DNA of 64,000 nt. It comes from Candidatus Eisenbacteria bacterium. GTDB lineage: Bacteria; Eisenbacteria; RBG-16-71-46; CAIMUX01; JAHJDP01. Shown here in pieces: positions 1 to 64,000 of the stretch (the stretch's first letter is position 1; the number at the start of each line of letters is the position of its first letter). The notes below the pieces were generated by a model, which saw only the letters and a list, made by a program, of their open reading frames with translations, did no database searches and was not told the origin of the DNA. Location of the stretch: contig JAHJDP010000046.1 in NCBI GenBank assembly GCA_018831195.1, forward strand, positions 1 to 64,000, given 5' to 3'. A program made the position numbers and the translations under genes.

Positions 1-1122
1 GGAAAGACAACACTAACGTCGGCGATCACGATGTATTTGGCGAAGACGGGGCAGGCGGAAGTACGTTCCTTCGACAGTATTGATAAAGCGCCGGAAGAGA
101 AGGCGCGAGGTATTACGATTGCGACAGCGCACGTCGAGTATGAGACGGATCATCGTCATTACGCTCACGTTGATTGTCCTGGGCACGCCGATTACATCAA
201 GAACATGATCACGGGCGCCGCGCAGATGGACGGAGCGATTTTGGTCGTATCCGCCGCGGACGGTCCGATGCCGCAGACGCGGGAGCACGTATTGCTGGCG
301 CGTCAGGTGAACGTGCCGTTCATCGTTGTCTACATGAACAAAGTGGACATGGTTGACGACCCGGAGTTGTTGGATCTGGTGGAGCTTGAAGTTCGGGAGT
401 TGTTGTCGAAGTATGAGTATCCCGGCGATGATATTCCCGTGGTTCGCGGGAGCGCGTTGAATGCGATGGAGCATCCGGATGATGATGCGGCGACGGCGAG
501 CATTCCCGAATTGATGAAGGCGCTCGATGAGTATATTCCGGTTCCGAAGCGCGATGTTGACAAGCCGTTTTTGATGCCCGTAGAGGATGTTTTCTCAATT
601 ACGGGACGCGGTACGGTGGCGACGGGGCGTGTGGAGCGGGGCCGGGTGAAGGTTGGCGAGAAGATCGAGCGTGTCGGGATCACAGAGACGAAGGAATACG
701 TGGTCACGGGCGTGGAGATGTTCCGGAAAGTATTGGATGAGGGTGTCGCCGGCGACAACGTGGGTATTTTGTTGCGCGGTTTGGAGAAAGAGGACATCGA
801 GCGCGGGATGGTGTTGGCGGCGCCGAAGTCGATCAAGCCCCACAAGAATTTCAAGGGTAAGGTTTACATTTTGAAGAAGGAAGAAGGCGGTCGACATACG
901 CCGTTCTTCAATGGTTATCGGCCGCAGTTTTATTTCCGGACGACGGATGTGACGGGTAATGTGACGTTGCCCGAGGGCCGGGACATGGTGATGCCGGGCG
1001 ATCATGTTGAGATTACAGGGCAATTGATCACCCCGATCGCCATGGAGAAGGAGCTGCGGTTCGCGATTCGTGAGGGCGGTCGCACGGTGGGTGCCGGCGT
1101 CGTCACCGAAATTATTGAGTAA
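1..1122 (+). CDS. tuf: Elongation factor Tu, 5'-truncated by window edge
   Basis: EF-Tu is the GTPase that delivers aminoacyl-tRNA to the ribosomal A site. The frame is open from base 1 and starts inside the P-loop ([10 protein letters not shown]), so about 20 N-terminal residues lie outside the window. The switch regions and G motifs are visible: [13 protein letters not shown], and NKVDMVDD for guanine recognition. Domains 2 and 3 follow ([18 protein letters not shown]; the C-terminal [13 protein letters not shown]). The first ATG at 31 is internal and is not the start. Its place directly before rpsJ matches the usual str/S10 junction. Confidence 0.97.
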
Positions 1123-1182
1123 TGGTCAACCCGGTATGATTCTGATGTGTTTGTAAGAGAAAGGCCGGTTATAAGGAGTGAA

Positions 1183-1497
1183 ATGGTGAGGGGCCAGAAG
1201 TTTCGGATCAAGTTGAAATCTTTCGACCACCAGATCCTGGATCGTTCGGCACGGGATATCGTTGAATCGGCTCGCCGGACAGGGGCTATCACAGCGGGTC
1301 CCATTCCATTACCGACCAAGAGGTCGGTCTACACCGTGCTCCGGTCGCCGCATGTGGACAAAAAATCACGAGAGCAGTTCGAAATCCGGGTCCACAAGCG
1401 GCTTATTGAAATTACTCAGTCGAATCAACAGACCCTGGAGTCTTTGATGAAGCTTGAGTTGCCGGCTGGTGTGGATATCGAGATAAAATCCGACTAG
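1183..1497 (+). CDS. rpsJ: Small ribosomal subunit protein S10
   Basis: S10 of the 30S head, also NusE in transcription antitermination. The 104-residue product matches the family length. The ATG at 1183 is preferred over an in-frame ATG 12 codons upstream, because it has an AAGGAG four bases upstream and the resulting N-terminus ([17 protein letters not shown]) is family-like. Conserved features include the [20 protein letters not shown] loop and a C-terminal DIEIKSD. First gene of the S10 operon, 60 bp after tuf. Confidence 0.97.
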
Positions 1498-1548
1498 GGA
1501 AGTTCTCAAGTCTAAACCACGAGAGAGATTCCAAACGAGGTCGTTAGG

Positions 1549-2181
1549 ATGAATACTTTGATCGGTAAGAAAATCGGAATGACCCAAATCTACTCGGAGA
1601 CGGGAGAGCTCAATCCGGTAACAGTACTGGAAGTGGGCCCCTGCCGGGTCGCGCAGGTGCGAACTCCAAAAGTAGATGGGTACAGTGCCGTTCAGCTCGG
1701 TTACGGGGAAATCAAAGACAAACAAATGAACAAACCCCGTCGCGGGCATTTTGACAAATGGGGTGTTCCGCCATCGCGCCATCTAATGGAAGTTCGATGT
1801 GAGCCGGAAGCCCACAAACCCGGTGACACGCTTTCGGTCGAAATGTTTAAAGTGGGCGAGCTGGTGCACATTATCGCGAGATCCAAAGGACGGGGATTTC
1901 AAGGTGTTGTGAAACGGCACGGCTTCCATGGCGGCCCGGAAACCCATGGTTGCAAAACCCATGACTCCCCTGGATCGATCGGCGCTAGTGCGTATCCCAG
2001 TCATGTCATGAAGGGGAAGAAGCTCCCGGGGCAGATGGGAAATGCCAGGATCACCATCAAAAATTTGAAAGTTGTTGGTGTTGATACAGAGCGCAATCTT
2101 CTCATGGTCAAGGGATCGGTACCCGGCGCAAGGAACGGAATCATCATGGTCCGGTCCACCGGGAGAATGGCGAAGAGGTAA
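1549..2181 (+). CDS. rplC: Large ribosomal subunit protein L3
   Basis: L3 binds 23S rRNA near the peptidyl-transferase centre. The 210-residue length is normal. The family N-terminus MNTLIGKKIGMTQIYSETGE is present, as are the conserved central loop (KGRGFQGVVKRHGFHGGPETHG) and the GSIGASAYPSHVMKGKKLPGQMG stretch. Second gene of the S10 operon, with rplD starting five bases after its stop. Confidence 0.97.
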   Translation: MNTLIGKKIGMTQIYSETGELNPVTVLEVGPCRVAQVRTPKVDGYSAVQLGYGEIKDKQMNKPRRGHFDKWGVPPSRHLMEVRCEPEAHKPGDTLSVEMFKVGELVHIIARSKGRGFQGVVKRHGFHGGPETHGCKTHDSPGSIGASAYPSHVMKGKKLPGQMGNARITIKNLKVVGVDTERNLLMVKGSVPGARNGIIMVRSTGRMAKR

Positions 2182-2186
2182 TTATC

Positions 2187-2813
2187 ATGGAGGCAAGGAT
2201 TTTTGCCCCTTCCGGCAAAGAACTTGGAAATGTCGAGCTGCCGGAAGATATTTTCAGCGGACCCGTGAAAAAGCACCTCATTTATGAAGTGATCAAGGGT
2301 CATCTGGCCAACCAGCGTCAAGGGACAGCCAAGGTGAAAGGCCGGGGAGAGGTGCGAGGCGGAGGCCGCAAGCCTTGGAGGCAGAAGGGTACCGGCCGGG
2401 CTCGCTCTGGAACATCACGATCCCCGATTTGGGTTGGCGGCGGGCGGGCTTTCGGGCCGAAGCCGCGGTCCTATAACGTGACCTTGAATCGCAAGATGCG
2501 CCGGCAGGCCCTGCGGTCGGCTTTGATCGCCAAGGCCAAGGCTCAGCAATTGGGGATCCTTGAGGATCTTTCTCTGCCGGAGCCAAAGACGCGGCATGCC
2601 TTCCAAATGTTGAAGTCGATGGGTTTCGAGGGCCAGCGCTGTCTGTTGGTGATTGAACAATATGACCCGATGGTCCTCCGGGCCACGGGCAACCTCCCCA
2701 AACTCCGCGTGACAACATGGGAATGGATGAACTGCCATGACGTGGTAAACACCGACCAGGTTTTGATGACAAAAGGAGCCTTGGGCAAATTGGCGGAGGC
2801 GAAAAAATTATGA
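2187..2813 (+). CDS. rplD: Large ribosomal subunit protein L4
   Basis: L4 lines the nascent-peptide exit tunnel and in enterobacteria also represses its own operon. The 208-residue product has the tunnel-loop signature [19 protein letters not shown] followed by [18 protein letters not shown], and the C-terminal domain begins near residue 120. It overlaps the rplW start by four bases (ATGA), suggesting translational coupling. Whether it regulates the operon here cannot be judged from sequence. Confidence 0.97.
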
Positions 2814-3100
2814 CCGATGCGCGCACGATCATCATCCGACCCCTCATTACTGAGAAGGGCTCTAAAATTCGCGAAGAGGGAAACCAATACTTTTTTGAGG
2901 TCCTCTCGCGTGCAAATAAGATCGAGATCAAGCAGGCCGTAGAAGAAGTGTTCTCGGTGGACGTCGTCTCGGTGAGAACAATGGTCTTCCCCGGCAAACC
3001 CCGGAGACTTGGTCGTTTCACGGGGCATACCAGCCAGTGGAAGAAGGCCGTCGTCGGGTTGAAGGAAGGGCAGACGATCGACGTGTTCGATACCGTCTAG
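2810..3100 (+). CDS. rplW: Large ribosomal subunit protein L23
   Basis: L23 sits at the tunnel exit and docks trigger factor and SRP. The 96-residue length is typical. Visible motifs are [10 protein letters not shown] at the N-terminus, [20 protein letters not shown] in the middle, and a shortened basic loop [14 protein letters not shown]. The start codon overlaps the rplD stop (ATGA). Confidence 0.96.
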
Positions 3101-3146
3101 TAGGCATTTCACGCAAACACCCGTTACGGCGGGAGGGTTCAACGGA

Positions 3147-3971
3147 ATGGCTCTAAAGAAATTCAAACCGATTACCCCCGGACTGAGGTTTCGGACCGTC
3201 GCTGACTTTAGTGAGCTGACGAAGAAGAAACCCGAGAAATCTCTCATAAAACCGCTGAAGCGGTCGTTCGGACGGGATAATCATGGGCACATATCCGCCT
3301 GGCATCGCGGAGGCGGGCATAAACGCAGATATCGGATCATCGATTTCAAGCGGAAGAAGCGAGGGATCTCCTCGAGGGTCATCGCTATTGAATACGATCC
3401 GAATCGGTCAGCTCGTATCGCCCTTCTTCAATATACCGACGGGGAGAAATCTTACATTATCGCTCCTCTCGGCGTGAAGATCGGGGATGTCCTTGAAGCG
3501 GGACCAGGCGCGGAACTCCGGGACGGGAATGCATTGCCCCTTGTGGAGATTCCGCCTGGAACGACGATTCACAATCTCGAGCTTTCCCCCGGCAAGGGTG
3601 GACAGGTGGCGCGAGGCGCCGGCAGTGGCTGCCAACTGCTCGGGAAAGAGGGCGGCAAGGCGCAAGTCAAGTTGCCGTCGGGCGAGGTGCGAATCTTCGA
3701 ATTAAGTTGTTACTGCACTATCGGCAGGGTCGGCAACCCGGATCATGAAAACATTGTCATTGGAAAGGCGGGCCGGTCTCGTTGGCTCGGCCGCCGGCCC
3801 ACGACGCGTGGTGTTGCCATGAATCCGGTGGATCACCCGATGGGCGGCGGTGAAGGGAAATCCTCAGGAGGGCGTCATCCGACAACTCCTTGGGGAAAAC
3901 CGACCAAGGGTTTCAAGACACGCCGTAACAAGCCATCGGATCGACTGATCGTCCGGCGGCGCACTAATTGA
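3147..3971 (+). CDS. rplB: Large ribosomal subunit protein L2
   Basis: L2 is a primary 23S rRNA binder needed for subunit association and peptidyl-transferase assembly. The 274-residue length is standard. Signatures include [15 protein letters not shown] near residue 55, and the highly conserved [20 protein letters not shown] near residue 220 with its functionally important histidine. The C-terminal basic tail is [11 protein letters not shown]. It lies between rplW and rpsS in canonical order. Confidence 0.97.
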
Positions 3972-3997
3972 TCCGGCTTTAAGAGGAGCATTTAAGG

Positions 3998-4276
3998 ATG
4001 GCTCGTTCCATCAAAAAGGGACCCTTCGTAGATGTGAAGCTCCAACTAAGGATCGAGGAGCTGAATAACACGAGGGAAAAGAAGGTTCTAAAGACCTGGT
4101 CCAGAAGATCGACCATCACTCCGGAGTTTGTCGGTCATACTTTGGCTGTCCATAATGGAAACAAATTTATTCCGATTTATATCACGGAGAACATGGTTGG
4201 TCATAAACTCGGCGAGTTCGCATTAACCCGGACATTTAGGGGTCACGCGCGCTCGGACAAGACGGTAAGGCGCTAG
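3998..4276 (+). CDS. rpsS: Small ribosomal subunit protein S19
   Basis: S19 forms part of the 30S head with S13 and contacts tRNA through the A-site finger region. The 92-residue length is normal. [12 protein letters not shown] at the N-terminus, [22 protein letters not shown] in the centre and [18 protein letters not shown] toward the end are diagnostic. An AGAGGAG sequence precedes the ATG. Confidence 0.97.
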
Positions 4277-4305
4277 AGGAACCCCGAATAGGGGGAGGCA
4301 GCTGG

Positions 4306-4698
4306 ATGGAAGCAAAAGCCATAGCCAGGTACGTCAGGATTTCACCGCGGAAGGCGAATCAAGTCCTTGAGTTGATCCGGGGCTTGCCGGTTGACAGGGC
4401 GGAAGAGATTCTGCAGTACACGCAGCGACCCATCGCCAAGACGATCGGCAAAGTGCTCAAATCCGCCGTGAGCAATATGACGCAGGCGGATTCGGAAGTC
4501 GCTATCGAGTCGCTGTATGTACAAGAAGCTGTTGTTGGAGCCGCGCCGACGATGAAGAAGATCATGCCGCGGGCTCGTGGCCGCGCCAATCGGATCTTGA
4601 GGCGCTACTCGCACATTCGTATCGTCGTCAGCCCTGATGAAGACGGGACTAAAGCCAAGGTTTCTAAGAAATCGAAAAAGGCGGGAAACGCCAAATAA
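4306..4698 (+). CDS. rplV: Large ribosomal subunit protein L22
   Basis: L22 lines the exit tunnel with L4. The 130 residues comprise the normal core, [20 protein letters not shown] to the beta-hairpin [23 protein letters not shown] short Lys-rich tail ([13 protein letters not shown]) follows, slightly longer than in E. coli. The rpsC GTG start lies 16 bases downstream. Confidence 0.97.
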
Positions 4699-4714
4699 GC
4701 TTGGAGGATTGAAC

Positions 4715-5374
4715 GTGGGTCAAAAGACCAATCCTATCGGTTTCCGACTCGGTATCACGCGCACGTGGGACTCGGTCTGGTACGCGAAGAAGGAATACGC
4801 GACCTATCTCCGGGAAGATCTCATCGTCCGCAAATATCTAAAGAGCCGCCTGGCCAACAGCGGTATCAGCAAAATAACGATTGAGCGGCAGAAGGACAAA
4901 ATCGATTTAACGATTTTTACCTCCAAGCCGGGCATGGTTATCGGAAAAAGCGGCGCCCAGGTCAATCAGCTCCGTGACGAGATGCAGCACCTGACGAGCA
5001 AAACGATCACCATCGATATCAAATCGGTGGAGAATCCCGATGCCGATGCTCAGCTGGTTGCGGATCAATTGGCCAAGCAACTGGAGATGAGGGTTTCTTT
5101 CCGGCGGGCTATGAAGCGAACGATGGCGAATGCGATGCGTTCCGGCGCCAAGGGAATCAAAATTCAGTGCTCAGGCCGTTTGGGCGGGGCTGAAATGGCG
5201 CGCCGTGAACAGTATCGTGAGGGGCGGGTTCCCTTGCATACGTTACGGGCGGATATTGATTACGCCACGTCAACGGCCATTACAACATTTGGGACCATCG
5301 GAGTTAAGACCTGGATCTTTAAGGGTGAAAAGTTTGGTACTGAAACTGAAGAGAAGCCGGGTCGGCGATTCTAG
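4715..5374 (+). CDS. rpsC: Small ribosomal subunit protein S3
   Basis: S3 forms the mRNA entry helicase site with S4 and S5. I choose the GTG at 4715: it is preceded by GGAGG (4703-4707), and its product [18 protein letters not shown] is the canonical N-terminus. A longer in-frame reading would run back into rplV. The 219-residue protein has the KH motif [19 protein letters not shown] near residue 75 and the C-terminal domain [20 protein letters not shown]. Confidence 0.96.
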
Positions 5375-5400
5375 GACGAGATCCAGGGGAGATCTGAAAA

Positions 5401-5820
5401 ATGTTAATGCCGAAAAAGACCAAGTACCGGAAGATGCAGCGGGGACGGATGACCGGCGCCGCGCATCGGGGTTCCAGCCTCGCTTTCGGAGACTATGGGC
5501 TCAAGGCAATGGAACCGTTTTGGATTACAAATGTGCAGATCGAAGCTGCGCGTGTCGCAATTAACCGCCGTGTCAAACGAGGCGGAAAAATGTGGATCCG
5601 GATCTTTCCCGATAAACCGATTACCAAGAAGCCCGCGGAGACACGGATGGGCAAGGGTAAAGGTGCTCCCGAGGGTTGGGTCGCGGTTGTCAAGCCCGGA
5701 CGTATCTTGTTTGAGCTCGAAGGAGTTCCGGAAGCCGCGGCGAAGGACGCGCTGCTTCTTGGGGCCAGCAAGCTCCCCATTAAAACCCGGTTTGTCACCC
5801 GGCATACCGAAGTTGTCTAG
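5401..5820 (+). CDS. rplP: Large ribosomal subunit protein L16
   Basis: L16 helps shape the A-site tRNA region of the 50S subunit. The 139-residue product starts [17 protein letters not shown]. The first ATG is preferred because GGGGAG (5386-5391) stands nine bases upstream; the ATG at 5407 is the alternative. Conserved segments are [27 protein letters not shown], the [20 protein letters not shown] loop, and a C-terminal [14 protein letters not shown]. Confidence 0.96.
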
Positions 5821-5838
5821 GCTGGGAGGGATGACGGC

Positions 5839-6069
5839 GTGAAGGAATATCGTGCAGCAAAAATGAGAGAGATGCCCCCTGAGGAACTGGAGACATTCTT
5901 GGGTCAATTGAGGGAAGAGCTGTTTAATCTCAGATTCAGGAATTCTCTCAAGCAGGTGGATAATCCGGTGAAGATACGCGAGGTCCGGCGGGCCATGGCC
6001 CGTGTTCAGACGCTCCTTCATGAGCACCGGACGGGAATCCGCAAACTCAGCGCTTCCGCAGTGAAGTGA
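5839..6069 (+). CDS. rpmC: Large ribosomal subunit protein L29
   Basis: L29 is a small two-helix protein beside L23 at the tunnel exit. The start is GTG, with GGGAGG nine bases upstream; the nearby ATG at 5831 is out of frame and stops at once. The 76-residue product shows the family patterns MREMPPEELETFLGQLREELFNLRF and NPVKIREVRRAMARVQTLLHE, with a slightly longer C-terminus than average. An internal ATG at 5863 is a less likely start. Confidence 0.93.
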   Translation: MKEYRAAKMREMPPEELETFLGQLREELFNLRFRNSLKQVDNPVKIREVRRAMARVQTLLHEHRTGIRKLSASAVK

Positions 6070-6112
6070 CGAGTGCGATAGATTACAGGCCGATTGAAAT
6101 CGAGGGATTGAG

Positions 6113-6388
6113 ATGGCTATAAGAGGACAGCGGAAAACGGTCGAAGGCGTTATTGTCGGCAACCGTATGAACAAAACAGTCGTCGTGTCAAAGCGGCGCC
6201 GTGTCCCGCATAAGGTCTATGGAAAGTACATCTCGTTGGATAAGAAGTACTACGCCCACGATGAAGAAAACGCATGCCAGATGGGCGACACTGTGCGGAT
6301 TATGGAAACGCGGCCCTATAGCAAATTGAAAAGGTGGCGAGTTGTCGAAATCCTTTCCAAAGCGGAAAGTGAAGTTGAGACGAAGTAG
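6113..6388 (+). CDS. rpsQ: Small ribosomal subunit protein S17
   Basis: S17 is an early-assembling OB-fold protein of the 30S body. The 91-residue product has the signature [19 protein letters not shown] near its start, followed by [38 protein letters not shown]. Canonical spc-operon-proximal position between rpmC and rplN. Confidence 0.96.
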
Positions 6389-6405
6389 GGGTAAGGGGGC
6401 AGGAG

Positions 6406-6774
6406 ATGATTCAGCAGCAATCCATGGTGACCATCTCGGATAACACCGGCGCCAGGAAAGCCCGCTGTATAAAGGTACTCGGGGGGACACGACGGAGATA
6501 TGCCCGTCCTGGTGATACGATTGTCGTGGCCATCCGAGATGCTTTGCCGGGGAGCAATGTCAAAAAGGGTGATGTTGCCAGAGCCGTAATTATTCGGACA
6601 AAGAAAGAGATCCGGAGAAGAGACGGAAGTTATATACGCTTCGACCAGAATGCGGCCGTCTTGATCAGTGAAGCTGGCGAGCCCCGAGGAACGAGGATTT
6701 TTGGTCCGGTAGCGAGGGAATTGCGGGAGAAGAAGTATATGAAAATTATCTCCCTGGCGCCGGAAGTCGTCTGA
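6406..6774 (+). CDS. rplN: Large ribosomal subunit protein L14
   Basis: L14 sits at the subunit interface and forms bridges with 16S rRNA. The 122-residue product is full length: [27 protein letters not shown] at the start, the DNAAVLI-like segment ([30 protein letters not shown]) and the terminal [17 protein letters not shown] precedes the ATG. Confidence 0.97.
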
Positions 6775-6793
6775 CGTGGAGGAAGATTAAGTC

Positions 6794-7114
6794 ATGAGAA
6801 TCCGTAAGGGCGACACGGTTATTGTCATTTCCGGAGCCGAAAAAGGCAGGATCGGCCAGGTTTTACGTGTATTTCCCGATGACAGAACCGTGGTGGTGGA
6901 AAAGGTTCGCCTTATAAAGAGACACACGCGCGCAGGACAAGGCGGAACACAGCAGGGCGGGATCGTCGAAAAGGAAGCCCCTATACATATTTCAAAGGTG
7001 GCCATGATAGATCCCAGAACGCAGAAACCCACCAGGGTCCGGATCCGCCGGCTTCCCGGCGGTGGCACGGAGCGGATCGCCGCGAGAGGCGGAGAATCCT
7101 TGGAAAAGCCGTAA
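6794..7114 (+). CDS. rplX: Large ribosomal subunit protein L24
   Basis: L24 initiates 50S assembly. It has a KOW motif: MRIRKGDTVIVISGAEKGRIGQVLRV at residues 1-26. The GGIVEKEAPIHISKVAMIDP stretch and 106-residue length are typical. A GGAGG lies upstream. It falls between rplN and rplE, as is usual. Confidence 0.96.
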   Translation: MRIRKGDTVIVISGAEKGRIGQVLRVFPDDRTVVVEKVRLIKRHTRAGQGGTQQGGIVEKEAPIHISKVAMIDPRTQKPTRVRIRRLPGGGTERIAARGGESLEKP

Positions 7115-7165
7115 GGCCGGTCTTGGCATAACACACGATTCGGAGCTTGAGGCAGGAGCTGAAAG

Positions 7166-7828
7166 ATGGCTGACGGAGAGGCGAAGAAAGCAGCGAAAAA
7201 GGGCAAAAAAGCAGACGCGAAAGATGCGACTGCAAAGAAATCTGATGATAAGAAGAAAGCGCCGGTTGAGAAGCAGGTTGTCGCGGTACCAAAGCTGAAG
7301 GCTCTTTATTCAACAGAGATCCTAGGTATCCTTCAGAAGCGCTTTGAGTACAAAAATGTTCATCAGATCCCCAAGCTGCAAAAAATTTGTGTCAATATGG
7401 GTGTTGGAGACGCGGTCCAGAATGCGAAGTTTCTCGAAGCCGCTCAGAAGGATCTTGAAACGATTGTCGGACAGAAACCTTCGGTCCGCCGGGCAAAAAA
7501 AGCCGTGTCCAACTTCAAACTCAGGGCCGGGGTGCCTATCGGGTGCATGGTGACGCTTCGCGGCGTAAGAATGTATGAGTTTCTGGAACGATTAATTTCC
7601 ATTGCCATTCCGCGAATCCGAGATTTCCGCGGTCTGCCGCCGCGTTCGTTCGACGGCCGAGGAAATTATACATTTGGAATCAAAGAGCAGATCATTTTCC
7701 CCGAGGTGAAATACGACAAGGTCGAAAAGATCCGCGGGATGGATATAACCCTGGCGACTTCGGCAAAAACCGACGAGGAAGGGTACGAGCTTCTGAAGGC
7801 ATTGGGTATGCCTTTCAGAGAGCGCTGA
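7166..7828 (+). CDS. rplE: Large ribosomal subunit protein L5 with Lys/Ala-rich N-terminal extension
   Basis: L5 binds 5S rRNA and contacts P-site tRNA. The core begins near residue 43 ([21 protein letters not shown]) and shows [29 protein letters not shown] and the C-terminal [20 protein letters not shown]. At 220 residues it exceeds the usual length of about 180 by roughly 40. The excess is all N-terminal and dominated by Lys, Ala and Asp. The upstream ATG has a GGCAGGAGC sequence nearby, supporting the long form. No better start lies close to the core, although an internal start cannot be excluded. Confidence 0.95.
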
Positions 7829-7860
7829 GTTCACTGAACTCGTGATCTGGAGGATGAAGC

Positions 7861-8046
7861 ATGGCTCGTAAAGGGCTGGTTGAGAAATGGAAGCGAAAAC
7901 CGAAATTCGCCGTTAGGGGTTACAATCGCTGCCACCGATGCGGAAGGTCTCGGGCTTATCTGCGCAAGTTTGGTGTGTGCAGGTTGTGTTTTCGGGAGCT
8001 GGCGCTTAAGGGCGAATTGCCCGGGATTGTGAAAGCCAGCTGGTAG
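7861..8046 (+). CDS. rpsN: Small ribosomal subunit protein S14, zinc-binding type
   Basis: S14 is in the 30S head. The 61-residue short form carries a four-cysteine zinc ribbon: Cys24, Cys27, Cys40 and Cys43 ([20 protein letters not shown]). That is the C+ paralogue rather than the long zinc-free form. The C-terminal [11 protein letters not shown] is the family signature. Flanked by rplE and rpsH as in most spc operons. Confidence 0.97.
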
Positions 8047-8064
8047 GATGAATCAGGGAAAGGG

Positions 8065-8469
8065 ATGCAAATGAGTTGGAGCGACCCTATTGCGGATCTG
8101 CTGACCAGGATCAGAAACGCCGGCATGGCCAAGCACAAACGTTTGGATGTGCCCGCTTCCAATTTCAAGGAAGCGATTCTGAAACTCATGGTTCGGGAGA
8201 ACTACATCAAGAGTTATCGGAAGATAGAAGAGGGCCCTCAGGGGGTTCTGCGTATTTATCTTCGTTATGAAGAAGATGAGCGGAATGCCATTGAGGGGCT
8301 CGAACGGGTCAGCAAGCCCGGTCGGCGGGTCTATGTGGACGCGGCTTCGGCACCCCGGGTTCGTTCAGGCTTGGGTGTCAGTGTCATCTCTACGTCCCAT
8401 GGCGTCATGACCGATCTAGAGGCGCGGCAGAAATGTATTGGCGGCGAGGTTATTGCCAAGATCTGGTAA
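8065..8469 (+). CDS. rpsH: Small ribosomal subunit protein S8
   Basis: S8 binds helix 21 of 16S rRNA and in E. coli represses the spc operon. The product has WSDPIADLLTRIRNAGMAKH at the start and SGLGVSVISTSHGVMTDLEARQ near the end. Two starts are plausible: this ATG (134 aa, AGGGA upstream) and the ATG at 8071 (132 aa, AAGGG six bases upstream, closer to the family length). Confidence 0.96.
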   Translation: MQMSWSDPIADLLTRIRNAGMAKHKRLDVPASNFKEAILKLMVRENYIKSYRKIEEGPQGVLRIYLRYEEDERNAIEGLERVSKPGRRVYVDAASAPRVRSGLGVSVISTSHGVMTDLEARQKCIGGEVIAKIW

Positions 8470-8507
8470 CGAACTTTCGCGCGACTGATTCTCGGGGGTT
8501 TTACAAT

Positions 8508-9047
8508 ATGTCTCGGATCGGCAAATTGCCCATTGAAATTCCGAAGGGCGTCGAAATCCGGCAGGAAGGACAGCGGATTAATGTCAAGGGCCCCAAAGGG
8601 GAGATGACTTGGACATTGCCGCGGGGGATTAATATCCGGCGGGATGGCGAGACGCTATTTGTGGAAGACAACTTGGGGACAAATGAGGGGCGGGCTCTTC
8701 ATGGTGCAAACCGGAGCCATGTGGCGAATTTGATCACGGGTGTCACCGCAGGTTATGCGAAAGTTTTGGAGATCATCGGTGTCGGCTATCGCGCCCAGAT
8801 GGAAGGGAAGAATCTCATACTGAATTTGAGATATAACCACCCTATCGTATTCCCGGTACCGGATGGCGTGACAGCTGAAGTTACAGATCGTCCGCTAAAA
8901 ATTAAGATCAGCGGTATAGATAAAGTGGTCATCGGACAGACCGCCGCGAATATTCGTGCCATTCAGAAACCCGATCCGTACAAGGGAAAGGGAATCCGGT
9001 ATGAAGGCGAGCAGGTCCGCAAGAAGGCCGGTAAGAGCGCGGGTTGA
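8508..9047 (+). CDS. rplF: Large ribosomal subunit protein L6
   Basis: L6 lies near the factor-binding site. The ATG at 8508 gives [22 protein letters not shown], the canonical N-terminus; a longer in-frame reading would overlap rpsH. The 179-residue length is normal. The second repeat ends with the L6 signature [22 protein letters not shown]-rich GGGGG lies about 10 bases upstream. Confidence 0.96.
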
Positions 9048-9100
9048 TCCACATCATTCCGCCGCAGGCAGCTAAGAACGGCGGTTTGGGAGAGGTTGAG

Positions 9101-9478
9101 ATGGCTGTTAGTTTGCGTCGTCTGGAGAGGAAAGAAGCACGGTCCCGCCGGCATCGCAGGATCCGGAAACGTGTTCATGGGACGGCTGAGAGACCGCGGC
9201 TGTGCGTTGTCCGCAGTTTGAAGCACATCTACGCCCAGATCATTGATGACGATAAGGGAGTCGTGCTTTTTGGATGCTCGACCTTGTCGCCGGCGATCCG
9301 GGAAATTGTAGCGGGCATAAAGCCGATCGAAGCCGGCAAAGAAGTCGGGAAACTTGTTGCGAAAATGGCTTCAGAGCGGGGAATAAAAAATGTGAGTTTC
9401 GATCGCGGAGGTTGTATTTACTGTGGCCGCGTCAAAGCCGTCGCTGAGGGAGCCAGAGAGGGAAAATTGGAATTCTAG
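9101..9478 (+). CDS. rplR: Large ribosomal subunit protein L18
   Basis: L18 escorts 5S rRNA to the 50S subunit. The ATG at 9101 is chosen, with GAGAGG upstream and the product [24 protein letters not shown]; this gives 125 residues, close to the family norm. [20 protein letters not shown] and the C-terminal FDRGG...[17 protein letters not shown] are diagnostic. The usually aromatic/His positions in the last motif are Cys105 and Cys108 here, forming an unusual CxxC. Confidence 0.95.
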
Positions 9479-9531
9479 GCTTCTCGATCCGGTATCGCGG
9501 CGCTAAATAGCGAGCATAGGAGGATGGTTCC

Positions 9532-10128
9532 TTGAGATTTGGTGGCTTCAATCGACAGGACAAGAGAAATGACAAAGATCGGGGAGTTGATCCCGAATTT
9601 ATTGATCGAGTCATTCATATCAACCGTGTGGCCAAGGTCGTCAAGGGTGGCCGGCGGTTCAGTTTCACGGCTCTCGTCGCCGTTGGGGATCGCAAAGGCA
9701 AGGTCGGCGTTGGATTAGGCAAGGCGAAAGAAGTCGCCGAGGCCATTCGCAAGGCCAATGACGCCGCCCGGAAAGAGATGATCGCCATCCCGCTTATCGG
9801 CGGCACGATCCCGCACGTTGTGATCGGAGCGCATGGCGCCGGTCGTGTCATGATGAAGCCTTGTTCACCGGGTACCGGATTGATTGCCGGAGCCGGCGTT
9901 CGCGCCGTGCTCGAGGTAGCCGGCGTGCAGGATGTTTTAACAAAATGTCTGGGCACGACGAATCCACACAATATGGTTAAAGCGACACTGGAAGGGCTCC
10001 TTCGTTTGAAGTCCGCCAGAGAAGTCGCTCGACGACGCGGGAAGTCTGTGAGCAGCCTGCTTGGGCTGCAAAGGAAGATGGAAGATGAGCAACCTGTTGC
10101 AGATAACGCAGATACGAAGCGCGATTGA
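9532..10128 (+). CDS. rpsE: Small ribosomal subunit protein S5
   Basis: S5 contributes to decoding fidelity and the mRNA entry site. It starts at TTG with AGGAGG eight bases upstream; the ATG at 9524 is out of frame and stops within four codons. The product has [25 protein letters not shown] near residue 30, [15 protein letters not shown], and [19 protein letters not shown]. The 198-residue length includes an acidic tail ([16 protein letters not shown]) encoded in the stretch overlapping rpmD by 44 bases. Confidence 0.95.
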
Positions 10129-10288
10129 CCGGACCGAGAAGCAGAAGCGAACGATCAAGGCTCTTGGTATTCGCAGGCTTCACAATCCCGTACTGAAAAA
10201 AGACACGCCTCAGATCAGAGGGATGATCTTTAAAGTCAAGCATCTCCTCGCGGTTGAGGAGGTTGAGGGAGAAGGCAATGAAGCTTGA
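10085..10288 (+). CDS. rpmD: Large ribosomal subunit protein L30
   Basis: A small 50S protein. The ATG at 10085 follows AAGGAAG and gives [20 protein letters not shown], then [35 protein letters not shown], the whole L30 fold in 67 residues. The start lies inside the 3' end of rpsE (44-base overlap), and the end overlaps rplO by 11 bases, so all three are probably translationally coupled. Confidence 0.94.
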
Positions 10289-10733
10289 TCGTCTGGAACC
10301 GGCACATGGATCGCGTCGCAATCGGAAGCGCCGCGGCTGCGGAAGCGGCTCGAATCTCGGCGTCAGGTGCGGCAGGGGGGACAAGGGTCAGAAGGCCCGT
10401 GCCGGCGGTGGGACGCGTCCTGGTTTTGAAGGCGGACAGATGCCCTTGCAACGGCGTGTGCCGAAGCGAGGATTTACGCCTTTGACCCGGAGGAGATTCC
10501 AGATTGTCGATCTGGCGCGTCTCGGGGGTTGGGATACAGCACAGGAGTTGAATGCGATAATCCTTGCGGAGCAGGGGTTCGTGAGAGCCGCCTTTCTTCC
10601 CGTCAAGCTTCTCGGCACCGGTGAGGCTCCCAAGGGCCTCAAAGTTAAAGTCGATGCCGTGACCAAGCAGGCGCGGAAGAAGATTGAGGATGCCGGTGGA
10701 TCAATCGAACTGATCGGCGGCGCGTCATCTTGA
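10278..10733 (+). CDS. rplO: Large ribosomal subunit protein L15
   Basis: A late-assembling 50S protein. The ATG at 10278, after GGGAGAAGG, yields [20 protein letters not shown]. The Gly/Arg-rich domain CGSGSNLGVRCGRGDKGQKA and FEGGQMPLQRRVPKRGF are characteristic; the C-terminal globular domain ends IELIGGASS. The 151-residue length is standard. Last r-protein before secY. Confidence 0.96.
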   Translation: MKLDRLEPAHGSRRNRKRRGCGSGSNLGVRCGRGDKGQKARAGGGTRPGFEGGQMPLQRRVPKRGFTPLTRRRFQIVDLARLGGWDTAQELNAIILAEQGFVRAAFLPVKLLGTGEAPKGLKVKVDAVTKQARKKIEDAGGSIELIGGASS

Positions 10734-10774
10734 CGGCCAGGGGATAAGGGAATCGCTTAAGGCGGGAGCTGCAC

Positions 10775-12088
10775 ATGCTGCAATCGTTCCAATCGATGTT
10801 CAAGATCCCGGAGCTGAAGCGCCGGCTTCTCATGACGGCGTTACTTCTCGTGATCTACCGTTTGGGTGGGCACATCCCGACCCCGATCGTGGATGGCGGT
10901 GCGCTGGCGGCTTATTTTAAGTCACAAGCCCAGGGCACGCTTTTGGGTCTCTACGATCTCTTTGTCGGGGGTAATTTTAGTAAGGCGACGATCTTTGCTC
11001 TGGGAATCATGCCGTACATCAGCGCCTCGATTATTCTTCAGTTGTTCGGCGCCGTGATTCCCTATTTTGAGAGGCTTCAGAAAGAGGGTGAAGAAGGCCG
11101 GAAGAAGATTACCCAGTACACCCGTTACGGAACGGTCCTCCTTTCTCTCGTTCAATCGTTCGGGATCTCTATCTTTTTAGAGAGCCTCAACAGCCGCAGC
11201 GATATTCCGATCGTGACCCACCCCGGTTTTGCCTTCCGCCTGCTGACCATGCTGACCATGACCACGGGTACCGTTTTTGTCATGTGGCTGGGTGAGCAGA
11301 TTACGGAGAAGGGCATCGGCAACGGCATATCACTGATTATTTTCATCGGTATCGTGGCCCGCTCCCCGAATGACATTATTAATACGACGCGCCTGGTGAT
11401 CAGCGGTGGGCTCAGCATATTTACATTGATCTTTGTTGTGATCTTCATGATCGCCTCAACCGGTTTTGTGGTCTGGATGACGAAGGCGCAGCGAAAAATC
11501 CCGGTGCAATACGCCAAACGAATTGTCGGGCGACGAATGTATGGCGGGCAAAGCACGCATATTCCCTTGCGTGTGAATACCGCCGGTGTGATCCCGATTA
11601 TCTTCGCCCAGTCCATCGTTGTTTTCCCGGGGACGCTGGCTAGTTTCTTTCCCAGCAGTGAAGGGATGCAGTCGCTGGTTCAGATTTTCCGACCGGGTGA
11701 TTTTGTTTACAGTTTTATGTACGGCTTGTTGATCATTTTCTTCTCGTACTTCTACACGGCCATTGTCCTCAATCCTCAGGATCTGGCTGACAATATGAAG
11801 AAGTATGGCGGATTTATTCCCGGTGTGCGCCCCGGACAAACAACAGCGCGGTATATCGACCGGATTATGACCAGGATCACACTACCCGGATCATTGTATC
11901 TGGCCTTGATTGCTATCCTTCCGGACATGTTGATCCAGAGACTGGGTGTTCCATTCTACTTTGGTGGAACCAGCTTATTGATCATTGTTGGTGTGGCGCT
12001 CGATACGTTACAGCAAATTGAGTCGCACCTGTTGATCCGACACTATGACGGTTTCCTCAAGAAGGGGAAACTGAGGGCGAGGAGATAA
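10775..12088 (+). CDS. secY: Protein translocase subunit SecY
   Basis: SecY is the channel of the SecYEG translocon in the inner membrane. The 437-residue protein starts MLQSFQSMFKIPELKRRLLM and has about ten hydrophobic segments. Signature stretches include GGNFSKATIFALGIMPYISASII for TM2 and the plug region, GEQITEKGIGNGISLIIF, and ENMKKYGGFIPG-like DNMKKYGGFIPGVRPGQTT near the cytosolic C5 loop. It sits between rplO and adk, as in most spc operons. Confidence 0.97.
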   Translation: MLQSFQSMFKIPELKRRLLMTALLLVIYRLGGHIPTPIVDGGALAAYFKSQAQGTLLGLYDLFVGGNFSKATIFALGIMPYISASIILQLFGAVIPYFERLQKEGEEGRKKITQYTRYGTVLLSLVQSFGISIFLESLNSRSDIPIVTHPGFAFRLLTMLTMTTGTVFVMWLGEQITEKGIGNGISLIIFIGIVARSPNDIINTTRLVISGGLSIFTLIFVVIFMIASTGFVVWMTKAQRKIPVQYAKRIVGRRMYGGQSTHIPLRVNTAGVIPIIFAQSIVVFPGTLASFFPSSEGMQSLVQIFRPGDFVYSFMYGLLIIFFSYFYTAIVLNPQDLADNMKKYGGFIPGVRPGQTTARYIDRIMTRITLPGSLYLALIAILPDMLIQRLGVPFYFGGTSLLIIVGVALDTLQQIESHLLIRHYDGFLKKGKLRARR

Positions 12089-12131
12089 TTCGAGGTCTGG
12101 CCGAGGCCTAACCGAGAGTGCTTCGAGGTTT

Positions 12132-12794
12132 ATGGCTAAAGATTATAAAAAGCGGATCATCCTACTGGGAGCCCCGGGCGCCGGAAAAGGAACGCATGCC
12201 GAGCGCCTAAAGGGTGATTTGGGTGTTCCTGTTCTCGGTACGGGAGATCTTCTGCGAGCGGAAATCAAAGAAGGAACGCCGCTGGGATCGAAGGCTAAGA
12301 AATATGTCGAGTCGGGGCAACTCGTGCCCGACGACCTGATCATTGCGATGGTCAGGAGCCGGATGTCCAAACCCGATGCGCGTGATGGATTTATGCTGGA
12401 TGGATTTCCCCGCTCTGTGGAGCAGGCGGAAGCCCTTGATGGCATCCTCGACGAATTGGAGATGGCGATCGAAAGGGTTGTCGAAATCGATGTGGATGAA
12501 GAGGTCGTTGTCGCCCGCCTTTCCAGCCGTCGAATCTGTAAGGGCTGCGGGCGGGTCTACAATGCGATTTCCGATCCGCCAAACAAAGAAGGTATTTGTA
12601 ATGCCTGCGGTGGGGAGGTCATCACACGGAGCGATGATGTTCCGGAGACAATCCGGCACCGGTTGAGCGTTTATAGAACCAGCACCGAGCCGCTAACGGA
12701 CTATTATGAAAAACGCGGTATTCTCCGCCGGGTCAGCGGCAGCGGTGATGTCGATGAGATTTACCATCGCATTCTGGATACCTTAAAGGGTTGA
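12132..12794 (+). CDS. adk: Adenylate kinase, zinc-lid type
   Basis: Catalyses ATP + AMP to 2 ADP in the cytosol. The P-loop GAPGAGKGT is at residues 13-21, and the AMP-binding motif DGFPRSVEQA is near 90. The long LID carries Cys136, Cys139, Cys156 and Cys159, the four-cysteine zinc form found in many Gram-positives and FCB bacteria. The 220-residue length is normal. secY-adk-map-infA order supports the call. Confidence 0.97.
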   Translation: MAKDYKKRIILLGAPGAGKGTHAERLKGDLGVPVLGTGDLLRAEIKEGTPLGSKAKKYVESGQLVPDDLIIAMVRSRMSKPDARDGFMLDGFPRSVEQAEALDGILDELEMAIERVVEIDVDEEVVVARLSSRRICKGCGRVYNAISDPPNKEGICNACGGEVITRSDDVPETIRHRLSVYRTSTEPLTDYYEKRGILRRVSGSGDVDEIYHRILDTLKG

Positions 12795-12809
12795 ACCCGG
12801 GTGTGATGA

Positions 12810-13625
12810 ATGATTTTTTTGCGGCGACAGGAAGAGATTGAGAAGATCCGCGAAAGCGGGCGCATCGTCGCCGGAGCTTTGGATCTGGCGGAAGAAGCCG
12901 TTAGACCCGGCATCACGACAGACACGCTCGATGCCATGATTGAGGAGTATATCCTGTCAGAGGGAGGGGTTCCCTCGTTCAAGGGATATCATGGTTATCC
13001 GGCCAGCTCCTGTTTGTCGATCAATGATGTTGTCGTTCATGGGATCCCTGACAAAGGGCGGGAGCTCAAGAGCGGTGATATTATCGGCGTGGATATCGGC
13101 TGTTACAAAAACGGTTACCACGGTGATGCGGCCAAGACCTTTGCTGTTGGTGAGGTGGAGGATCGGGTGATCTTGCAGATGCAGGTCACGCGCGAGGCCC
13201 TCTACGAGGGAATCCAGCAGGCGCGGATCGGCAATAAGCTGGGTGATATCTCAGCCGCCATTCAGAACCGGGTTGAGATGCACAGCTTTTCGATCGTACG
13301 GGATCTTGTCGGTCATGGTGTCGGCGAAAAGCTGCACGAAGATCCGCAGGTTCCGAATTATGGACGGCCCGGTACGGGACCCAGTTTGAAGGCGGGGATG
13401 GTTCTGGCCTTGGAACCGATGGTCAATGCCGGAAGCTTCGCGGTGGAGACGCTGAAAGACGGTTGGACGGTTGTAACCAAGGATGGTGGCCTTTCGACAC
13501 ATTTTGAGCATACAATCACAATAACGGAAACCGGTCCGGAGGTCTTAACACTTAGTTCCAAATTCGGGTCTTTTACCGAGGAGGTAGAAAAAGCTCGTGC
13601 CGAAGCAAGAACCCGTATTGGTTGA
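12810..13625 (+). CDS. map: Methionine aminopeptidase type I
   Basis: Removes the initiator methionine from nascent proteins. All five metal ligands of the pita-bread fold are present: Asp95 and Asp106 ([19 protein letters not shown]), His169 ([13 protein letters not shown]), Glu202 (ALEPMV) and Glu233 (HFEHTITIT). Catalytic His78 lies in [10 protein letters not shown]. The 271-residue length is slightly above the short form, with a C-terminal tail that overlaps the infA start by 29 bases. Confidence 0.97.
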
Positions 13626-13815
13626 AGGGAAAGTAGTCGAACCGTTGCCGAATACGATGTTCCGGGTCGAAATTGAAGGCGGCCATATTGTCTTAGCGCA
13701 TGTGGCCGGAAAGATGAGGATTCACAATATCAGGATTCTTCCGGGAGACAAGGTCACCGTGGAGCTTTCGCTCTACGATCCGACCCGCGGAAGAATCGTC
13801 TATCGCTATAAGTAG
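13597..13815 (+). CDS. infA: Translation initiation factor IF-1
   Basis: IF-1 occupies the A site of the 30S initiation complex. The 72-residue OB-fold matches family length: [32 protein letters not shown] and the terminal [13 protein letters not shown]. The start is GTG within the 3' end of map, 12 bases after GAGGAGG. This nested GTG start suggests coupling to map translation. Confidence 0.95.
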
Positions 13816-13869
13816 GAATAAGCCTTAGAGAATCCAGGTGCGGTTCTTTGAAAAGCTGGAGATAGAGAA

Positions 13870-13983
13870 ATGAAGGTTCGTGCATCAGTCAAAAAGATCT
13901 GTGAGCACTGCAAGATCATCAAGCGGCACGGTGTGATCCGCGTGATTTGTAAGAACCCACGGCACAAGCAGCGGCAGGGTTGA
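13870..13983 (+). CDS. rpmJ: Large ribosomal subunit protein L36, zinc type
   Basis: A 37-residue open frame beginning [20 protein letters not shown]. The zinc ribbon ligands Cys11, Cys14, Cys27 and His32 are all present, so this is the zinc-binding form. Its position between infA and rpsM is the canonical one. The upstream context GAGATAGAGAA serves as a weak ribosome-binding site. Confidence 0.96.
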
Positions 13984-14039
13984 GAATCCTGTCGGGCTGG
14001 AGTGCTTAGGGTTTTGTTTGAGGTCTAAGGAGGTCGTTC

Positions 14040-14423
14040 GTGGCAAGAATCGCGGGAGTGGATCTTCCAAACAATAAAAGGGTCGTCATTGCTCTGACTT
14101 ATATTTACGGAATCGGGCCGACATCCGCCAGGAAAATCGCCGAGGCGACGGAAATCTCTGTGGATAAAAAGATGAGCGAAATTACCGAGGATGAAGCCGC
14201 TCGGTTGCGGACTGAAATCGAGAACCAATATCGCGTGGAAGGGACTCTGCACACCGAGAAAGGCATGAATGTGAAGCGGCTGATGGATATCGGATGTTAT
14301 CGTGGTATCCGGCATCGCCGTGGTCTCCCCTGCAGGGGGCAGAGGACCCATACGAACAGCAGAACACGCAAGGGCCCTAGAAAAGGTGCTCCCGTGGTCA
14401 AGAAGACGAAACCGGGGAAATAA
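14040..14423 (+). CDS. rpsM: Small ribosomal subunit protein S13
   Basis: S13 is in the 30S head and contacts the P-site tRNA and 50S bridges. It starts at GTG six bases after AAGGAGG. The product [26 protein letters not shown] contains the helix-two-turn-helix N-domain; the C-terminal tail is basic ([19 protein letters not shown]). The 127-residue length is typical. First gene of the alpha-operon segment. Confidence 0.96.
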
Positions 14424-14461
14424 TAATCTGGGACTCCAAAATGAGCGGAGGTTTATAGTTC

Positions 14462-14848
14462 ATGGCGCGTGCCCGTAGGGATAAGAAGAAAGACAGAAAA
14501 GTCGGAGCCAATGGTTGCGTTCATATCCAAGCGACCTTCAATAACACAATCATTTCCGTCACGGATCCCACTGGGGCCGTGATCAGCTGGTCCAGCGGCG
14601 GAAAGGTTGGTTTCAAGGGTTCTCGCAAGAGCACTCCGTTCGCCGCGCAGATGGCCGCCGGCGAAGCCGCGAAGGAAGCGATGGGTTTCGGACTGCGGCG
14701 CGTTGAGGTTTGGGTGAAGGGACCGGGACAGGGCCGCGAAGCGGCGGTTCGTAGTCTCTCAGCCGCTGGGCTCGAGGTGTCGGCAATCCGTGACGTGACG
14801 CCGATTCCTCACAATGGATGCCGCCCACCAAAAAGGCGGCGAGTATAA
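14462..14848 (+). CDS. rpsK: Small ribosomal subunit protein S11
   Basis: S11 lies on the 30S platform and interacts with the Shine-Dalgarno helix. The 128-residue product has [20 protein letters not shown] and [20 protein letters not shown]-like segments, and ends with the invariant [26 protein letters not shown] precedes the ATG. Confidence 0.97.
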
Positions 14849-14936
14849 TATCTTTGTGCCGGTCGATTAGGACCGCTGTATTAAGCCGGCTGTGTAAGCC
14901 GGCTGCATAAATTGAATGGGTTAAATCGGAGGTTTC

Positions 14937-15566
14937 ATGGCTAGATATCGTGATGCCCGCTGCCGGTTGTGCCGGCGTGAAGGGATCCGGCTTTACCTCA
15001 AAGGTGAGCGCTGCTATTCGGACAAATGCGCCGTGGAGTCCAGGGGTTTTCCCCCGGGACAGCATGGGCGCGGGCGACGCACGCGAGAGACGTCCTACGG
15101 CCTGCAGTTGCGCGAGAAGCAGAAGGCCAAGCGGATCTATGGCATCCTTGAGCGTCAATTCCGGCGGTATTTCCAGATCGCTTCAATGAGGCAGGGCCGC
15201 GCCGGCGAGGAATTGCTGAAGATCCTCGAATCGAGATTGGACAATGTCGTCCACCGGTTGGGTATGGTTCCTTCACGGAGCTACGCACGGCAGCTCGTCC
15301 GGCATCGTCACATAGAGGTGAACGGCCGGGTTGTGACGATTCCATCTTACCAGGTGCGCTCTGGTGATCTCGTATCGGTTCGGGAGAAGAGCAAACTTCG
15401 CAAAGAGATCAAGGAAACGATGGAAAACCGTCGTCGCACCGAAGATCAGCCCTGGCTTGATGTGATGGACAAAGAGGTCGCCGGGAAGGTTCTTCAACTC
15501 CCGTCGCGGGATGAGGTCAAGATTCCAGTGAATGAGCAGATGATCGTCGAGCTCTACTCGAAGTAG
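14937..15566 (+). CDS. rpsD: Small ribosomal subunit protein S4, zinc type
   Basis: S4 nucleates 30S assembly and forms the mRNA entry with S3 and S5. Cys9, Cys12, Cys26 and Cys31 make the N-terminal zinc site, so this is the C+ form. The S4 RNA-binding motif follows: LESRLDNVVHRLGMVPSR and the HIEVNGRVVTIPSYQVRSGD segment. 209 residues is standard. The 88-base gap upstream holds a short direct repeat of AAGCCGGCTG. Confidence 0.97.
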   Translation: MARYRDARCRLCRREGIRLYLKGERCYSDKCAVESRGFPPGQHGRGRRTRETSYGLQLREKQKAKRIYGILERQFRRYFQIASMRQGRAGEELLKILESRLDNVVHRLGMVPSRSYARQLVRHRHIEVNGRVVTIPSYQVRSGDLVSVREKSKLRKEIKETMENRRRTEDQPWLDVMDKEVAGKVLQLPSRDEVKIPVNEQMIVELYSK

Positions 15567-15645
15567 GGATCGTGTCGATGGGCTGTACATTCACAGAAGG
15601 ATCAAACTTTAAACATCTCACAATCTGGGTGGAGGCAAAGGCGTC

Positions 15646-16734
15646 ATGAAATGGAAAATCCTGCAGATGCCGGAAGGTATCGAGCACGCCAAGGAAGAAT
15701 CCACCGCTACCTATGGCAAGTTTGTTGTCGAGCCATTGGAGAGGGGATTTGGGCTCACATTGGGCAACGCACTCCGACGCGTGCTCATGTCTTCACTGCA
15801 AGGTGTGGCGGTGACCGCGTGCAGGATCGCAGGTGCGCGGCATGAGTTTAATGCCATTCCCGGAGTTGTAGAAGATGCCGCTGAAATCGTCCTGAACCTC
15901 AAGCAGGTCCGGTTCAAGCACAAGGGTGATGGACCGCGTACCGGTTTCTTCCGCAGGAAGGGACAGGGCGTTATCACCGCGGGTGATCTCGAAATCGCAG
16001 AAGAAATAGAGGTTTTGAATCCGGAACAGCATATCGCCACGGTGAGCGATGATATCGAACTCGAAATCGAGGTTCGTGTCTCATCCGGGCGCGGCTATAC
16101 TCCGGCCGAAGTTTATCGTGACCGGGCGGATGGATCCATTCCGATGGATGCTGTTTTTTCTCCTATAACGAGAGCACATTATACGGTTGAGAAGAAACGA
16201 ATCGGTCAAAGAATTGATTTCGACAGGCTTGTGATTGAGATTTGGACCGACGGATCGATCCTGCCGCAGGACTCGTTGGCGATGGCTGCCAAGGTCCTAC
16301 GGGATCACCTCAACCTCTTTATCAAGTTTGAGGAAGCCTTCGAGGAAGAGGAAGAAACGGTTGTGGACGAGGAATTCACCCGGATCAAGATCCTGCTGGA
16401 ACGTCCCGTCGAGGAGTTGGAGCTATCCGTGCGATCCGGAAACTGCCTCCGCTCGGCCAAGATCGCGTCACTTGGCGATCTTGTACAAAAATCGGAAGCG
16501 GAGATGCTTCAGTATAAGAATTTCGGAAAGAAATCACTTCAAGAAATCAAGGAGATGTTGCAGAATCAATCACTCCATTTCTCGATGGATGTTTCGAAGT
16601 ATCTGGGTGTTGGTTCCAGCACGAAATCATCGGACTGGGATGAAGATGTGGATGAGTACGATGACTCCGATGTCGATATTGATCCATATACCGACGCAGA
16701 TGCCGGGCCTGAACCGGTTGTGACTGAGGAATGA
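15646..16734 (+). CDS. rpoA: RNA polymerase alpha subunit with acidic C-terminal tail
   Basis: The alpha subunit nucleates RNA polymerase assembly through its N-terminal domain (about residues 1-235, with YGKFVVEPLERGFGLTLGNALRR) and contacts UP elements and activators through its C-terminal domain. The latter runs about residues 245-320 and includes RSGNCLRSAKIASLGDLVQ and FGKKSLQEIKEMLQ. At 362 residues it is about 30 longer than E. coli RpoA. The excess is a C-terminal tail rich in Asp and Glu (DWDEDVDEYDDSDVDIDP and beyond). Confidence 0.97.
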   Translation: MKWKILQMPEGIEHAKEESTATYGKFVVEPLERGFGLTLGNALRRVLMSSLQGVAVTACRIAGARHEFNAIPGVVEDAAEIVLNLKQVRFKHKGDGPRTGFFRRKGQGVITAGDLEIAEEIEVLNPEQHIATVSDDIELEIEVRVSSGRGYTPAEVYRDRADGSIPMDAVFSPITRAHYTVEKKRIGQRIDFDRLVIEIWTDGSILPQDSLAMAAKVLRDHLNLFIKFEEAFEEEEETVVDEEFTRIKILLERPVEELELSVRSGNCLRSAKIASLGDLVQKSEAEMLQYKNFGKKSLQEIKEMLQNQSLHFSMDVSKYLGVGSSTKSSDWDEDVDEYDDSDVDIDPYTDADAGPEPVVTEE

Positions 16735-16747
16735 TAGGGAGAACACC

Positions 16748-17167
16748 ATGCGGCATAGAAAGTCAGGAAAAGCGCTCGGTAGAACGGCCGATCACCGCCG
16801 GGCTCTGAAACGCAATCTGGTAACGGAGCTTTTCCGTCACGAGAGAATTCAAACAACGACGACAAAGGCAAAAGAAAGCCGACATCTCGCTGAGCGTTTG
16901 GTCACCTATGCCAAGCGTGGCGGCCTGGGCCGCCGGCGTCTGGCCGCCCGCTACATCCAGGATGAGAGCGTGTTGAAACGGCTCTTTGATGACGTCGCCC
17001 CGCGATTCGCAGAACGTCCGGGCGGATACACAAGGATCGTTAAGGTGGGGCGCCGCAGAGGGGACGGGGGCGAAATCGCCATTCTTGAGCTGGTTGGCGC
17101 CGGCGAAGTCTTGGCTGCCGCCGCGAAAGAGAAGCACAAAGACAAGGACGACAAGAAGAAAAAGTAG
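16748..17167 (+). CDS. rplQ: Large ribosomal subunit protein L17
   Basis: L17 lies near the tunnel exit. The core is canonical: MRHRKSGKALGRTADHRRALKRNL, ERIQTTTTKAKESRHLAERLVTYAKRGG, and YTRIVKVGRRRGDGGEIAILELV. A Lys/Asp tail (KEKHKDKDDKKKK) extends it to 139 residues. Last protein gene of the super-operon, followed by tRNA-Asn and a terminator. Confidence 0.96.
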   Translation: MRHRKSGKALGRTADHRRALKRNLVTELFRHERIQTTTTKAKESRHLAERLVTYAKRGGLGRRRLAARYIQDESVLKRLFDDVAPRFAERPGGYTRIVKVGRRRGDGGEIAILELVGAGEVLAAAAKEKHKDKDDKKKK

Positions 17168-17226
17168 GATGGTTTGATCCCAATGTGGTATAGGGTTTAA
17201 GACTGTATGGTGTTTTAGGAAAAATT

Positions 17227-17299
17227 CCTCGGTAGCTCAATTGGTAGAGCATGCGGCTGTTAACCGCAGGGTCGTAGGTTCGAGTCCTACCCGGGGAGC
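17227..17299 (+). tRNA. tRNA-Asn (anticodon GTT)
   Basis: A complete cloverleaf of 73 nt. The acceptor arm TCCTCGG pairs with CCGGGGA (one T-G pair). The D arm is GCTC/GAGC. The anticodon stem TGCGG/CCGCA encloses loop CTGTTAA with anticodon GTT. The T arm GTAGG/CCTAC encloses TTCGAGT. Discriminator G73 fits asparagine. CCA is not encoded; the next bases are CCG. Confidence 0.96.
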
Positions 17300-17306
17300 C
17301 GCAAGA

Positions 17307-17331
17307 AGCCGCCTCGAGATGAGGCGGCTTG
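17307..17331 (+). terminator. Rho-independent terminator after tRNA-Asn
   Basis: A perfect 10-bp stem (AAGCCGCCTC with GAGGCGGCTT) with a five-base loop GAGAT, followed by a moderately T-rich tract (GTTTGTTGTGATTTT). It begins eight bases after the tRNA and marks the end of the ribosomal super-operon. Confidence 0.88.
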
Positions 17332-17381
17332 TTTGTTGTGATTTTAGATAGGGTGAGGTTTGTAAAGGGTATAACCGGCTG

Positions 17382-18506
17382 TCACTCCAGTTCTTCCAGC
17401 ATCTTCTTCCCATTGGTATTGTCTGGGTTCAGCTCCACGGACCTCTTATAATACTCCGCGGCCTTCTGCCTGTCCCCTTTGAGATGGTATGCTTCTCCCA
17501 AGCTGTCCCAAGTGTTCCAGGAGTTGGGGTAGTGCTCGGTGTTGGCCGTGAAGACCTGAATGGCCGCATCGACGAGGTCATGGGCGAGAAGGGCGTATCC
17601 CAATCTGTTGATTTCGGCTTCTTCATCCGGCTCCCTCGGTCCATATTCCACCGTCCACACTTTCTCCTGCCAATTCTCTGAGAAGAGGTCTTTGAGAGGG
17701 AATCGGCGCCGACCCTGCTTCAACTCTTCCTTCAGATTTAAGACATACACCTCCTCGAAGTTATGGAAATAGTATATGTACATGATCTGGTTGGTGAGGT
17801 CGCATATGACGCTATACTTCGTTGCGTTCCGGCCTTCGTTGTGGGTGTTGGAGAGAATCGCCCGGGCGAGTTCCAGGCTAGGCTCACCCGCGTCGAGCAT
17901 TTCAGTTGTCATACGATAGCGGTCACACGCCTCCAGTGGTTTGTCGGTCTTGCTCAGCATGAAGTTGGTGAGAACGAAGTCGTCATCATCGCTTCTTACC
18001 ACGACGTCACCTTCTTTGACCGCGGCGTTGCCGGCAGCATCGCCATACAGAGCCATGTTCTGCTCATAGAGCTCATGGTAGTAGCCGCTAAGAAACTCTA
18101 TGGCTTCTTCCACGGTTGCGGTCTTCATCAACACATCCTCAAACAACTCGCGCTCACCGTCATATTGCGGGAGCTTCCTCATCTCCGTAAGGTCCTTGGG
18201 ACCGCTCCCGAAGGAGTCATAGTAGAGGCCGGCTGTATTAAGGCCATGGAAGGGGAAGTATCGGCCCTCTGCGATTTCATACCCGATGAATACGGAGCCA
18301 TACTCATCTTCGGTGGCAGCAGGTTCGAACCAGATATTGAACTCCTTGAAATCGTAGTCCTCGTTGCCTCCGGCATAAACGATCTCTCCGGATTTGAAGA
18401 CAAACCCCGTGCAGGCCTGGGTTGCGGTTACCGTGAGAAGCAGAGTTCCGGCCCCGGCCATGAGCAGGGTTGCAGCAGCTGCGATCCTGAGATTCTTCGG
18501 TTTCAC
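17382..18506 (-). CDS. Secreted Ntn-hydrolase (C59/linear amide C-N hydrolase-like) with C-terminal TPR
   Basis: The 374-residue product starts with a signal peptide (residues 1-31, LLMAGAGTLLLTVTATQA). Cys32 follows in ACTGFVFKSGEIVYAGGNEDYD. In choloylglycine and penicillin-V acylases, removal of leader residues exposes the N-terminal nucleophile Cys, and here signal cleavage after QA would do the same. NTAGLYYDSFG and ILSNTHNEG fit the family. Residues about 300-374 form one or two TPR repeats (NSWNTWDSLGEAYHLKGDRQKAAEYYKRSVELNPDN). The substrate is unknown. Divergent from the secreted-protein genes to its right. Confidence 0.75.
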   Translation of the reverse strand: MKPKNLRIAAAATLLMAGAGTLLLTVTATQACTGFVFKSGEIVYAGGNEDYDFKEFNIWFEPAATEDEYGSVFIGYEIAEGRYFPFHGLNTAGLYYDSFGSGPKDLTEMRKLPQYDGERELFEDVLMKTATVEEAIEFLSGYYHELYEQNMALYGDAAGNAAVKEGDVVVRSDDDDFVLTNFMLSKTDKPLEACDRYRMTTEMLDAGEPSLELARAILSNTHNEGRNATKYSVICDLTNQIMYIYYFHNFEEVYVLNLKEELKQGRRRFPLKDLFSENWQEKVWTVEYGPREPDEEAEINRLGYALLAHDLVDAAIQVFTANTEHYPNSWNTWDSLGEAYHLKGDRQKAAEYYKRSVELNPDNTNGKKMLEELE

Positions 18507-18928
18507 GATTTCACCTCGCCAGATGTTCTCTCTTTACACTCCGTCACCGTCATCGGAAGCCCTGACCTCGCCCCGTTATGTCCAAGAATACGATTACAGT
18601 CGATTTTTGTTACCAAGATATATTTTAGATGATCAAGGGTGGCGGATTGGTCGAGGAGGATCCCGTTTAAGGGTATCTTCATGCCCAGGAAGCGGTTCAC
18701 TGTCGAACAGAGCATCACCATGAGCCTCGATGAAAGCGTCTCGATAAGATTTGGCTAATCCCCCCTTCAAAGAGGGTGAATAAGGGTCAAGACAAGCGGA
18801 GTGGCGCCGGGGCCATGGACAAGAGGGGGGTATTTGAAGTAAAATCACACTACGATTATTTTGGTGGGTCAACATGAACCGAGGTCAATATTAACCCCCC
18901 CGCTTACCACGGAAGTACGGAGTGAGCC
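18507..18928. other. Intergenic stretch, nothing recognised
   Basis: About 420 bases between divergently oriented genes. Short open frames run through it but none has a plausible ribosome-binding site plus family resemblance. It presumably carries the two divergent promoters; I could not place convincing -35/-10 pairs. Confidence 0.5.
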
Positions 18929-19399
18929 ATGAGAAGACACGCGTTGTTCGCCGGCATCTTCCTCTTTCTTAGCTCGAGCGTTCTCGGCCAAAGCTATGAT
19001 ATGAAGATCCATCTCGCCAACGGGGAATCCGTCATCATTTCACTCGACGACATCCAGCGCATCGAGTTCTCGGGAATCGCCATGGGAGTGGAAGACTCCA
19101 CGGGTCTTGGGGCCGTCGCGCGCGCGATCCTGATGCTGCAGAACTATCCGAATCCCTTCACTCCTTCTACCACCATCGAATACGAGATCCCGGCCGAAGC
19201 GGATGTCACGGTCCGCATCTTCGATGTCAAGGGCGCCCAGGTCAGGGAACTGGTGCGCGAGACCCAAGGGGGAGGGCGGCACCGGGTGGCCTGGGACGGC
19301 ACGGACGCCAACCGAGCGCGGGTCGCCAGCGGGATGTACTTCTATTCGGTGGAATCCGGCGGGCAGAACCTTACCCGGCGGCTAATCTTGGTCAGGTGA
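18929..19399 (+). CDS. Secreted protein with FlgD-like/T9SS-type C-terminal Ig domain
   Basis: A 156-residue product with a signal peptide (MRRHALFAGIFLFLSSSVLG). A short strand motif (IHLANGESVIISLDDIQRIEFSG) follows. Residues 70-156 form a FlgD-Ig-like fold: QNYPNPFTPSTTIEYEIPAEADVTVRIFD, GGGRHRVAWDGTDANRARVASGMYFYSV, ending RRLILVR. This C-terminal module is common at the ends of secreted proteins in FCB-related bacteria and may act as a sorting or anchoring domain. It is followed 13 bases later by the beta-helix gene, so they are probably co-transcribed. Confidence 0.8.
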   Translation: MRRHALFAGIFLFLSSSVLGQSYDMKIHLANGESVIISLDDIQRIEFSGIAMGVEDSTGLGAVARAILMLQNYPNPFTPSTTIEYEIPAEADVTVRIFDVKGAQVRELVRETQGGGRHRVAWDGTDANRARVASGMYFYSVESGGQNLTRRLILVR

Positions 19400-19412
19400 A
19401 TTGGAGATGATG

Positions 19413-21746
19413 ATGAAGAGATTCGCTTTGTTCACTCTCTGTGCGCTGGCCGGGGCCCTGTCCGTTCAGGCGCAGGAAATGAACGTCATCCGGCTGGATG
19501 ACCAAGTGGACCAGTTCAACCTGGCCGAGATCGACAGCATTACTTTTATCCCGCACGAATCGCCATCGCCCTTCGCACCGGGCGACGGTCTGCGGAGTTT
19601 CAATGATATACTCCGTATCCACACCCAAAGCGGCGTCAGCCAATTCCGCGTGTTCGAGATCGATAGCGTGAGCTTTACCGACGACCTGCAGATGACTATC
19701 TATCAGGGGATGGACACGAGTTTGTTCAACCTGGCGGAGGTCGACAGCATGACCTTTGTCAATGGGATGGAGAACACGGTCTCCATCACTTACAGCGGCA
19801 CGACCGCGATCGTGTTCAACCCTCTGGACGGCGTCGGTGTAACGGTCGACGTGGTGGGAGCCGACGTGACCGCCACATCGACCGCCGGCATCCCAAATAT
19901 TACATATGCGCTGTATGGGATCACCACGGACGGCATGTTCAAGATCTATTCAGACGCAGACTTCGCACTGCAGCTGAACGGTGTCCAGATCAACAACATC
20001 GACGGCCCCGCGATCAACATCCAGGCCGACGAAGAGATTACCGTGGAGTTGGTGAACAGCACCACCAGCACCCTGACCGACGGCGTAACCTATGCGGATC
20101 CGCCCGCCGGCGAGGACCAGAAGGCGGCATTCTTCAGCGAGGGGCAGCTGATCTTCACGGGCTTCGGCAGTTTGAACATTCACGGGCAGGGAAGCGACCA
20201 GCATGGGTTGGGGAGCGATGACTACATCGACGTCCACAGCGGAAGCATTATGATCCAGAGCGCGGTCAAGGACGGCATCCACACCAACGAGGGTTACTTC
20301 CAGCTGGGTGGGTCCGTTGAAGTCTCCTCAGAGAGCGACGGCGTCGACGCGGGTGTGGGCCCGATAGAGGTCGCGGACGGCGACCTCACGATCCTCAACC
20401 AGGCCGACGACAAGAAAGCCATCAAGTGCGACAGTGAGATCCTGGTCACGGGCGGCACGGTCGACCTTACTGTTGAGGGTGATCAGTCCAAAGGGTTCGC
20501 TGCGCTGAACGTCCAGCTCACGGGTGGCGGGGTGACTATCGCGACCTCGGGCGGCGTCGTTCTGGAGGCCTCCGGTTCCGGCTACGAACCATCCTACTGC
20601 ACGGGGATCAAGGCCGACAACCAAGCCCTGGTGGACGGCTGTCAGCTGACCATCACTACCATCGGCGCGGCCGGGCGGGGTATCTCCAGCGACGGCGACA
20701 TCATTATCCAGTCCGGCAGCGTGGACATCACTTCCAGCGGCAATGGCGGCGCTTACACCAACGAACTCGGCGAACCGGACGCTTATCACGGTCCCTGCCT
20801 GAATGCGGACGGCGACCTGGTGCTGAGCGGTGGGACGGTGACCCTTTCCCACTCGGGCTCCGGCGGCAAGGGGATCTCGGGAGACAGCGGCCTCACCATC
20901 GGCACCGCGGAGGCCGGCCCCGCGCTGCAAATCACGACCACCGGATCACCAATCTACATCGGTGGGGGGGAGTACGCCGAGGCGAAGGCCGCCTCAGTCG
21001 ACAGCATGATCATCATCGACAATGGAAACCTCACCATCTCGACGGTGGACGATGCGATCAAGTCCAAGACCTGGCTCGAGGTCAACGGTGGAATGATCAA
21101 CATCGTGGACTCAGTAGAGGGGCTCGAATCCCCGAACCTCTTCATCAACGGCGGGGAGATTCATCTCACCTCGACCGATGACGGCTTGAACGCCACCTAT
21201 GGCGTTGACGGCGAGTTCAATGATGGCAGCAACCTGACCATCAGTGACGGCTACGTCCACCTGAATGCCCCCGCCGGTGATGGCATCGATAGCAATGGGA
21301 ACCTTTCGATCAACGGTGGGACGACCATCGTCCACGGGCCGCCCAACGATCCCGAGGTCGGCGTGGACGTCAACGGGAGCTTTCTCGTAAACGGCGGTCT
21401 CTTGGTGGTCTCACAGCGCAATTCGCCGATGGTCGAGGTACCCAGCAACTCATCCGCCCAGAGGTCGGTGTTGCTGCGCACCAACCAGACCTTCACGGCC
21501 GGAACCCTTTTCCACATCGAGGACACGAGCGGCGAAAGCCTTTTCACATTCGAGCCGGCGTACCGCTACGCGGCGATCCTCTTCTCATCGGATGACTTGA
21601 ACAGCGGCACCACCTACCGGGTCTACACCGGCGGGAGCTGCACGGGCGTGGAGCAGGATGGATTGTACACCGGCGGAACCTATTCCGGTGGGACCCTGCG
21701 GACTACCTTTACCTCCAGCGGAACCGTACAGGTCGTCAATTTCTGA
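19413..21746 (+). CDS. Secreted Cthe_2159-type carbohydrate-binding beta-helix protein
   Basis: The 777-residue product has a signal peptide (MKRFALFTLCALAGALSVQA). GGAG (19403-19406) is best spaced for the third of three consecutive ATGs. Residues 25-115 hold three related strand motifs ending IDSITF, IDSVSF and VDSMTF. From about residue 120 the protein resembles the Cthe_2159/DUF4353 family, a pectate-lyase-like right-handed beta-helix that binds acidic polysaccharide and calcium. The evidence is repeated rungs such as GDGIDSNGNLSINGGTTIV, DDGLNATYGVDGEFNDGSNLTISDGYVHL and SDGVDAGVGPIEVADGDLTI. The family link is from pattern recognition. A CotH gene lies downstream, a pairing seen elsewhere. 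Confidence 0.8.
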   Translation: MKRFALFTLCALAGALSVQAQEMNVIRLDDQVDQFNLAEIDSITFIPHESPSPFAPGDGLRSFNDILRIHTQSGVSQFRVFEIDSVSFTDDLQMTIYQGMDTSLFNLAEVDSMTFVNGMENTVSITYSGTTAIVFNPLDGVGVTVDVVGADVTATSTAGIPNITYALYGITTDGMFKIYSDADFALQLNGVQINNIDGPAINIQADEEITVELVNSTTSTLTDGVTYADPPAGEDQKAAFFSEGQLIFTGFGSLNIHGQGSDQHGLGSDDYIDVHSGSIMIQSAVKDGIHTNEGYFQLGGSVEVSSESDGVDAGVGPIEVADGDLTILNQADDKKAIKCDSEILVTGGTVDLTVEGDQSKGFAALNVQLTGGGVTIATSGGVVLEASGSGYEPSYCTGIKADNQALVDGCQLTITTIGAAGRGISSDGDIIIQSGSVDITSSGNGGAYTNELGEPDAYHGPCLNADGDLVLSGGTVTLSHSGSGGKGISGDSGLTIGTAEAGPALQITTTGSPIYIGGGEYAEAKAASVDSMIIIDNGNLTISTVDDAIKSKTWLEVNGGMINIVDSVEGLESPNLFINGGEIHLTSTDDGLNATYGVDGEFNDGSNLTISDGYVHLNAPAGDGIDSNGNLSINGGTTIVHGPPNDPEVGVDVNGSFLVNGGLLVVSQRNSPMVEVPSNSSAQRSVLLRTNQTFTAGTLFHIEDTSGESLFTFEPAYRYAAILFSSDDLNSGTTYRVYTGGSCTGVEQDGLYTGGTYSGGTLRTTFTSSGTVQVVNF

Positions 21747-21815
21747 TACCGTTGCGTCGATCACGACGGAATTCCTGCCGGCGAGTCACGTAATGTCCCA
21801 ATATGCGGACGTGTT

Positions 21816-22182
21816 TCAGGGGGATAAGATCGTCTCGGACAATTTAACTTCCACCGGGAGCCAGGGAACACTGTCGCGAACGATGAGAAAATCGATCTCC
21901 TGTTTTTCCTTATTGCGCAGATAGAAGAGCTCGAACGTACCTTCACCGGTATCCGTCCAGAAACGGCAGGATATTCCATCTCTCGAAGCGGGAAAGGTCG
22001 GAGAACACAAGTTCTGCTACAGCCGGCGCAGGAGATCTTCTTTTCATGCTGACCCTTAAAACGAGATGCGTTAGAACGGCCCACTGCCGGGCAATGACCA
22101 TACTCATGCTTGTCGTTAGTTTGGTCGAAATACCAGATGGGATCCCTATTATATTGGGAGACTTGATGTTATTTGGTAGCAT
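21816..22182 (-). pseudogene. Remnant of an AAA+ ATPase with DUF4143 C-terminal domain
   Basis: On the minus strand one frame reads FWTDTGEGTFELFYLRNKEKQEIDFLIV then PWLPVEVKLS. This is the nuclease-like C-terminus of DUF4143 ATPases (pattern YLRxKxxxEVDFxV...PxxxEVK). Just upstream a different frame reads AELVFSDLSRFERWNILPFLDGYR, matching the preceding ARFEN-type segment. Only about 120 residues survive, in two frames with no P-loop part, so it is a decayed fragment. The remaining bases up to the next gene at 22364 show nothing recognisable. Confidence 0.6.
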
Positions 22183-22363
22183 TGCGGGTGGATTTCATCC
22201 CCAAAACAGAGAGGCGGAATGATTTCTTGAGGAGAAACCGAGCTCCGCGCCCGATGATTCGGAGTGGATCGGTTGATTGTCTGTGTGCATTAGATTTAGA
22301 ATCCCAGTGCTCCTGCAAGACAATCTTTGAGTGCCGTTCATGTCGCTGAATGGGGGAGTCGCC

Positions 22364-23587
22364 GTGATCACTCGTGTTGCCTGTTCCTCAAAGGGCCTCG
22401 TCTTGTCGGCCTTGCTCTTCATCTCCCTGGGTGCCGGTTGTACAAAGGAATCCCCCCTGAGTGGGGGCCAGGATAGCGGTTCTACGGCATCGAGTCTGGC
22501 GGGAGGGAGGGTCTTTGATGAATCACTTGTTCATCAGGTTGAGCTGGAACTCGCCGCGGAAGACTGGCAGTCGATCATCGACGAGGCTGCCGCCTATGTG
22601 AACGACAACTCCGAATATCCCTATTTCCACGCGCGGGCGAGATTCGACGGCGAGGAACTGAGAAGTGATGTCGGTCTGCGATTGAAGGGTCACATCTCCA
22701 TTCAGCTGGCCGAGGGGCATGGCTTTCCCCTCAAGCTCGATTTCAATCGCTATGTGGCCGGCACGACCTTGGACGGACTTAAGAAGCTCAATCTCCACAC
22801 CAACTTCAACGGTCCGACCTTGCCGATCCTGCGGGATTACCTCAGCTACGAAGCCTGGAGGCAGTACGGCGTGGCCGCATCGCGGACCTCCTTCGCCGAG
22901 GTGACGGTGAACGGCGAGGCGCTTGGGGTGTATGTGTTGGTCGAGCAGGTCGATGGCGGCTTCATCGAGCGCCACTTCAGCCGGCCTTATGGTGACCTCT
23001 ACAAGCCGGAGCAGGCGACGGGTTCGCTGGAGTACAGGGGATCGAACATCGCTGACTATCCCGACATCGGCCACCAATGGCCCGAGGGGACGGATCATGC
23101 GGCCCTGCTCAACGCATTGGAGGTGTTGCGCTCGGGTTCTTTGGAAGAGATCGCCGGGGTGTTCGATGTGGAGGGTGTGCTCACCTACATGGCCGGCAAT
23201 GTGGCTCTCGGTTCGGGCGACTACTATCCAAACACCGGACACAATTACTATCTCTACGAGGCAACCCCCGGCCGCTTCACCATGCTCCCGTGGGACATGA
23301 ACGGAAGCCAGGAAAGGGATGACCTTTCAGTGTGCAGTCCAACCGTAGGGTACCTATCCGGCAAACTCCTTCAAGACCCCGGCAACATGGAGCGATACCG
23401 CGCCATCCTCGACTCGTTCCTGGCCGACACGGGCTCTGAAGGCTGGCTCATGGCTCGCCTCGATGCGGCGCAGAGTCTCCTCGGCCCATCCCTTCCCGCC
23501 GACAAAGTGGAAGGCATACGGGAAGCCATCATCGCCCGTGTCCAGAGATTACAAGATGAATTGGCGGCTCCGACGCCCTGCCCATAA
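22364..23587 (+). CDS. CotH-kinase-family lipoprotein
   Basis: I choose the GTG at 22364, which has GGGGGAG five bases upstream and gives a clean lipoprotein signal (ALLFISLGAGC, lipidated Cys26). The 407-residue product then shows CotH features: LRLKGHISIQ, LNLHTNFNGPTLPILRDYLSYEAWRQ, GVYVLVEQVDGGFIERHF and the metal-binding LPWDMNGSQ. CotH proteins are atypical protein kinases, first known from Bacillus spore coats and also found in secreted and lipid-anchored forms. The active-site Asp of the family is probably in LPWDMN. The preceding beta-helix gene is a recurrent partner of CotH. Confidence 0.85.
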   Translation: MITRVACSSKGLVLSALLFISLGAGCTKESPLSGGQDSGSTASSLAGGRVFDESLVHQVELELAAEDWQSIIDEAAAYVNDNSEYPYFHARARFDGEELRSDVGLRLKGHISIQLAEGHGFPLKLDFNRYVAGTTLDGLKKLNLHTNFNGPTLPILRDYLSYEAWRQYGVAASRTSFAEVTVNGEALGVYVLVEQVDGGFIERHFSRPYGDLYKPEQATGSLEYRGSNIADYPDIGHQWPEGTDHAALLNALEVLRSGSLEEIAGVFDVEGVLTYMAGNVALGSGDYYPNTGHNYYLYEATPGRFTMLPWDMNGSQERDDLSVCSPTVGYLSGKLLQDPGNMERYRAILDSFLADTGSEGWLMARLDAAQSLLGPSLPADKVEGIREAIIARVQRLQDELAAPTPCP

Positions 23588-23635
23588 TCGGATGGCGATC
23601 ACGAGCGCGGTCTGTCCCGGCGAATCACGAAGAAA

Positions 23636-25471
23636 TCAAATCGCAAGCCCCTTGAACTGGCTAATGTACAAATCGTAGTAGAATCCCTTCTTGTCGAGCA
23701 ACTGCCGGTGGTTTCCTTCTTCGACGATCTCACCGTCGTTGATCACAATCACCTGGTCGGCATCACGGATAGTGCTCAGACGATGGGCTATGACAAAGCT
23801 CGTACGACCTTCCATCAGGCGCAGCAGCGCCTTCTGAATCCGGATTTCGGTGCGCGTGTCCACGCTGCTGGTGGCCTCATCCAAAATCAAGATAGCCGGA
23901 TCGGCCAGGATCGCGCGCGCGATCGATAGCATCTGCCGCTGTCCCCGGCTGAGGTTGCCGGCGCGCTCCGAGAGCTTCGTCTGGTACCCCTGCGGCAGCA
24001 GGCGGATGAAGGGATCGGCATCGGCCAGTTGCGCGGCCTGTATAACCTCGTCGTCACTGGCGGCCAGCCGCCCGTAGCGGATGTTTTCCATGACGGTGTC
24101 GGAAAACAGAAAGGTGTCTTGCAGCACCAGCCCCAGTTCGCGGCGCAGGTCCGCTTTGGGAATGTCGCGCAGGTCGCGCTCGTCGATCGTGATCCGCCCC
24201 GCCTCCACTTCGTAAAAGCGCATCAGCAGGTTGATCAGCGTCGTTTTCCCTGCTCCCGTCGGCCCCACCAGCGCCACGGCTTGTCCGGCTTTGGCCGCCA
24301 GAGACATATGTTTGATGACCTGTGTTTCTTGAAGGTAGCCGAAGCTCACGTTCTCGAAGCCGATGTCGCCCTGAACCGCCGCAAGGGCCGGACGGTCTGT
24401 CGCGTCGGTCTCTGACGGTGTGTCCATAATTTCAAAGACGCGTTCCGCTCCCGCCAGAGCCGCCTGGATCGAGTTGTACATATTGGCGAGCTGGCGCAGA
24501 GGATTGATGAAGTTGCGTCCGTAGGTGATGAAGGCGGCGATCATGCCGATCGTTGCCAGGCCGCGCAGGGTGAGCCAGCCACCGAGACCGACGAGCACGA
24601 TGACGAAGAAGTTGCCCAGCACACCCGTCAAGGGCATGAGCGACAGGGCGTAGCTGTTGGCGTATACCCCGGCCTTGTAGACGTCCTGATTGTCACGGCG
24701 GAAATGCTCGATGGCGCTGTCACTGCGCCCGAATGCCTTCACGACCCGCTGGCCGCTGATCGTTTCCTCCACGACGCCCGTGAGGTTTCCCAGTTGCTTC
24801 TGAAGCTCGCGGAAACCCTTGCGGGTGTAGCGGGCAACGAAATTAGTGAACCAGAACATGATGGGCAGCACGACCACGGAAGCCAGGGCCAGCCAATGGT
24901 TGAGGAGAAACATCGCGATCAGAATCCCGATCATTGAGAGCGTGCTGGCGACCAGCGAGACCACATTCTGTGAGACGGCCTGATTAATGGCCTCGATGTC
25001 GTTGGTCAGGCGGCTCATCAGCTCACCGGCGGTGTGGCGGTCGAAGAACTGAAGGGAGAGGGTTTGCAAGTGGGTGAACAGATCACGGCGCACGCGCTTG
25101 AGCGCATCCTGTGATACGCGCGCCATCATCCAGCTGGAAATAGCCTGAAAGCCGTTGTCGAGTAGAAACACGATAAGCAACAGGATGGCCGTGCGGACCA
25201 ATCCGGCGACCTGTTTGGTGCTGATATATTTATCGATGGTAACGCCGATCAGGTACGGCTCCAGCAGTCCCAAGAGAATGGTGGCCAGCACGAAGACGAA
25301 CACGATCGATAAGGTCGCCGCATAGGGGCGCAGATAGGAAATCAGGCGCAGCAACGCCCGCCGCGGGGCGCGCGCCTTTTCGATCCGGCCGGGCCGCATC
25401 GGGCCGCGGCCCATTGCGGAGCGGATCCTGCTCAGGTCATCGCGTGGGGAATTTTCTGTGCGTTCGGCCAT
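23636..25471 (-). CDS. ABC exporter half-transporter, canonical ATPase site partner
   Basis: A 611-residue type IV exporter subunit. There are six transmembrane segments in residues 40-330, then an ATPase domain with Walker A GPTGAGKTTLINL, signature LSRGQRQML, Walker B ILILDEATSSVD with the catalytic Glu, and switch His in VIAHRLST. It starts two bases after the stop of the paired gene. The pair resembles heterodimeric multidrug or lipid exporters such as TM287/288 and LmrCD. The substrate is unknown. Confidence 0.92.
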   Translation of the reverse strand: MAERTENSPRDDLSRIRSAMGRGPMRPGRIEKARAPRRALLRLISYLRPYAATLSIVFVFVLATILLGLLEPYLIGVTIDKYISTKQVAGLVRTAILLLIVFLLDNGFQAISSWMMARVSQDALKRVRRDLFTHLQTLSLQFFDRHTAGELMSRLTNDIEAINQAVSQNVVSLVASTLSMIGILIAMFLLNHWLALASVVVLPIMFWFTNFVARYTRKGFRELQKQLGNLTGVVEETISGQRVVKAFGRSDSAIEHFRRDNQDVYKAGVYANSYALSLMPLTGVLGNFFVIVLVGLGGWLTLRGLATIGMIAAFITYGRNFINPLRQLANMYNSIQAALAGAERVFEIMDTPSETDATDRPALAAVQGDIGFENVSFGYLQETQVIKHMSLAAKAGQAVALVGPTGAGKTTLINLLMRFYEVEAGRITIDERDLRDIPKADLRRELGLVLQDTFLFSDTVMENIRYGRLAASDDEVIQAAQLADADPFIRLLPQGYQTKLSERAGNLSRGQRQMLSIARAILADPAILILDEATSSVDTRTEIRIQKALLRLMEGRTSFVIAHRLSTIRDADQVIVINDGEIVEEGNHRQLLDKKGFYYDLYISQFKGLAI

Positions 25472-25473
25472 AC

Positions 25474-27228
25474 CTAATCCGCCATCTCTGCTTGGGGTCC
25501 CGTCCCCAGCTGGGATGCATAGATCTCCTGATAGATCGGGCTGGATCGCATCAATTGTTCATGCGTGCCTTCGGCGGCGATATGCCCGCTGTCGATCACA
25601 ATGATCTTGTCCGCGTTCAGTACGGTGCTGATGCGCTGGGCGACCATAAACGAGGTCCGGCCGTGCATCCATGATTTGAGGGCCTCTTGGATCTTCGTCT
25701 CGGTCGCCACATCGACCGCGCTGGTGGCGTCATCTAAAATCAGGATGGAAGGGCGCGTCAGCAAGGCGCGGGCAATGGCGATGCGCTGCTTCTGTCCGCC
25801 TGAAAGATTGACGCCACGTTCCTCAATATGCGTATCGTAGCCTTGCGGCAACTTGCGGATGAAATCGTGCGCTTGCGCCGCCTCGGCGGCGGCCACGACA
25901 TCCGCCTCGCTCGCCTTCGGGCGTCCATAGGCGATGTTGTCGCGCACCGTGCCGGAGAAAAGAATCGTCTCCTGCGGGACGATGCCGATTTGCTCCACCA
26001 GTGTCTTCTGTTGGATCTGACGGATATCTACGCCATTGAGCGTGATCCTGCCGGAAGCGACTTCGTAGAAGCGCGGAACAAGGTTGACCAATGACGACTT
26101 GCCCGACCCGGTCGCGCCGAGAATGGCGACAATCTGACCCGGTTCGGCCACGAGGTTGATTCCCTGCAGCACTTCTTTCTCGGAGGAACCGCTGTATCGG
26201 AAGCTGACATTCTCAAAAATGATGCGGGGATTGGAGATGTCCGGCAGCGCCAACGGCTGTGTTGTATCCTTAACCTCTGGAACCGTCGTGAGGACCTCGT
26301 TGATTCTTTCAGCCGAGGCCGTTCCCGCCGCCGTGACGTTTGCCAGCATGACCATGATGGTCAGTGGTCCGAGCGTGTTCTGCAGGTAGTTGATGAAAGC
26401 CACCAACTGCCCGACGGTGATGCTATCGTCGATGGCCTGTATCCCGCCCCGCCAGATGACCGCCACGATCCCCAGATTGACGAAGATACTCATAGCCGGG
26501 GACAGCGTGGACATGAATTGCATCACCCTGATGGAGAACTGAGTGTATCCCTCATTGGAAACCTCGAAGCGTTCGCCTTCATGGTCGGCGCGTACAAACG
26601 CCTTGACGAGCCGCACGCCGGCGATGTTCTCCTGCAGGACCGTATTCAGCCGGTCCATTTTCTGCTGAACGTTTCGGAACAGCGGTTCCATCTTTGCGAC
26701 GAAGAACGCAATCACCACAGTGACAGCGGCTAGGATGGGCAGCATCATCAGTGCCAGGCGGCTATCGGTGTTGAACATGAGGATGAGACTGCCGATCATC
26801 AGCAGGGGAGCCCGCGTGCCGATGCGGAGAAAGACCTGCACCAGCCGCTGGAACACGGTCGTATCACTGGATAGGCGCACCATCAACTGACCGGTGTTCA
26901 TGCGATCGAGATTGCCGAAAGAAAACGATTGGATCTTTAAGAAAACCGCCTCACGCAAGTCGCGCGCCACACTCTCGCCCACCTGCACCGACAGGATGTT
27001 GTTGCCGATGGCGAAGAAGGTCTGGACGACCGAGATGCCGAGCATCACCAGCGTCGTGGAGAGGACCACTTGCATGTTTTTCGCGATGATGCCGTGATCG
27101 ATGATCTTTTGTATAAGGCGTGGAATCGCCAGATCGATGAAGATGACGGCAATCAGCAAGACCAGGGAGATCAGGCTGCGCTTCCAGTAGGGCTGCACGA
27201 AGCGGAGAAGGCTGCATACATGTTTCAT
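25474..27228 (-). CDS. ABC exporter half-transporter, degenerate-site partner
   Basis: The 584-residue subunit starts at ATG 27228 (MKHVCSLLRFVQPYWKR). An upstream in-frame start would add 25 residues with no membrane or domain content, and no strong ribosome-binding site marks either start. Six membrane segments precede an ATPase with Walker A GATGSGKSSLVNL, signature LSGGQKQRIA and Walker B ILILDDATSAVD. The catalytic Glu is replaced by Asp, and the switch position reads VAQRIST, with Gln for His. These are the hallmarks of the non-hydrolytic site in asymmetric exporters. Confidence 0.9.
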   Translation of the reverse strand: MKHVCSLLRFVQPYWKRSLISLVLLIAVIFIDLAIPRLIQKIIDHGIIAKNMQVVLSTTLVMLGISVVQTFFAIGNNILSVQVGESVARDLREAVFLKIQSFSFGNLDRMNTGQLMVRLSSDTTVFQRLVQVFLRIGTRAPLLMIGSLILMFNTDSRLALMMLPILAAVTVVIAFFVAKMEPLFRNVQQKMDRLNTVLQENIAGVRLVKAFVRADHEGERFEVSNEGYTQFSIRVMQFMSTLSPAMSIFVNLGIVAVIWRGGIQAIDDSITVGQLVAFINYLQNTLGPLTIMVMLANVTAAGTASAERINEVLTTVPEVKDTTQPLALPDISNPRIIFENVSFRYSGSSEKEVLQGINLVAEPGQIVAILGATGSGKSSLVNLVPRFYEVASGRITLNGVDIRQIQQKTLVEQIGIVPQETILFSGTVRDNIAYGRPKASEADVVAAAEAAQAHDFIRKLPQGYDTHIEERGVNLSGGQKQRIAIARALLTRPSILILDDATSAVDVATETKIQEALKSWMHGRTSFMVAQRISTVLNADKIIVIDSGHIAAEGTHEQLMRSSPIYQEIYASQLGTGPQAEMAD

Positions 27229-27578
27229 AAAAGAAGCGCGCCCGCTGAAGAGCCCATGGCAGCGCAGCCAGGATCGGCCGCACGACGCCGTTGTAGCGTC
27301 CACCGATCCGGCGGCCGCCGCTGTCCCTTCAAGTTATTCTGTCCACATTGTGGCGGTAAGGTCAAACCCTCCCGGCGACGGTAAAAATTTCTGCCGGTTG
27401 TGGCTCCTATGGTGCGCCCCTTCTTGACCCAACCCATCATTTGGCTATTGTCCCGGGTGTCGACGCGGCGTAGCATCCCCAATGTTTCCGTCTGGCGTCC
27501 GGATGACGACTCTGAGCCCCGCCAGCGTGACCTATACGAAAGGCCCCGAGTTTGACCCAAAGTGAAGGAGATCAATCT
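27229..27578. other. Intergenic stretch, no gene recognised
   Basis: About 350 bases between the divergent ABC operon and the beta-helix lipoprotein. Its right end carries GAAGGAG, the ribosome-binding site of the next gene. No RNA gene or clear promoter was identified. Confidence 0.45.
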
Positions 27579-29075
27579 GTGTCCAGGAAACTCATTTTTA
27601 CCAGCATGCTTGCTGCCATCTGCCTCGTCTCCTGCGGTGACGGCGACAGCGGAACGCAGCCGACAGTCGACACAACCGACCCCGCAGTGACCATCCTCCA
27701 GCCGGTCACCGGCGCCACCGTCCCGGCCGGTAACGTGATTATCAGCGCCCAGGCGACCGACAACGAAGAGATCGCAAAGGTCGAATTCTACGTTGACGGA
27801 TCGAAGATCGGGGAGGACGCCAGCGGAGCGGCGAATATCTATGTGTACACTTGGGACGCGACCGGCCTCGCGAACGGCAGCGCGCACACGCTGCGCGCCC
27901 GGGCGCTCGACACCTCGGGTAACGGCGCCGATGCCTCGGTGATGGTCACGATCTGCCCCTGCCCGACCGGTCCGACTTACCATGCCCAAAACATTGACGC
28001 CAACGAGACATGGCGCGCCTGCTGCAATCCGCACATCGTGACCGAGTCGATCGGCATCGAGAACGGCGCCACCCTCACCATCCAGCCCGGCTGCATCGTG
28101 CGCATCGAGGCGGATAAGGGCTTCGTCTGTGGCTGGGGTGGCGCGGGTGACGGCGCCCTGATTGCTGTGGGCAAGCCTGATTCGACGATCCTCTTCACTT
28201 CGAACGAATCCCCGGCGGCGCCCGGTGATTGGTTCGGCTTCACTTTCCACGACGCCACCCTCCCCACTACGCGCTTCAGCTACTGCACGATCGAGTATGC
28301 CGGCCGCGACGGAGAGCAGGCGCTCCTCCTCGATTTCGGCGCGGTCGTGAAGATGGACCACTCGACGATCCAGCACAGCGCCGGCAAGGGGATCGCCTTT
28401 TCCCAGCAGGGATCCCACATGGCGGCGTTCACGAACAACACCATCACCGGCTGCGCCGACTACCCGCTCGAGGTAGAACCGGAATATGTGCGCGAACTGG
28501 GCGCCGGTAACAGCTTCACCGGTAACGCGGCCGGCAAGAACGCCATCACCGTGTACTATGGGATCGTTGAAACGAGCGGTACCTGGCGCCATCACGGCGT
28601 GCCCTATCGCGTGCCGGAAGGCCATGGTGTGGGCATCGGCAGCCAGACGGGGACCGCGGTGGTGACGATTGAACCCGGCACGGTGATCCAGTTCGGTCTC
28701 GACGCGTACCTGCATGTCGGGTACACGATCTCCGCCGGTCTGATTGCCGAGGGTACGGTCGCCAATCCGATCACCTTCACCAGCGAGCAAGCCAACCCGC
28801 AACCGGGCGATTGGCGGCATATTTATATCAGCGGCGCCTCGGTCGACGCGCAGTGCCGCCTCAAGCATTGCGTGATCGAGTACGGCGGCGGCGTTGTTGG
28901 TGCGCTCGAGAGTATCGCGATCGAGGACGCGCTGCCCTCGATCACGGACTGCGAGATCAACCACAGCGCCGGCTATGGTATTTCGCTGGGCGGTGGTGAA
29001 TACCCCGACCCCGCGACGCTTGAGGGCTCGAACAGCTTCACCGGCAACGCCGGCGACAACGTGCACATTTTTTAG
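27579..29075 (+). CDS. Lipoprotein with bacterial Ig-like domain and right-handed beta-helix
   Basis: GTG at 27579 with GAAGGAG eight bases upstream gives a 498-residue lipoprotein (AAICLVSC, Cys19). Residues about 35-125 are an Ig-like domain (VTILQPVTGATVPAGNVIISAQATDNEEIAKVEFYVDG). The remainder is a parallel beta-helix with repeated rungs such as FSYCTIEYAGRDGEQALLL and CRLKHCVIEYGGGVVGALES, plus GNSFTGNAAG-type turns occurring twice. Such proteins are usually surface-exposed and often carbohydrate-binding. No catalytic residues could be assigned. Confidence 0.8.
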   Translation: MSRKLIFTSMLAAICLVSCGDGDSGTQPTVDTTDPAVTILQPVTGATVPAGNVIISAQATDNEEIAKVEFYVDGSKIGEDASGAANIYVYTWDATGLANGSAHTLRARALDTSGNGADASVMVTICPCPTGPTYHAQNIDANETWRACCNPHIVTESIGIENGATLTIQPGCIVRIEADKGFVCGWGGAGDGALIAVGKPDSTILFTSNESPAAPGDWFGFTFHDATLPTTRFSYCTIEYAGRDGEQALLLDFGAVVKMDHSTIQHSAGKGIAFSQQGSHMAAFTNNTITGCADYPLEVEPEYVRELGAGNSFTGNAAGKNAITVYYGIVETSGTWRHHGVPYRVPEGHGVGIGSQTGTAVVTIEPGTVIQFGLDAYLHVGYTISAGLIAEGTVANPITFTSEQANPQPGDWRHIYISGASVDAQCRLKHCVIEYGGGVVGALESIAIEDALPSITDCEINHSAGYGISLGGGEYPDPATLEGSNSFTGNAGDNVHIF

Positions 29076-29194
29076 AGGGTGGAGGCGTCCGGTACGGCGG
29101 GAATCTCCGCCGCGCCGGACGCGTCATCCACGAGAGTGGGCCATGATGGCGAGTGCAAGGGATTGGTTCTGAAGAGCGCGGGAGGAGCTGCATC

Positions 29195-30426
29195 ATGCAA
29201 CAACTGAGATTGTTGATGCTATGTGTGCTGCTCTGGTTATCGCCTCCGGCAGCAAGGTGGTTGGCCAGCCGAGGGAGATCATTGTGTTGTTCGTTGACCA
29301 CTGGGAACCGAACCTCAACGGGAATCCTGACCGGGTCCAGTTCTGGGTTGACAACTACCGCCCTTTCGCTGATCGCCATCGAGACTCCGATGGGCGGCCG
29401 CTTCGACATACATGGTTCCAGCGTAATGGCGCCCTCGGTAACCCTGGAGCCCACCGGACGAAAGGCAGCTGCGGCCTCTGCTGGAGCTATGTTTTGATGG
29501 GTTCGGCGAAATCGACCTGCATGTCCATCACGGTGAACAGGGATCACCGGAAGAGAATGTACTGAGCTTCGTGACCGGCATGTCTGAGTATATTGGGGGT
29601 CTGCAGCCTTACGGAATCGCTCTGACGGCAGCATCCCAACCCGCCACGGCTTTTGCTTTCATCCACGGCATGTGGGCGCTGGACAATTCACGTGGGGATC
29701 CACCCACAGATTGTGGCGTCAATACCGAACTCACGCTTTTGAAGCGGCTTGGATGTTACGCGGACTTCAAGTTTCCAGCCTGGGGCACGATGAATCCAAG
29801 CGTAAGGAACACTCTCTTCCACGCGCAGGACGACGCCGACCGGAGATCGTACGGAAAGCCCGAGAATATCCAATTGGCTTGTGCCGGTTGCGAACCTTGG
29901 GGCGATCTACTGCTCTTCCTCCAACGACGGCGTTAACTATCGCTTGCACTATGTCTCTGCGCGTGAGGCGTACAATATCGTGTGCGCGGCCGAGGACGTC
30001 CTCAGCGGCAATCCATCTCAGTACCTGGACTACGAGATCCCTCCCTACGCGCATCTTCTTATGAATGTTTCCTCACCCTACCGCCTTGTGAGGTGGTCAG
30101 AGGATGTATTGTTCAACCTGCTTGACGATCCTGCGGAGGTTACCATCCGCTTTCATGCCGCCGATCTGGAGAGGACCGTCTACGAATCCCCCGATACGTG
30201 CGCCTGGCTCGCCTTTGACGGCGAGATCCAGGTTTCCGACGATGAGTGCACTTTACATGACCCAACACCTTCACGCTGGTATCGCGTCACCCCGCCGCCC
30301 GGTGAATGCGTGGTCAATTGGGATGGAACGAACGCTCGCGGCGTACCCGTGGCAAGCGGCCTCTACATTTGCCGCCTCCAGAGCGGCAACTCTGTGCGCC
30401 AGACCCGGATGACGCTCTTGCGTTGA
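29195..30426 (+). pseudogene. Frameshifted deacetylase-like secreted protein with FlgD-like tail
   Basis: The start is ATG 29195 after GGAGGAG, with a signal peptide (MQQLRLLMLCVLLWL). The homologous reading then moves through three frames. Frame two (to about 29450) carries EIIVLFVDHWEPNLNGNPDRV and RDSDGRPLRHTWF. Frame three (about 29460-29930) carries GFGEIDLHVHH, FAFIHGMWALDNSRGD and CGVNTELTLLKRLGCYADF. A last shift near 29890 leads to a FlgD-like C-terminus (VNWDGTNARGVPVASGLYIC). The VDHWEP/HTWF/FAFIHG/LGCYADF motifs recall a polysaccharide-deacetylase-like family. Either a decayed gene or assembly indels. Confidence 0.65.
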
Positions 30427-30540
30427 TCATTGAGAAGGCTGGTTTGATGGCGGGAAGGGCCGTCCGCCCGGATAGCAAGCCCCCCCCCAAGCCGGTTTTT
30501 GATCTTTTTCTGGAACTTTATCAGGAAGTGCAGCTATAAT

Positions 30541-30569
30541 GCCCTGGGATGGGATTTTCCCACCCGGGC
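30541..30569 (+). terminator. Possible terminator hairpin
   Basis: GCCCTGGGATGGGA faces TCCCACCCGGGC with a T-rich loop, an imperfect but long stem, located between the frameshifted secreted gene and the RRM gene. No clear T-tract follows, so termination is uncertain. Confidence 0.4.
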
Positions 30570-30697
30570 GACTCGATGATTTCTTTCCTGAAGAGACGGC
30601 TTCCACCTTCCCTTCCAGAGTTCAGTTCTCAACGATTTTCCCTAAAGTTAGAGTAAATATATGCGTTTACCGGAAGGTGAATGCAGAATGAGGAAAA

Positions 30698-30967
30698 ATG
30701 ACACAGAAGATCTATGTCGGTAATTTGCCGTTCAGCGCTACGGAAGAGAGTCTCCGCGAGCTGTTTTCCCAACACGGAAGCGTGGAAACCGTCAAACTGA
30801 TCACGGATCGTGATACAGGACGGCCACGGGGATTTGGGTTCGTCGAGATGGGCGATGGAGCAAGCGCCGCAATAAGCGCCCTCAACGAGCGTGAGCTCGG
30901 GGGTCGGAATCTCAAAGTCAACGAAGCCAAACCACGCGAAAATCGGCCCCAGCAGAGCCGCTGGTAA
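30698..30967 (+). CDS. Small RRM RNA-binding protein
   Basis: An 89-residue single RNA-recognition-motif protein. RNP2 is IYVGNL at residues 5-10 and RNP1 is RGFGFVEM at residues 44-51; the conserved aromatics are present. A short tail (KPRENRPQQSRW) follows. Such stand-alone bacterial RRMs, common in cyanobacteria and FCB-related lineages, bind RNA and are often cold-inducible. AATGAGGA precedes the ATG by five bases. A strong hairpin lies 11 bases after the stop. Confidence 0.93.
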   Translation: MTQKIYVGNLPFSATEESLRELFSQHGSVETVKLITDRDTGRPRGFGFVEMGDGASAAISALNERELGGRNLKVNEAKPRENRPQQSRW

Positions 30968-30978
30968 CCGAAACATTG

Positions 30979-31020
30979 TACCCGTCGAGGGGAGGGCCAG
31001 TGGCTCACCCTCGGCGGGTA
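30979..31020 (+). terminator. Strong hairpin downstream of the RRM gene
   Basis: Thirteen pairs form between 30979-30991 and 31008-31020 (TACCCGTCGAGGG with CCCTCGGCGGGTA, one G-U). The 16-base loop can itself fold (GAG/CTC and GCC/GGC). The downstream TTCCGCTTTATC is only partly T-rich. It could be an intrinsic terminator, an attenuator, or a target for the RRM protein. Confidence 0.6.
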
Positions 31021-31050
31021 TTCCGCTTTATCATCCATTTCGGGAGGATC

Positions 31051-31233
31051 ATGGGACGGCGCAATAATTATAGTTTCGACAAGCGATCAAAAGAGCAGAA
31101 GAAAGAGAAAAAGGCTGAGGATAAACGGGTGCGAAAGCTTGCAAAGAAAGTGAGCGAAGACGGATCTATTGATTCCGAAACCACTGATATTGACACCGAA
31201 ATCTCTGATATGGAATTCGAAAGTAAAAGATAA
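31051..31233 (+). CDS. Small highly charged protein of unknown function
   Basis: A 60-residue product starting MGRRNNYSFDKRSKEQKKEK. The N-terminal half is Lys/Arg/Glu-rich and predicted helical; the C-terminal part is acidic and Thr/Ser-rich (DGSIDSETTDIDTEISDMEF). GGGAGG stands four bases before the ATG. Similar short NYSF-K-R proteins occur in proteobacteria as uncharacterised conserved proteins; that recollection is unverified. It lies 83 bases after the RRM gene, beyond the hairpin, and may be co-regulated. Confidence 0.7.
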   Translation: MGRRNNYSFDKRSKEQKKEKKAEDKRVRKLAKKVSEDGSIDSETTDIDTEISDMEFESKR

Positions 31234-31533
31234 GAGTCGGCGCGCCGTGGCGGCCCCGTGGGGCGAAGACCGGCGACAGCTCATCCGGCTTGGAGACGAA
31301 GCGTCCGATTCGGGGCGCCCGTGTTCCTTCATTTTTCCCTCTTGTCATTGGGAAGGGGGAAGGGCGAGAATATAGGCAGATAGCGCTTGCCTTGATTGGT
31401 TCTCTTCGTCTCATCCGCCCGGCATTGCGGGCGGGAGGTGAGGTCATCCGGGCGGGCGTTCTCTATATTCCGGCAGGAATCCCTCCCGGCGTTTTCGGTT
31501 CATTGAGGCATCTTTTTTCGAAGGAAAGCAGCC
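31234..31533. other. Intergenic stretch, nothing recognised
   Basis: Roughly 300 bases. The only notable element is AAGGAAAG close to the following ATG, which serves as ribosome-binding site. No RNA gene seen. Confidence 0.4.
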
Positions 31534-33825
31534 ATGAGATGTCCATTCGCATTCCACCAATCCATCCGGTCCAAATCTTCCTTCTCTGACAGCGCCGACG
31601 CTTTTTTACGGGGAGGTGTCGGAAAGGCCGCGGCTGTTCTTTGTATAACTTTATTCGGGGCGCTTCTTCAATCCTGTTCCGATAGGGAGCGGTTGGTTCC
31701 GGTTGAAACTCCGCATGACGGATTCACGACCGGCCCCGTTGCGGTCTATCCGGTGGCCGTGGGACCGGGGATGGCCGTCACAGACTCGATCTCCAGCGGT
31801 TCTTTTGTTTTTCCAGAAGGTGGAGATGGATCTCTCTCGGTGGCGAGGATTGTTGATGCTGCTCTGGAGCCTCCCATGGGAGGAGAAGGATTCTGGGTCG
31901 AATACACAGGCGATGAAGAGCTCGAATGGCATCAGGCGTATGGAACCAACGAGGTACCGCTCCTCTGGGTCTACGGATTTCCCGATGTCAGCCCTGCGGA
32001 TGGGGAAGGCGACGCGGACCTTTGGTGGCCGGTGATGCCGGAGGATAGCACTTCGAATCCCGCGGTTTTCCCACTTGTGCGCCCGGGACGCCCAGAAGGG
32101 AAAGCCGGTTTACTTCCCGCCGCCTTGGAAGACCCTTGGGGCGGCAGACTTCCTTCCGAACCGGGCTCGAAATACCAGCGGCCGATCCATTCCTATTACT
32201 TCGTCCGCCATATCATCAATCGCGACGATCCGGATTGGATGATCTTGGGAAATTTCAAGCTCATCACCCGGTGGACAATCCGGGATTTGATCCATTTTCT
32301 TCCGGCGAATCTCCAGTCCCATGCGACGACAGAGACATCCGGCCGGTTGGCAATGAGAGGGTGGGCGGTCCTTCCGACAGATGATATCAGCGCCTACTCG
32401 GCGTTCCATTACCACACAACCTATGTCGCCGGCTATTACCGGCGGCTCTATCCGATGCTGAGTTATGTATACCAAGGTCCGAAAATGGCGACCGAAGCGA
32501 CAATAGCGCACGAGGTCGGGCACTATTTCACCCACGTTTTTTTTGGTGACGATCCCTTTGAGCAGTTTTCAGACAGCCAGTTGCTCGCGACGCATGATAT
32601 TGGGGATGAGCACGCCTCCCGGCCGATGCTGGAGGAATATGCCATGTATGTGGACTATTTAATGAATGGCAATATTCTCAGGTCTCTCGATGTTGAGGAA
32701 CCGCACGTCCTCTTTGTGAAATCTCCCGAAGTCTTCGATTTGCCGGCGCTGGAGGGTTACGCAACCTGTCTTCTGGCGCGCCTTCACACCGGCAGCAGCA
32801 CTATCAAAGGTCTTTCCGGAGCAACTGAAGATATACCCGTCGTCGCCGCGGGCCATGCCGATCTTCTGGGTGTGCTCTTCGGCAGCAAGCCGACCAGCGT
32901 CAATGAACTGCTGCCGGCAATCAGAAACTACCTGGCCCAAAGCGGCAAGCAGGATCTCCTGCCGGCGATCATGGAGCGCAGCGGCTGGTCGTATCATGGC
33001 GATGGGTTCGTCCTCGATCAAAATGCGCATCCCGTGCCGGGGGCCCAGGTGCAAGCGGTCTGCAAAACGACAAGCAGCGGAAACCGCGAGTACATGGCGC
33101 CGCTCCAGCCGGTTACAACCGGCAGTGACGGAAAATTTACACTGCCCCGTATCTTCCCGGGAACACATTGGATCAGGGTCACCACCGGATCGACCACCCA
33201 GGAATTTGCCTTCACGGTTGATCCGAACCTTAAGACGAGTCAAAAGATCTCCATCGGCGCGCTCACACTCCAGGATTCGGTACTGGACAAGTTGAAACAA
33301 ATGACCTGGATCGGAGCCATCAGCTGCAATGGTGAATTCGATCTGGATAACGGAGGTATGGAAGTTGACCTCTTCACCACTGGATATCAGAGGGTGCATG
33401 AAGCGTCCTGGTCCGGCAACGAGTTGACATGGGTCTACGCCGATTCCAGTGCCTATTTTGATACCGTCAGCGGCGAAGAGATTATCTGCAGCGCGACCTT
33501 CAGTAATGATGGCAGGACCCTGACCCGACTGGAATGCCATATGGACGAGTGGCAAAGATTCCAGGGAGATCTGACCCATACGCGGGAGAGTGACATGGTT
33601 ATTGAGGGGATCCCCCTCTCCTGGATCGACACGCAAACCCCGGGCAGTTGGTTCGCCAATTTCGATCTCCACCGGGAGGAAATTGCGCCGGCGGTGGTGG
33701 GTATCTCATTCGTGGAAAAATATTATCAATCAACCGTGCTCACGATTACGGCGACGGCCTTTCGCTGGACCGGAAGCACCATGCCGGGATGGATCGGATT
33801 CAGCCTCAAGAACAACAACCGCTAG
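31534..33825 (+). CDS. Putative zinc-metallopeptidase-like lipoprotein
   Basis: The 763-residue product has a long signal with lipobox GALLQSC (Cys48). Residues 326-330 are HEVGH in IAHEVGHYFTHVFFGDD, a zincin HExxH motif. EEYAMYVDY, with Glu367/368 about 40 residues on, could supply the third ligand as in gluzincins. Around residues 490-570 a carboxypeptidase-regulatory-like beta-sandwich appears (GFVLDQNAHPVPGAQVQAV, SDGKFTLPRIFPGTHWIRV). The C-terminal 190 residues are beta-rich and unassigned. I do not recognise the family; peptidase activity is inferred from the motif only. Confidence 0.65.
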   Translation: MRCPFAFHQSIRSKSSFSDSADAFLRGGVGKAAAVLCITLFGALLQSCSDRERLVPVETPHDGFTTGPVAVYPVAVGPGMAVTDSISSGSFVFPEGGDGSLSVARIVDAALEPPMGGEGFWVEYTGDEELEWHQAYGTNEVPLLWVYGFPDVSPADGEGDADLWWPVMPEDSTSNPAVFPLVRPGRPEGKAGLLPAALEDPWGGRLPSEPGSKYQRPIHSYYFVRHIINRDDPDWMILGNFKLITRWTIRDLIHFLPANLQSHATTETSGRLAMRGWAVLPTDDISAYSAFHYHTTYVAGYYRRLYPMLSYVYQGPKMATEATIAHEVGHYFTHVFFGDDPFEQFSDSQLLATHDIGDEHASRPMLEEYAMYVDYLMNGNILRSLDVEEPHVLFVKSPEVFDLPALEGYATCLLARLHTGSSTIKGLSGATEDIPVVAAGHADLLGVLFGSKPTSVNELLPAIRNYLAQSGKQDLLPAIMERSGWSYHGDGFVLDQNAHPVPGAQVQAVCKTTSSGNREYMAPLQPVTTGSDGKFTLPRIFPGTHWIRVTTGSTTQEFAFTVDPNLKTSQKISIGALTLQDSVLDKLKQMTWIGAISCNGEFDLDNGGMEVDLFTTGYQRVHEASWSGNELTWVYADSSAYFDTVSGEEIICSATFSNDGRTLTRLECHMDEWQRFQGDLTHTRESDMVIEGIPLSWIDTQTPGSWFANFDLHREEIAPAVVGISFVEKYYQSTVLTITATAFRWTGSTMPGWIGFSLKNNNR

Positions 33826-34994
33826 CAAGGTGAAACTCTGGGATGATCGCCGCCGTCTGGCGCCACGGCGGAGGGCAGAACAGGAGGGCCTATCAGGATG
33901 GCGCTTTTATAACGTTCCTTGCCGTATTGCCGCATGCGATCAAATTCACCCCGCTCCACGCGGATATTCTGGGCGCGGTCCGCATCGCCGCCGTAACTCG
34001 CCACATCGGGATCATGAAAGGTGACGGATCCTTTATCGAAACCGGTCATCACAAGCCAGTGTGGAGCGCGATCACCCGTCAAGCGATAGGTGCTGACCAA
34101 TACCACCGGGACCATGCCGCGGTACACGGCGCTGATGATATCCGCATGGGGGAAATCGTAATAAGCCATCGACACCCCGCTCCTCAGGGCCTTTTGGCGC
34201 AGATCTTCGTGGACAAGGCGAATGACGGAACGCTTGTACTCGTTGCGGACAGAGAGGAAAAACGGCGTCTGGTCCTTTGATTGTAAAACCCGCGTGGTGT
34301 GTCCGCGGCGCTGAGCCGCCAGAGCCAGGCCGAAGGGGCCTGTGCCGCCGATCCCGGATGTCATGAAGACCAGCGTGGCTTCCTTCCATAGGTTCAGTTC
34401 CAATGCGCGCGTCAATGGAACATCCGGGTGGAAATACTTCAACGCCATCATCAAACATGCCGGCCCGCACGTAAAATCCAGCGTTTGTGAGTGATAAGGG
34501 ATGGGCAGGCGCAGCTCGGACGCTACGGCTTTATCGAGGGTCTTAAACATGCGCAGACCGGTGGCGCCGTCTTCGTAGTAATCGTTGAGTTTCTCGCTCA
34601 AGCGGTAGCCGTGCTGCCCGTAGAATTCCACCGCCCGGCGGTTGTCCTGCCGGACTTCGAGCGAGAGTTCAGCACAATGATGCCAAGCGGCTTCCCATTC
34701 ACATTCTTCAAGAAGCCGTTTGCCCAAACCCTGCCCCTGGCGGCTTGGATCCACAACCAAGTTGTACAAACGCCCGCTGCGTTGTGTCTTGCGCCATAGC
34801 AGGTAAGCCGCGCCCACAACACCATGGCCATCCTCTGCTACCAGAAGAGTCCCATGGGAACGGGTGAGCAGGTACTCTATCTGATGGCGATTGAAACGAT
34901 CGGTCGTAAAACCCAGGTGTTCCAAACGCACCAAGATATCCAGATCCCGCTGTGAAGCCAATCGTATCATCAGGCTGTTTTGCGGGGAGCACAC
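33822..34994 (-). CDS. GNAT acetyltransferase fused to C39-like cysteine peptidase
   Basis: A 390-residue bifunctional product. Residues 9-150 are a GNAT fold with the acetyl-CoA loop VDPSRQGQGLGKRLLEE. Residues 160-370 are a papain-like C39 domain: catalytic Cys176 in DFTCGPACLMMALKYF, His in APHWLVMTGFD and Asp in FHDPD. The start is GTG overlapping the upstream ligase stop by one base (TAGTG); an ATG at 34970 (MIRLASQRDLD) is an alternative. It shares an operon with an RLAN protein and an ATP-grasp ligase. Such fusions are known beside RimK-like ligases and are thought to modify or process peptides. Confidence 0.85.
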   Translation of the reverse strand: MCSPQNSLMIRLASQRDLDILVRLEHLGFTTDRFNRHQIEYLLTRSHGTLLVAEDGHGVVGAAYLLWRKTQRSGRLYNLVVDPSRQGQGLGKRLLEECEWEAAWHHCAELSLEVRQDNRRAVEFYGQHGYRLSEKLNDYYEDGATGLRMFKTLDKAVASELRLPIPYHSQTLDFTCGPACLMMALKYFHPDVPLTRALELNLWKEATLVFMTSGIGGTGPFGLALAAQRRGHTTRVLQSKDQTPFFLSVRNEYKRSVIRLVHEDLRQKALRSGVSMAYYDFPHADIISAVYRGMVPVVLVSTYRLTGDRAPHWLVMTGFDKGSVTFHDPDVASYGGDADRAQNIRVERGEFDRMRQYGKERYKSAILIGPPVLPSAVAPDGGDHPRVSPC

Positions 34995-35872
34995 TAGGAT
35001 TCCATCAAGAAACGGATGATCTTCTCATAGACATCCGGCGCCTTCTTGTCCTCGTCACCGGCGATAATCGTGGGATTGTCATTGACTTCAATAACGATGT
35101 AATCATCGCCCACTTGCTTTAGATCCACACCATAGAGTCCTTCCCCGATAGCGGCGGCCGCTTGTAAGGCCCGCTCCAGCAGGTGCGGATCAGCCTCCGC
35201 CAGGCTCATCGACTTAACGGGTCCCTGAATGGCCGGCCCGGTGGGCATATAGGTCAGAATTTTCCAACGCTTCTTGGGGATTGTGTACTGGCAGACATAG
35301 AGCGGCCGGTTGCCGAGGATGCCGACACGCCAATCGAACTGCGAGGGTACGAAGCGCTGGGCGATGATGCGGTCGGCGCGGCGCATGAAGCGCTTGCCGA
35401 TCGACAGGTATTCCTCCACCGTCTTGGCGCGCTCGACGTAAAGGGAGAAACTGCTGTGAGGCGCTTTGAGCACCAGGGGATTTCCCAAGCGTTCGAAGAG
35501 ATCTTTGCCATGCACGGCCGTCACTTCCGCCTCGGAGACGAATTCCGTCTCCGGCATGGACACGCCGGCCCGTCGAAGATGATGATACATATTTACCTTG
35601 TCACAACAGATGTAGATGGAATCGGGATCATCAAGGACCGGGATGTTGTGCATCTGCGCCGTGCGAGCCGCCACATAGGCCGAATTGAGCGGATCCGTGG
35701 CGGCCCGGATAAAGAGGGCGTTGCAATCGGGGATCTTGTACATATCGGGCCGGAACAGGAAATCCGTCCGGTGCCCCAGGCGCTGGGCGACCTGGGCAAA
35801 TCGCATCAGGGATCCCATCTCATGTGAATTCGAGATGGTGGATCGTTCTACATAAAGACCTAGATTCCCCAT
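34994..35872 (-). CDS. RimK-like ATP-grasp ligase
   Basis: A 292-residue ATP-grasp protein starting at ATG 35872 (MGNLGLYVERSTISNSHEMG), overlapping the upstream RLAN gene by 13 bases. Motifs include NPLVLKAPHSSFSLYVERAK (the flexible ATP-binding loop, less Gly-rich than usual) and the metal/ATP segment YGVDLKQVGDDYIVIEVNDNPTI near the C-terminus (Asp, Glu, Asn). It probably forms an amide bond between an amino acid or peptide carboxylate and an amine; the substrate is unknown. In relatives the RLAN and ATP-grasp parts are fused, but here they are split into two genes. Confidence 0.88.
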   Translation of the reverse strand: MGNLGLYVERSTISNSHEMGSLMRFAQVAQRLGHRTDFLFRPDMYKIPDCNALFIRAATDPLNSAYVAARTAQMHNIPVLDDPDSIYICCDKVNMYHHLRRAGVSMPETEFVSEAEVTAVHGKDLFERLGNPLVLKAPHSSFSLYVERAKTVEEYLSIGKRFMRRADRIIAQRFVPSQFDWRVGILGNRPLYVCQYTIPKKRWKILTYMPTGPAIQGPVKSMSLAEADPHLLERALQAAAAIGEGLYGVDLKQVGDDYIVIEVNDNPTIIAGDEDKKAPDVYEKIIRFLMES

Positions 35873-36513
35873 TTTATCCGCCCATCCAGGTGAGTTAATT
35901 CCTGTTCGGTGAGTTTGGTCAATTCCAACTGGGAAACATCGCTTAAAAGAATTCCCGCTTCGGCTGTGACAATGACGCGAACCGTTGCAAGGGGAATGTG
36001 AAACAGCTCCCATACGATACGCGAGATGGACCGGAAGCGCGGGGATGAACTCCATCCCAAAACAGAGCGGAAACGCCGAACCTGCCCGCCGGGGGGGATA
36101 TCCTGGCAGCAGATGGCGTAGGTGAAGTTGCGCGTCATGGACCTGGCGATGGACTCTTCGCGGCCGTGTTTCATGACCGTACGGCTGCGGCTCATGAAGG
36201 GGTTGATGGGATCAATCACCACGGGTGGTTCGAAGTAACCGTTGGTAATGTAGAACTCGGGGGTCGGCACACCGGCTAATTTCGCCTTTTCCAAGAGGAG
36301 CGGTGTGACATAGGCATCCAGGATTTCTCGGCAGGTGGGATGGACGGTGCGGCCTTCAAGCTCGTGATCTTGCGATACATAATAGGGCGCCTCGAGGTAA
36401 TCATAGGCGCCCGCCATATTGAGCAGGCCGTTCCCCGACGGGTGCCGGGCGATAAAATCAGCCGCCTTGGCGCTCTTGAGGAAGGCCGCGGCGGAAAAGA
36501 TCTTCGATGACAT
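35860..36513 (-). CDS. RLAN-domain protein (RimK-like ATP-grasp N-terminal domain)
   Basis: The 217-residue product contains the RLAN-like segment NMAGAYDYLEAPYYVSQDHELEGRTVHPTCREILDAY. This module usually sits N-terminal to RimK-type ligases. Its molecular role is unknown, possibly substrate recruitment. First gene of the three-gene cassette; the ATP-grasp start lies within its 3' end. A palindrome and a 13-bp direct repeat precede it. Confidence 0.75.
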   Translation of the reverse strand: MSSKIFSAAAFLKSAKAADFIARHPSGNGLLNMAGAYDYLEAPYYVSQDHELEGRTVHPTCREILDAYVTPLLLEKAKLAGVPTPEFYITNGYFEPPVVIDPINPFMSRSRTVMKHGREESIARSMTRNFTYAICCQDIPPGGQVRRFRSVLGWSSSPRFRSISRIVWELFHIPLATVRVIVTAEAGILLSDVSQLELTKLTEQELTHLDGRIKWGI

Positions 36514-36534
36514 GCTTGCCTCACTTCTTGACGA

Positions 36535-36575
36535 GATGACCGCGCGCGGTCATCCGGCGGTGGCGGTCATCCGGC
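36535..36575. promoter_or_regulatory. Perfect palindrome plus direct repeat upstream of the RLAN cassette
   Basis: A 20-base perfect inverted repeat (GATGACCGCG and its complement) at 36535-36554 overlaps a 13-base direct repeat GCGGTCATCCGGC at 36546-36558 and 36563-36575 (17-bp period). They lie 22-62 bases upstream of the RLAN start, where an operator would be expected. A terminator for the preceding regulator gene is the alternative, but no T-tract follows on the minus strand. Confidence 0.5.
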
Positions 36576-36662
36576 ATCCGCCAGCCCAGCTTACGATCCA
36601 TGTGGGTGAGATGTATCATAAACTTTGAACCACCGGCAAGCTCGTTCAAGATTGGGGATCGC

Positions 36663-37361
36663 TTAAGACGGCGGGGGATCTCCCCCTTTCCCGCGAAGGA
36701 TGTAACCGATTCCGGGCGCCGTGATGATGTAGCGAGGCTGCGCGGGGTCGCTCTCGACCTTCTGCCGCAGCCGGCGGACGAGCTGTTTAAGAAGCTGGCG
36801 GTCCCCCTGGCCGGAGTACCCCCAGACATGTCCCGTGATGCGCTCCGCGCTCAGCGGCCGCTCCGCGTTCGCCACGAGGAGATGCAGCAGGCGACTCTCC
36901 AAATGTGTGAGATGCACGGGGTTTCCACCGGACACCCGAACCGATTGCGATTCGATATCAAGTTCGATCTCTCCCGATTGCAGCGCCCCCGGACGCTCCC
37001 GCCCCGCCCGGCGCAGCAGCGCCCCCACGCGGGCGACCAGGGTGCGAGGGCTGAACGGCTTGGTCAGGTAATCATCGGCGCCCAAATCGAGTCCCCGGAT
37101 CTGATCGGATTCGTCCGATCGCACGGAGAGCACGAGGATGGGCGTGGTCGATTCATCCTCCCGGATTTTCCGAATGACGTCGAATCCACTCATTTTCGGC
37201 ATGTTCAAGTCCAGGATGATCAAATCGGGCGCCTCCTCGTCCATCATCTTCAGCGCCATAATTCCGTCCGAAGCCTCGAGTGCGAGGTACCCCTCTTGGC
37301 GGAGGGCATACGCGATCAATCCGCGCAACGTCATATCATCATCGACAACGAGGATCTTCAT
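36663..37361 (-). CDS. PhoB/OmpR-family response regulator
   Basis: A 232-residue regulator starting MKILVVDDDMTLRGL, at an ATG overlapping the kinase stop by four bases. The receiver domain has acidic pocket Asp7-Asp9, phospho-acceptor Asp51 (LIILDLNMPKMSG) and Lys in DDYLTKPFSPRTL. The winged-helix effector (residues 135-225) ends with RYIITAPGIGYILRG, typical of the OmpR/PhoB class. Last gene of the transporter-two-component operon; the direct repeats upstream of the operon are a candidate binding site. Confidence 0.94.
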   Translation of the reverse strand: MKILVVDDDMTLRGLIAYALRQEGYLALEASDGIMALKMMDEEAPDLIILDLNMPKMSGFDVIRKIREDESTTPILVLSVRSDESDQIRGLDLGADDYLTKPFSPRTLVARVGALLRRAGRERPGALQSGEIELDIESQSVRVSGGNPVHLTHLESRLLHLLVANAERPLSAERITGHVWGYSGQGDRQLLKQLVRRLRQKVESDPAQPRYIITAPGIGYILRGKGGDPPPS

Positions 37362-39475
37362 GGCTCGACCGTGGGCGTGTCGCTGATGGGGAGATAAACA
37401 GAGAAGCGCGAGCCCGAAGCGGCGCCGGGCGTCGGCTCGACGGTGACGCGCCCGCCATGGCGCGTCACGATGGATTTCACAATCCACAGACCGAGACCAA
37501 TCCCGCTCTCCTCCGGTTCCGAACCGGAAGAGCGCACGAAGCGCTCGAAGACCATATCCCCGTCGCCATGCGGGAATCCGGTGCCCTCGTCATCGATCCA
37601 GAGTTGGATCTGATCGGCGTGCACACGCCCGCCAATCCGAATCTTGGAATCGGCCGGTGCGAACTTGCTCGCGTTGGCGAGCAGGTTCACAAAGACCTGA
37701 ACCAATCGAGGCGGATCGCCCATGATCGGCGGCAGGGGGAAGGGCAGCTCCGATTCCAGAATTTGCCCGCGCTGTGTGATCAGCGGCGCCGTCATCGACA
37801 GAGCGTCCTCCACCACGGTGTCGAGGGTGACGCTCTGACGCCGGATGGCCTTCTGGCCGGCGTCGATCCGCACGCTCTCCAGCAGATTGTCGATCAGCCA
37901 GGTCAGCCGTAGAGTACCCTGTTCGAGCGAGCGCACCAGGGGTTCCAAATTCGCGCCCGGCTCACGAGCGATGCGGTCGCGAAGCAGCTCGATGGAGGCG
38001 AGTTGGGCGGAGAGAGGCGTCCGAAACTCGTGCGAGATGTTGGCCAGCACCGTATCGCGCAGGCGCCGGGTCACCTCCACCTCGGTTTCATCGCGGATCA
38101 TCTGAAACTGGAGAACCTCGGAGGGATCCGCTCCCGCCGGGGAGGGCATGGCGCTGGTGATCACCACGGTCTGTTGCCGCTCGCCGCGCCTCAGCCACAG
38201 ATGCTCGGTAGCGCGGACCGTGCCGCGGAAGCGTGCGTGTACGATCGGACAACGATCTGTGCAGGGGCGTTTGCCATCGATCGGTTCGGGATCAAGCACG
38301 TCACCGCAGAACCGGCCGATAATATCTTCCGGGCGGAGACCCATAAGCTCGGCTCCCTGCGGGTTCACATAGCGGATCTTGCGCTCGCGATCGACGGTGA
38401 AGACTCCCTCGACGATGCCCCCCAGAACCGCTTCCGCCTCGGCGCGCCGCTGGCGGAGTTCCGCCGTGAGCGCCACGAGGCGATGACGCATTTCTTCCAT
38501 GGTACCGCTCAGGGTCCCGATCTCGGCTCCAGCCTCCCGCTGGATCGGCGTTTCGAGGTCACCGCGTCCGATGCGAGCCGCGGCCGCCGTCAGAACACGC
38601 AGCGGCCGCGCCAGCCGCCGTCCCACCAGAACGCTGACGGCCGCCGCCAGCAGCGCCACAAACAAAGCGAGGAGAAAGAGCGATCGCGCCAGGGTACGGA
38701 TGGAGGCGGCGACGCCCCGGGCCGACAGATGGGCCGCGACCACCCCTGGGATGTTGCCGGATGGGGAGTGCAGCGGCAGGATAGCCAGGTAGGCGTCCTC
38801 GTCGGCGATGTACTGTTGGGTGGAATTTCCCGTGGCCAGGGCGCGCTGGCATGCCACATTCCGCAAACCGGACGGCATGACATCGCGCGGTATGATCGCG
38901 ATCTCCACTCCGACCTGCGCCGCCACGATCTGCGCGAACTCTTCGTCGAGCCATCGTGCGGCCACGGCGGCTGCGGCGTTATCGCCGTCACGAACCGGAA
39001 TCACCGCGCCGGCGATGAGCGGCTGATGCGGTTCGGGCTGCAACAGGACTTGTTCCTTCGAGCCCGCCGCCAGAAGGATTGCGTTCCAGTCGAGCGCCGC
39101 GCCGGCGCTCGCCACGATGCCGGAGCTGTCCACCAGGGCGCATCCCGCCAGGTTGCCCGTTTCGCCGAACTGGCTCAAGAAGGCGACGAGACCTTTCCGG
39201 TCAGAGGAGTGATACAACTGCAGCAGAGTGGGCCGTTGGGCCAGCAGGCGCGTTGAGGTGAGGACGTCGATCTCCGCATACTCCACCGCCCGGAGAGCGC
39301 TCCCGCCCGCGGTCTCGACCCGGCTCAGCGCCTGCTCGTCGGCGAGCCGGCGCAGAACCTGGCTCCCGCCCGCGGTCACGACCAGTACGGCTCCCGCCAC
39401 CAGCCCGACGTTGACCAGGATGAGGACACTGCCAAGTCCGAGGCGACGCCGGACGGAGTTTCTGGCTGAGCTCAT
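37358..39475 (-). CDS. Membrane sensor histidine kinase with periplasmic sensor, HAMP and Cys-containing PAS
   Basis: 705 residues. TM1 is about 13-35, a periplasmic CACHE-like sensor about 40-262, TM2 about 264-286 and HAMP about 286-340. PAS (345-465) carries Cys390, Cys405 and Cys409. HisKA has His482 in NISHEFRTPLS. The catalytic ATPase domain shows N-box VNLLANASKFAP, DDEGTGFP and GIGLGLWIVKSI. The start overlaps cysW by four bases and the end overlaps the regulator by four, so kinase, regulator and transporter are coupled. The ligand is probably the transported anion or its state; this is inference. Confidence 0.93.
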   Translation of the reverse strand: MSSARNSVRRRLGLGSVLILVNVGLVAGAVLVVTAGGSQVLRRLADEQALSRVETAGGSALRAVEYAEIDVLTSTRLLAQRPTLLQLYHSSDRKGLVAFLSQFGETGNLAGCALVDSSGIVASAGAALDWNAILLAAGSKEQVLLQPEPHQPLIAGAVIPVRDGDNAAAAVAARWLDEEFAQIVAAQVGVEIAIIPRDVMPSGLRNVACQRALATGNSTQQYIADEDAYLAILPLHSPSGNIPGVVAAHLSARGVAASIRTLARSLFLLALFVALLAAAVSVLVGRRLARPLRVLTAAAARIGRGDLETPIQREAGAEIGTLSGTMEEMRHRLVALTAELRQRRAEAEAVLGGIVEGVFTVDRERKIRYVNPQGAELMGLRPEDIIGRFCGDVLDPEPIDGKRPCTDRCPIVHARFRGTVRATEHLWLRRGERQQTVVITSAMPSPAGADPSEVLQFQMIRDETEVEVTRRLRDTVLANISHEFRTPLSAQLASIELLRDRIAREPGANLEPLVRSLEQGTLRLTWLIDNLLESVRIDAGQKAIRRQSVTLDTVVEDALSMTAPLITQRGQILESELPFPLPPIMGDPPRLVQVFVNLLANASKFAPADSKIRIGGRVHADQIQLWIDDEGTGFPHGDGDMVFERFVRSSGSEPEESGIGLGLWIVKSIVTRHGGRVTVEPTPGAASGSRFSVYLPISDTPTVEP

Positions 39476-40332
39476 CGTGTCCCCCGTCGCGAGTACCGCT
39501 CCAACATCGCTTTCAGGATCAGGGTTGTCAGGGCCAGGGCCGTGAGGATGGTAGCCACCGCGAACGCCGCCGCAAACTGGTATTCATTGTAGAGGACCTC
39601 GACATGGAGCGGCAGAGTGTTGGTTCTCCCGCGAATGTGCCCTGATACGACGGATACCGCCCCGAACTCACCCATGGCCCGAGCATTGCACAATATGCAA
39701 CCGTAAAGAAGTCCCCAGCGCATGGGAGGCAAGCTTACTTGGAAGAAGGTCCGCCAGCCACCGGCCCCAAGCGTGAGCGCGGCCTGTTCTTCCTGTGTTC
39801 CCCGCGATTCCAGGATTGGAATCAACTCACGCGCAACAAAGGGCACCGTCACAAAGAGGGTGGCCAAGATCACTCCCGGCGGAGCGAAGAGGATGCGGAT
39901 TCCCATTTTGGTGAGCCATGGCGCCAGAGGACCCTGGGCGCCGAACAGGAGCACGAAACTGAGCCCGGCAACGACCGGCGACACGCTGAAGGGCACATCG
40001 ATCATTGTTAAGAGGAGCTGCCGCCCGCGAAATGTGAACCGGGTCAGCAGCCACGCGGCGGCCACGCCGAAGACGAGATTGAGGGGAACGGCGACCACGG
40101 CCGCCAGCAGGGTGAGCCGCACCGCTGCTAGGGTCATCGGATCCGCCAGCGCGGCGGCGTAGGCCGACGCTCCCTCTGAAAAGGCCTTGCTGAAGACGAG
40201 GATCAGCGGCAAAACGAGAAACATTCCAAGAAAGGCGACGGCCGCGCTGACCAAGAGGCGCCGCACGAGGGGTGGCTCACCCAGCCCTGGAAGGCTGTGC
40301 CGCTCGACGACGATGTGACGGGTCAGCTTCAT
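39472..40332 (-). CDS. cysW: Sulfate/thiosulfate ABC transporter permease CysW
   Basis: An inner-membrane permease, 286 residues from ATG 40332 (MKLTRHIVVERHSLPGLGEP). Six hydrophobic segments and the CysW pattern DVPFSVSPVVAGLSFVLLFG are visible. The EAA loop LTLGAGGWRTFFQVSLPPMRWGL is the ATPase contact. RAMGEFGAVSVVSGHIRG and LPLHVEVLYNEY are family signatures. It follows cysT after seven bases and overlaps the kinase gene. Confidence 0.93.
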   Translation of the reverse strand: MKLTRHIVVERHSLPGLGEPPLVRRLLVSAAVAFLGMFLVLPLILVFSKAFSEGASAYAAALADPMTLAAVRLTLLAAVVAVPLNLVFGVAAAWLLTRFTFRGRQLLLTMIDVPFSVSPVVAGLSFVLLFGAQGPLAPWLTKMGIRILFAPPGVILATLFVTVPFVARELIPILESRGTQEEQAALTLGAGGWRTFFQVSLPPMRWGLLYGCILCNARAMGEFGAVSVVSGHIRGRTNTLPLHVEVLYNEYQFAAAFAVATILTALALTTLILKAMLERYSRRGTR

Positions 40333-40339
40333 GTTCACC

Positions 40340-41212
40340 TCAGGCACTTTGCATCGCTCTTCGCGCCTGCCGCGACAACAGATTGATGGCCAGCAGCAGG
40401 CCGAAGGAGGCCACCAGGAAAACCGAGGCGATAGCTGTGGCGGCCGCGTAGTCGTACTGCTCAAGCTGGATCACGATGAGGAGGGGTGTGATTTCCGATC
40501 GCATCGGGATATTGCCGGCGATGAAGATCACCGATCCATACTCTCCCAGCCCGCGCGCCAGGGCGAGTGTGAATCCCGTGAAGAGTGACGGGAGCAGCTC
40601 GGGCAGGATCACGCGCCGGAAGGTGAACCACTGCTTCGCTCCCATGCTCGCCGCCGCCTCCTCCAGCGTCGGATCAAGATCATGAAGCACGGGTTGCACA
40701 GATCGCACCACAAAGGGCAGCCCGATGAAGATAAGGGCCAAAGTCACCCCGAGCGGGGTGTAGACAGCATGGATCCCGGCTGCCTCGAGGAACCTGCCAA
40801 TCCATCCGTCCCGTGCAAAGAGGGCGGTGAGGACGATGCCGGCGACAGCGGTTGGCAGCGCGAAGGGCAGGTCGACGAGTGCATCGAGCAGGCGCCTTCC
40901 CGGAAAGCGGTATCGCTCCAGGACCCAGGCGATGATGAATCCAAAAACCGCATTGATGGCCGCGGCCGCCAGGGCCGCCAAAAAACTCAGCCGATAGGCC
41001 GCCAGTGTGCGAGGGGCCGTCAGTGCTTCAAGGAAGGCCGCCGGCCCCATCGACGCTGCCCGCAGGAAGACAAACGCGAGCGGAATCAGAACCAGCAGGG
41101 ACAAATACGAGACCGTGATGCCGAAGCTCAAGCCAAATCCGGGAAGCAAACGACGCCGGTGCCTGCGAACCGGTTCCCGGGGCGGGCCGGGCTCTAAGCC
41201 GGGCTGCTTCAC
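40340..41212 (-). CDS. cysT: Sulfate/thiosulfate ABC transporter permease CysT
   Basis: A 290-residue partner permease (CysT/CysU). Its basic N-terminus has Pro/Arg clusters, then six membrane segments. Signatures are [20 protein letters not shown], the EAA loop [21 protein letters not shown], and [20 protein letters not shown]. Its start overlaps the binding-protein stop by four bases. Confidence 0.93.
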
Positions 41213-42216
41213 TTGCCCACTCCGTAGATGTCGTCAAAGATGCCGCCGTTGGCGAAATGCCGCTTCTGGGCTTGCGCCCATCCGCCGAATTCGACCTCCA
41301 CGTTGAGCATCTCCACATGCGGAAACTGGGAAGCAAACTCTTGGGCGATCTCCGGCAGCCAGGGGCGATAAAAATGGCGGGCCGCAATCCTCTGTCCTTC
41401 CGGAGAGTAGAGATACTGCACGTAGGCCAGGGCCGCGTCATACGTTCCATGCCTCTTCACGACGGCGTCGACCAAGGTGACGGGGGGTTCAGCCAGGATG
41501 GAAATCGAGGGGACGACGATTTCGAAGTCATCCGCGTGCCGTCCCCGGATGGCCAGCATCGCCTCATTTTCCCAGGCCAGAAGGACATCCCCGATCCCGC
41601 GTTCGACGAAGGTGATGGTGGAACCGCGCGCTCCCGTATCCAGTATCGGAACATTGGCGAAAAGCCGGCTCACGAATTGCCTCGCCGCCGTCTCGTCTCC
41701 ATCGGATTGGCGCAGCGCGTATCCCCAGGCCGCCAGGTAATTCCAGCGGGCGCCCCCCGATGTCTTTGGGTTCGGTGTGATCACGGACACGCCGGGGCGA
41801 ACGAGATCGTTCCAGTCCCGGATCTGCTTCGGGTTACCCTTGTGCACTAGGAAGACGATGGTGGAGGTGTAGGGACAGCTGCGGTTAGGAAGGCGATCCT
41901 GCCAGTCGGCGGCGAGCAGGCCGGTGCGGGCGATGGCGTCGATGTCGTAGGCGAGAGCCAGGGTGATCACGTCGGCCTCCAGGCCGTCAATGACGGATCG
42001 GGCTTGCTTGCCGGAACCGCCGTGCGATTGATCAATGCGGATGCTCTTTCCGGTCTCCTTCTGCCAATGGGCCGCGAAGGCCGCGTTAAACTCCTGGTAC
42101 AGCTCGCGCGTCGGGTCGTAAGAGACGTTGAGAAGAACAAGCTCCTTGTCTCCGGCGATCGCCGCAGAAGACCCAACCAGCGCCAATACAAAAATGATCA
42201 CCCCGATCTGCTGCAT
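41209..42216 (-). CDS. sbp: Periplasmic sulfate-binding protein
   Basis: The 335-residue product has a signal peptide ([15 protein letters not shown]). AAGGAGG seven bases upstream fixes the ATG at 42216. Sulfate-binding signatures of Sbp/CysP are clear: [58 protein letters not shown], and [20 protein letters not shown]. These residues form the dehydrated-oxyanion site. It delivers the anion to CysTW and the CysA-Usp fusion. Confidence 0.94.
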
Positions 42217-42239
42217 AACCAATCCTCCTTAGCTGCCTG

Positions 42240-43496
42240 TTACAAAGAAACCTGAAGACGCTGCCACAGGAGCCGCTCGGTATCGCGATCTCCGGCACCG
42301 CCCCCGCCGTCGAATCGGGTCTCTTCGTAACCCATCGCCACGGTCACGTTGGCGTCGAGGTGCCACCGCACCCCGCCACTCATGGAAAAAGCCCGCCGCG
42401 CCGCGTTCTCCGGATCTGCAAAGGCCGGGAAGGCATCGTCATCGAGCTGGATATGCGCCAGCCGGCCCACCAACTCCAACGCACCCATCGCGCCCGTGGC
42501 CCGAGAGAAGGGGTGGTGCGGATTGACACCGCGATAGGTCCGAGCATCGCGGGTGAGCATCACACTGAGGGAGACCTGCCAGGCCTGGTGCTGAAGGCGC
42601 TCGGTGAGATCGCCGATTCGAACCTCTTGCTCCGATATCACAAACTCCGCCTGGCCGCCGGCCCGCCCGCCATACAGCGAGATCTGCGGCGCAAGACGGC
42701 GGCGCGCGCCATCGGCCACAGCGCCGGAGGCTGTTTCGGTCGCGGCGCGATACGAAAAGAATTTGAGTTGTCCGGAGGTCCGATACGACGGAAGGTTGGC
42801 GGCGCCCTGCGTTCGGCCGGTCGTTCCTCCGACGCCGACTGCTAATCCTTTTAGGAAGGCCGGCCCTCGGTCCTGCCATGGATGCAGGATAATGCGGCCG
42901 AGGATCTCCTTGTCCGAATCGGCGTCATGATACAGGCTGGCCCCGTCGGCGGCCCCGTTGAACAGGCCGAGATCGTAGGAGATAAGGCCGGCGTCTCCGG
43001 TCCAGAGGACTCCAATGTCACGATTCGGCGTCAGGTTCGAGACCAAAGAGCGCTCGATAAGATGCAGCGCTGATGCCGATTGCATTCGTTCCGCCGAAAG
43101 GGGCACCTTGAATCGCCCCGCCCGGATCCGCCCTGCTTTACCGAACCGAAGATCCATATATCCGTCTTCAAGCTGGCTCTTGCCGTCACCAAATTCCGGC
43201 ATCACCCGCAGCATCACCCACGACCCGGCGCTGTACTCCACGATCGGCTGCAAGCGCCGGATGAGGAAGGCGTTGGGAGCGGGGAGATTGTCCGTTCCCT
43301 TTGCGAAGAAACGGCCGTCAAACTGCGCGTAGCCACGCAAACGCAAGGCATATTGGCCGTCGGCTGAAACGATCGCGACGCCGCGCCCGTCCACTTCCAC
43401 TGTGGCAGGATCAGCACCGTGCGAAGGAGGAGGCCCCCAAAGGAGTGTGATCGCGATGCCGATGCCCATCGTTTGAAGGGCCCGAGGGATTCTCAT
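42240..43496 (-). CDS. OprP/OprO-type outer-membrane porin
   Basis: A 418-residue product with a signal peptide (residues 1-27). Alternating beta strands are typical of the phosphate-selective porin family: ALRLRGYAQFDGRFFAKG, AFLIRRLQPIVEYSAGSWVMLRVMPEFG, LEDGYMDLRF, IRAGRFKVPLSAERMQS, LVSNLTPNRDIGVLW. The C-terminus ends in a strand (LLWQRLQVSL). It lies between the ATPase and binding-protein genes with about 25-base gaps, so it probably provides outer-membrane anion uptake for this transporter. Confidence 0.87.
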   Translation of the reverse strand: MRIPRALQTMGIGIAITLLWGPPPSHGADPATVEVDGRGVAIVSADGQYALRLRGYAQFDGRFFAKGTDNLPAPNAFLIRRLQPIVEYSAGSWVMLRVMPEFGDGKSQLEDGYMDLRFGKAGRIRAGRFKVPLSAERMQSASALHLIERSLVSNLTPNRDIGVLWTGDAGLISYDLGLFNGAADGASLYHDADSDKEILGRIILHPWQDRGPAFLKGLAVGVGGTTGRTQGAANLPSYRTSGQLKFFSYRAATETASGAVADGARRRLAPQISLYGGRAGGQAEFVISEQEVRIGDLTERLQHQAWQVSLSVMLTRDARTYRGVNPHHPFSRATGAMGALELVGRLAHIQLDDDAFPAFADPENAARRAFSMSGGVRWHLDANVTVAMGYEETRFDGGGGAGDRDTERLLWQRLQVSL

Positions 43497-43521
43497 GAAT
43501 TTCCTCCATTCTCTTTACTTT

Positions 43522-45393
43522 TCATTTTTTAAGGATCCGTGGGCGGACCAGAAGAACCGCTCGATCCCTGATCTCCTCGAGAAGATCACGAACCTGTCGG
43601 CTGAGCGCGAATCCTCGTCCACGCGCGGCGACAGGAACGCCTAAGACCGCCAAGTCATGCCGCCGTCCGCCGAGTTCGGCCAGGATCTGTTCCTTCACCT
43701 CGCCCGAGCGCAAGACGCTCCGCGAAGGGACTCCCCACAGCGAGAGTGTTCGTTCCCCCGCGGCGAGGAATCGACGGGCCTGTTCGAGAGCGGGGTCCGG
43801 GGTTCGGTCCCCGAGTACCGTGAGGATGGTCGCCTCAGCGCCGAGATGCCGGACAAGGCGGCCCGCGAATTGGACATCTTCCTTAGCCGACTCACCCACG
43901 GTCACACAGATAAGCGCCTGGGTCGGCAGGGAGGCGCCGGGGGGTACGAGCAGTAGATGATGCTCGGCGATGGAGAGCAGGTGCTCCGCGAGCCGCGCCA
44001 CGCCACGGGCCGGCCGGGCGTGCACCACCAGGTCATAAGGGTTCCATTCCGTCTCGGCCAGAACCGCGTCTGGGAGGGGATCGGCGCTCATCCTCGGTTC
44101 TTGCAGGAGATCGGAGCCGGTCAGGCCGCGCAGTTCCTGGAGCGCGGACCGAAGCCCTTCCCCATCCAAGCCTTGGGCGAGCATTGTCACCCGCGCATGC
44201 GCCAGGCTGGCCAACCGTCCGCCCATCTCCAGGGCTGAATGGGCCGCCGGCGATCCATCCGTCACCACGAGGAACGACATTCCGGGATGTGTCAGCGCAT
44301 GGATCCGGCGGACGCCGATCCAGGCCGTATCGCCAGGCTGGAGTGGAAAGCGCAGGGCATAGTCCTGAGGCCGCGTGGCCTCGATCAGCATGGAGTCGCT
44401 CCCGAAGGGGGCCGGAGGTGAAATGGCCCGCACGCCGGGGAGCTTGGGCAGCTGCAGTCGAAGCCGCTGGTGTCCGCCGGCGAAACTTGCCTCCACAACC
44501 CGAGCCTCGCCCAGCAGCGGCTCCTCGAGGGCTTCGCGCGCATTGCGGACGACGACATCCTCAGGACGAAAGAGGACCTGAACCCGCCGGTAGAGGGTGT
44601 TGTGCTCCACAACGGCCGAGCTGAGGGGAAAGTGTAACGGTCCCAACCGGACGCCGTCGGAGGCGCATTCTCCAACCATCAAGTTGGCGCTGCCGAGGAA
44701 TGTGGCCACGAACTCGGTCTGAGGGCGCAGGTAGAGCTCATCGGGCGCTCCGACCTCCAGCAAGCGCCCCGAATGCATGACACCGATGCGATCGGCGAGC
44801 GCGAACGCCTCTTCCTGATCGTGCGTCACGAAGATCGTCGGAATCGAGAGCTCCCGCTGAATGCTGCGGATGGCGCCTCGCAATTCTGCACGGATGGGTG
44901 GATCCAGCGCGCCGAAAGGTTCATCGAGGAGCAGCACATCGGGTTGGCAAGCCAGCGCGCGCGCTAGTGCGACCCGCTGCTGCTGGCCGCCGGAGAGCTG
45001 CCGGGGATAGCGGTCGCCAAGTCCCGAGAGACCAACGAGTTCGAGCAGTTCCTCGCGCCGGTGCAGGCGCTCGATATGGGGCATCTTGCGGATGCGCAGG
45101 ACGAACTCGATGTTGGCCGCAACCGTCATCTGCTGGAAGAGCGCGTAGTTTTGGAATACAAAACCGATGCGGCGCGCCTGCGGCGGGAGGTCGGTGATAT
45201 CGCGGCCTCGAATGGAGACCGAGCCGGAGTCGACCTCCGTGAGACCGGCGATCATGCGGAGAACCGTGCTTTTGCCGCTTCCACTGGGACCCAAGAGGAC
45301 GAAGAGTTCACCCTCGAGAACCTCCAAGGAGAGTCCATGGACCGCGGTGTGATCACGGTACTGCTTGACCAAATGACGCAACGAGATAGACAT
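43522..45393 (-). CDS. CysA-type ABC ATPase fused to tandem universal-stress-protein domains
   Basis: 623 residues from ATG 45393. Residues 1-235 are a CysA-like ATPase: Walker A GPSGSGKST (35-43), Q-loop Gln81, signature LSGGQ (133-137), Walker B LLLDEP (154-159), His191. A TOBE-like regulatory region spans about 240-365. Residues 370-495 (SFLVVTDGSPAAHSALEMGG...) and 500-623 (ALICVTVGESAKEDVQFAGR...HDLAVLGVPVAARGRGF...RDRAVLLVRP) are two UspA folds. Ordinary CysA ends near 350-365. The ATP-binding glycines of UspA are only partly visible. First gene of the seven-gene operon. Confidence 0.9.
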   Translation of the reverse strand: MSISLRHLVKQYRDHTAVHGLSLEVLEGELFVLLGPSGSGKSTVLRMIAGLTEVDSGSVSIRGRDITDLPPQARRIGFVFQNYALFQQMTVAANIEFVLRIRKMPHIERLHRREELLELVGLSGLGDRYPRQLSGGQQQRVALARALACQPDVLLLDEPFGALDPPIRAELRGAIRSIQRELSIPTIFVTHDQEEAFALADRIGVMHSGRLLEVGAPDELYLRPQTEFVATFLGSANLMVGECASDGVRLGPLHFPLSSAVVEHNTLYRRVQVLFRPEDVVVRNAREALEEPLLGEARVVEASFAGGHQRLRLQLPKLPGVRAISPPAPFGSDSMLIEATRPQDYALRFPLQPGDTAWIGVRRIHALTHPGMSFLVVTDGSPAAHSALEMGGRLASLAHARVTMLAQGLDGEGLRSALQELRGLTGSDLLQEPRMSADPLPDAVLAETEWNPYDLVVHARPARGVARLAEHLLSIAEHHLLLVPPGASLPTQALICVTVGESAKEDVQFAGRLVRHLGAEATILTVLGDRTPDPALEQARRFLAAGERTLSLWGVPSRSVLRSGEVKEQILAELGGRRHDLAVLGVPVAARGRGFALSRQVRDLLEEIRDRAVLLVRPRILKK

Positions 45394-45464
45394 CGAGGCT
45401 CTGCTCCTATGACCGCCAAAGAGCGCACTGCATGAATACTGGCCGGGCCACATTCACTGAGCCG

Positions 45465-45470
45465 AGGATA
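45465..45470 (-). promoter_or_regulatory. Candidate -10 element of the cysA-usp operon
   Basis: On the minus strand TATCCT matches four of six -10 consensus bases and lies ten bases after the last hexamer repeat, the spacing seen in PhoB-type activated promoters that lack a -35. Weak by itself. Confidence 0.35.
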
Positions 45471-45479
45471 TCAGGCGAC

Positions 45480-45519
45480 GGTTACAAGGCTGGTGACGCT
45501 GCGGTGACAAAGTGGTTAT
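45480..45519 (-). promoter_or_regulatory. Four direct repeats, Pho-box-like operator
   Basis: On the plus strand hexamers GGTTAC, GGTGAC, GGTGAC and GGTTAT begin at 45480, 45492, 45503 and 45514, so the spacing is 12, 11 and 11 bp, about one helical turn each. Read in the direction of the operon they appear as GTAACC/GTCACC, close to the GTCA-type half-sites of OmpR/PhoB regulators. The operon encodes such a regulator as its last gene, so autoregulation is inferred. Confidence 0.6.
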
Positions 45520-45608
45520 ATTTTTGCGGAGTCGGCATGAACCATGCCGGATTTTTCTGATCCAAAAAAATTCGCGTGCCTTCCGACGTTGAGCGGGCCC
45601 GCTGCCGT

Positions 45609-46187
45609 CTACTCGTTGTCGGCTACCCTCACCCAGGTCGTATTGCGGCCTAATTTTACAAAGCCGACTTTTACATAACCGAACAACTCAAGTCGGTTTT
45701 CATCCTCTAAGGTTAGCTTACAGCGGTAGGTCTTGCCGTTCTTTGGATCGTAAATGCGGCCATCAACCCATTTGTTTTTGCCGTCGTGCACAAAGTCGCG
45801 CATCATCTCCAAACCGATGAGCGGCCGGTCACGGAGACTTTCGTCGGGATTGTGGAGATCCACGAGCGGCATGCCCAGGGTGCCCTCGGGATCATCTTCT
45901 ACATAATCCGGTTTGTTCAGCCAAATGATGCGGCCGCAGATCTTGCCATCCGATTCATAAACCTCGACATGGGACCATCGGTCTTCCTGATGTTCCGTCT
46001 CCCAGATCCCAAGAATTGCATGGGGTTCAAAAATCGGATCATCTCCGGCGGAGACTCGATCCGGCATGCTTGCGGTGAGGAGCACTGGGACAATGACAAG
46101 TAGAATGATAAAGACGCACCGGCGAAGCGCCGCATGGGAGGGAAGAGACCGCCTCGTGAACAGAAGAATTGTGAGTGACGTCGTCAT
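45609..46187 (-). CDS. DUF2147 family secreted protein
   Basis: A 192-residue product with an N-terminal signal or anchor (CVFIILLVIVPVLLTASMPD). The mature part follows the DUF2147 pattern: ILGIWETEHQEDRWSHVEVYESDGKICGRIIWL, NPDESLRDRPLIGLEMMRDF, KWVDGRIYDPKNGKTYRCKLTL, and a final GRNTTWVRV. The family is a periplasmic beta-sandwich of unknown function, common in FCB and proteobacteria. The upstream hairpin separates it from the beta-barrel gene. Confidence 0.85.
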   Translation of the reverse strand: MTTSLTILLFTRRSLPSHAALRRCVFIILLVIVPVLLTASMPDRVSAGDDPIFEPHAILGIWETEHQEDRWSHVEVYESDGKICGRIIWLNKPDYVEDDPEGTLGMPLVDLHNPDESLRDRPLIGLEMMRDFVHDGKNKWVDGRIYDPKNGKTYRCKLTLEDENRLELFGYVKVGFVKLGRNTTWVRVADNE

Positions 46188-46211
46188 GATGATTCTCCTT
46201 TATCACTCAAG

Positions 46212-46241
46212 AGCCCCGGCACCTATTGGGGCGCCGGGGCT
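46212..46241 (-). terminator. GC-rich hairpin between the beta-barrel and DUF2147 genes
   Basis: AGCCCCGGC and GCCGGGGCT form nine perfect pairs around a 12-base loop. It lies 34 bases after the beta-barrel gene's stop on the same strand. No T-run follows, so it could be a partial terminator or an mRNA-stabilising stem. Confidence 0.5.
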
Positions 46242-46274
46242 GAAGCTTGCTCTGCAGATGATGCTACCGAATTT

Positions 46275-47465
46275 TTACTTCAACCGGTAGCTGATACTTC
46301 CGAGCAGCGCCCAGTTCCAATCGCTGTCACCGAAGCCGTCATCAATGTAGGAAAACTGAAACTCCGGGTTGAAGGACAGGCTGTTCTCAATGTAGAAGAT
46401 ATAGGTGCTCTTCAGGTCGAGTCTCAATATATTCTCAAGACCATCGGCCGTCGGGATTTCGTAGTTCAGCGCCAGGCTGTTGTACCAATCGATTCGATTG
46501 GATAGCTCATAGTCGACACGGAACAAATCACCCAGGTGGTAGACGGGATCGTCCTCGAGGACCGTTGATAATGTCGCCTCATTCAAGAACTGGAATTTGA
46601 GGCCCACCGGTCTCGTCCACAAGAAGCGGCCCGAGATGCGCGGATCGCCGCTCTCACCGTCAAAATCTGAAAGCTGGGCCCCCACGCCAAGGCGCGCCAC
46701 CCAGCCGTGCCAGCGCTGGGCGGTGGGCTCGTCGAGGATTTCCTGGATCCGAATGATTCCGATAGCTCCCAGTCCTTCATGCGCAAGGACACCGCTTTCA
46801 CGAATCACCCTCTCCATCTCTTCATACCAATACTTTCGATACTCGACGGCTCCGTACTGGCTGCGGAATTCCCCCTGACGGTCGATTATGGCCGCGACAT
46901 CCAGAAGGGTTTGATCCGGCATGTCTTTGGTAATGACCCCGTACTTCTTGAAGTCCTCATTCATTCGAATGGCCTGCTTGAGGACGGTGGCGTTGATCGT
47001 ACGGCCATACCCGGCGCCGACTTCCACATCCACGCGTGGATCATCCGCATCATCCTGGTAGGCCAGCTTCCGGTACTCGACCTCCACGGCGCCGAAACCG
47101 AAGAAATTCGAAGGCTGCTTTAGATACTTGTCGGCTGTAGTCGAGGCCAGGATATTGAAGGCATCCTGAGACTCGGAATCTTCTTCGATGCCTTTGGAAA
47201 GGGAGAATCCCCCCAGGATACTGAGGTCGTAGCTGAACGGCAAAGACCGGTAATTCAAACCGTAGGAGGCCGTTCCGCCAATTGTATAACCAACCTCCGT
47301 CGAATCAGCGGAGTTGCCGACCGCATTGAACAAACCGTTGACGAAGGCCTGTTGAGTTGTGCTCTTTGGGAACTCGTAATCGGTTAAGGATATGGCTCCT
47401 GCTTGGGTGGATGCGCACACCAACAGGGTTAATAAGGTCGCAAGAAACAGAGGTAGATACCTCAT
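46275..47465 (-). CDS. Putative outer-membrane beta-barrel protein, unknown function
   Basis: A 396-residue product. AAGGAGAAC close upstream fixes the ATG at 47465 (MRYLPLFLATLLTLLVCAS), which begins a signal peptide. Alternating amphipathic strands are visible: EVGYTIGGTASYGLNYRSLPFSYDLSILG and IENSLSFNPEFQFSYIDDG. The terminal WNWALLGSISYRLK is typical of outer-membrane barrels. A central 90-residue mostly helical segment (INATVLKQAIRMNEDFKKYG and following) is unusual for a simple barrel. No family recognised; DUF481-like is possible. Confidence 0.6.
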   Translation of the reverse strand: MRYLPLFLATLLTLLVCASTQAGAISLTDYEFPKSTTQQAFVNGLFNAVGNSADSTEVGYTIGGTASYGLNYRSLPFSYDLSILGGFSLSKGIEEDSESQDAFNILASTTADKYLKQPSNFFGFGAVEVEYRKLAYQDDADDPRVDVEVGAGYGRTINATVLKQAIRMNEDFKKYGVITKDMPDQTLLDVAAIIDRQGEFRSQYGAVEYRKYWYEEMERVIRESGVLAHEGLGAIGIIRIQEILDEPTAQRWHGWVARLGVGAQLSDFDGESGDPRISGRFLWTRPVGLKFQFLNEATLSTVLEDDPVYHLGDLFRVDYELSNRIDWYNSLALNYEIPTADGLENILRLDLKSTYIFYIENSLSFNPEFQFSYIDDGFGDSDWNWALLGSISYRLK

Positions 47466-47858
47466 GATTGTTCTCCTTCCGAGATTTTTGCTCCGCACTC
47501 ATGGAGCGTGGAGCTGCTCTACCGTGGGAATTTATAGACGCCGATTGAAACATCCCCCGCGGCATCCGTGAACTTGACAGATCGCTTTCCCACAATCGCT
47601 TTGCAGCCAAGGCTGAATGTATCCCAGGCACACAGGAAGTCAATTTAAAAAGAGCTCCCCAGGCTGGGATCTAACATATTGTCATCGAGTACTTTATAAA
47701 TACCATTGCACTGGAATTTCGATTTGCGCGGGCCAAGGGAAGGTGTGTCTGTTGCAGCAAACCGAAGTGGGCGGAGCGCTTTTGATGTGGGGATCAAAAG
47801 GATGCTATGATGCTTGCGGACTGGCGGGCAGCTTGTGAGAGAGCGGGAGGAGAAGCTG
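47466..47858. other. Intergenic region between divergent genes
   Basis: About 390 bases separate the barrel gene and the amidohydrolase gene. It must contain two divergent promoters, but I could not identify convincing -35/-10 pairs. A short AT-rich patch (ACTTTATAAATACC, about 47688-47701) is the only candidate -10 region. No RNA gene seen. Confidence 0.4.
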
Positions 47859-48656
47859 GTGAATAGAGAAAAGCGAATTTGGAAGATAGTGAAAGGAAAC
47901 GGACCCATTGTGGCGGCGGCGGTCCACGACGGGCATGAGATCCGGCCGGGTTTGAGAAGGCTGATGGCTTTAAGTGAAGAGGACCGGTTGCGGGAGGAAG
48001 ATCCCTTCACAGGTTCATGGACGGATCTGGCACCAACGCGGATTATCGCCACACACTCCCGATTCCAGGTGGATCTGAACCGGCCCCGAGAGCGAGCCGT
48101 GTACCGCTGGCCGGAGGATGCATGGAACCTTCAGGTTTGGAGGAACGAACTTCCGGAGGATGAGATAAACAAGTCTTTGGACGGGTATGATGCATTTTAT
48201 GGTGATGTGACCAACCTTTTCGAGGGTTTGGCTGAGAGGTTCAACCGCTTTGTTGTTTTCGATCTTCATTCCTACAACCATCGGAGATCCGGGCCGGACG
48301 GGACGCCGGCGGATCCGGAAGGGAATCCGGAGGTCAACATTGGAACGGGAACGATGGACCGAAGCTATTGGACTCCCGTGGTGGATCAGATTATCGCCAG
48401 CCTCCGTGAAGTCGACTTTCTCGGCCGCCGGCTCGATGTTCGGGAGAATGTTAAATTCAAGGGCGGCCACTTCCCGCGCTGGATTCACAAGACATTTCCT
48501 CTCACGGGGTGCGCTGTGGCCATTGAATTCAAGAAGTTCTTCATGAACGAGTGGACCGGTGAGCTGGATCGGGAGCAACATGGTGCGATTCACGAGGCTC
48601 TTCGGAGTTGCGTTCCCAGGGTCCAGGAGACTCTCTCGAGGATGATTCGGGGATGA
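47859..48656 (+). CDS. N-formylglutamate amidohydrolase family protein
   Basis: GTG at 47859 with GGAGGA six bases upstream gives 265 residues; longer in-frame starts lack a ribosome-binding site. Family motifs: AAAVHDGHEIRPGLRR (the metal/substrate site), RAVYRWPEDAWNLQVWR, FVVFDLHSYNHRR and KGGHFPRWIHKTFP. Classical HutG-like enzymes hydrolyse N-formylglutamate, but this neighbourhood has no histidine-degradation genes. The end overlaps the DUF1704 gene by four bases (ATGA), so it is probably dedicated to that cluster. Confidence 0.88.
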   Translation: MNREKRIWKIVKGNGPIVAAAVHDGHEIRPGLRRLMALSEEDRLREEDPFTGSWTDLAPTRIIATHSRFQVDLNRPRERAVYRWPEDAWNLQVWRNELPEDEINKSLDGYDAFYGDVTNLFEGLAERFNRFVVFDLHSYNHRRSGPDGTPADPEGNPEVNIGTGTMDRSYWTPVVDQIIASLREVDFLGRRLDVRENVKFKGGHFPRWIHKTFPLTGCAVAIEFKKFFMNEWTGELDREQHGAIHEALRSCVPRVQETLSRMIRG

Positions 48657-50575
48657 GCAGAACGACTCCCAATGTGAACCCGGGATTCGAGGAATTCTCG
48701 GATAGGGATATCTCAACCGTTATACAAAGGCTGGCAGAGAACAAACGGGTGCGCCGCAAGCTGCCCATTTGGGGGCGCATCCACATCGACCGCCAGCTGC
48801 CCTTCCTGTGTGTCTATCGCCGCCCCATAGCCGGGCACGATCACGGGACGGATCGGCTTGTTCTGAGCGAGGCGGCCTATCTCAACGCTCCAGGGGAAAA
48901 GCGATTCCAGAGAAACCTCGCAAACTTGGTGGAGCGGTTGGCCTCCTTGATGATCGACCGCTTCGGGGCTTTTCTGGTTCTTGAGCTGTGGTCGGAGAAG
49001 AGCGCTGAGGCATCGGATGATAACCAGCCTCGTATCCCGTGCTTCCGAATTCTCCACCCTCCTGATGTGGAAATCGAATCGACGATTAGAGTGCTCCAAG
49101 AGGGGCTCATGGCTCTCCGGGCGGCGAAGCAGCGGGCGGTCATTACCACACAGGGGGCTCGAAAGATTGCACCGCCCGGGATGATGCCGCTCTTACCCGT
49201 ACATCGCCTTCAGGAACTCGGAGGTTACATCCTCGGTCTCGAGATCAAGCCCGTCTACTCCGACCCGGAGAGCGGGGATGTGTACCCTCTGGTGCTTCGG
49301 GCGTTCCGGCGGCAGCTGAGTCATATTCTTGATCGCGCGTTTTTCGAGTTCACCCGGAAGCATACGACCCATCACCCTCCCCATTTTCACTCGCTGGGCC
49401 GGCGGGCTGTTGTTAAAGCTGTATGGGATGTAGACCGCGCCCTTGCGGCCGTCAGCGACTCTTTCGACTTTCTCTACCAGGTCACCCCGATGAACACCGA
49501 AGAGGCGTGGAAAACTTTTCAGCGAAAAGGGTTTGAGAAGGAGCCGGTCTTCATCTACCGTCCCTCCACCATAGATCCGGGTCTTGTGAAGCGTGATCTC
49601 TATGGTATCCGTATGGAACGGATAGAAGATCCGACTCTGCTGAATCTTTTCATGGGCAAGCAAATGGAGTTGGATCGCCAGCTGACCATGCTCAATGATC
49701 TGGGAACGAAAAAGTTCATGTACGCCAGCCTCCAGCTCCACGGCGATGTATCGACCTCGCTGGTCAATGTCGCCAAGGAGATCTTAGAGGGCGCGCCCCG
49801 CCGAAGCCGCGGTGAGTCGGCCGGGGGCGGCTTGACGGCGCCGGCCTTCGCTGAGAAAGCGGCGGCCGAGATCGCCCGATATGTACGGAGATATCCTGAG
49901 TTTAAGGCGAAGGTTCAGGTCTCGAACGAAATGTACTCCGGGCTGCTCGTGTCCCGAGGGAAGCTGCTTGTTGGAAAGGAAACCCGGATCCCAGCGCACC
50001 GAGCCGACGCTCTTATACAACACGAGATCGGAACGCACCTCCTGACTTACTACAACGGGCAGGCTCAGCCATTCAAGATGCTCTACACCGGCCTTCCCGG
50101 GTATGACGAACTGCAGGAGGGTTTGGCGGTGCTGGCGGAATATCTTGTCGGCGGCCTCACGTCCGAGAGGATGCGCGTGCTTGCCGCCCGCGTCATGGCG
50201 GCCCGGGCGCTGATCGATGGGGCCACTTTCGTCGAAGTCTTCAGGCTCCTGGAGAGGACGTATGAATTCAGCCGCCTCACCGCTTATACGATCACCATGC
50301 GCGTTTTTAGAGGCGGTGGATTCACCAAGGATGCCCACTATCTCCGGGGTCTTCGGGGTATTCTCAACTACCTTGCCAGCAAGGGCGATTTCGAGATACT
50401 CTTCGTTGGTAAGATTGCGCGGACCCATGTTGGAGTGATCAAGGAACTGCTTCTACGTCAGATCCTTAAGCCCCCGCCGCTCTACCCGCATTATCTCGAA
50501 ACACCGATGGCCCAGTCCCGGCTGGAGACTCTGCGTCGGGGATTAACGGTTCTCGATCTTATGAAGAAGAAATAG
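48653..50575 (+). CDS. DUF1704 (QEGLA-motif, MATCAP-like) putative metallo-carboxypeptidase
   Basis: A 640-residue protein from ATG 48653. HEIGTH at residues 457-462 (His457, Glu458, His462) is the HExxxH zinc site of the DUF1704/tyrosine-carboxypeptidase family. ELQEGLAVLAEYL supplies Glu489 as the third ligand. In animals the family includes the tubulin detyrosinase MATCAP, while bacterial members are annotated as flavohemoglobin expression-modulating QEGLA proteins. The N-terminal 250 residues resemble the other half of the family. It is flanked by an amidohydrolase and a glutathione-synthetase-like ligase, a cluster that recurs widely. Confidence 0.86.
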   Translation: MSRTTPNVNPGFEEFSDRDISTVIQRLAENKRVRRKLPIWGRIHIDRQLPFLCVYRRPIAGHDHGTDRLVLSEAAYLNAPGEKRFQRNLANLVERLASLMIDRFGAFLVLELWSEKSAEASDDNQPRIPCFRILHPPDVEIESTIRVLQEGLMALRAAKQRAVITTQGARKIAPPGMMPLLPVHRLQELGGYILGLEIKPVYSDPESGDVYPLVLRAFRRQLSHILDRAFFEFTRKHTTHHPPHFHSLGRRAVVKAVWDVDRALAAVSDSFDFLYQVTPMNTEEAWKTFQRKGFEKEPVFIYRPSTIDPGLVKRDLYGIRMERIEDPTLLNLFMGKQMELDRQLTMLNDLGTKKFMYASLQLHGDVSTSLVNVAKEILEGAPRRSRGESAGGGLTAPAFAEKAAAEIARYVRRYPEFKAKVQVSNEMYSGLLVSRGKLLVGKETRIPAHRADALIQHEIGTHLLTYYNGQAQPFKMLYTGLPGYDELQEGLAVLAEYLVGGLTSERMRVLAARVMAARALIDGATFVEVFRLLERTYEFSRLTAYTITMRVFRGGGFTKDAHYLRGLRGILNYLASKGDFEILFVGKIARTHVGVIKELLLRQILKPPPLYPHYLETPMAQSRLETLRRGLTVLDLMKKK

Positions 50576-50595
50576 AGAAGAGAAGGGAGTAGAAA

Positions 50596-51645
50596 ATGAG
50601 AGTTGGATTCATGGTAAACGACATCGATACGGAGCAGGCGGGGTATACAACGATCCGCTTGGCCATGGCGCTCATCAATCGCGGACACGAAGCCTGGTTT
50701 ATGGGCGCCGGCGATTTCGCCCTGGATCCCGAGGATAAGGTCAAGGCCCGCGCCCGTACGGTGATCGGGAAAAAGTATAAATCATCCGAGGTTATAACAG
50801 CCGACCTTCAAGGGAAGAAGCGCTCGAGAATTGAGCGCATTACAGTGGACGATTTAGATGTCCTGATGCTGCGTAACGATCCATCAACAGAGCCCGGCTT
50901 CCGTGCTTGGGCCCAAACCTCGGGTATCAATTTTGGCCGGGTCGCCATGCGGCATGGCGTCATTGTCCTAAACGACCCGAATGGATTGGCCAAGGCCATG
51001 AACAAAATGTACTTCCAGCTGTTCCCCGAGGAAGTGAGACCGCGAACCCTCATCACCATGGATCGCGCTGAGATCAAGGCGTTTATCGAGGAGATGGGGG
51101 GGACGGCCGTTCTGAAGCCGTTGCAGGGATCGGGCGGCAGTGGCGTCTTTCTGGTGAAGCCGGAGCACAAAGCGAATCTGAATCAGATGATCGAGTCATT
51201 GACACGGGATGGCTACATCATCGCGCAGGAATACCTCCCGTCCGCGTCGGAGGGGGACACACGCTTTTTTGTCATGAACGGCCGGCCCCTGCGGTACAAG
51301 GGAAAATATGCGGCCTTCCGGCGCGTGCGCACGGGTGACGATATGCGCAGCAACATCCACGCGGGCGGAAAACTCAGAGAGGCCGTGATTACGGATGTTC
51401 ATCTCAAGGTCGCGGAGATCGTCCGCCCGAAACTGGTGCAGGATGGAATGTTTCTCGTGGGACTCGATATCGTCGGAGACAGGCTGATGGAGATCAATGT
51501 CTTCAGCCCGGGTGGCTTGGGCAGCGCTCAGAAATTTGAGAAGGTGAATTTCACCTACGCCGTCATCGATGCGCTGGAAAGCAAGGTCAATTATATGCAG
51601 TACTACCGAAGGAACTTCGCCAATGTAGAAATGGCAACGCTGTAG
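50596..51645 (+). CDS. Glutathione-synthetase-like ATP-grasp ligase
   Basis: A 349-residue ATP-grasp enzyme. The start MRVGFMVNDIDTEQAGYTTIRLAM resembles GshB but with its own pattern. The ATP loop TAVLKPLQGSGGSGVFLVKP lies near residue 172, EYLPSASEGDTRFFVMNGRP binds nucleotide, and GDRLMEINVFSPGG holds the Glu/Asn metal ligands. GshB proper is about 315 residues. No gshA is nearby, so the substrate is probably not glutathione. It follows the DUF1704 peptidase after 20 bases with GAAGGGAG in between. It probably forms the bond that the peptidase cleaves (inference). Confidence 0.88.
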   Translation: MRVGFMVNDIDTEQAGYTTIRLAMALINRGHEAWFMGAGDFALDPEDKVKARARTVIGKKYKSSEVITADLQGKKRSRIERITVDDLDVLMLRNDPSTEPGFRAWAQTSGINFGRVAMRHGVIVLNDPNGLAKAMNKMYFQLFPEEVRPRTLITMDRAEIKAFIEEMGGTAVLKPLQGSGGSGVFLVKPEHKANLNQMIESLTRDGYIIAQEYLPSASEGDTRFFVMNGRPLRYKGKYAAFRRVRTGDDMRSNIHAGGKLREAVITDVHLKVAEIVRPKLVQDGMFLVGLDIVGDRLMEINVFSPGGLGSAQKFEKVNFTYAVIDALESKVNYMQYYRRNFANVEMATL

Positions 51646-51700
51646 GGCCACCGAGTTCAATATCAGACGACCGGGCTTTATCACCAAGTGGGGAAACGGA

Positions 51701-52834
51701 ATGGACAAGCTAAGCCGCTGGTGGGGGGATTTCCCGTTTGAAGTGGATGAGCGAAAGCATTGGCAAATCGGACCATTGAGCTTGTCGATTCGCCGCAGCT
51801 CCCTGGAATGGCGCATCATCCACAACCAAGAGCCTGACCCGCTGAAAGACATCTTGATTACCGCTGAGCCGGTGGGAACCGAGACCTCTGATGAGGTGGA
51901 GTCCATGAACCGCTTTGCCTTTCGCCGTACCCCCAAGCTGTTGCGGCTTCTTCCGGCACTCGCCGATCGGCCGATTGTGGTGAAACCCGCGACTCCTCTT
52001 TTCTTACCGCCGGGTGAAGAGGTCATTCTCTATGTCAGCACCGCGTTATGGGTCCAGATCCACGTCGGCAAGCCCTGGAGTCAGCTTCAAGAAACAGCCA
52101 CATTCCGGCCCACCGACACCTGGTTCGGCCCCTCGACGATCACTGGAGAATTGTGTTATGGGAGCAGGACCAACGCGCGCCTGCGGCTTGAGGATCTTCC
52201 CATCCGGTCGCACCGGGCCGTCTCGGCCGTCACGATTATAAATAGGGCGAAATCGGCTCTGTCCCTTGAAAAGCTGAAGCTGCCCACACAGAACCTTTCT
52301 CTTTACACCACGCCGGCTGGACATCTTTGGACGGATGCTCTCATTCTCGAGCGCGAGCAGGATGATGAGCAGGCCAATGTCCGCCTGAGTGAGAAGCATG
52401 TGCCGGCAGGGTCTAAAGTTGTGAATGAACCGCGTCAACAACTCGAGAAGGGCTTCCTGTTAGAAGCTTTTGGTGGATTATTCGGTAGGAGAGCGGAGAA
52501 AGAAGATGACCGGATTTCTGGAAAGCCTGGGTTTGAGTCAGATATTGACTCCCGATCGGCTCGTCAGCTTGCTCAAAGCGGTGCTTACGCTCATCATCGG
52601 TGTACTGCTGGCGCGCCTTGCCAGCTCGGCGGCCGCCAAAGTCATAAAGGGCCGGATGAGCCTGCACGAGGCCGTCATCGTTCGAAGGCTCGTCTTTTAC
52701 ATTTTGACGGGACTCGTTCTCGCGACCGCACTTCACCAACTGGGTTTTCAACTCGGTGTCCTCCTGGGCGCAGCAGGAATTCTCACCGTGGCCATTGGTT
52801 TTGCATCCCAAACCTCCGCCTCAAATCTCATTAG
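51701..52834 (+). CDS. DUF432 family protein, reading frame runs into mscS
   Basis: The first 270 or so residues (MDKLSRWWGDFPFEVDERKHWQIGPL..., LPPGEEVILYVSTALWVQIHVG, TWFGPSTITGELCYGSRTNARL) fit the DUF432 pattern, which is often encoded beside mechanosensitive channels. After GGLFGRRAEKE (about nucleotide 52505) the frame has no stop for another 109 codons. Those codons overlap the mscS gene out of phase, with a basic, low-complexity composition. The natural end is probably near 52505, so a lost stop or indel is likely. The N-terminal part is sound; the tail is doubtful. Confidence 0.7.
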   Translation: MDKLSRWWGDFPFEVDERKHWQIGPLSLSIRRSSLEWRIIHNQEPDPLKDILITAEPVGTETSDEVESMNRFAFRRTPKLLRLLPALADRPIVVKPATPLFLPPGEEVILYVSTALWVQIHVGKPWSQLQETATFRPTDTWFGPSTITGELCYGSRTNARLRLEDLPIRSHRAVSAVTIINRAKSALSLEKLKLPTQNLSLYTTPAGHLWTDALILEREQDDEQANVRLSEKHVPAGSKVVNEPRQQLEKGFLLEAFGGLFGRRAEKEDDRISGKPGFESDIDSRSARQLAQSGAYAHHRCTAGAPCQLGGRQSHKGPDEPARGRHRSKARLLHFDGTRSRDRTSPTGFSTRCPPGRSRNSHRGHWFCIPNLRLKSH

Positions 52835-53360
52835 TGGACTTTTCCTCATCGCCGAGCGCCCTTTTGCTGTGGGAGACTTGGTGATGGTTGAAAATACAAC
52901 GGGGATTGTACAGTCTATTGATCTCTTGTCGGTTAAACTCCGGACATTCGACAACCTCTTCGTACGGGTTCCAAACGAACACATCATCAAGTCGATCGTT
53001 ACAAATGTGACCCGCTTTCCGATACGGCGAGTGGATATCGAAGTGGGCATCGCCTACAAGGAAAATGTCGAGAAGGTCAGGGGAATCTTGTTTGGTGTCG
53101 CGGATCGAAATCCTCTTTGCCTGGATGATCCCAAGCCCATATTGATTTTCATGGGCTACGGTGATTCGGCTTTGGAGTTCAAGTTCTGCGTGTGGGGCGC
53201 CAGCGGAAATTTCCTGGATCTGATGAACTCGATAAAAGAAGAGATCAAGGTTGCCTTTGATGACCAGGGAATTGAAATACCGTTTCCGCACCGGACATTG
53301 TACACGGGCAGCGTAACGGAGCCATTCCCCGTTCGTGTTGTAGAGGAATCAAAGAGCTAG
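52506..53360 (+). CDS. mscS: Small-conductance mechanosensitive channel (MscS family)
   Basis: The 284-residue product starts at ATG 52506 after GGAGAAAGA. Three membrane segments are expected in residues 15-110. The pore helix AAGILTVAIGFASQTSASNLISG is the MscS TM3 hallmark. The beta domain follows (FAVGDLVMVENTTGIVQSIDLLSVKLRTFDNLFVRVPNEH) with the C-terminal alpha/beta domain (DDQGIEIPFPHRTLY). It gates on membrane tension to relieve hypo-osmotic shock. The gene overlaps the DUF432 frame by 329 bases. Confidence 0.93.
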   Translation: MTGFLESLGLSQILTPDRLVSLLKAVLTLIIGVLLARLASSAAAKVIKGRMSLHEAVIVRRLVFYILTGLVLATALHQLGFQLGVLLGAAGILTVAIGFASQTSASNLISGLFLIAERPFAVGDLVMVENTTGIVQSIDLLSVKLRTFDNLFVRVPNEHIIKSIVTNVTRFPIRRVDIEVGIAYKENVEKVRGILFGVADRNPLCLDDPKPILIFMGYGDSALEFKFCVWGASGNFLDLMNSIKEEIKVAFDDQGIEIPFPHRTLYTGSVTEPFPVRVVEESKS

Positions 53361-53390
53361 GCCTGGTGAGGCCTGCTCAAGGAGGTCAAT

Positions 53391-53909
53391 ATGTCACGGT
53401 TTTTTATGGGCCTGCTGGCGATGGCGATGATAATGATCCCGGCGACCGGCGCACTGGCGCAGGGAAGTGATGGGTTGCAGGGCATTCAGAGTGTTTATGT
53501 CCTCATCCAGGACCTTCCGGAGGAACTGGCAAAGGACGGTCTAACTCAGGAGATTCTTCGTAAGGATATGGAAGAGCCCATCCTGGCGACCGGACTCCGC
53601 GTGCTTTCTCTCGAAGAATCGATGGAGGCCCGCCCGGATCAGGGGATCCTCAGGCTCGTCATCATGTCCCAACCCGTATCGGAAAATAATCGCATCTATG
53701 CCGTGCGGTTGGATTTCAGGCGTAAGGTCATGATCGCCGGCCAGCCTGAAACGCAGCTGATGGCCAGCACCTGGCAGGCGCTTGATATCGGCATGACGCC
53801 CATCAAAGATATGCTCGAGATTCGAAGCGCGGCACGCGACCTGGTGAGCAAGTTTGCTGCGGATCACAGCAATGCCAATCCCAAAGTGCCGGGGAAATCT
53901 TCGAAGTAG
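53391..53909 (+). CDS. Secreted protein of unknown function
   Basis: A 172-residue product with a signal peptide (LLAMAMIMIPATGALA). AAGGAGG five bases upstream marks the start. The mature part alternates strands and helices (SVYVLIQDLPEELAKDGLTQEILRKDM, GILRLVIMSQ, RIYAVRLDFRRKVMI), resembling small periplasmic lipid- or metal-handling domains, but no family is recognised. It is 30 bases after mscS and probably in the same transcript. Confidence 0.6.
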   Translation: MSRFFMGLLAMAMIMIPATGALAQGSDGLQGIQSVYVLIQDLPEELAKDGLTQEILRKDMEEPILATGLRVLSLEESMEARPDQGILRLVIMSQPVSENNRIYAVRLDFRRKVMIAGQPETQLMASTWQALDIGMTPIKDMLEIRSAARDLVSKFAADHSNANPKVPGKSSK

Positions 53910-53967
53910 GCATCCAACGAAGACCGGCCGATCGAAGCGGCCGGCGGGAGATCCCAGGCTTCCGCCG

Positions 53968-54939
53968 TCAATCGCCCCATCGCGCGCGGAAGCCCCGCAC
54001 ATCGACGTGGACGAAGGGTCCATGGTTCTGCGTTTTCCTGTAGCGGGCGAGTCCTCCCAGGAAGTGCTCATAGAAGGGCTTCCCGTAAAGAACATCCACG
54101 ATGTCGTAGAGAACGGCCGCATCCCGGTAGTCAATCTCTCCATCGTGGTTCAGGTCATCCATCACACCGTTGAGGGGATCGGCATCGATGAAAATATCGG
54201 CGGCGCCTCCGTAAACGTGCCGGCTGTATTTGACATTTCCGATACTCTTGTTGTAGTAGGGGGTCCTGTATCCGCTCATAATGTTAAATGTACCGCAATG
54301 AATACCGGCTTCGTTTGTCTTCCGTAGAATCAGCTCCAGCTTGAGAACCAGCTTTTCTTTAACAACGACATACTTGGGGCTGCCGCCTTCCTGATGGCAC
54401 AGGAACTGCCCAATGTTGAAGTGGGGGGAAACCAGTGTCTTTTCGTTCTCCTGCGTTACCTCGATGAAGCCGCGGGGGGCCTCATAGATCTTTAAATTTT
54501 TAAGGGGAATCTTGGGATAATCTCCGATCCGATACCCGTTAAGATAGCCATTTTTAACATTACTCGAGGGGACCATGACAAAAACATTGAGGCTCATGGA
54601 ATCACCGACATCAGGGTGGTGGATTCGAATATGGTAGAGACCTGGGACTTTGGGAGCCGTCCAAGTAAGCGAGAAGTCTTTGGAGCAGGACGCTGTCAGA
54701 TCTCCTTCCAGGCGCCACGCGCTTCGGGGCTTGGGATCAAGATCGAAGGACACCAGCTCATTGGGGAGGAGATAAATGGCAAAAGTATTGTATGGATTCT
54801 TCATCCCCTTGAACTTCAAGTTGAAGTCAGCCCTGCCGGTTTCGTAGGGAAGCGCTGATCCTTGCGATGCCGGAGCGGGCGCCGGCGCACAAAGTATCGC
54901 TACAAACGCCACGAAAGATATTGCCGGTCTTCGTGACAT
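53968..54939 (-). CDS. Secreted M15-type (VanY-like) peptidase with dockerin-like calcium loop
   Basis: 323 residues with a signal peptide (1-26). The C-terminal half is an M15 metallopeptidase: SGYRTPYYNKSIGNVKYSRHVYGGAADIF gives His241 and Asp248, and GPFVHVDVRG gives His311. Between them residues 262-273 read DLNHDGEIDYRD, an EF-hand/dockerin-like calcium loop inserted in the catalytic domain. The N-terminal 130 residues form a beta domain with a transthyretin-like look (GLYHIRIHHPDVGDSMSLNVFV). It probably trims peptidoglycan stem peptides. It is 17 bases after the L,D-transpeptidase gene. Confidence 0.82.
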   Translation of the reverse strand: MSRRPAISFVAFVAILCAPAPAPASQGSALPYETGRADFNLKFKGMKNPYNTFAIYLLPNELVSFDLDPKPRSAWRLEGDLTASCSKDFSLTWTAPKVPGLYHIRIHHPDVGDSMSLNVFVMVPSSNVKNGYLNGYRIGDYPKIPLKNLKIYEAPRGFIEVTQENEKTLVSPHFNIGQFLCHQEGGSPKYVVVKEKLVLKLELILRKTNEAGIHCGTFNIMSGYRTPYYNKSIGNVKYSRHVYGGAADIFIDADPLNGVMDDLNHDGEIDYRDAAVLYDIVDVLYGKPFYEHFLGGLARYRKTQNHGPFVHVDVRGFRARWGD

Positions 54940-54956
54940 CGGCTTCCTTTCCAGAG

Positions 54957-56645
54957 CTACTGGACCGGGGGAGGCTCCCGCAGGGCCTCCAGCAAAAGGC
55001 GGTCGCGGTCATAAATATCCCGCCTGAGGTGGCAGCGGTTGGCCCGATCGACCCATGCCGTCCAGTAGAGGAGGTGGACCCGGATCGGATGTGGCAGAGA
55101 AACCGTCCGCTCCCGTCCTTCCTGCTCCACTTTAACAATCTGTTCAGGCGTCCACTGGGGATCATCACTCAAGAGATAGTGGGCGAGTTCCACCGGCTTT
55201 TCTATTCGGATGCAACCGGAGCTGAAAGCACGCTCAGCCTTGGCGAAAAGACCCTTGGCGGGTGTGTCATGGAGGTAGACATCGAATTTGTTGGGGAACA
55301 TAAATTTCACCAGCCCCAGCGCATTCTGCGGACCGGGATCCTGGCGGAATCTGTAGGGCAATCTCTGCGCGCTCATGCCGGCCCAGCGGACCGTCGACGG
55401 ATCCACCTCCCGTGCGTCGGCGCCCCACCCCGAGTAAACTCGGATCTTCTGCGCCGCCAAAAAACCCGGGTCCTTCTGCACCTTGGGAAGGATGTCCTTG
55501 GAGGCGATCCCCGGCGGGACATTCCAGTAGGGGCTCATGACGAGGTAGGTCATCATCGCGCTGAAGACAGGCGTGCGCCGTTGATCCTTCCCGACGACCA
55601 CTTTCATTGTCAGGATGGTATCGGCGTTCTGTACAACGAACAGATGAAAATCAGCGACATTGACGAGGAGATATCTTGTTCCCAGATCCTGCGGCAGCCA
55701 GCGCCAGCGTTCCAGATTGAGAAGGATCTTCTCGACCGTCCTCTCCACGGGGATATTGAGCGCCCCGATGGTTTTCTGACCGACAATTCCATCCACATCC
55801 AAGCCGCGTAGCTCCTGAAAATCCAAGACCGCATCGCGGAGCGTTGCGTCAAAAGCCTCGGGGTCGGCGGTCATTCCATCCGCCAGAAGATTTTCCGCGG
55901 CGAGACGCCGGCGGAGCTCTTGTACACGGCCGTCAATGGAACCCAGCTCAAGCTTGGGGCCCGGGGAAACGGTGGGCCATCCGCCCTGATCTGATATTCG
56001 GCGGTAATGAGCCAGCGCGGTTTTCAGTCGCCTGTAACCGGGACCCATCGGGAGCAAGGATGGCAGTTCCTCTTTGATTCCCGCCCCCTGAAGCGCTTTT
56101 TCGAGGACTTGCGCCAGGTCCCCCTCCCGGCGGGTGGCGATCCATTCCGGGTCCAGGGTCTCAGGATTGACCCTCCCGGAAAGGAGGTGGGAAGCGTATA
56201 CAAGAAACCCGTCTGTGAGCAGAAGTTCGAGATCGACATAGAGATCCGGGCCTGCCCCGCCGGGCGTCCGCGCCTTGTCGAGACGCGTTGCGATTCCCTC
56301 CAGATGATAATCCTCCGGGATGAGACCCTCTTGATAGGCGCCGCGAAGGGCTTCCAAAAGATCCTCCGCCGCGGTGGTGACTCCGCGGTCATCAATCCAA
56401 GCCGGCGCAAAGGTTCTTTCCTGATAGAAGCGCGGGAGCGCCAGGGAAGCGTAGATCCGCTCCTCCCCAATCTTGATATGGGGAGGAACTCCGGCGGATT
56501 CTATTCGGCGCCGCAGGGACTCGCGCACGATCTCCGCGAGGTTCGGTGTAGTAACCATGGTTTCATTTCCCGATGGACCTTCGGGAATGGACAAGGCGAC
56601 CAAGGATACCGCGATGATAATGGCCAAGGAATGCCATTTGATCAT
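54957..56645 (-). CDS. L,D-transpeptidase, YcbB/LdtD type
   Basis: 562 residues with a signal peptide. PGRP-style binding domain: LDFQELRGLDVDGIVGQKTIGAL near residue 285. The YkuD domain has LFVVQNADTILTMKVVVGKDQRRTPVF and the active site SSGCIRIEKPVELAHYLL with Cys478. Scaffold and lid regions flank it, as in LdtD. Forms 3-3 cross-links or anchors lipoproteins to peptidoglycan. It starts three bases after gapA, probably in one operon with the M15 peptidase. Confidence 0.92.
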   Translation of the reverse strand: MIKWHSLAIIIAVSLVALSIPEGPSGNETMVTTPNLAEIVRESLRRRIESAGVPPHIKIGEERIYASLALPRFYQERTFAPAWIDDRGVTTAAEDLLEALRGAYQEGLIPEDYHLEGIATRLDKARTPGGAGPDLYVDLELLLTDGFLVYASHLLSGRVNPETLDPEWIATRREGDLAQVLEKALQGAGIKEELPSLLPMGPGYRRLKTALAHYRRISDQGGWPTVSPGPKLELGSIDGRVQELRRRLAAENLLADGMTADPEAFDATLRDAVLDFQELRGLDVDGIVGQKTIGALNIPVERTVEKILLNLERWRWLPQDLGTRYLLVNVADFHLFVVQNADTILTMKVVVGKDQRRTPVFSAMMTYLVMSPYWNVPPGIASKDILPKVQKDPGFLAAQKIRVYSGWGADAREVDPSTVRWAGMSAQRLPYRFRQDPGPQNALGLVKFMFPNKFDVYLHDTPAKGLFAKAERAFSSGCIRIEKPVELAHYLLSDDPQWTPEQIVKVEQEGRERTVSLPHPIRVHLLYWTAWVDRANRCHLRRDIYDRDRLLLEALREPPPVQ

Positions 56646-56648
56646 TTG

Positions 56649-57656
56649 TTAAAGACCCTTCTCGACCATGAGTTGGGCGAAGTCGGCCAATCTCGCGGAG
56701 TATCCCCATTCATTGTCATACCAAGCCAATACTTTAGCCACGCGGTCTCTCAGGACAAGCGTGCTCTCGGCATCGACAATACTGGAATGCGGATCACCGA
56801 TGATATCCCGGGAGACAAGGGCTTCGTCGGAGACCCGGAGGATTCCGGCGAAGTGGTCTTCCTGGGAGGCGTCGCGAAGGGCTTGGTTGACCCCATCGGC
56901 GGATACGGTGGACCCAAGGGTCGCCACGATATCGGTAATCGATCCATCCGGGACCGGCACCCGCAGCGCCATCCCATCCATGCGGCCCTTAAGATCGGGA
57001 ATGACCAGCGCTGTTGCCCGGGCGGCGCCTGTCGTCGTTGGAACGATCGAGAGGCTCGCTGAGCGTCCCCGCCGGCGTTTCCGCGTGGGAATATCCATGA
57101 GCGACTGGCTGGATGTATAGGCATGCACCGTCGTAATCATGAGATGCTCCACTTTAAAGCGGTCATGAAGAACCTTGGCGACGGGAGCCAGGGAATTTGT
57201 TGTACAAGATGCGTTGGATACAATGTGATGGCGGCTGGGATCGTAGGTTTTATGATTAACGCCCAGGACGAAGGTCCCATCCGCATCGTCCATGGGCGCT
57301 GAGATGATGACCTTCTTTGCGCCGGCCGCCAGATGCCCCGCCGCCGCCTCTCGTTTTCTGAAGACGCCGGTGCACTCGAGCACGATGTCGACGCCGATAC
57401 TCTTCCACGGAATCTTCTTGGGATCAGATTCCGAGAAGAAATGTATGTTTCGATCTCCAACCTGGATGGAATTATTCTCATCACTGACCTTCAAAGGATA
57501 CCATCCGTGTACAGAGTCGTACTTCAGGAGATACGCCAGGTCGCCGATGTCGGCCAGATCGTTAATGCCTACGACCTCGACGCCCTTCCTCGACATCAGG
57601 TGTTTAAGCGTGCAACGGCCGATGCGCCCAAAGCCATTGATTCCTATTTTCGTCAT
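56649..57656 (-). CDS. gap: Glyceraldehyde-3-phosphate dehydrogenase, type I
   Basis: 335 residues, standard for NAD-dependent GAPDH. Rossmann motif INGFGRIGR; Asp33 (GINDL) indicates NAD preference. Catalytic Cys151 is in SNASCTTNSLAP, and the catalytic His is in TTVHAYTSSQSLMD. The C-terminal WYDNEWGYSARLADF is diagnostic. First gene of a run with the L,D-transpeptidase and M15 peptidase. Confidence 0.97.
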   Translation of the reverse strand: MTKIGINGFGRIGRCTLKHLMSRKGVEVVGINDLADIGDLAYLLKYDSVHGWYPLKVSDENNSIQVGDRNIHFFSESDPKKIPWKSIGVDIVLECTGVFRKREAAAGHLAAGAKKVIISAPMDDADGTFVLGVNHKTYDPSRHHIVSNASCTTNSLAPVAKVLHDRFKVEHLMITTVHAYTSSQSLMDIPTRKRRRGRSASLSIVPTTTGAARATALVIPDLKGRMDGMALRVPVPDGSITDIVATLGSTVSADGVNQALRDASQEDHFAGILRVSDEALVSRDIIGDPHSSIVDAESTLVLRDRVAKVLAWYDNEWGYSARLADFAQLMVEKGL

Positions 57657-57823
57657 TGGACATTACCTCCAGTTGAATTACAGGGGACTCCCTTCCACCA
57701 GCTTCACTTTCATCATGCTCACTTCCAGCGGGCGCTTCAAGATGAACAGGGCATGATCCTTGCGCAAATGGTACCATTCCCTAATATCAAGTGTATAAAC
57801 CCTATCTGAAGGAGGTTCTGACC

Positions 57824-58453
57824 ATGAGATGTGGCGGCAATAATGCTGTAACTGAATTTAGGGGATGGGATTGCAGCCTCCAGCGACGGGGTCCCGCTTG
57901 TCTGTTCCTGGTAATTTTCAGCCTCGCTTGGCGGGGTCCGGCATACGCCGCTGAGATTTCCGGATACCATTTTGACAACGAGATGATGGTTGAGGGAAGT
58001 TCTCTGATGCTCAGAAGCCTCGCGATTAAGGAAGCTACCTTTTTTAAGATTGACGTATACGCCATCGGCCTCTACTTTGCGGGTGGCACACTCACCGCCG
58101 AGTCGATCCTCGCTCCGGGCGGGACCAAAGTTCTCATGATGAAGTTCCTCGTCGATGTCACCGGCAAGAAGCTGGGCGACTCCTGGATACGCGACCTCGG
58201 AGCCAGCTGTGAATCGAACTGCGATTCCTTGCTGACCGCGGCGGGGAAGATCGCCGGCAATCTTCCGGACATCAAGAAGGGTCAAACAATTACCTATATT
58301 GTTTTCCCATCACGGGTTCAGATTTTGGTGAACGGCTCCTCCATCGGGTTCTTGGAAGGAGCCAACGCCTCTCGAGCCGTCCTGGCCGCCATTTTCGGAA
58401 AGAGAGCTTCAAAGCGTCTCCAGGACAATCTCCTGCGTCCGTTGCCGCAATGA
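57824..58453 (+). CDS. Secreted chalcone-isomerase-like protein
   Basis: 209 residues from ATG 57824, which has AAGGAGG eight bases upstream. A signal segment (PACLFLVIFSLAWRGPAYA) precedes the chalcone-isomerase-like fold: LRSLAIKEATFFKIDVYAIGLYFAGG, VLMMKFLVDVTGKKLGDSW, and KKGQTITYIVFPSRVQILVNGSSIGFLEG. Bacterial members are mostly non-catalytic periplasmic proteins of unknown role. Divergent from gapA. Confidence 0.8.
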   Translation: MRCGGNNAVTEFRGWDCSLQRRGPACLFLVIFSLAWRGPAYAAEISGYHFDNEMMVEGSSLMLRSLAIKEATFFKIDVYAIGLYFAGGTLTAESILAPGGTKVLMMKFLVDVTGKKLGDSWIRDLGASCESNCDSLLTAAGKIAGNLPDIKKGQTITYIVFPSRVQILVNGSSIGFLEGANASRAVLAAIFGKRASKRLQDNLLRPLPQ

Positions 58454-58517
58454 TGCTCTACCCGGTGATTTCACCAAACGAGTCTTGATGAATGCGAAAT
58501 CGATGGGGGATGTGTCC

Positions 58518-59150
58518 ATGAAAGTGTTCCTTGGCCGGCTCAGGAGCCGATTTCTCGCTGGTGCTCTCTTCATCGTGCCCCTTGTCGTTACGATTCTTGT
58601 TCTCCAGTACATCTTTCGCACACTCGATCAATTCTTGGGTCCTGTGGCGGCCGAGATTCTGGGTCGTCAAATCCCCGGGGTCGGCATTCTCGCAACGATC
58701 GGTCTGGTCTTCCTGGTGGGAGTTTTTGTAACGAATCTTTTAGGCCGGCGATTGTTCCACCTCGTTGAACGCCTCATGACGAGCCTCCCAATGGCAGGGT
58801 CCATCTACAAAGGCTCGCGCGACATCCTGATGGCCGTCGCCGCACCGGAGCGAAAAAGATTCAGGGACGTTGTGATGCTGGAGTACCCCAGTGAGGGCAA
58901 GTTCTCCTACGGATTTGTGACAAGCTATATGACCCGGGAGATGTTGGGGGGGAGCGAGTCTATCGCAAACATCTTCATCCCAAGCGCGCCCCTTCCCACA
59001 AGCGGCCCCCTCGTGGCTGTTCGTGTCGAGGATCTCATGTATCTCGATATGTCCATTGATGACGCCCTCAAGATGATCGTCTCGGGAGGGATCGTGACCC
59101 CCAAGATCATTCGTATCAGGGAGCATCCTCTTGATGGGGATATGGAATAA
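58518..59150 (+). CDS. DUF502 family membrane protein
   Basis: About 210 residues from ATG 58518, which has GGGGGA eight bases upstream; a longer in-frame reading from 58485 is possible. Two membrane segments (FLAGALFIVPLVVTILVLQYIF and GVGILATIGLVFLVGVFV) are followed by LVERLMTSLPMAGSIYKGSRDIL, the DUF502 hallmark. The C-terminal SAPLPTSGPLVAVRVEDLMYLDMSIDDALKMIVSGG is conserved. Function unknown, inner membrane. Confidence 0.88.
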   Translation: MKVFLGRLRSRFLAGALFIVPLVVTILVLQYIFRTLDQFLGPVAAEILGRQIPGVGILATIGLVFLVGVFVTNLLGRRLFHLVERLMTSLPMAGSIYKGSRDILMAVAAPERKRFRDVVMLEYPSEGKFSYGFVTSYMTREMLGGSESIANIFIPSAPLPTSGPLVAVRVEDLMYLDMSIDDALKMIVSGGIVTPKIIRIREHPLDGDME

Positions 59151-59182
59151 CTATGAATGAAGTCATATAGGGGATTCCGCCC

Positions 59183-60172
59183 GTGATCCTTCAGTTCGCG
59201 CTTTTCCTTTTCGGCCTGGCTCTTCTGTTGGCCGGCGCCCACATGCTTGTTGACGGATCGTCAAAGCTGGCCGGAAGCCTTGGGGTTTCCAGGCTCTTCA
59301 TTGGTCTCACTGTCGTCGCATTCGGTACGAGCGCTCCGGAGCTGGCGGTCAACATCCAGGCGGCTCTCTCGGGAAAAACAGACATTGGATTTGGAAATAT
59401 CGTCGGTTCCAACATCGGCAATATCGGTCTCATCATCGGCGTCTGCGCTCTTCTGCGCCCCCTCACCATCGAAGGGATCCTGGTGCGCAGGGAGATCCCC
59501 ATGATGATCCTTGTTACCCTCGCAGGACTCGTCCTAGGTTTTGACACACTCCTACGAACGGGGCCGGGGATCTATGACCGGTTCGATGGACTGATGCTCC
59601 TTCTTCTCTTTGGGATCTTTATGTTTTACACCGTCGCGGGAGTTCTGCGGAAGGAAACGATCGATCCGCTGCTCGAGCAGACGACTCAAAAGGCGGCGTC
59701 TGGAATCCAGCGCAAGCTCTCCGCCAATCTGGCGCTCTCAGGACTCGGTCTGATCATGCTCATTTTAGGGGCGCATCTTTCCACCGGCTCCGCTGTGCAT
59801 CTTTCGAAAAGCCTGGGAGTGCCACCCGCCGTCGTTGGGCTGAGCCTTGTGGCCCTGGGAACAAGCCTACCCGAACTTGTCACGTCTGTCGTTGCGACCT
59901 GGAAGGGGCACACGGACTTGGCCGTGGGCAACATTGTGGGATCGAATATTTTCAATCTCGGCTTTATTCAGGGCCTCACCGCGCTTATCAAGCCGGTCGC
60001 TGTACCCAAAGGAGGGCTTGCCGATTTGTGGGTCATGATGGGTTTCGCCGCCCTTCTCCTGCCCTTTGCCATTACGGATAGACTGCGGATCGTACGGTGG
60101 GAAGGAGGCGTTCTTCTGACCGCGTATGCGGGTTACATGACCATCAGATTTCTTAGCATGCCCTCTCCCTAA
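59183..60172 (+). CDS. Calcium/sodium antiporter of the CaCA superfamily
   Basis: 329 residues starting at GTG with AGGGGA eight bases upstream. The two inverted alpha-repeats are clear. The first is VVAFGTSAPELAVNIQAAL with DIGFGNIVGSNIGNIGLIIG; the second is VALGTSLPELVTSVVATWKG with DLAVGNIVGSNIFNLGFI. About ten membrane segments are seen. YrbG-like. Exchanges cations across the inner membrane. Confidence 0.94.
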   Translation: MILQFALFLFGLALLLAGAHMLVDGSSKLAGSLGVSRLFIGLTVVAFGTSAPELAVNIQAALSGKTDIGFGNIVGSNIGNIGLIIGVCALLRPLTIEGILVRREIPMMILVTLAGLVLGFDTLLRTGPGIYDRFDGLMLLLLFGIFMFYTVAGVLRKETIDPLLEQTTQKAASGIQRKLSANLALSGLGLIMLILGAHLSTGSAVHLSKSLGVPPAVVGLSLVALGTSLPELVTSVVATWKGHTDLAVGNIVGSNIFNLGFIQGLTALIKPVAVPKGGLADLWVMMGFAALLLPFAITDRLRIVRWEGGVLLTAYAGYMTIRFLSMPSP

Positions 60173-60199
60173 GGACACATCGGCGCCGGATGGCAATGT

Positions 60200-63100
60200 C
60201 TACTTGCTCCAACCCACTTCGATTCCCGACGTGCCCTGGGTTCCGGTCAGCGTTTGGAGTTTGAAGTGTTGAGAGAGCATATACTCAAGATTGATATAGA
60301 AGCTGGTCGCTGAGTCGAGAGCTTGCTCATACTTGAGGAGGGCGCGAGGCGTAAGATACTTGCCGACAATGAGAGTGCTTTGAGTATCGGTTCCCTCGGC
60401 TCTCCGTATGGACATCATATCCACACCCAAGCTTCGAGATAGCCGCTCTTCGAGCTTCGCTAACGGGTAACTTGCAGCGACATCAATGGCCCGGCTCTGC
60501 AAGAGGTCCATCTGGTTTGAGCTAAGCTCTCCCAGAGGCCGCCCGAAGAGCAGAAAGGCCATAATATCACCCTCTGTCATTTCCGGATCTGAACTGAACG
60601 CCAGCTCGGGTTGTTGGGCCGTGCCGCTGAAAAGGGTCGTTATCACGGCATCTCCGACGCGGGCGCTGAGAACAAGGTCGATGGATGGATCGATCTCGTC
60701 CCCGCCGAAGAAAACAACCTTTCCACTATCGATACTGAAAGTGCGGCCCAGAAAGATCAACTGCCCCCGAACGGCGCTAAGCTCGCCGGTGATTGTCGGC
60801 AGTGTCCTCCCCTTTTGCGCCACGTTTAATTCACCCGCAAGCTCTACATCAAGTCCTCGTCCACGAATCCAAAGCCCGGAGGGAATAGAAACCGCCACAT
60901 TCAAGTTCATTTCCAATAGTTTCGGGGGCTCCGACATGCCATCGGCTTTCGGTTTCCCGGGAGAGCCTGGGGATGACTCCTCCAAACTCACAGGATGCAA
61001 CCCCTCCACGCCCCAGAGTAAGGCTTCACCGTCGATGGGATGAAGCGCTCGTTTTTCCTCGGGGATGCGAATCACACCGTTCAGGATTTCAATCTGGCCT
61101 TCGATTTCCGGCTTCCTTCCAGTGCCCGATAGCTTCACGGTTGCGTCCGCAACAGTTCGTGAGCCATCCGCCGTCGAAACTCGGAATTTGCGGGCCAGAA
61201 GTCCGCCGCTCAGATCCGGATTATTCGCTGGACCGGAGGCTGTCAGTTGCAGCCCAACATTGCCGCCGATTTCAACATCGGGGGGCAGAAGGCCGTTGAA
61301 ATCGGAAAGGTCGAGTTTTTCCGCGTTCACGGACGCTTCCATGGGCCGGCCTTCTGGGATCAGAAATGTATAGGGGTGAAGAGAGAAGCGTATGGGAAGG
61401 CCGGCCTTCGCCGTCAGGATCTCTTTGTTATCTTTGAGGAAAGTTACCGATGATGTCAGGGGCGATAGCATGGCCATCCGCATCGTGGCGGGCTCACCTG
61501 TGAATCCGTGGGCCCATGAGTTCGAATCCGCTGCCGCTGAGCCGTTGAGTTCACCACTTGCATTCAGGCTATACGACGACAATCTGGGCCAGCCAGGGAA
61601 TGCAGCGCGAAGGGTGAGTTCCCCTGTCGGTTTTCCCAGAGTGCCCCCCAGGACAACCCGGCCGTCAAGTTTCACAATCCGCTTTTCTTCTTCCGCTCCC
61701 GCCGCCAGATATTCTAATGGGATCGGGGCGTTCTTCAGGGTGAGCTCGGCGAAGAGATCTCCCGCCCCGAAGTCGGAGTGGAAAGGATGGATCGAAAGGA
61801 TCATGGGCAGGGCGGTCTTCCCGCTGAGAAGGATCCCCGAGGCATTCCCCACACTCAGGCTTCCCCGAACGGCTCCTTCATGCGCATCCAGAATCAGTCT
61901 GGCCGCGAGATCCCTTCGATCCGCCAGATGGAATCCGGTGATCTCGATATCGCCATGCAACTCATTTCTCCCATGGGCTTCCAGGGTCATGTCCAGCTTC
62001 TGCGGCCAGAGATCCGCGGGCAGATTTAAGAAAGGAGGTTTTTCAGGAAGGAGTGTGGCGATCTCAACCCGCAGGTTTGAGCTATCGGGCGCTAGGAAGC
62101 CGTCGGCGCGGACCTGTCCCATGCCGCCGCGCAGGTCGAGCTGCGAAATGGAGAGAGTGTGGCTTGCCTGATCGAAGCCGAACCGGAAAGGATGTAATGA
62201 CGTCAGATCCCGGCCGCGGACAACCCATCTAAGTGAGTCGAGATCAACGGCCAAATCCGGCCTTATATGAACCCTCAGTACGTTGAACATTTCGAGGTCG
62301 GGTCCCGAGGCCATGAGGGTCAGCTGTATGGGAAGAAGAGAATCCGCGCCGGAGGCAGCCCGCACCGTCACCTTGTCGAGCCGAATACGGTCCAAATCTA
62401 CTCCCTTCCCCGCCGTCATCTGTGTTTCAACCCGGCCGTGCTGGTAGGACAGGTCGCCGCTTATCTCGGGTACGGCATACCGTCTATAGCTCCCGCCTCC
62501 CTTGAAACCCACTTTCACATTCGGGGATTTCATGGCGCCCGATAGATTCGCATGCACAGAGACGGATGCGTTCAATGTGGAGTCCCCAAGGGCGCGGCGC
62601 AGGAGCCCCTCATTAGCTGCTTCGAGTTGTGCTTCCAATGATAAACTGTCGGCGAAGATGGCTCCCTCGGCTTTCAGATCCAAGCCATCGAGTCGTAGGG
62701 AGAGGGTATCTATGGATGTCACCGTCCCATTGGTTTCGACCACGATCCTTCCATCCTCAATCCAGTCCGTTTCCTTGAGATCGAGGGTCGCCGCCACTGA
62801 GGATTCGGCAGGCTCATTGCGCGACGCGATATGGAAGCGGCCGCGCACCGGGCCGAGATCACCGATCTGCGCCTGGGGCGGGAGGAAAAGGGGTCCCCAG
62901 ACGCGCGGCCCTGGAAGGATAAAGCGGCCCCCTGCCTGCAGGTTCCGCTGATCGCCTTTGATTGTAAAAGTTCCGTCGGCGATAATGTTAAACATCTCAT
63001 TCCGGCGCCAGCGGGCGGCCAGTGAATCCCTCACATGGTTCTCGAGGGGAAGACGGGACATCAGCAGACGGGGCGGTTCCGGCCATGACCACGACAGCCG

Positions 63101-64000
63101 GAAGGACCCCGCTCTTGAGGAGGAATAACGGCCGCCGAGGGTCGCGTCCCCTAAAGCGCCGCGAAGGGTGACCCCGGAAACCTCGGTTTCACTTGTCGCG
63201 CGCTGCACGCGAATCGTCGCCTCGGGCTTCGACGGGGGCTTTGCCACAGTGTCTCCCCCCGTTTCTACAATATAGATGGGAGCCATGTGCACGGTGAGGG
63301 TATCCGACAACAGAAGCTCGGCACAGGTCTGCGCCATGAGGCCCATGGCGTCGACTTCGAGTTCCAGGGATGCCGCCTCCCCGGGCCGGAGCTGATAATG
63401 AACTCTCACCTCATCCACGGTCAGGGATCCGAAACGAAGCGCTGCCAGAAGATCTGTTTCAACTGCGGGAGCCTTTGTTGAACCCGTTACAACCGCCTTC
63501 AGATCGGCGAAGAGGCTGTCAGGCCAGGATGCCTCAGGCCGCAATCTCTGCAGCAGGGCCGTTCCGCGCAGATGCGCCTCGGCCTGCGCCCAAATGGAAT
63601 CGGGAGCCAAAGTACCGAAGGCATCGATATGCATGTCCGAAAAAGCCAGCGATAGTGTATCGGCTTGGAAGGTGTCATTGCGATAAGAGAGTGACGCCCG
63701 CCCGCCATCGATCCATGAATTGGGAGCGATCTCGATTCGCAGGGAGGTCTCCGGTTTGAGCCCTACCTTTACGGTCCCTTTGCCCGAGATTTTGATACCT
63801 TCGAGTGGAGGAAGCCCCTGCACAAAGCCGGCGAGTTCGGGAATTGCAGAGATGTCCTGAATCCCGGGTGTGTGGAGAACGAGGTCGACGTCAAGCGTCT
63901 CAGGCATGATGCCTTTGCGATCCACCCGGATCGACAGGTCAACACCCCACGCATTGTCGTCTAGGACGCCTTCTTCGCCCGAGAGGACGATCCTGATCCT
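60200..64000 (-). CDS. tamB: Translocation and assembly module protein TamB, 5'-truncated
   Basis: Open from the right edge of the window; at least 1266 residues are visible and the N-terminal anchor lies outside. Long beta-rich repeats carry AsmA/TamB features. The DUF490/TamB domain forms the C-terminal 350 residues: GRTLPTITGELSAVRGQLIFLGRTFSIDSGKVVFFGGDEIDPSIDL, SRAIDVAASYPLAKLEERLSRSLGVD, and the terminal FYINLEYMLSQHFKLQTLTGTQGTSGIEVGWSK. It is a periplasm-spanning lipid-transport or outer-membrane-assembly bridge. No BamA/TamA partner is in view. Confidence 0.93.
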   Translation of the reverse strand, partial: RIRIVLSGEEGVLDDNAWGVDLSIRVDRKGIMPETLDVDLVLHTPGIQDISAIPELAGFVQGLPPLEGIKISGKGTVKVGLKPETSLRIEIAPNSWIDGGRASLSYRNDTFQADTLSLAFSDMHIDAFGTLAPDSIWAQAEAHLRGTALLQRLRPEASWPDSLFADLKAVVTGSTKAPAVETDLLAALRFGSLTVDEVRVHYQLRPGEAASLELEVDAMGLMAQTCAELLLSDTLTVHMAPIYIVETGGDTVAKPPSKPEATIRVQRATSETEVSGVTLRGALGDATLGGRYSSSRAGSFRLSWSWPEPPRLLMSRLPLENHVRDSLAARWRRNEMFNIIADGTFTIKGDQRNLQAGGRFILPGPRVWGPLFLPPQAQIGDLGPVRGRFHIASRNEPAESSVAATLDLKETDWIEDGRIVVETNGTVTSIDTLSLRLDGLDLKAEGAIFADSLSLEAQLEAANEGLLRRALGDSTLNASVSVHANLSGAMKSPNVKVGFKGGGSYRRYAVPEISGDLSYQHGRVETQMTAGKGVDLDRIRLDKVTVRAASGADSLLPIQLTLMASGPDLEMFNVLRVHIRPDLAVDLDSLRWVVRGRDLTSLHPFRFGFDQASHTLSISQLDLRGGMGQVRADGFLAPDSSNLRVEIATLLPEKPPFLNLPADLWPQKLDMTLEAHGRNELHGDIEITGFHLADRRDLAARLILDAHEGAVRGSLSVGNASGILLSGKTALPMILSIHPFHSDFGAGDLFAELTLKNAPIPLEYLAAGAEEEKRIVKLDGRVVLGGTLGKPTGELTLRAAFPGWPRLSSYSLNASGELNGSAAADSNSWAHGFTGEPATMRMAMLSPLTSSVTFLKDNKEILTAKAGLPIRFSLHPYTFLIPEGRPMEASVNAEKLDLSDFNGLLPPDVEIGGNVGLQLTASGPANNPDLSGGLLARKFRVSTADGSRTVADATVKLSGTGRKPEIEGQIEILNGVIRIPEEKRALHPIDGEALLWGVEGLHPVSLEESSPGSPGKPKADGMSEPPKLLEMNLNVAVSIPSGLWIRGRGLDVELAGELNVAQKGRTLPTITGELSAVRGQLIFLGRTFSIDSGKVVFFGGDEIDPSIDLVLSARVGDAVITTLFSGTAQQPELAFSSDPEMTEGDIMAFLLFGRPLGELSSNQMDLLQSRAIDVAASYPLAKLEERLSRSLGVDMMSIRRAEGTDTQSTLIVGKYLTPRALLKYEQALDSATSFYINLEYMLSQHFKLQTLTGTQGTSGIEVGWSK

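Follow-up and report, generated by a model that had tools for sequence, protein, structure and literature searches.

Phosphate limitation is met by the textbook two-component switch PhoBR, and sulfate uptake is usually described under LysR-type regulators sensing cytoplasmic metabolites. CysB/Cbl are of this LysR type, respond to a cytoplasmic inducer and regulate the cys/sbp sulfate transport genes. A limited literature search found no two-component system controlling sulfate ABC transport and no description of the operator reported here. In the PhoB site, an 11-bp sequence is directly repeated to give a 22-bp box (PMC3978041). In E. coli, the phoA promoter, whose sequence was checked directly before phoA, reads GTCACG-9-TATAGT.

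A sulfate importer operon and its upstream repeats

In the window (the whole stretch of 64,000 nucleotides that was analysed), an operon on the minus strand contains, in this order, cysA-usp, a porin gene, sbp, cysT, cysW, and genes for a histidine kinase (HK) and a response regulator (RR) (Table 1). Sbp, CysT, and CysW exceed the curated cut-offs for components of the sulfate ABC transporter (Sbp-CysTW), and sulfate transport is predicted for the system. For the cysA-usp ATPase, the sulfate- and PhnT2-like NCBIfam models all scored below cut-off, and no single equivalog was reached. The C-terminal Usp-like extension of this CysA-type ATPase (window 43522-45393) is kept in Acidobacteriota and Xanthomonadaceae, and Usp-extended cysA genes are also found in operons that have no HK-RR pair and carry cysA last. 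The periplasmic part of the kinase was modelled with ten orthologs (mean pLDDT of 87.7). A Foldseek search with the model returned Cache sensor domains from chemoreceptors and from kinases, LuxQ among them, at TM-scores of about 0.45–0.6, so that the sensor assignment is one of fold class only.

Table 1. Coordinates of the operon genes and upstream elements in the window; half-sites are written as on the operon strand, with start-to-start spacings
Feature	Positions	Strand	Basis
Predicted operator ATAACC-11-GTCACC-11-GTCACC-12-GTAACC	45480–45519	-	Read directly; unique in genome; conserved before orthologous operons
Half-site 1 (distal), ATAACC	45514–45519	-	Plus-strand reading GGTTAT
Half-site 2, GTCACC	45503–45508	-	Plus-strand reading GGTGAC; GTMACC here in most orthologs
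Half-site 3, GTCACC	45492–45497	-	Plus-strand reading GGTGAC; degenerate in orthologs (CGACTGAC-type)
Half-site 4 (promoter-proximal, -35 position), GTAACC	45480–45485	-	Plus-strand reading GGTTAC
-10-like element, TATCCT	45465–45470	-	Sequence; 9 nt after half-site 4
Likely ribosome-binding site (AGGAG) for cysA-usp	45404–45408	-	Sequence; inference
CysA-like ABC ATPase with C-terminal Usp region, 623 aa	43522–45393	-	PF00005 1.9e-36; PF00582 25.5 bits, cut-off 24
Porin_O_P family outer-membrane porin	42240–43496	-	PF07396 2e-16
Sbp-type sulfate-binding protein	41209–42222	-	NF008022 509 bits, cut-off 288; TIGR00971 474, cut-off 155.5
Permease CysT	40340–41212	-	TIGR02139 387.6 bits, cut-off 246.1
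Permease CysW	39472–40332	-	TIGR02140 383.9 bits, cut-off 329.1
Sensor histidine kinase: periplasmic double-Cache-like sensor, HAMP, PAS, HisKA, HATPase_c	37358–39475	-	Profiles; structure model
OmpR/PhoB-type response regulator, proposed operator ligand	36663–37361	-	PF00072, PF00486; recognition helix DRQLLKQLVRRLRQK

Four hexamers at spacings of 12, 11, and 11 bp on the plus strand, about 90 bp from cysA-usp and with a TATCCT element beyond them, had been described in a sequence-only reading of this DNA. The hexamers and spacings are located as claimed, and the two distances were measured as 86 nt from the array to the ATG at 45393 and 9 nt to TATCCT. Read on the operon strand, the start-to-start spacing is 11, 11, and 12, and head-to-tail copies of one word recur about once per helical turn, the arrangement of an OmpR/PhoB-type phased direct-repeat operator. 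The genome was also scanned for further copies, as the same reading had proposed: with up to three mismatches allowed, the four-half-site pattern matched once in 5,239,398 bases on both strands, at the window site, and its reversed control gave no matches in the whole 5.24 Mb. A scan of the same genome for TGTMACN5TGTMAC produced fewer matches (217/239) than its reversed control (345/333) and is therefore uninformative on any regulon.

On the plus strand, 13 bp beyond the distal half-site, a terminator-like hairpin (CGGCATG-AAC-CATGCCG) followed by ATTTTT is located at window positions 45532-45550. No gene on the plus strand appears to depend on it, and it may thus be what is left of a terminator, or a further binding site.

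Conservation before orthologous operons

The same operon was found first in an Acidobacteria MAG and in a Luteimonas by a contig scan; genome searches with the C-terminal part of the ATPase added G009 and G006, both belonging to the window's order, and an alignment of this part added more Acidobacteriota and five more Xanthomonadaceae. The gene content of the compared operons was mapped by tblastn. As the sequence-only reading expected of a genuine operator, the repeats recur before these orthologous operons. In all three lineages (Acidobacteriota, Xanthomonadaceae, and the window's order), the cysA-usp/sbp/cysT/cysW/HK/RR orthologs are preceded by GTMACC half-sites with the same 11/11/12 phasing and the same distance to the -10 element. 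The full layout is present in Xanthomonadaceae, and sites 2, 3, and 4 are the clearest in Acidobacteriota and G009. Examples are GTAACC-11-GTCACC-11-(ACGACT)-12-GTGACC (L220), GTCACC-11-(TCGACT)-12-GTCACC (L210), and GTCACC-11-TCGACC-12-GTGACC (G009).

A strict rule, requiring a GTVACC pair 23 apart or an RTMACC pair 11 or 34 apart no more than 300 bp upstream, was passed by 14 of the 20 cysA-first operons with HK-RR clusters, where Markov shuffles predict 0.01. None of the same 20 upstream regions passed on the reverse strand, and none of 13 cysA-usp operons without HK-RR did so, either before the first gene or before cysA. The one-sided hypergeometric probability of 14/20 versus 0/13 is about 5e-5, a value to be taken as a guide only, since the sequences are related and not independent. 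Some of the six failing operons have degenerate or shifted repeats; for two of the six (L205 and L211) contig ends hide the RR status, and the L148 contig ends within the kinase gene. One cysA-usp-sbp-cysT-cysW operon (L212, genome G119), in which neither HK nor RR was found, has no operator, and it looks like the HK-RR pair and the operator were lost together. Several Acidobacteriota relatives carry, in some cases in addition to the distal array, a GTNACC pair, 11 bp apart, near the cysA start (L204, -33/-22; L205, -45/-34; L208, -39/-28).

The position of the array relative to the promoter is conserved as well. A [TG]ANNNT hexamer follows the last half-site by 9–10 nt in 16 of 17 operators, the window's included, for half-site registers assigned by eye, compared with 2.4% expected per site in shuffles. 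In the window, the last half-site occupies the -35 region, and its distance to the -10 element is the same as in E. coli phoA (9 nt in both).

When a sequence model was trained on 13 orthologous operators, with the window and G009 left out, it assigned 7.3 bits (E 0.37) to the window site, the second best score in the window, and did not recover this site at genome scale. The low score results from half-site 3, which is GTCACC here versus CGACTGAC in the others; half-sites, phasing, and the -10 distance are common to the window operator and its relatives, while the third site differs.

In G790, the model detected a second operator, ATAACC-11-GTCACC-11-GCCACT-12-ATAACC (E 1.9e-6; L254 about 1501-1544; C12:135938-135981), located 51 nt before a cysteine dioxygenase gene (PF05995, 3.6e-17). 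The next gene encodes a LysR-type protein that looks CysB-like and may itself be under operator control. This copy before a cysteine dioxygenase-LysR operon links the system to sulfur, in one case only. G455 also has a second strong site (L279 about 1501-1556; C6:177979-178034), a near-duplicate of the operator and leader of the sulfate operon, with no evident gene downstream of it. Weak matches (E > 0.001) on the inspected contigs of G047, G048, G176, and G193 lie inside or among coding sequences and were rejected as noise.

Mode of action and identity of the regulator

The occurrence of the same layout before matching operons of unrelated bacteria makes it very probable that the repeats are a control site of the operon's own switch. 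We accordingly favour, with considerable confidence, an operator of the operon's own PhoB-type RR that would activate the importer and HK-RR genes in a class-II manner with positive autoregulation. The co-encoded sensor kinase would phosphorylate the RR, probably under limitation of sulfate or another oxyanion, and the phosphorylated RR would bind the four phased half-sites as head-to-tail dimers. The location of the last half-site at the -35 position, 9–10 bp before the -10 element, leads us to propose that the bound RR brings in RNA polymerase by the class-II mechanism known for PhoB at phoA, so that both the importer and the HK-RR pair itself would be expressed more strongly. We infer that the RR binds and that it activates and does not repress, and likewise infer the signal and a transcript reaching as far as the regulator gene. 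An operator for the operon's own RR had been predicted from the sequence, and this prediction has gained support from the orthologs, from the absence of the repeats where the RR is lacking, from the winged helix, and from the recognition helix.

Repression of the operon by the cognate regulator, or a combination of activation and repression, appears unlikely. The extra half-site pair near the start codon in L204, L205, and L208 could block transcription, but the window has no proximal pair, and its last half-site takes the -35 position without a recognisable -35 box, as in PhoB-activated promoters.

Still more improbable is that the housekeeping PhoB binds the site as a genuine Pho box, which would place the sulfate/oxyanion importer and the Porin_O_P porin in the phosphate regulon. 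In favour of this reading, E. coli phoA has the same TMAC core in its half-sites and the same -10 geometry, and the porin belongs to a family whose name refers to phosphate selectivity. A search with the PhoB model revealed three full-length OmpR/PhoB-type regulators in the genome: that of this operon, one on C19 adjoining an efflux-like ABC cluster, and one on C117 that heads a phoB-phoR-porin-pstSCAB-phoU cluster. However, the repeats before the porin-pstS genes of the latter cluster are CTAACA-11-CTAACA plus CTAACG (L150, G000 C117, 11908-12018); the CTAACA repeats are likely the true Pho box of this genome, and the GTMACC half-site of the window thus fails as a Pho box of its own PhoB. The operators also accompany the RR encoded with the sulfate importer and are absent from operons of RR-less relatives, and, among the inspected loci, none of the best operator-model matches in relatives fell at a pst locus. 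Likewise, the recognition-helix core LKQLVxRxRxK is conserved in 17 regulators of the sulfate cluster and is unlike that of PhoB on C117 (IDVQVAGLRKR); the C19 regulator has IDSLVSRLRRK. Since the GTMACC word and the helix core travel together, the cognate regulator is favoured over PhoB. The operon RR scored 184 bits against the PhoB model TIGR02154, below the cut-off of 296.2, which discriminates poorly here because the C117 PhoB itself reaches only 231.5 bits. The resemblance to a Pho box pointed out in the sequence-only reading therefore holds for the phasing and the -10 design and breaks down for the word, which is not that of the pst repeats of the genome's own PhoB. Judging by the sequence, the site is Pho-box-like in design, as the match of repeats and -10 geometry to phoA suggests, and is probably no site for PhoB itself.

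A chance or simple tandem array of short, low-complexity hexamers is hardly credible, even though the earlier three-repeat pattern is matched at one further place in the genome, by a phased trio that is only a simple 12-bp tandem repeat (contig C100), since the spacers of the window array are unlike in sequence, its four-site pattern is unique, and the phasing is kept across three lineages.

Comparison with known systems

Taken further, the data could point to a distinct and widely dispersed PhoBR-like system for sulfate, with a double-Cache kinase and its own word GTMACC, controlling uptake and, in some hosts, regulators of sulfur metabolism; we offer this broader reading tentatively, at somewhat less than even confidence. 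The kinase would respond to sulfate in the periplasm or, as in the LuxQ-LuxP pair, to the sulfate-binding protein. If this is true, the kinase, regulator, and operator that accompany the importer as a conserved set in at least three lineages would be for sulfate what PhoBR is for phosphate. The operator has a short, well-defined sequence, and the matched recognition helix and half-site would be useful for studying how the specificity of PhoB-type regulators diverged.

With CysB/Cbl-type control the system shares its target, the sulfate transport genes, but it works through a membrane-bound kinase and a regulator of PhoB type, both encoded within the operon. The nearest solved relatives of the RR by sequence belong to the RegX3/MtrA/OmpR family (2oqr RegX3, 3e-48; 2gwr MtrA, 1.6e-45); the helix core of RegX3 is LDVHVKRLRSK versus LKQLVxRxRxK in the operon RR, which is tied to sulfate transport. 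The E. coli Pho box at phoA likewise consists of head-to-tail repeats with an 11-bp period oriented along transcription and leaves 9 nt between its last half-site and the -10 element, whereas the window has GTMACC half-sites instead of TGTCAT/C with A/G following, arranged as four in an 11/11/12 register, another regulator, and sulfate-uptake genes downstream. The PhoB/PhoR-pst system on C117 of the same genome also combines a two-component pair with an ABC oxyanion importer, a porin, and phased repeats upstream, and it differs from the operon in its phosphate genes, its CTAACA repeats, and its recognition helix.
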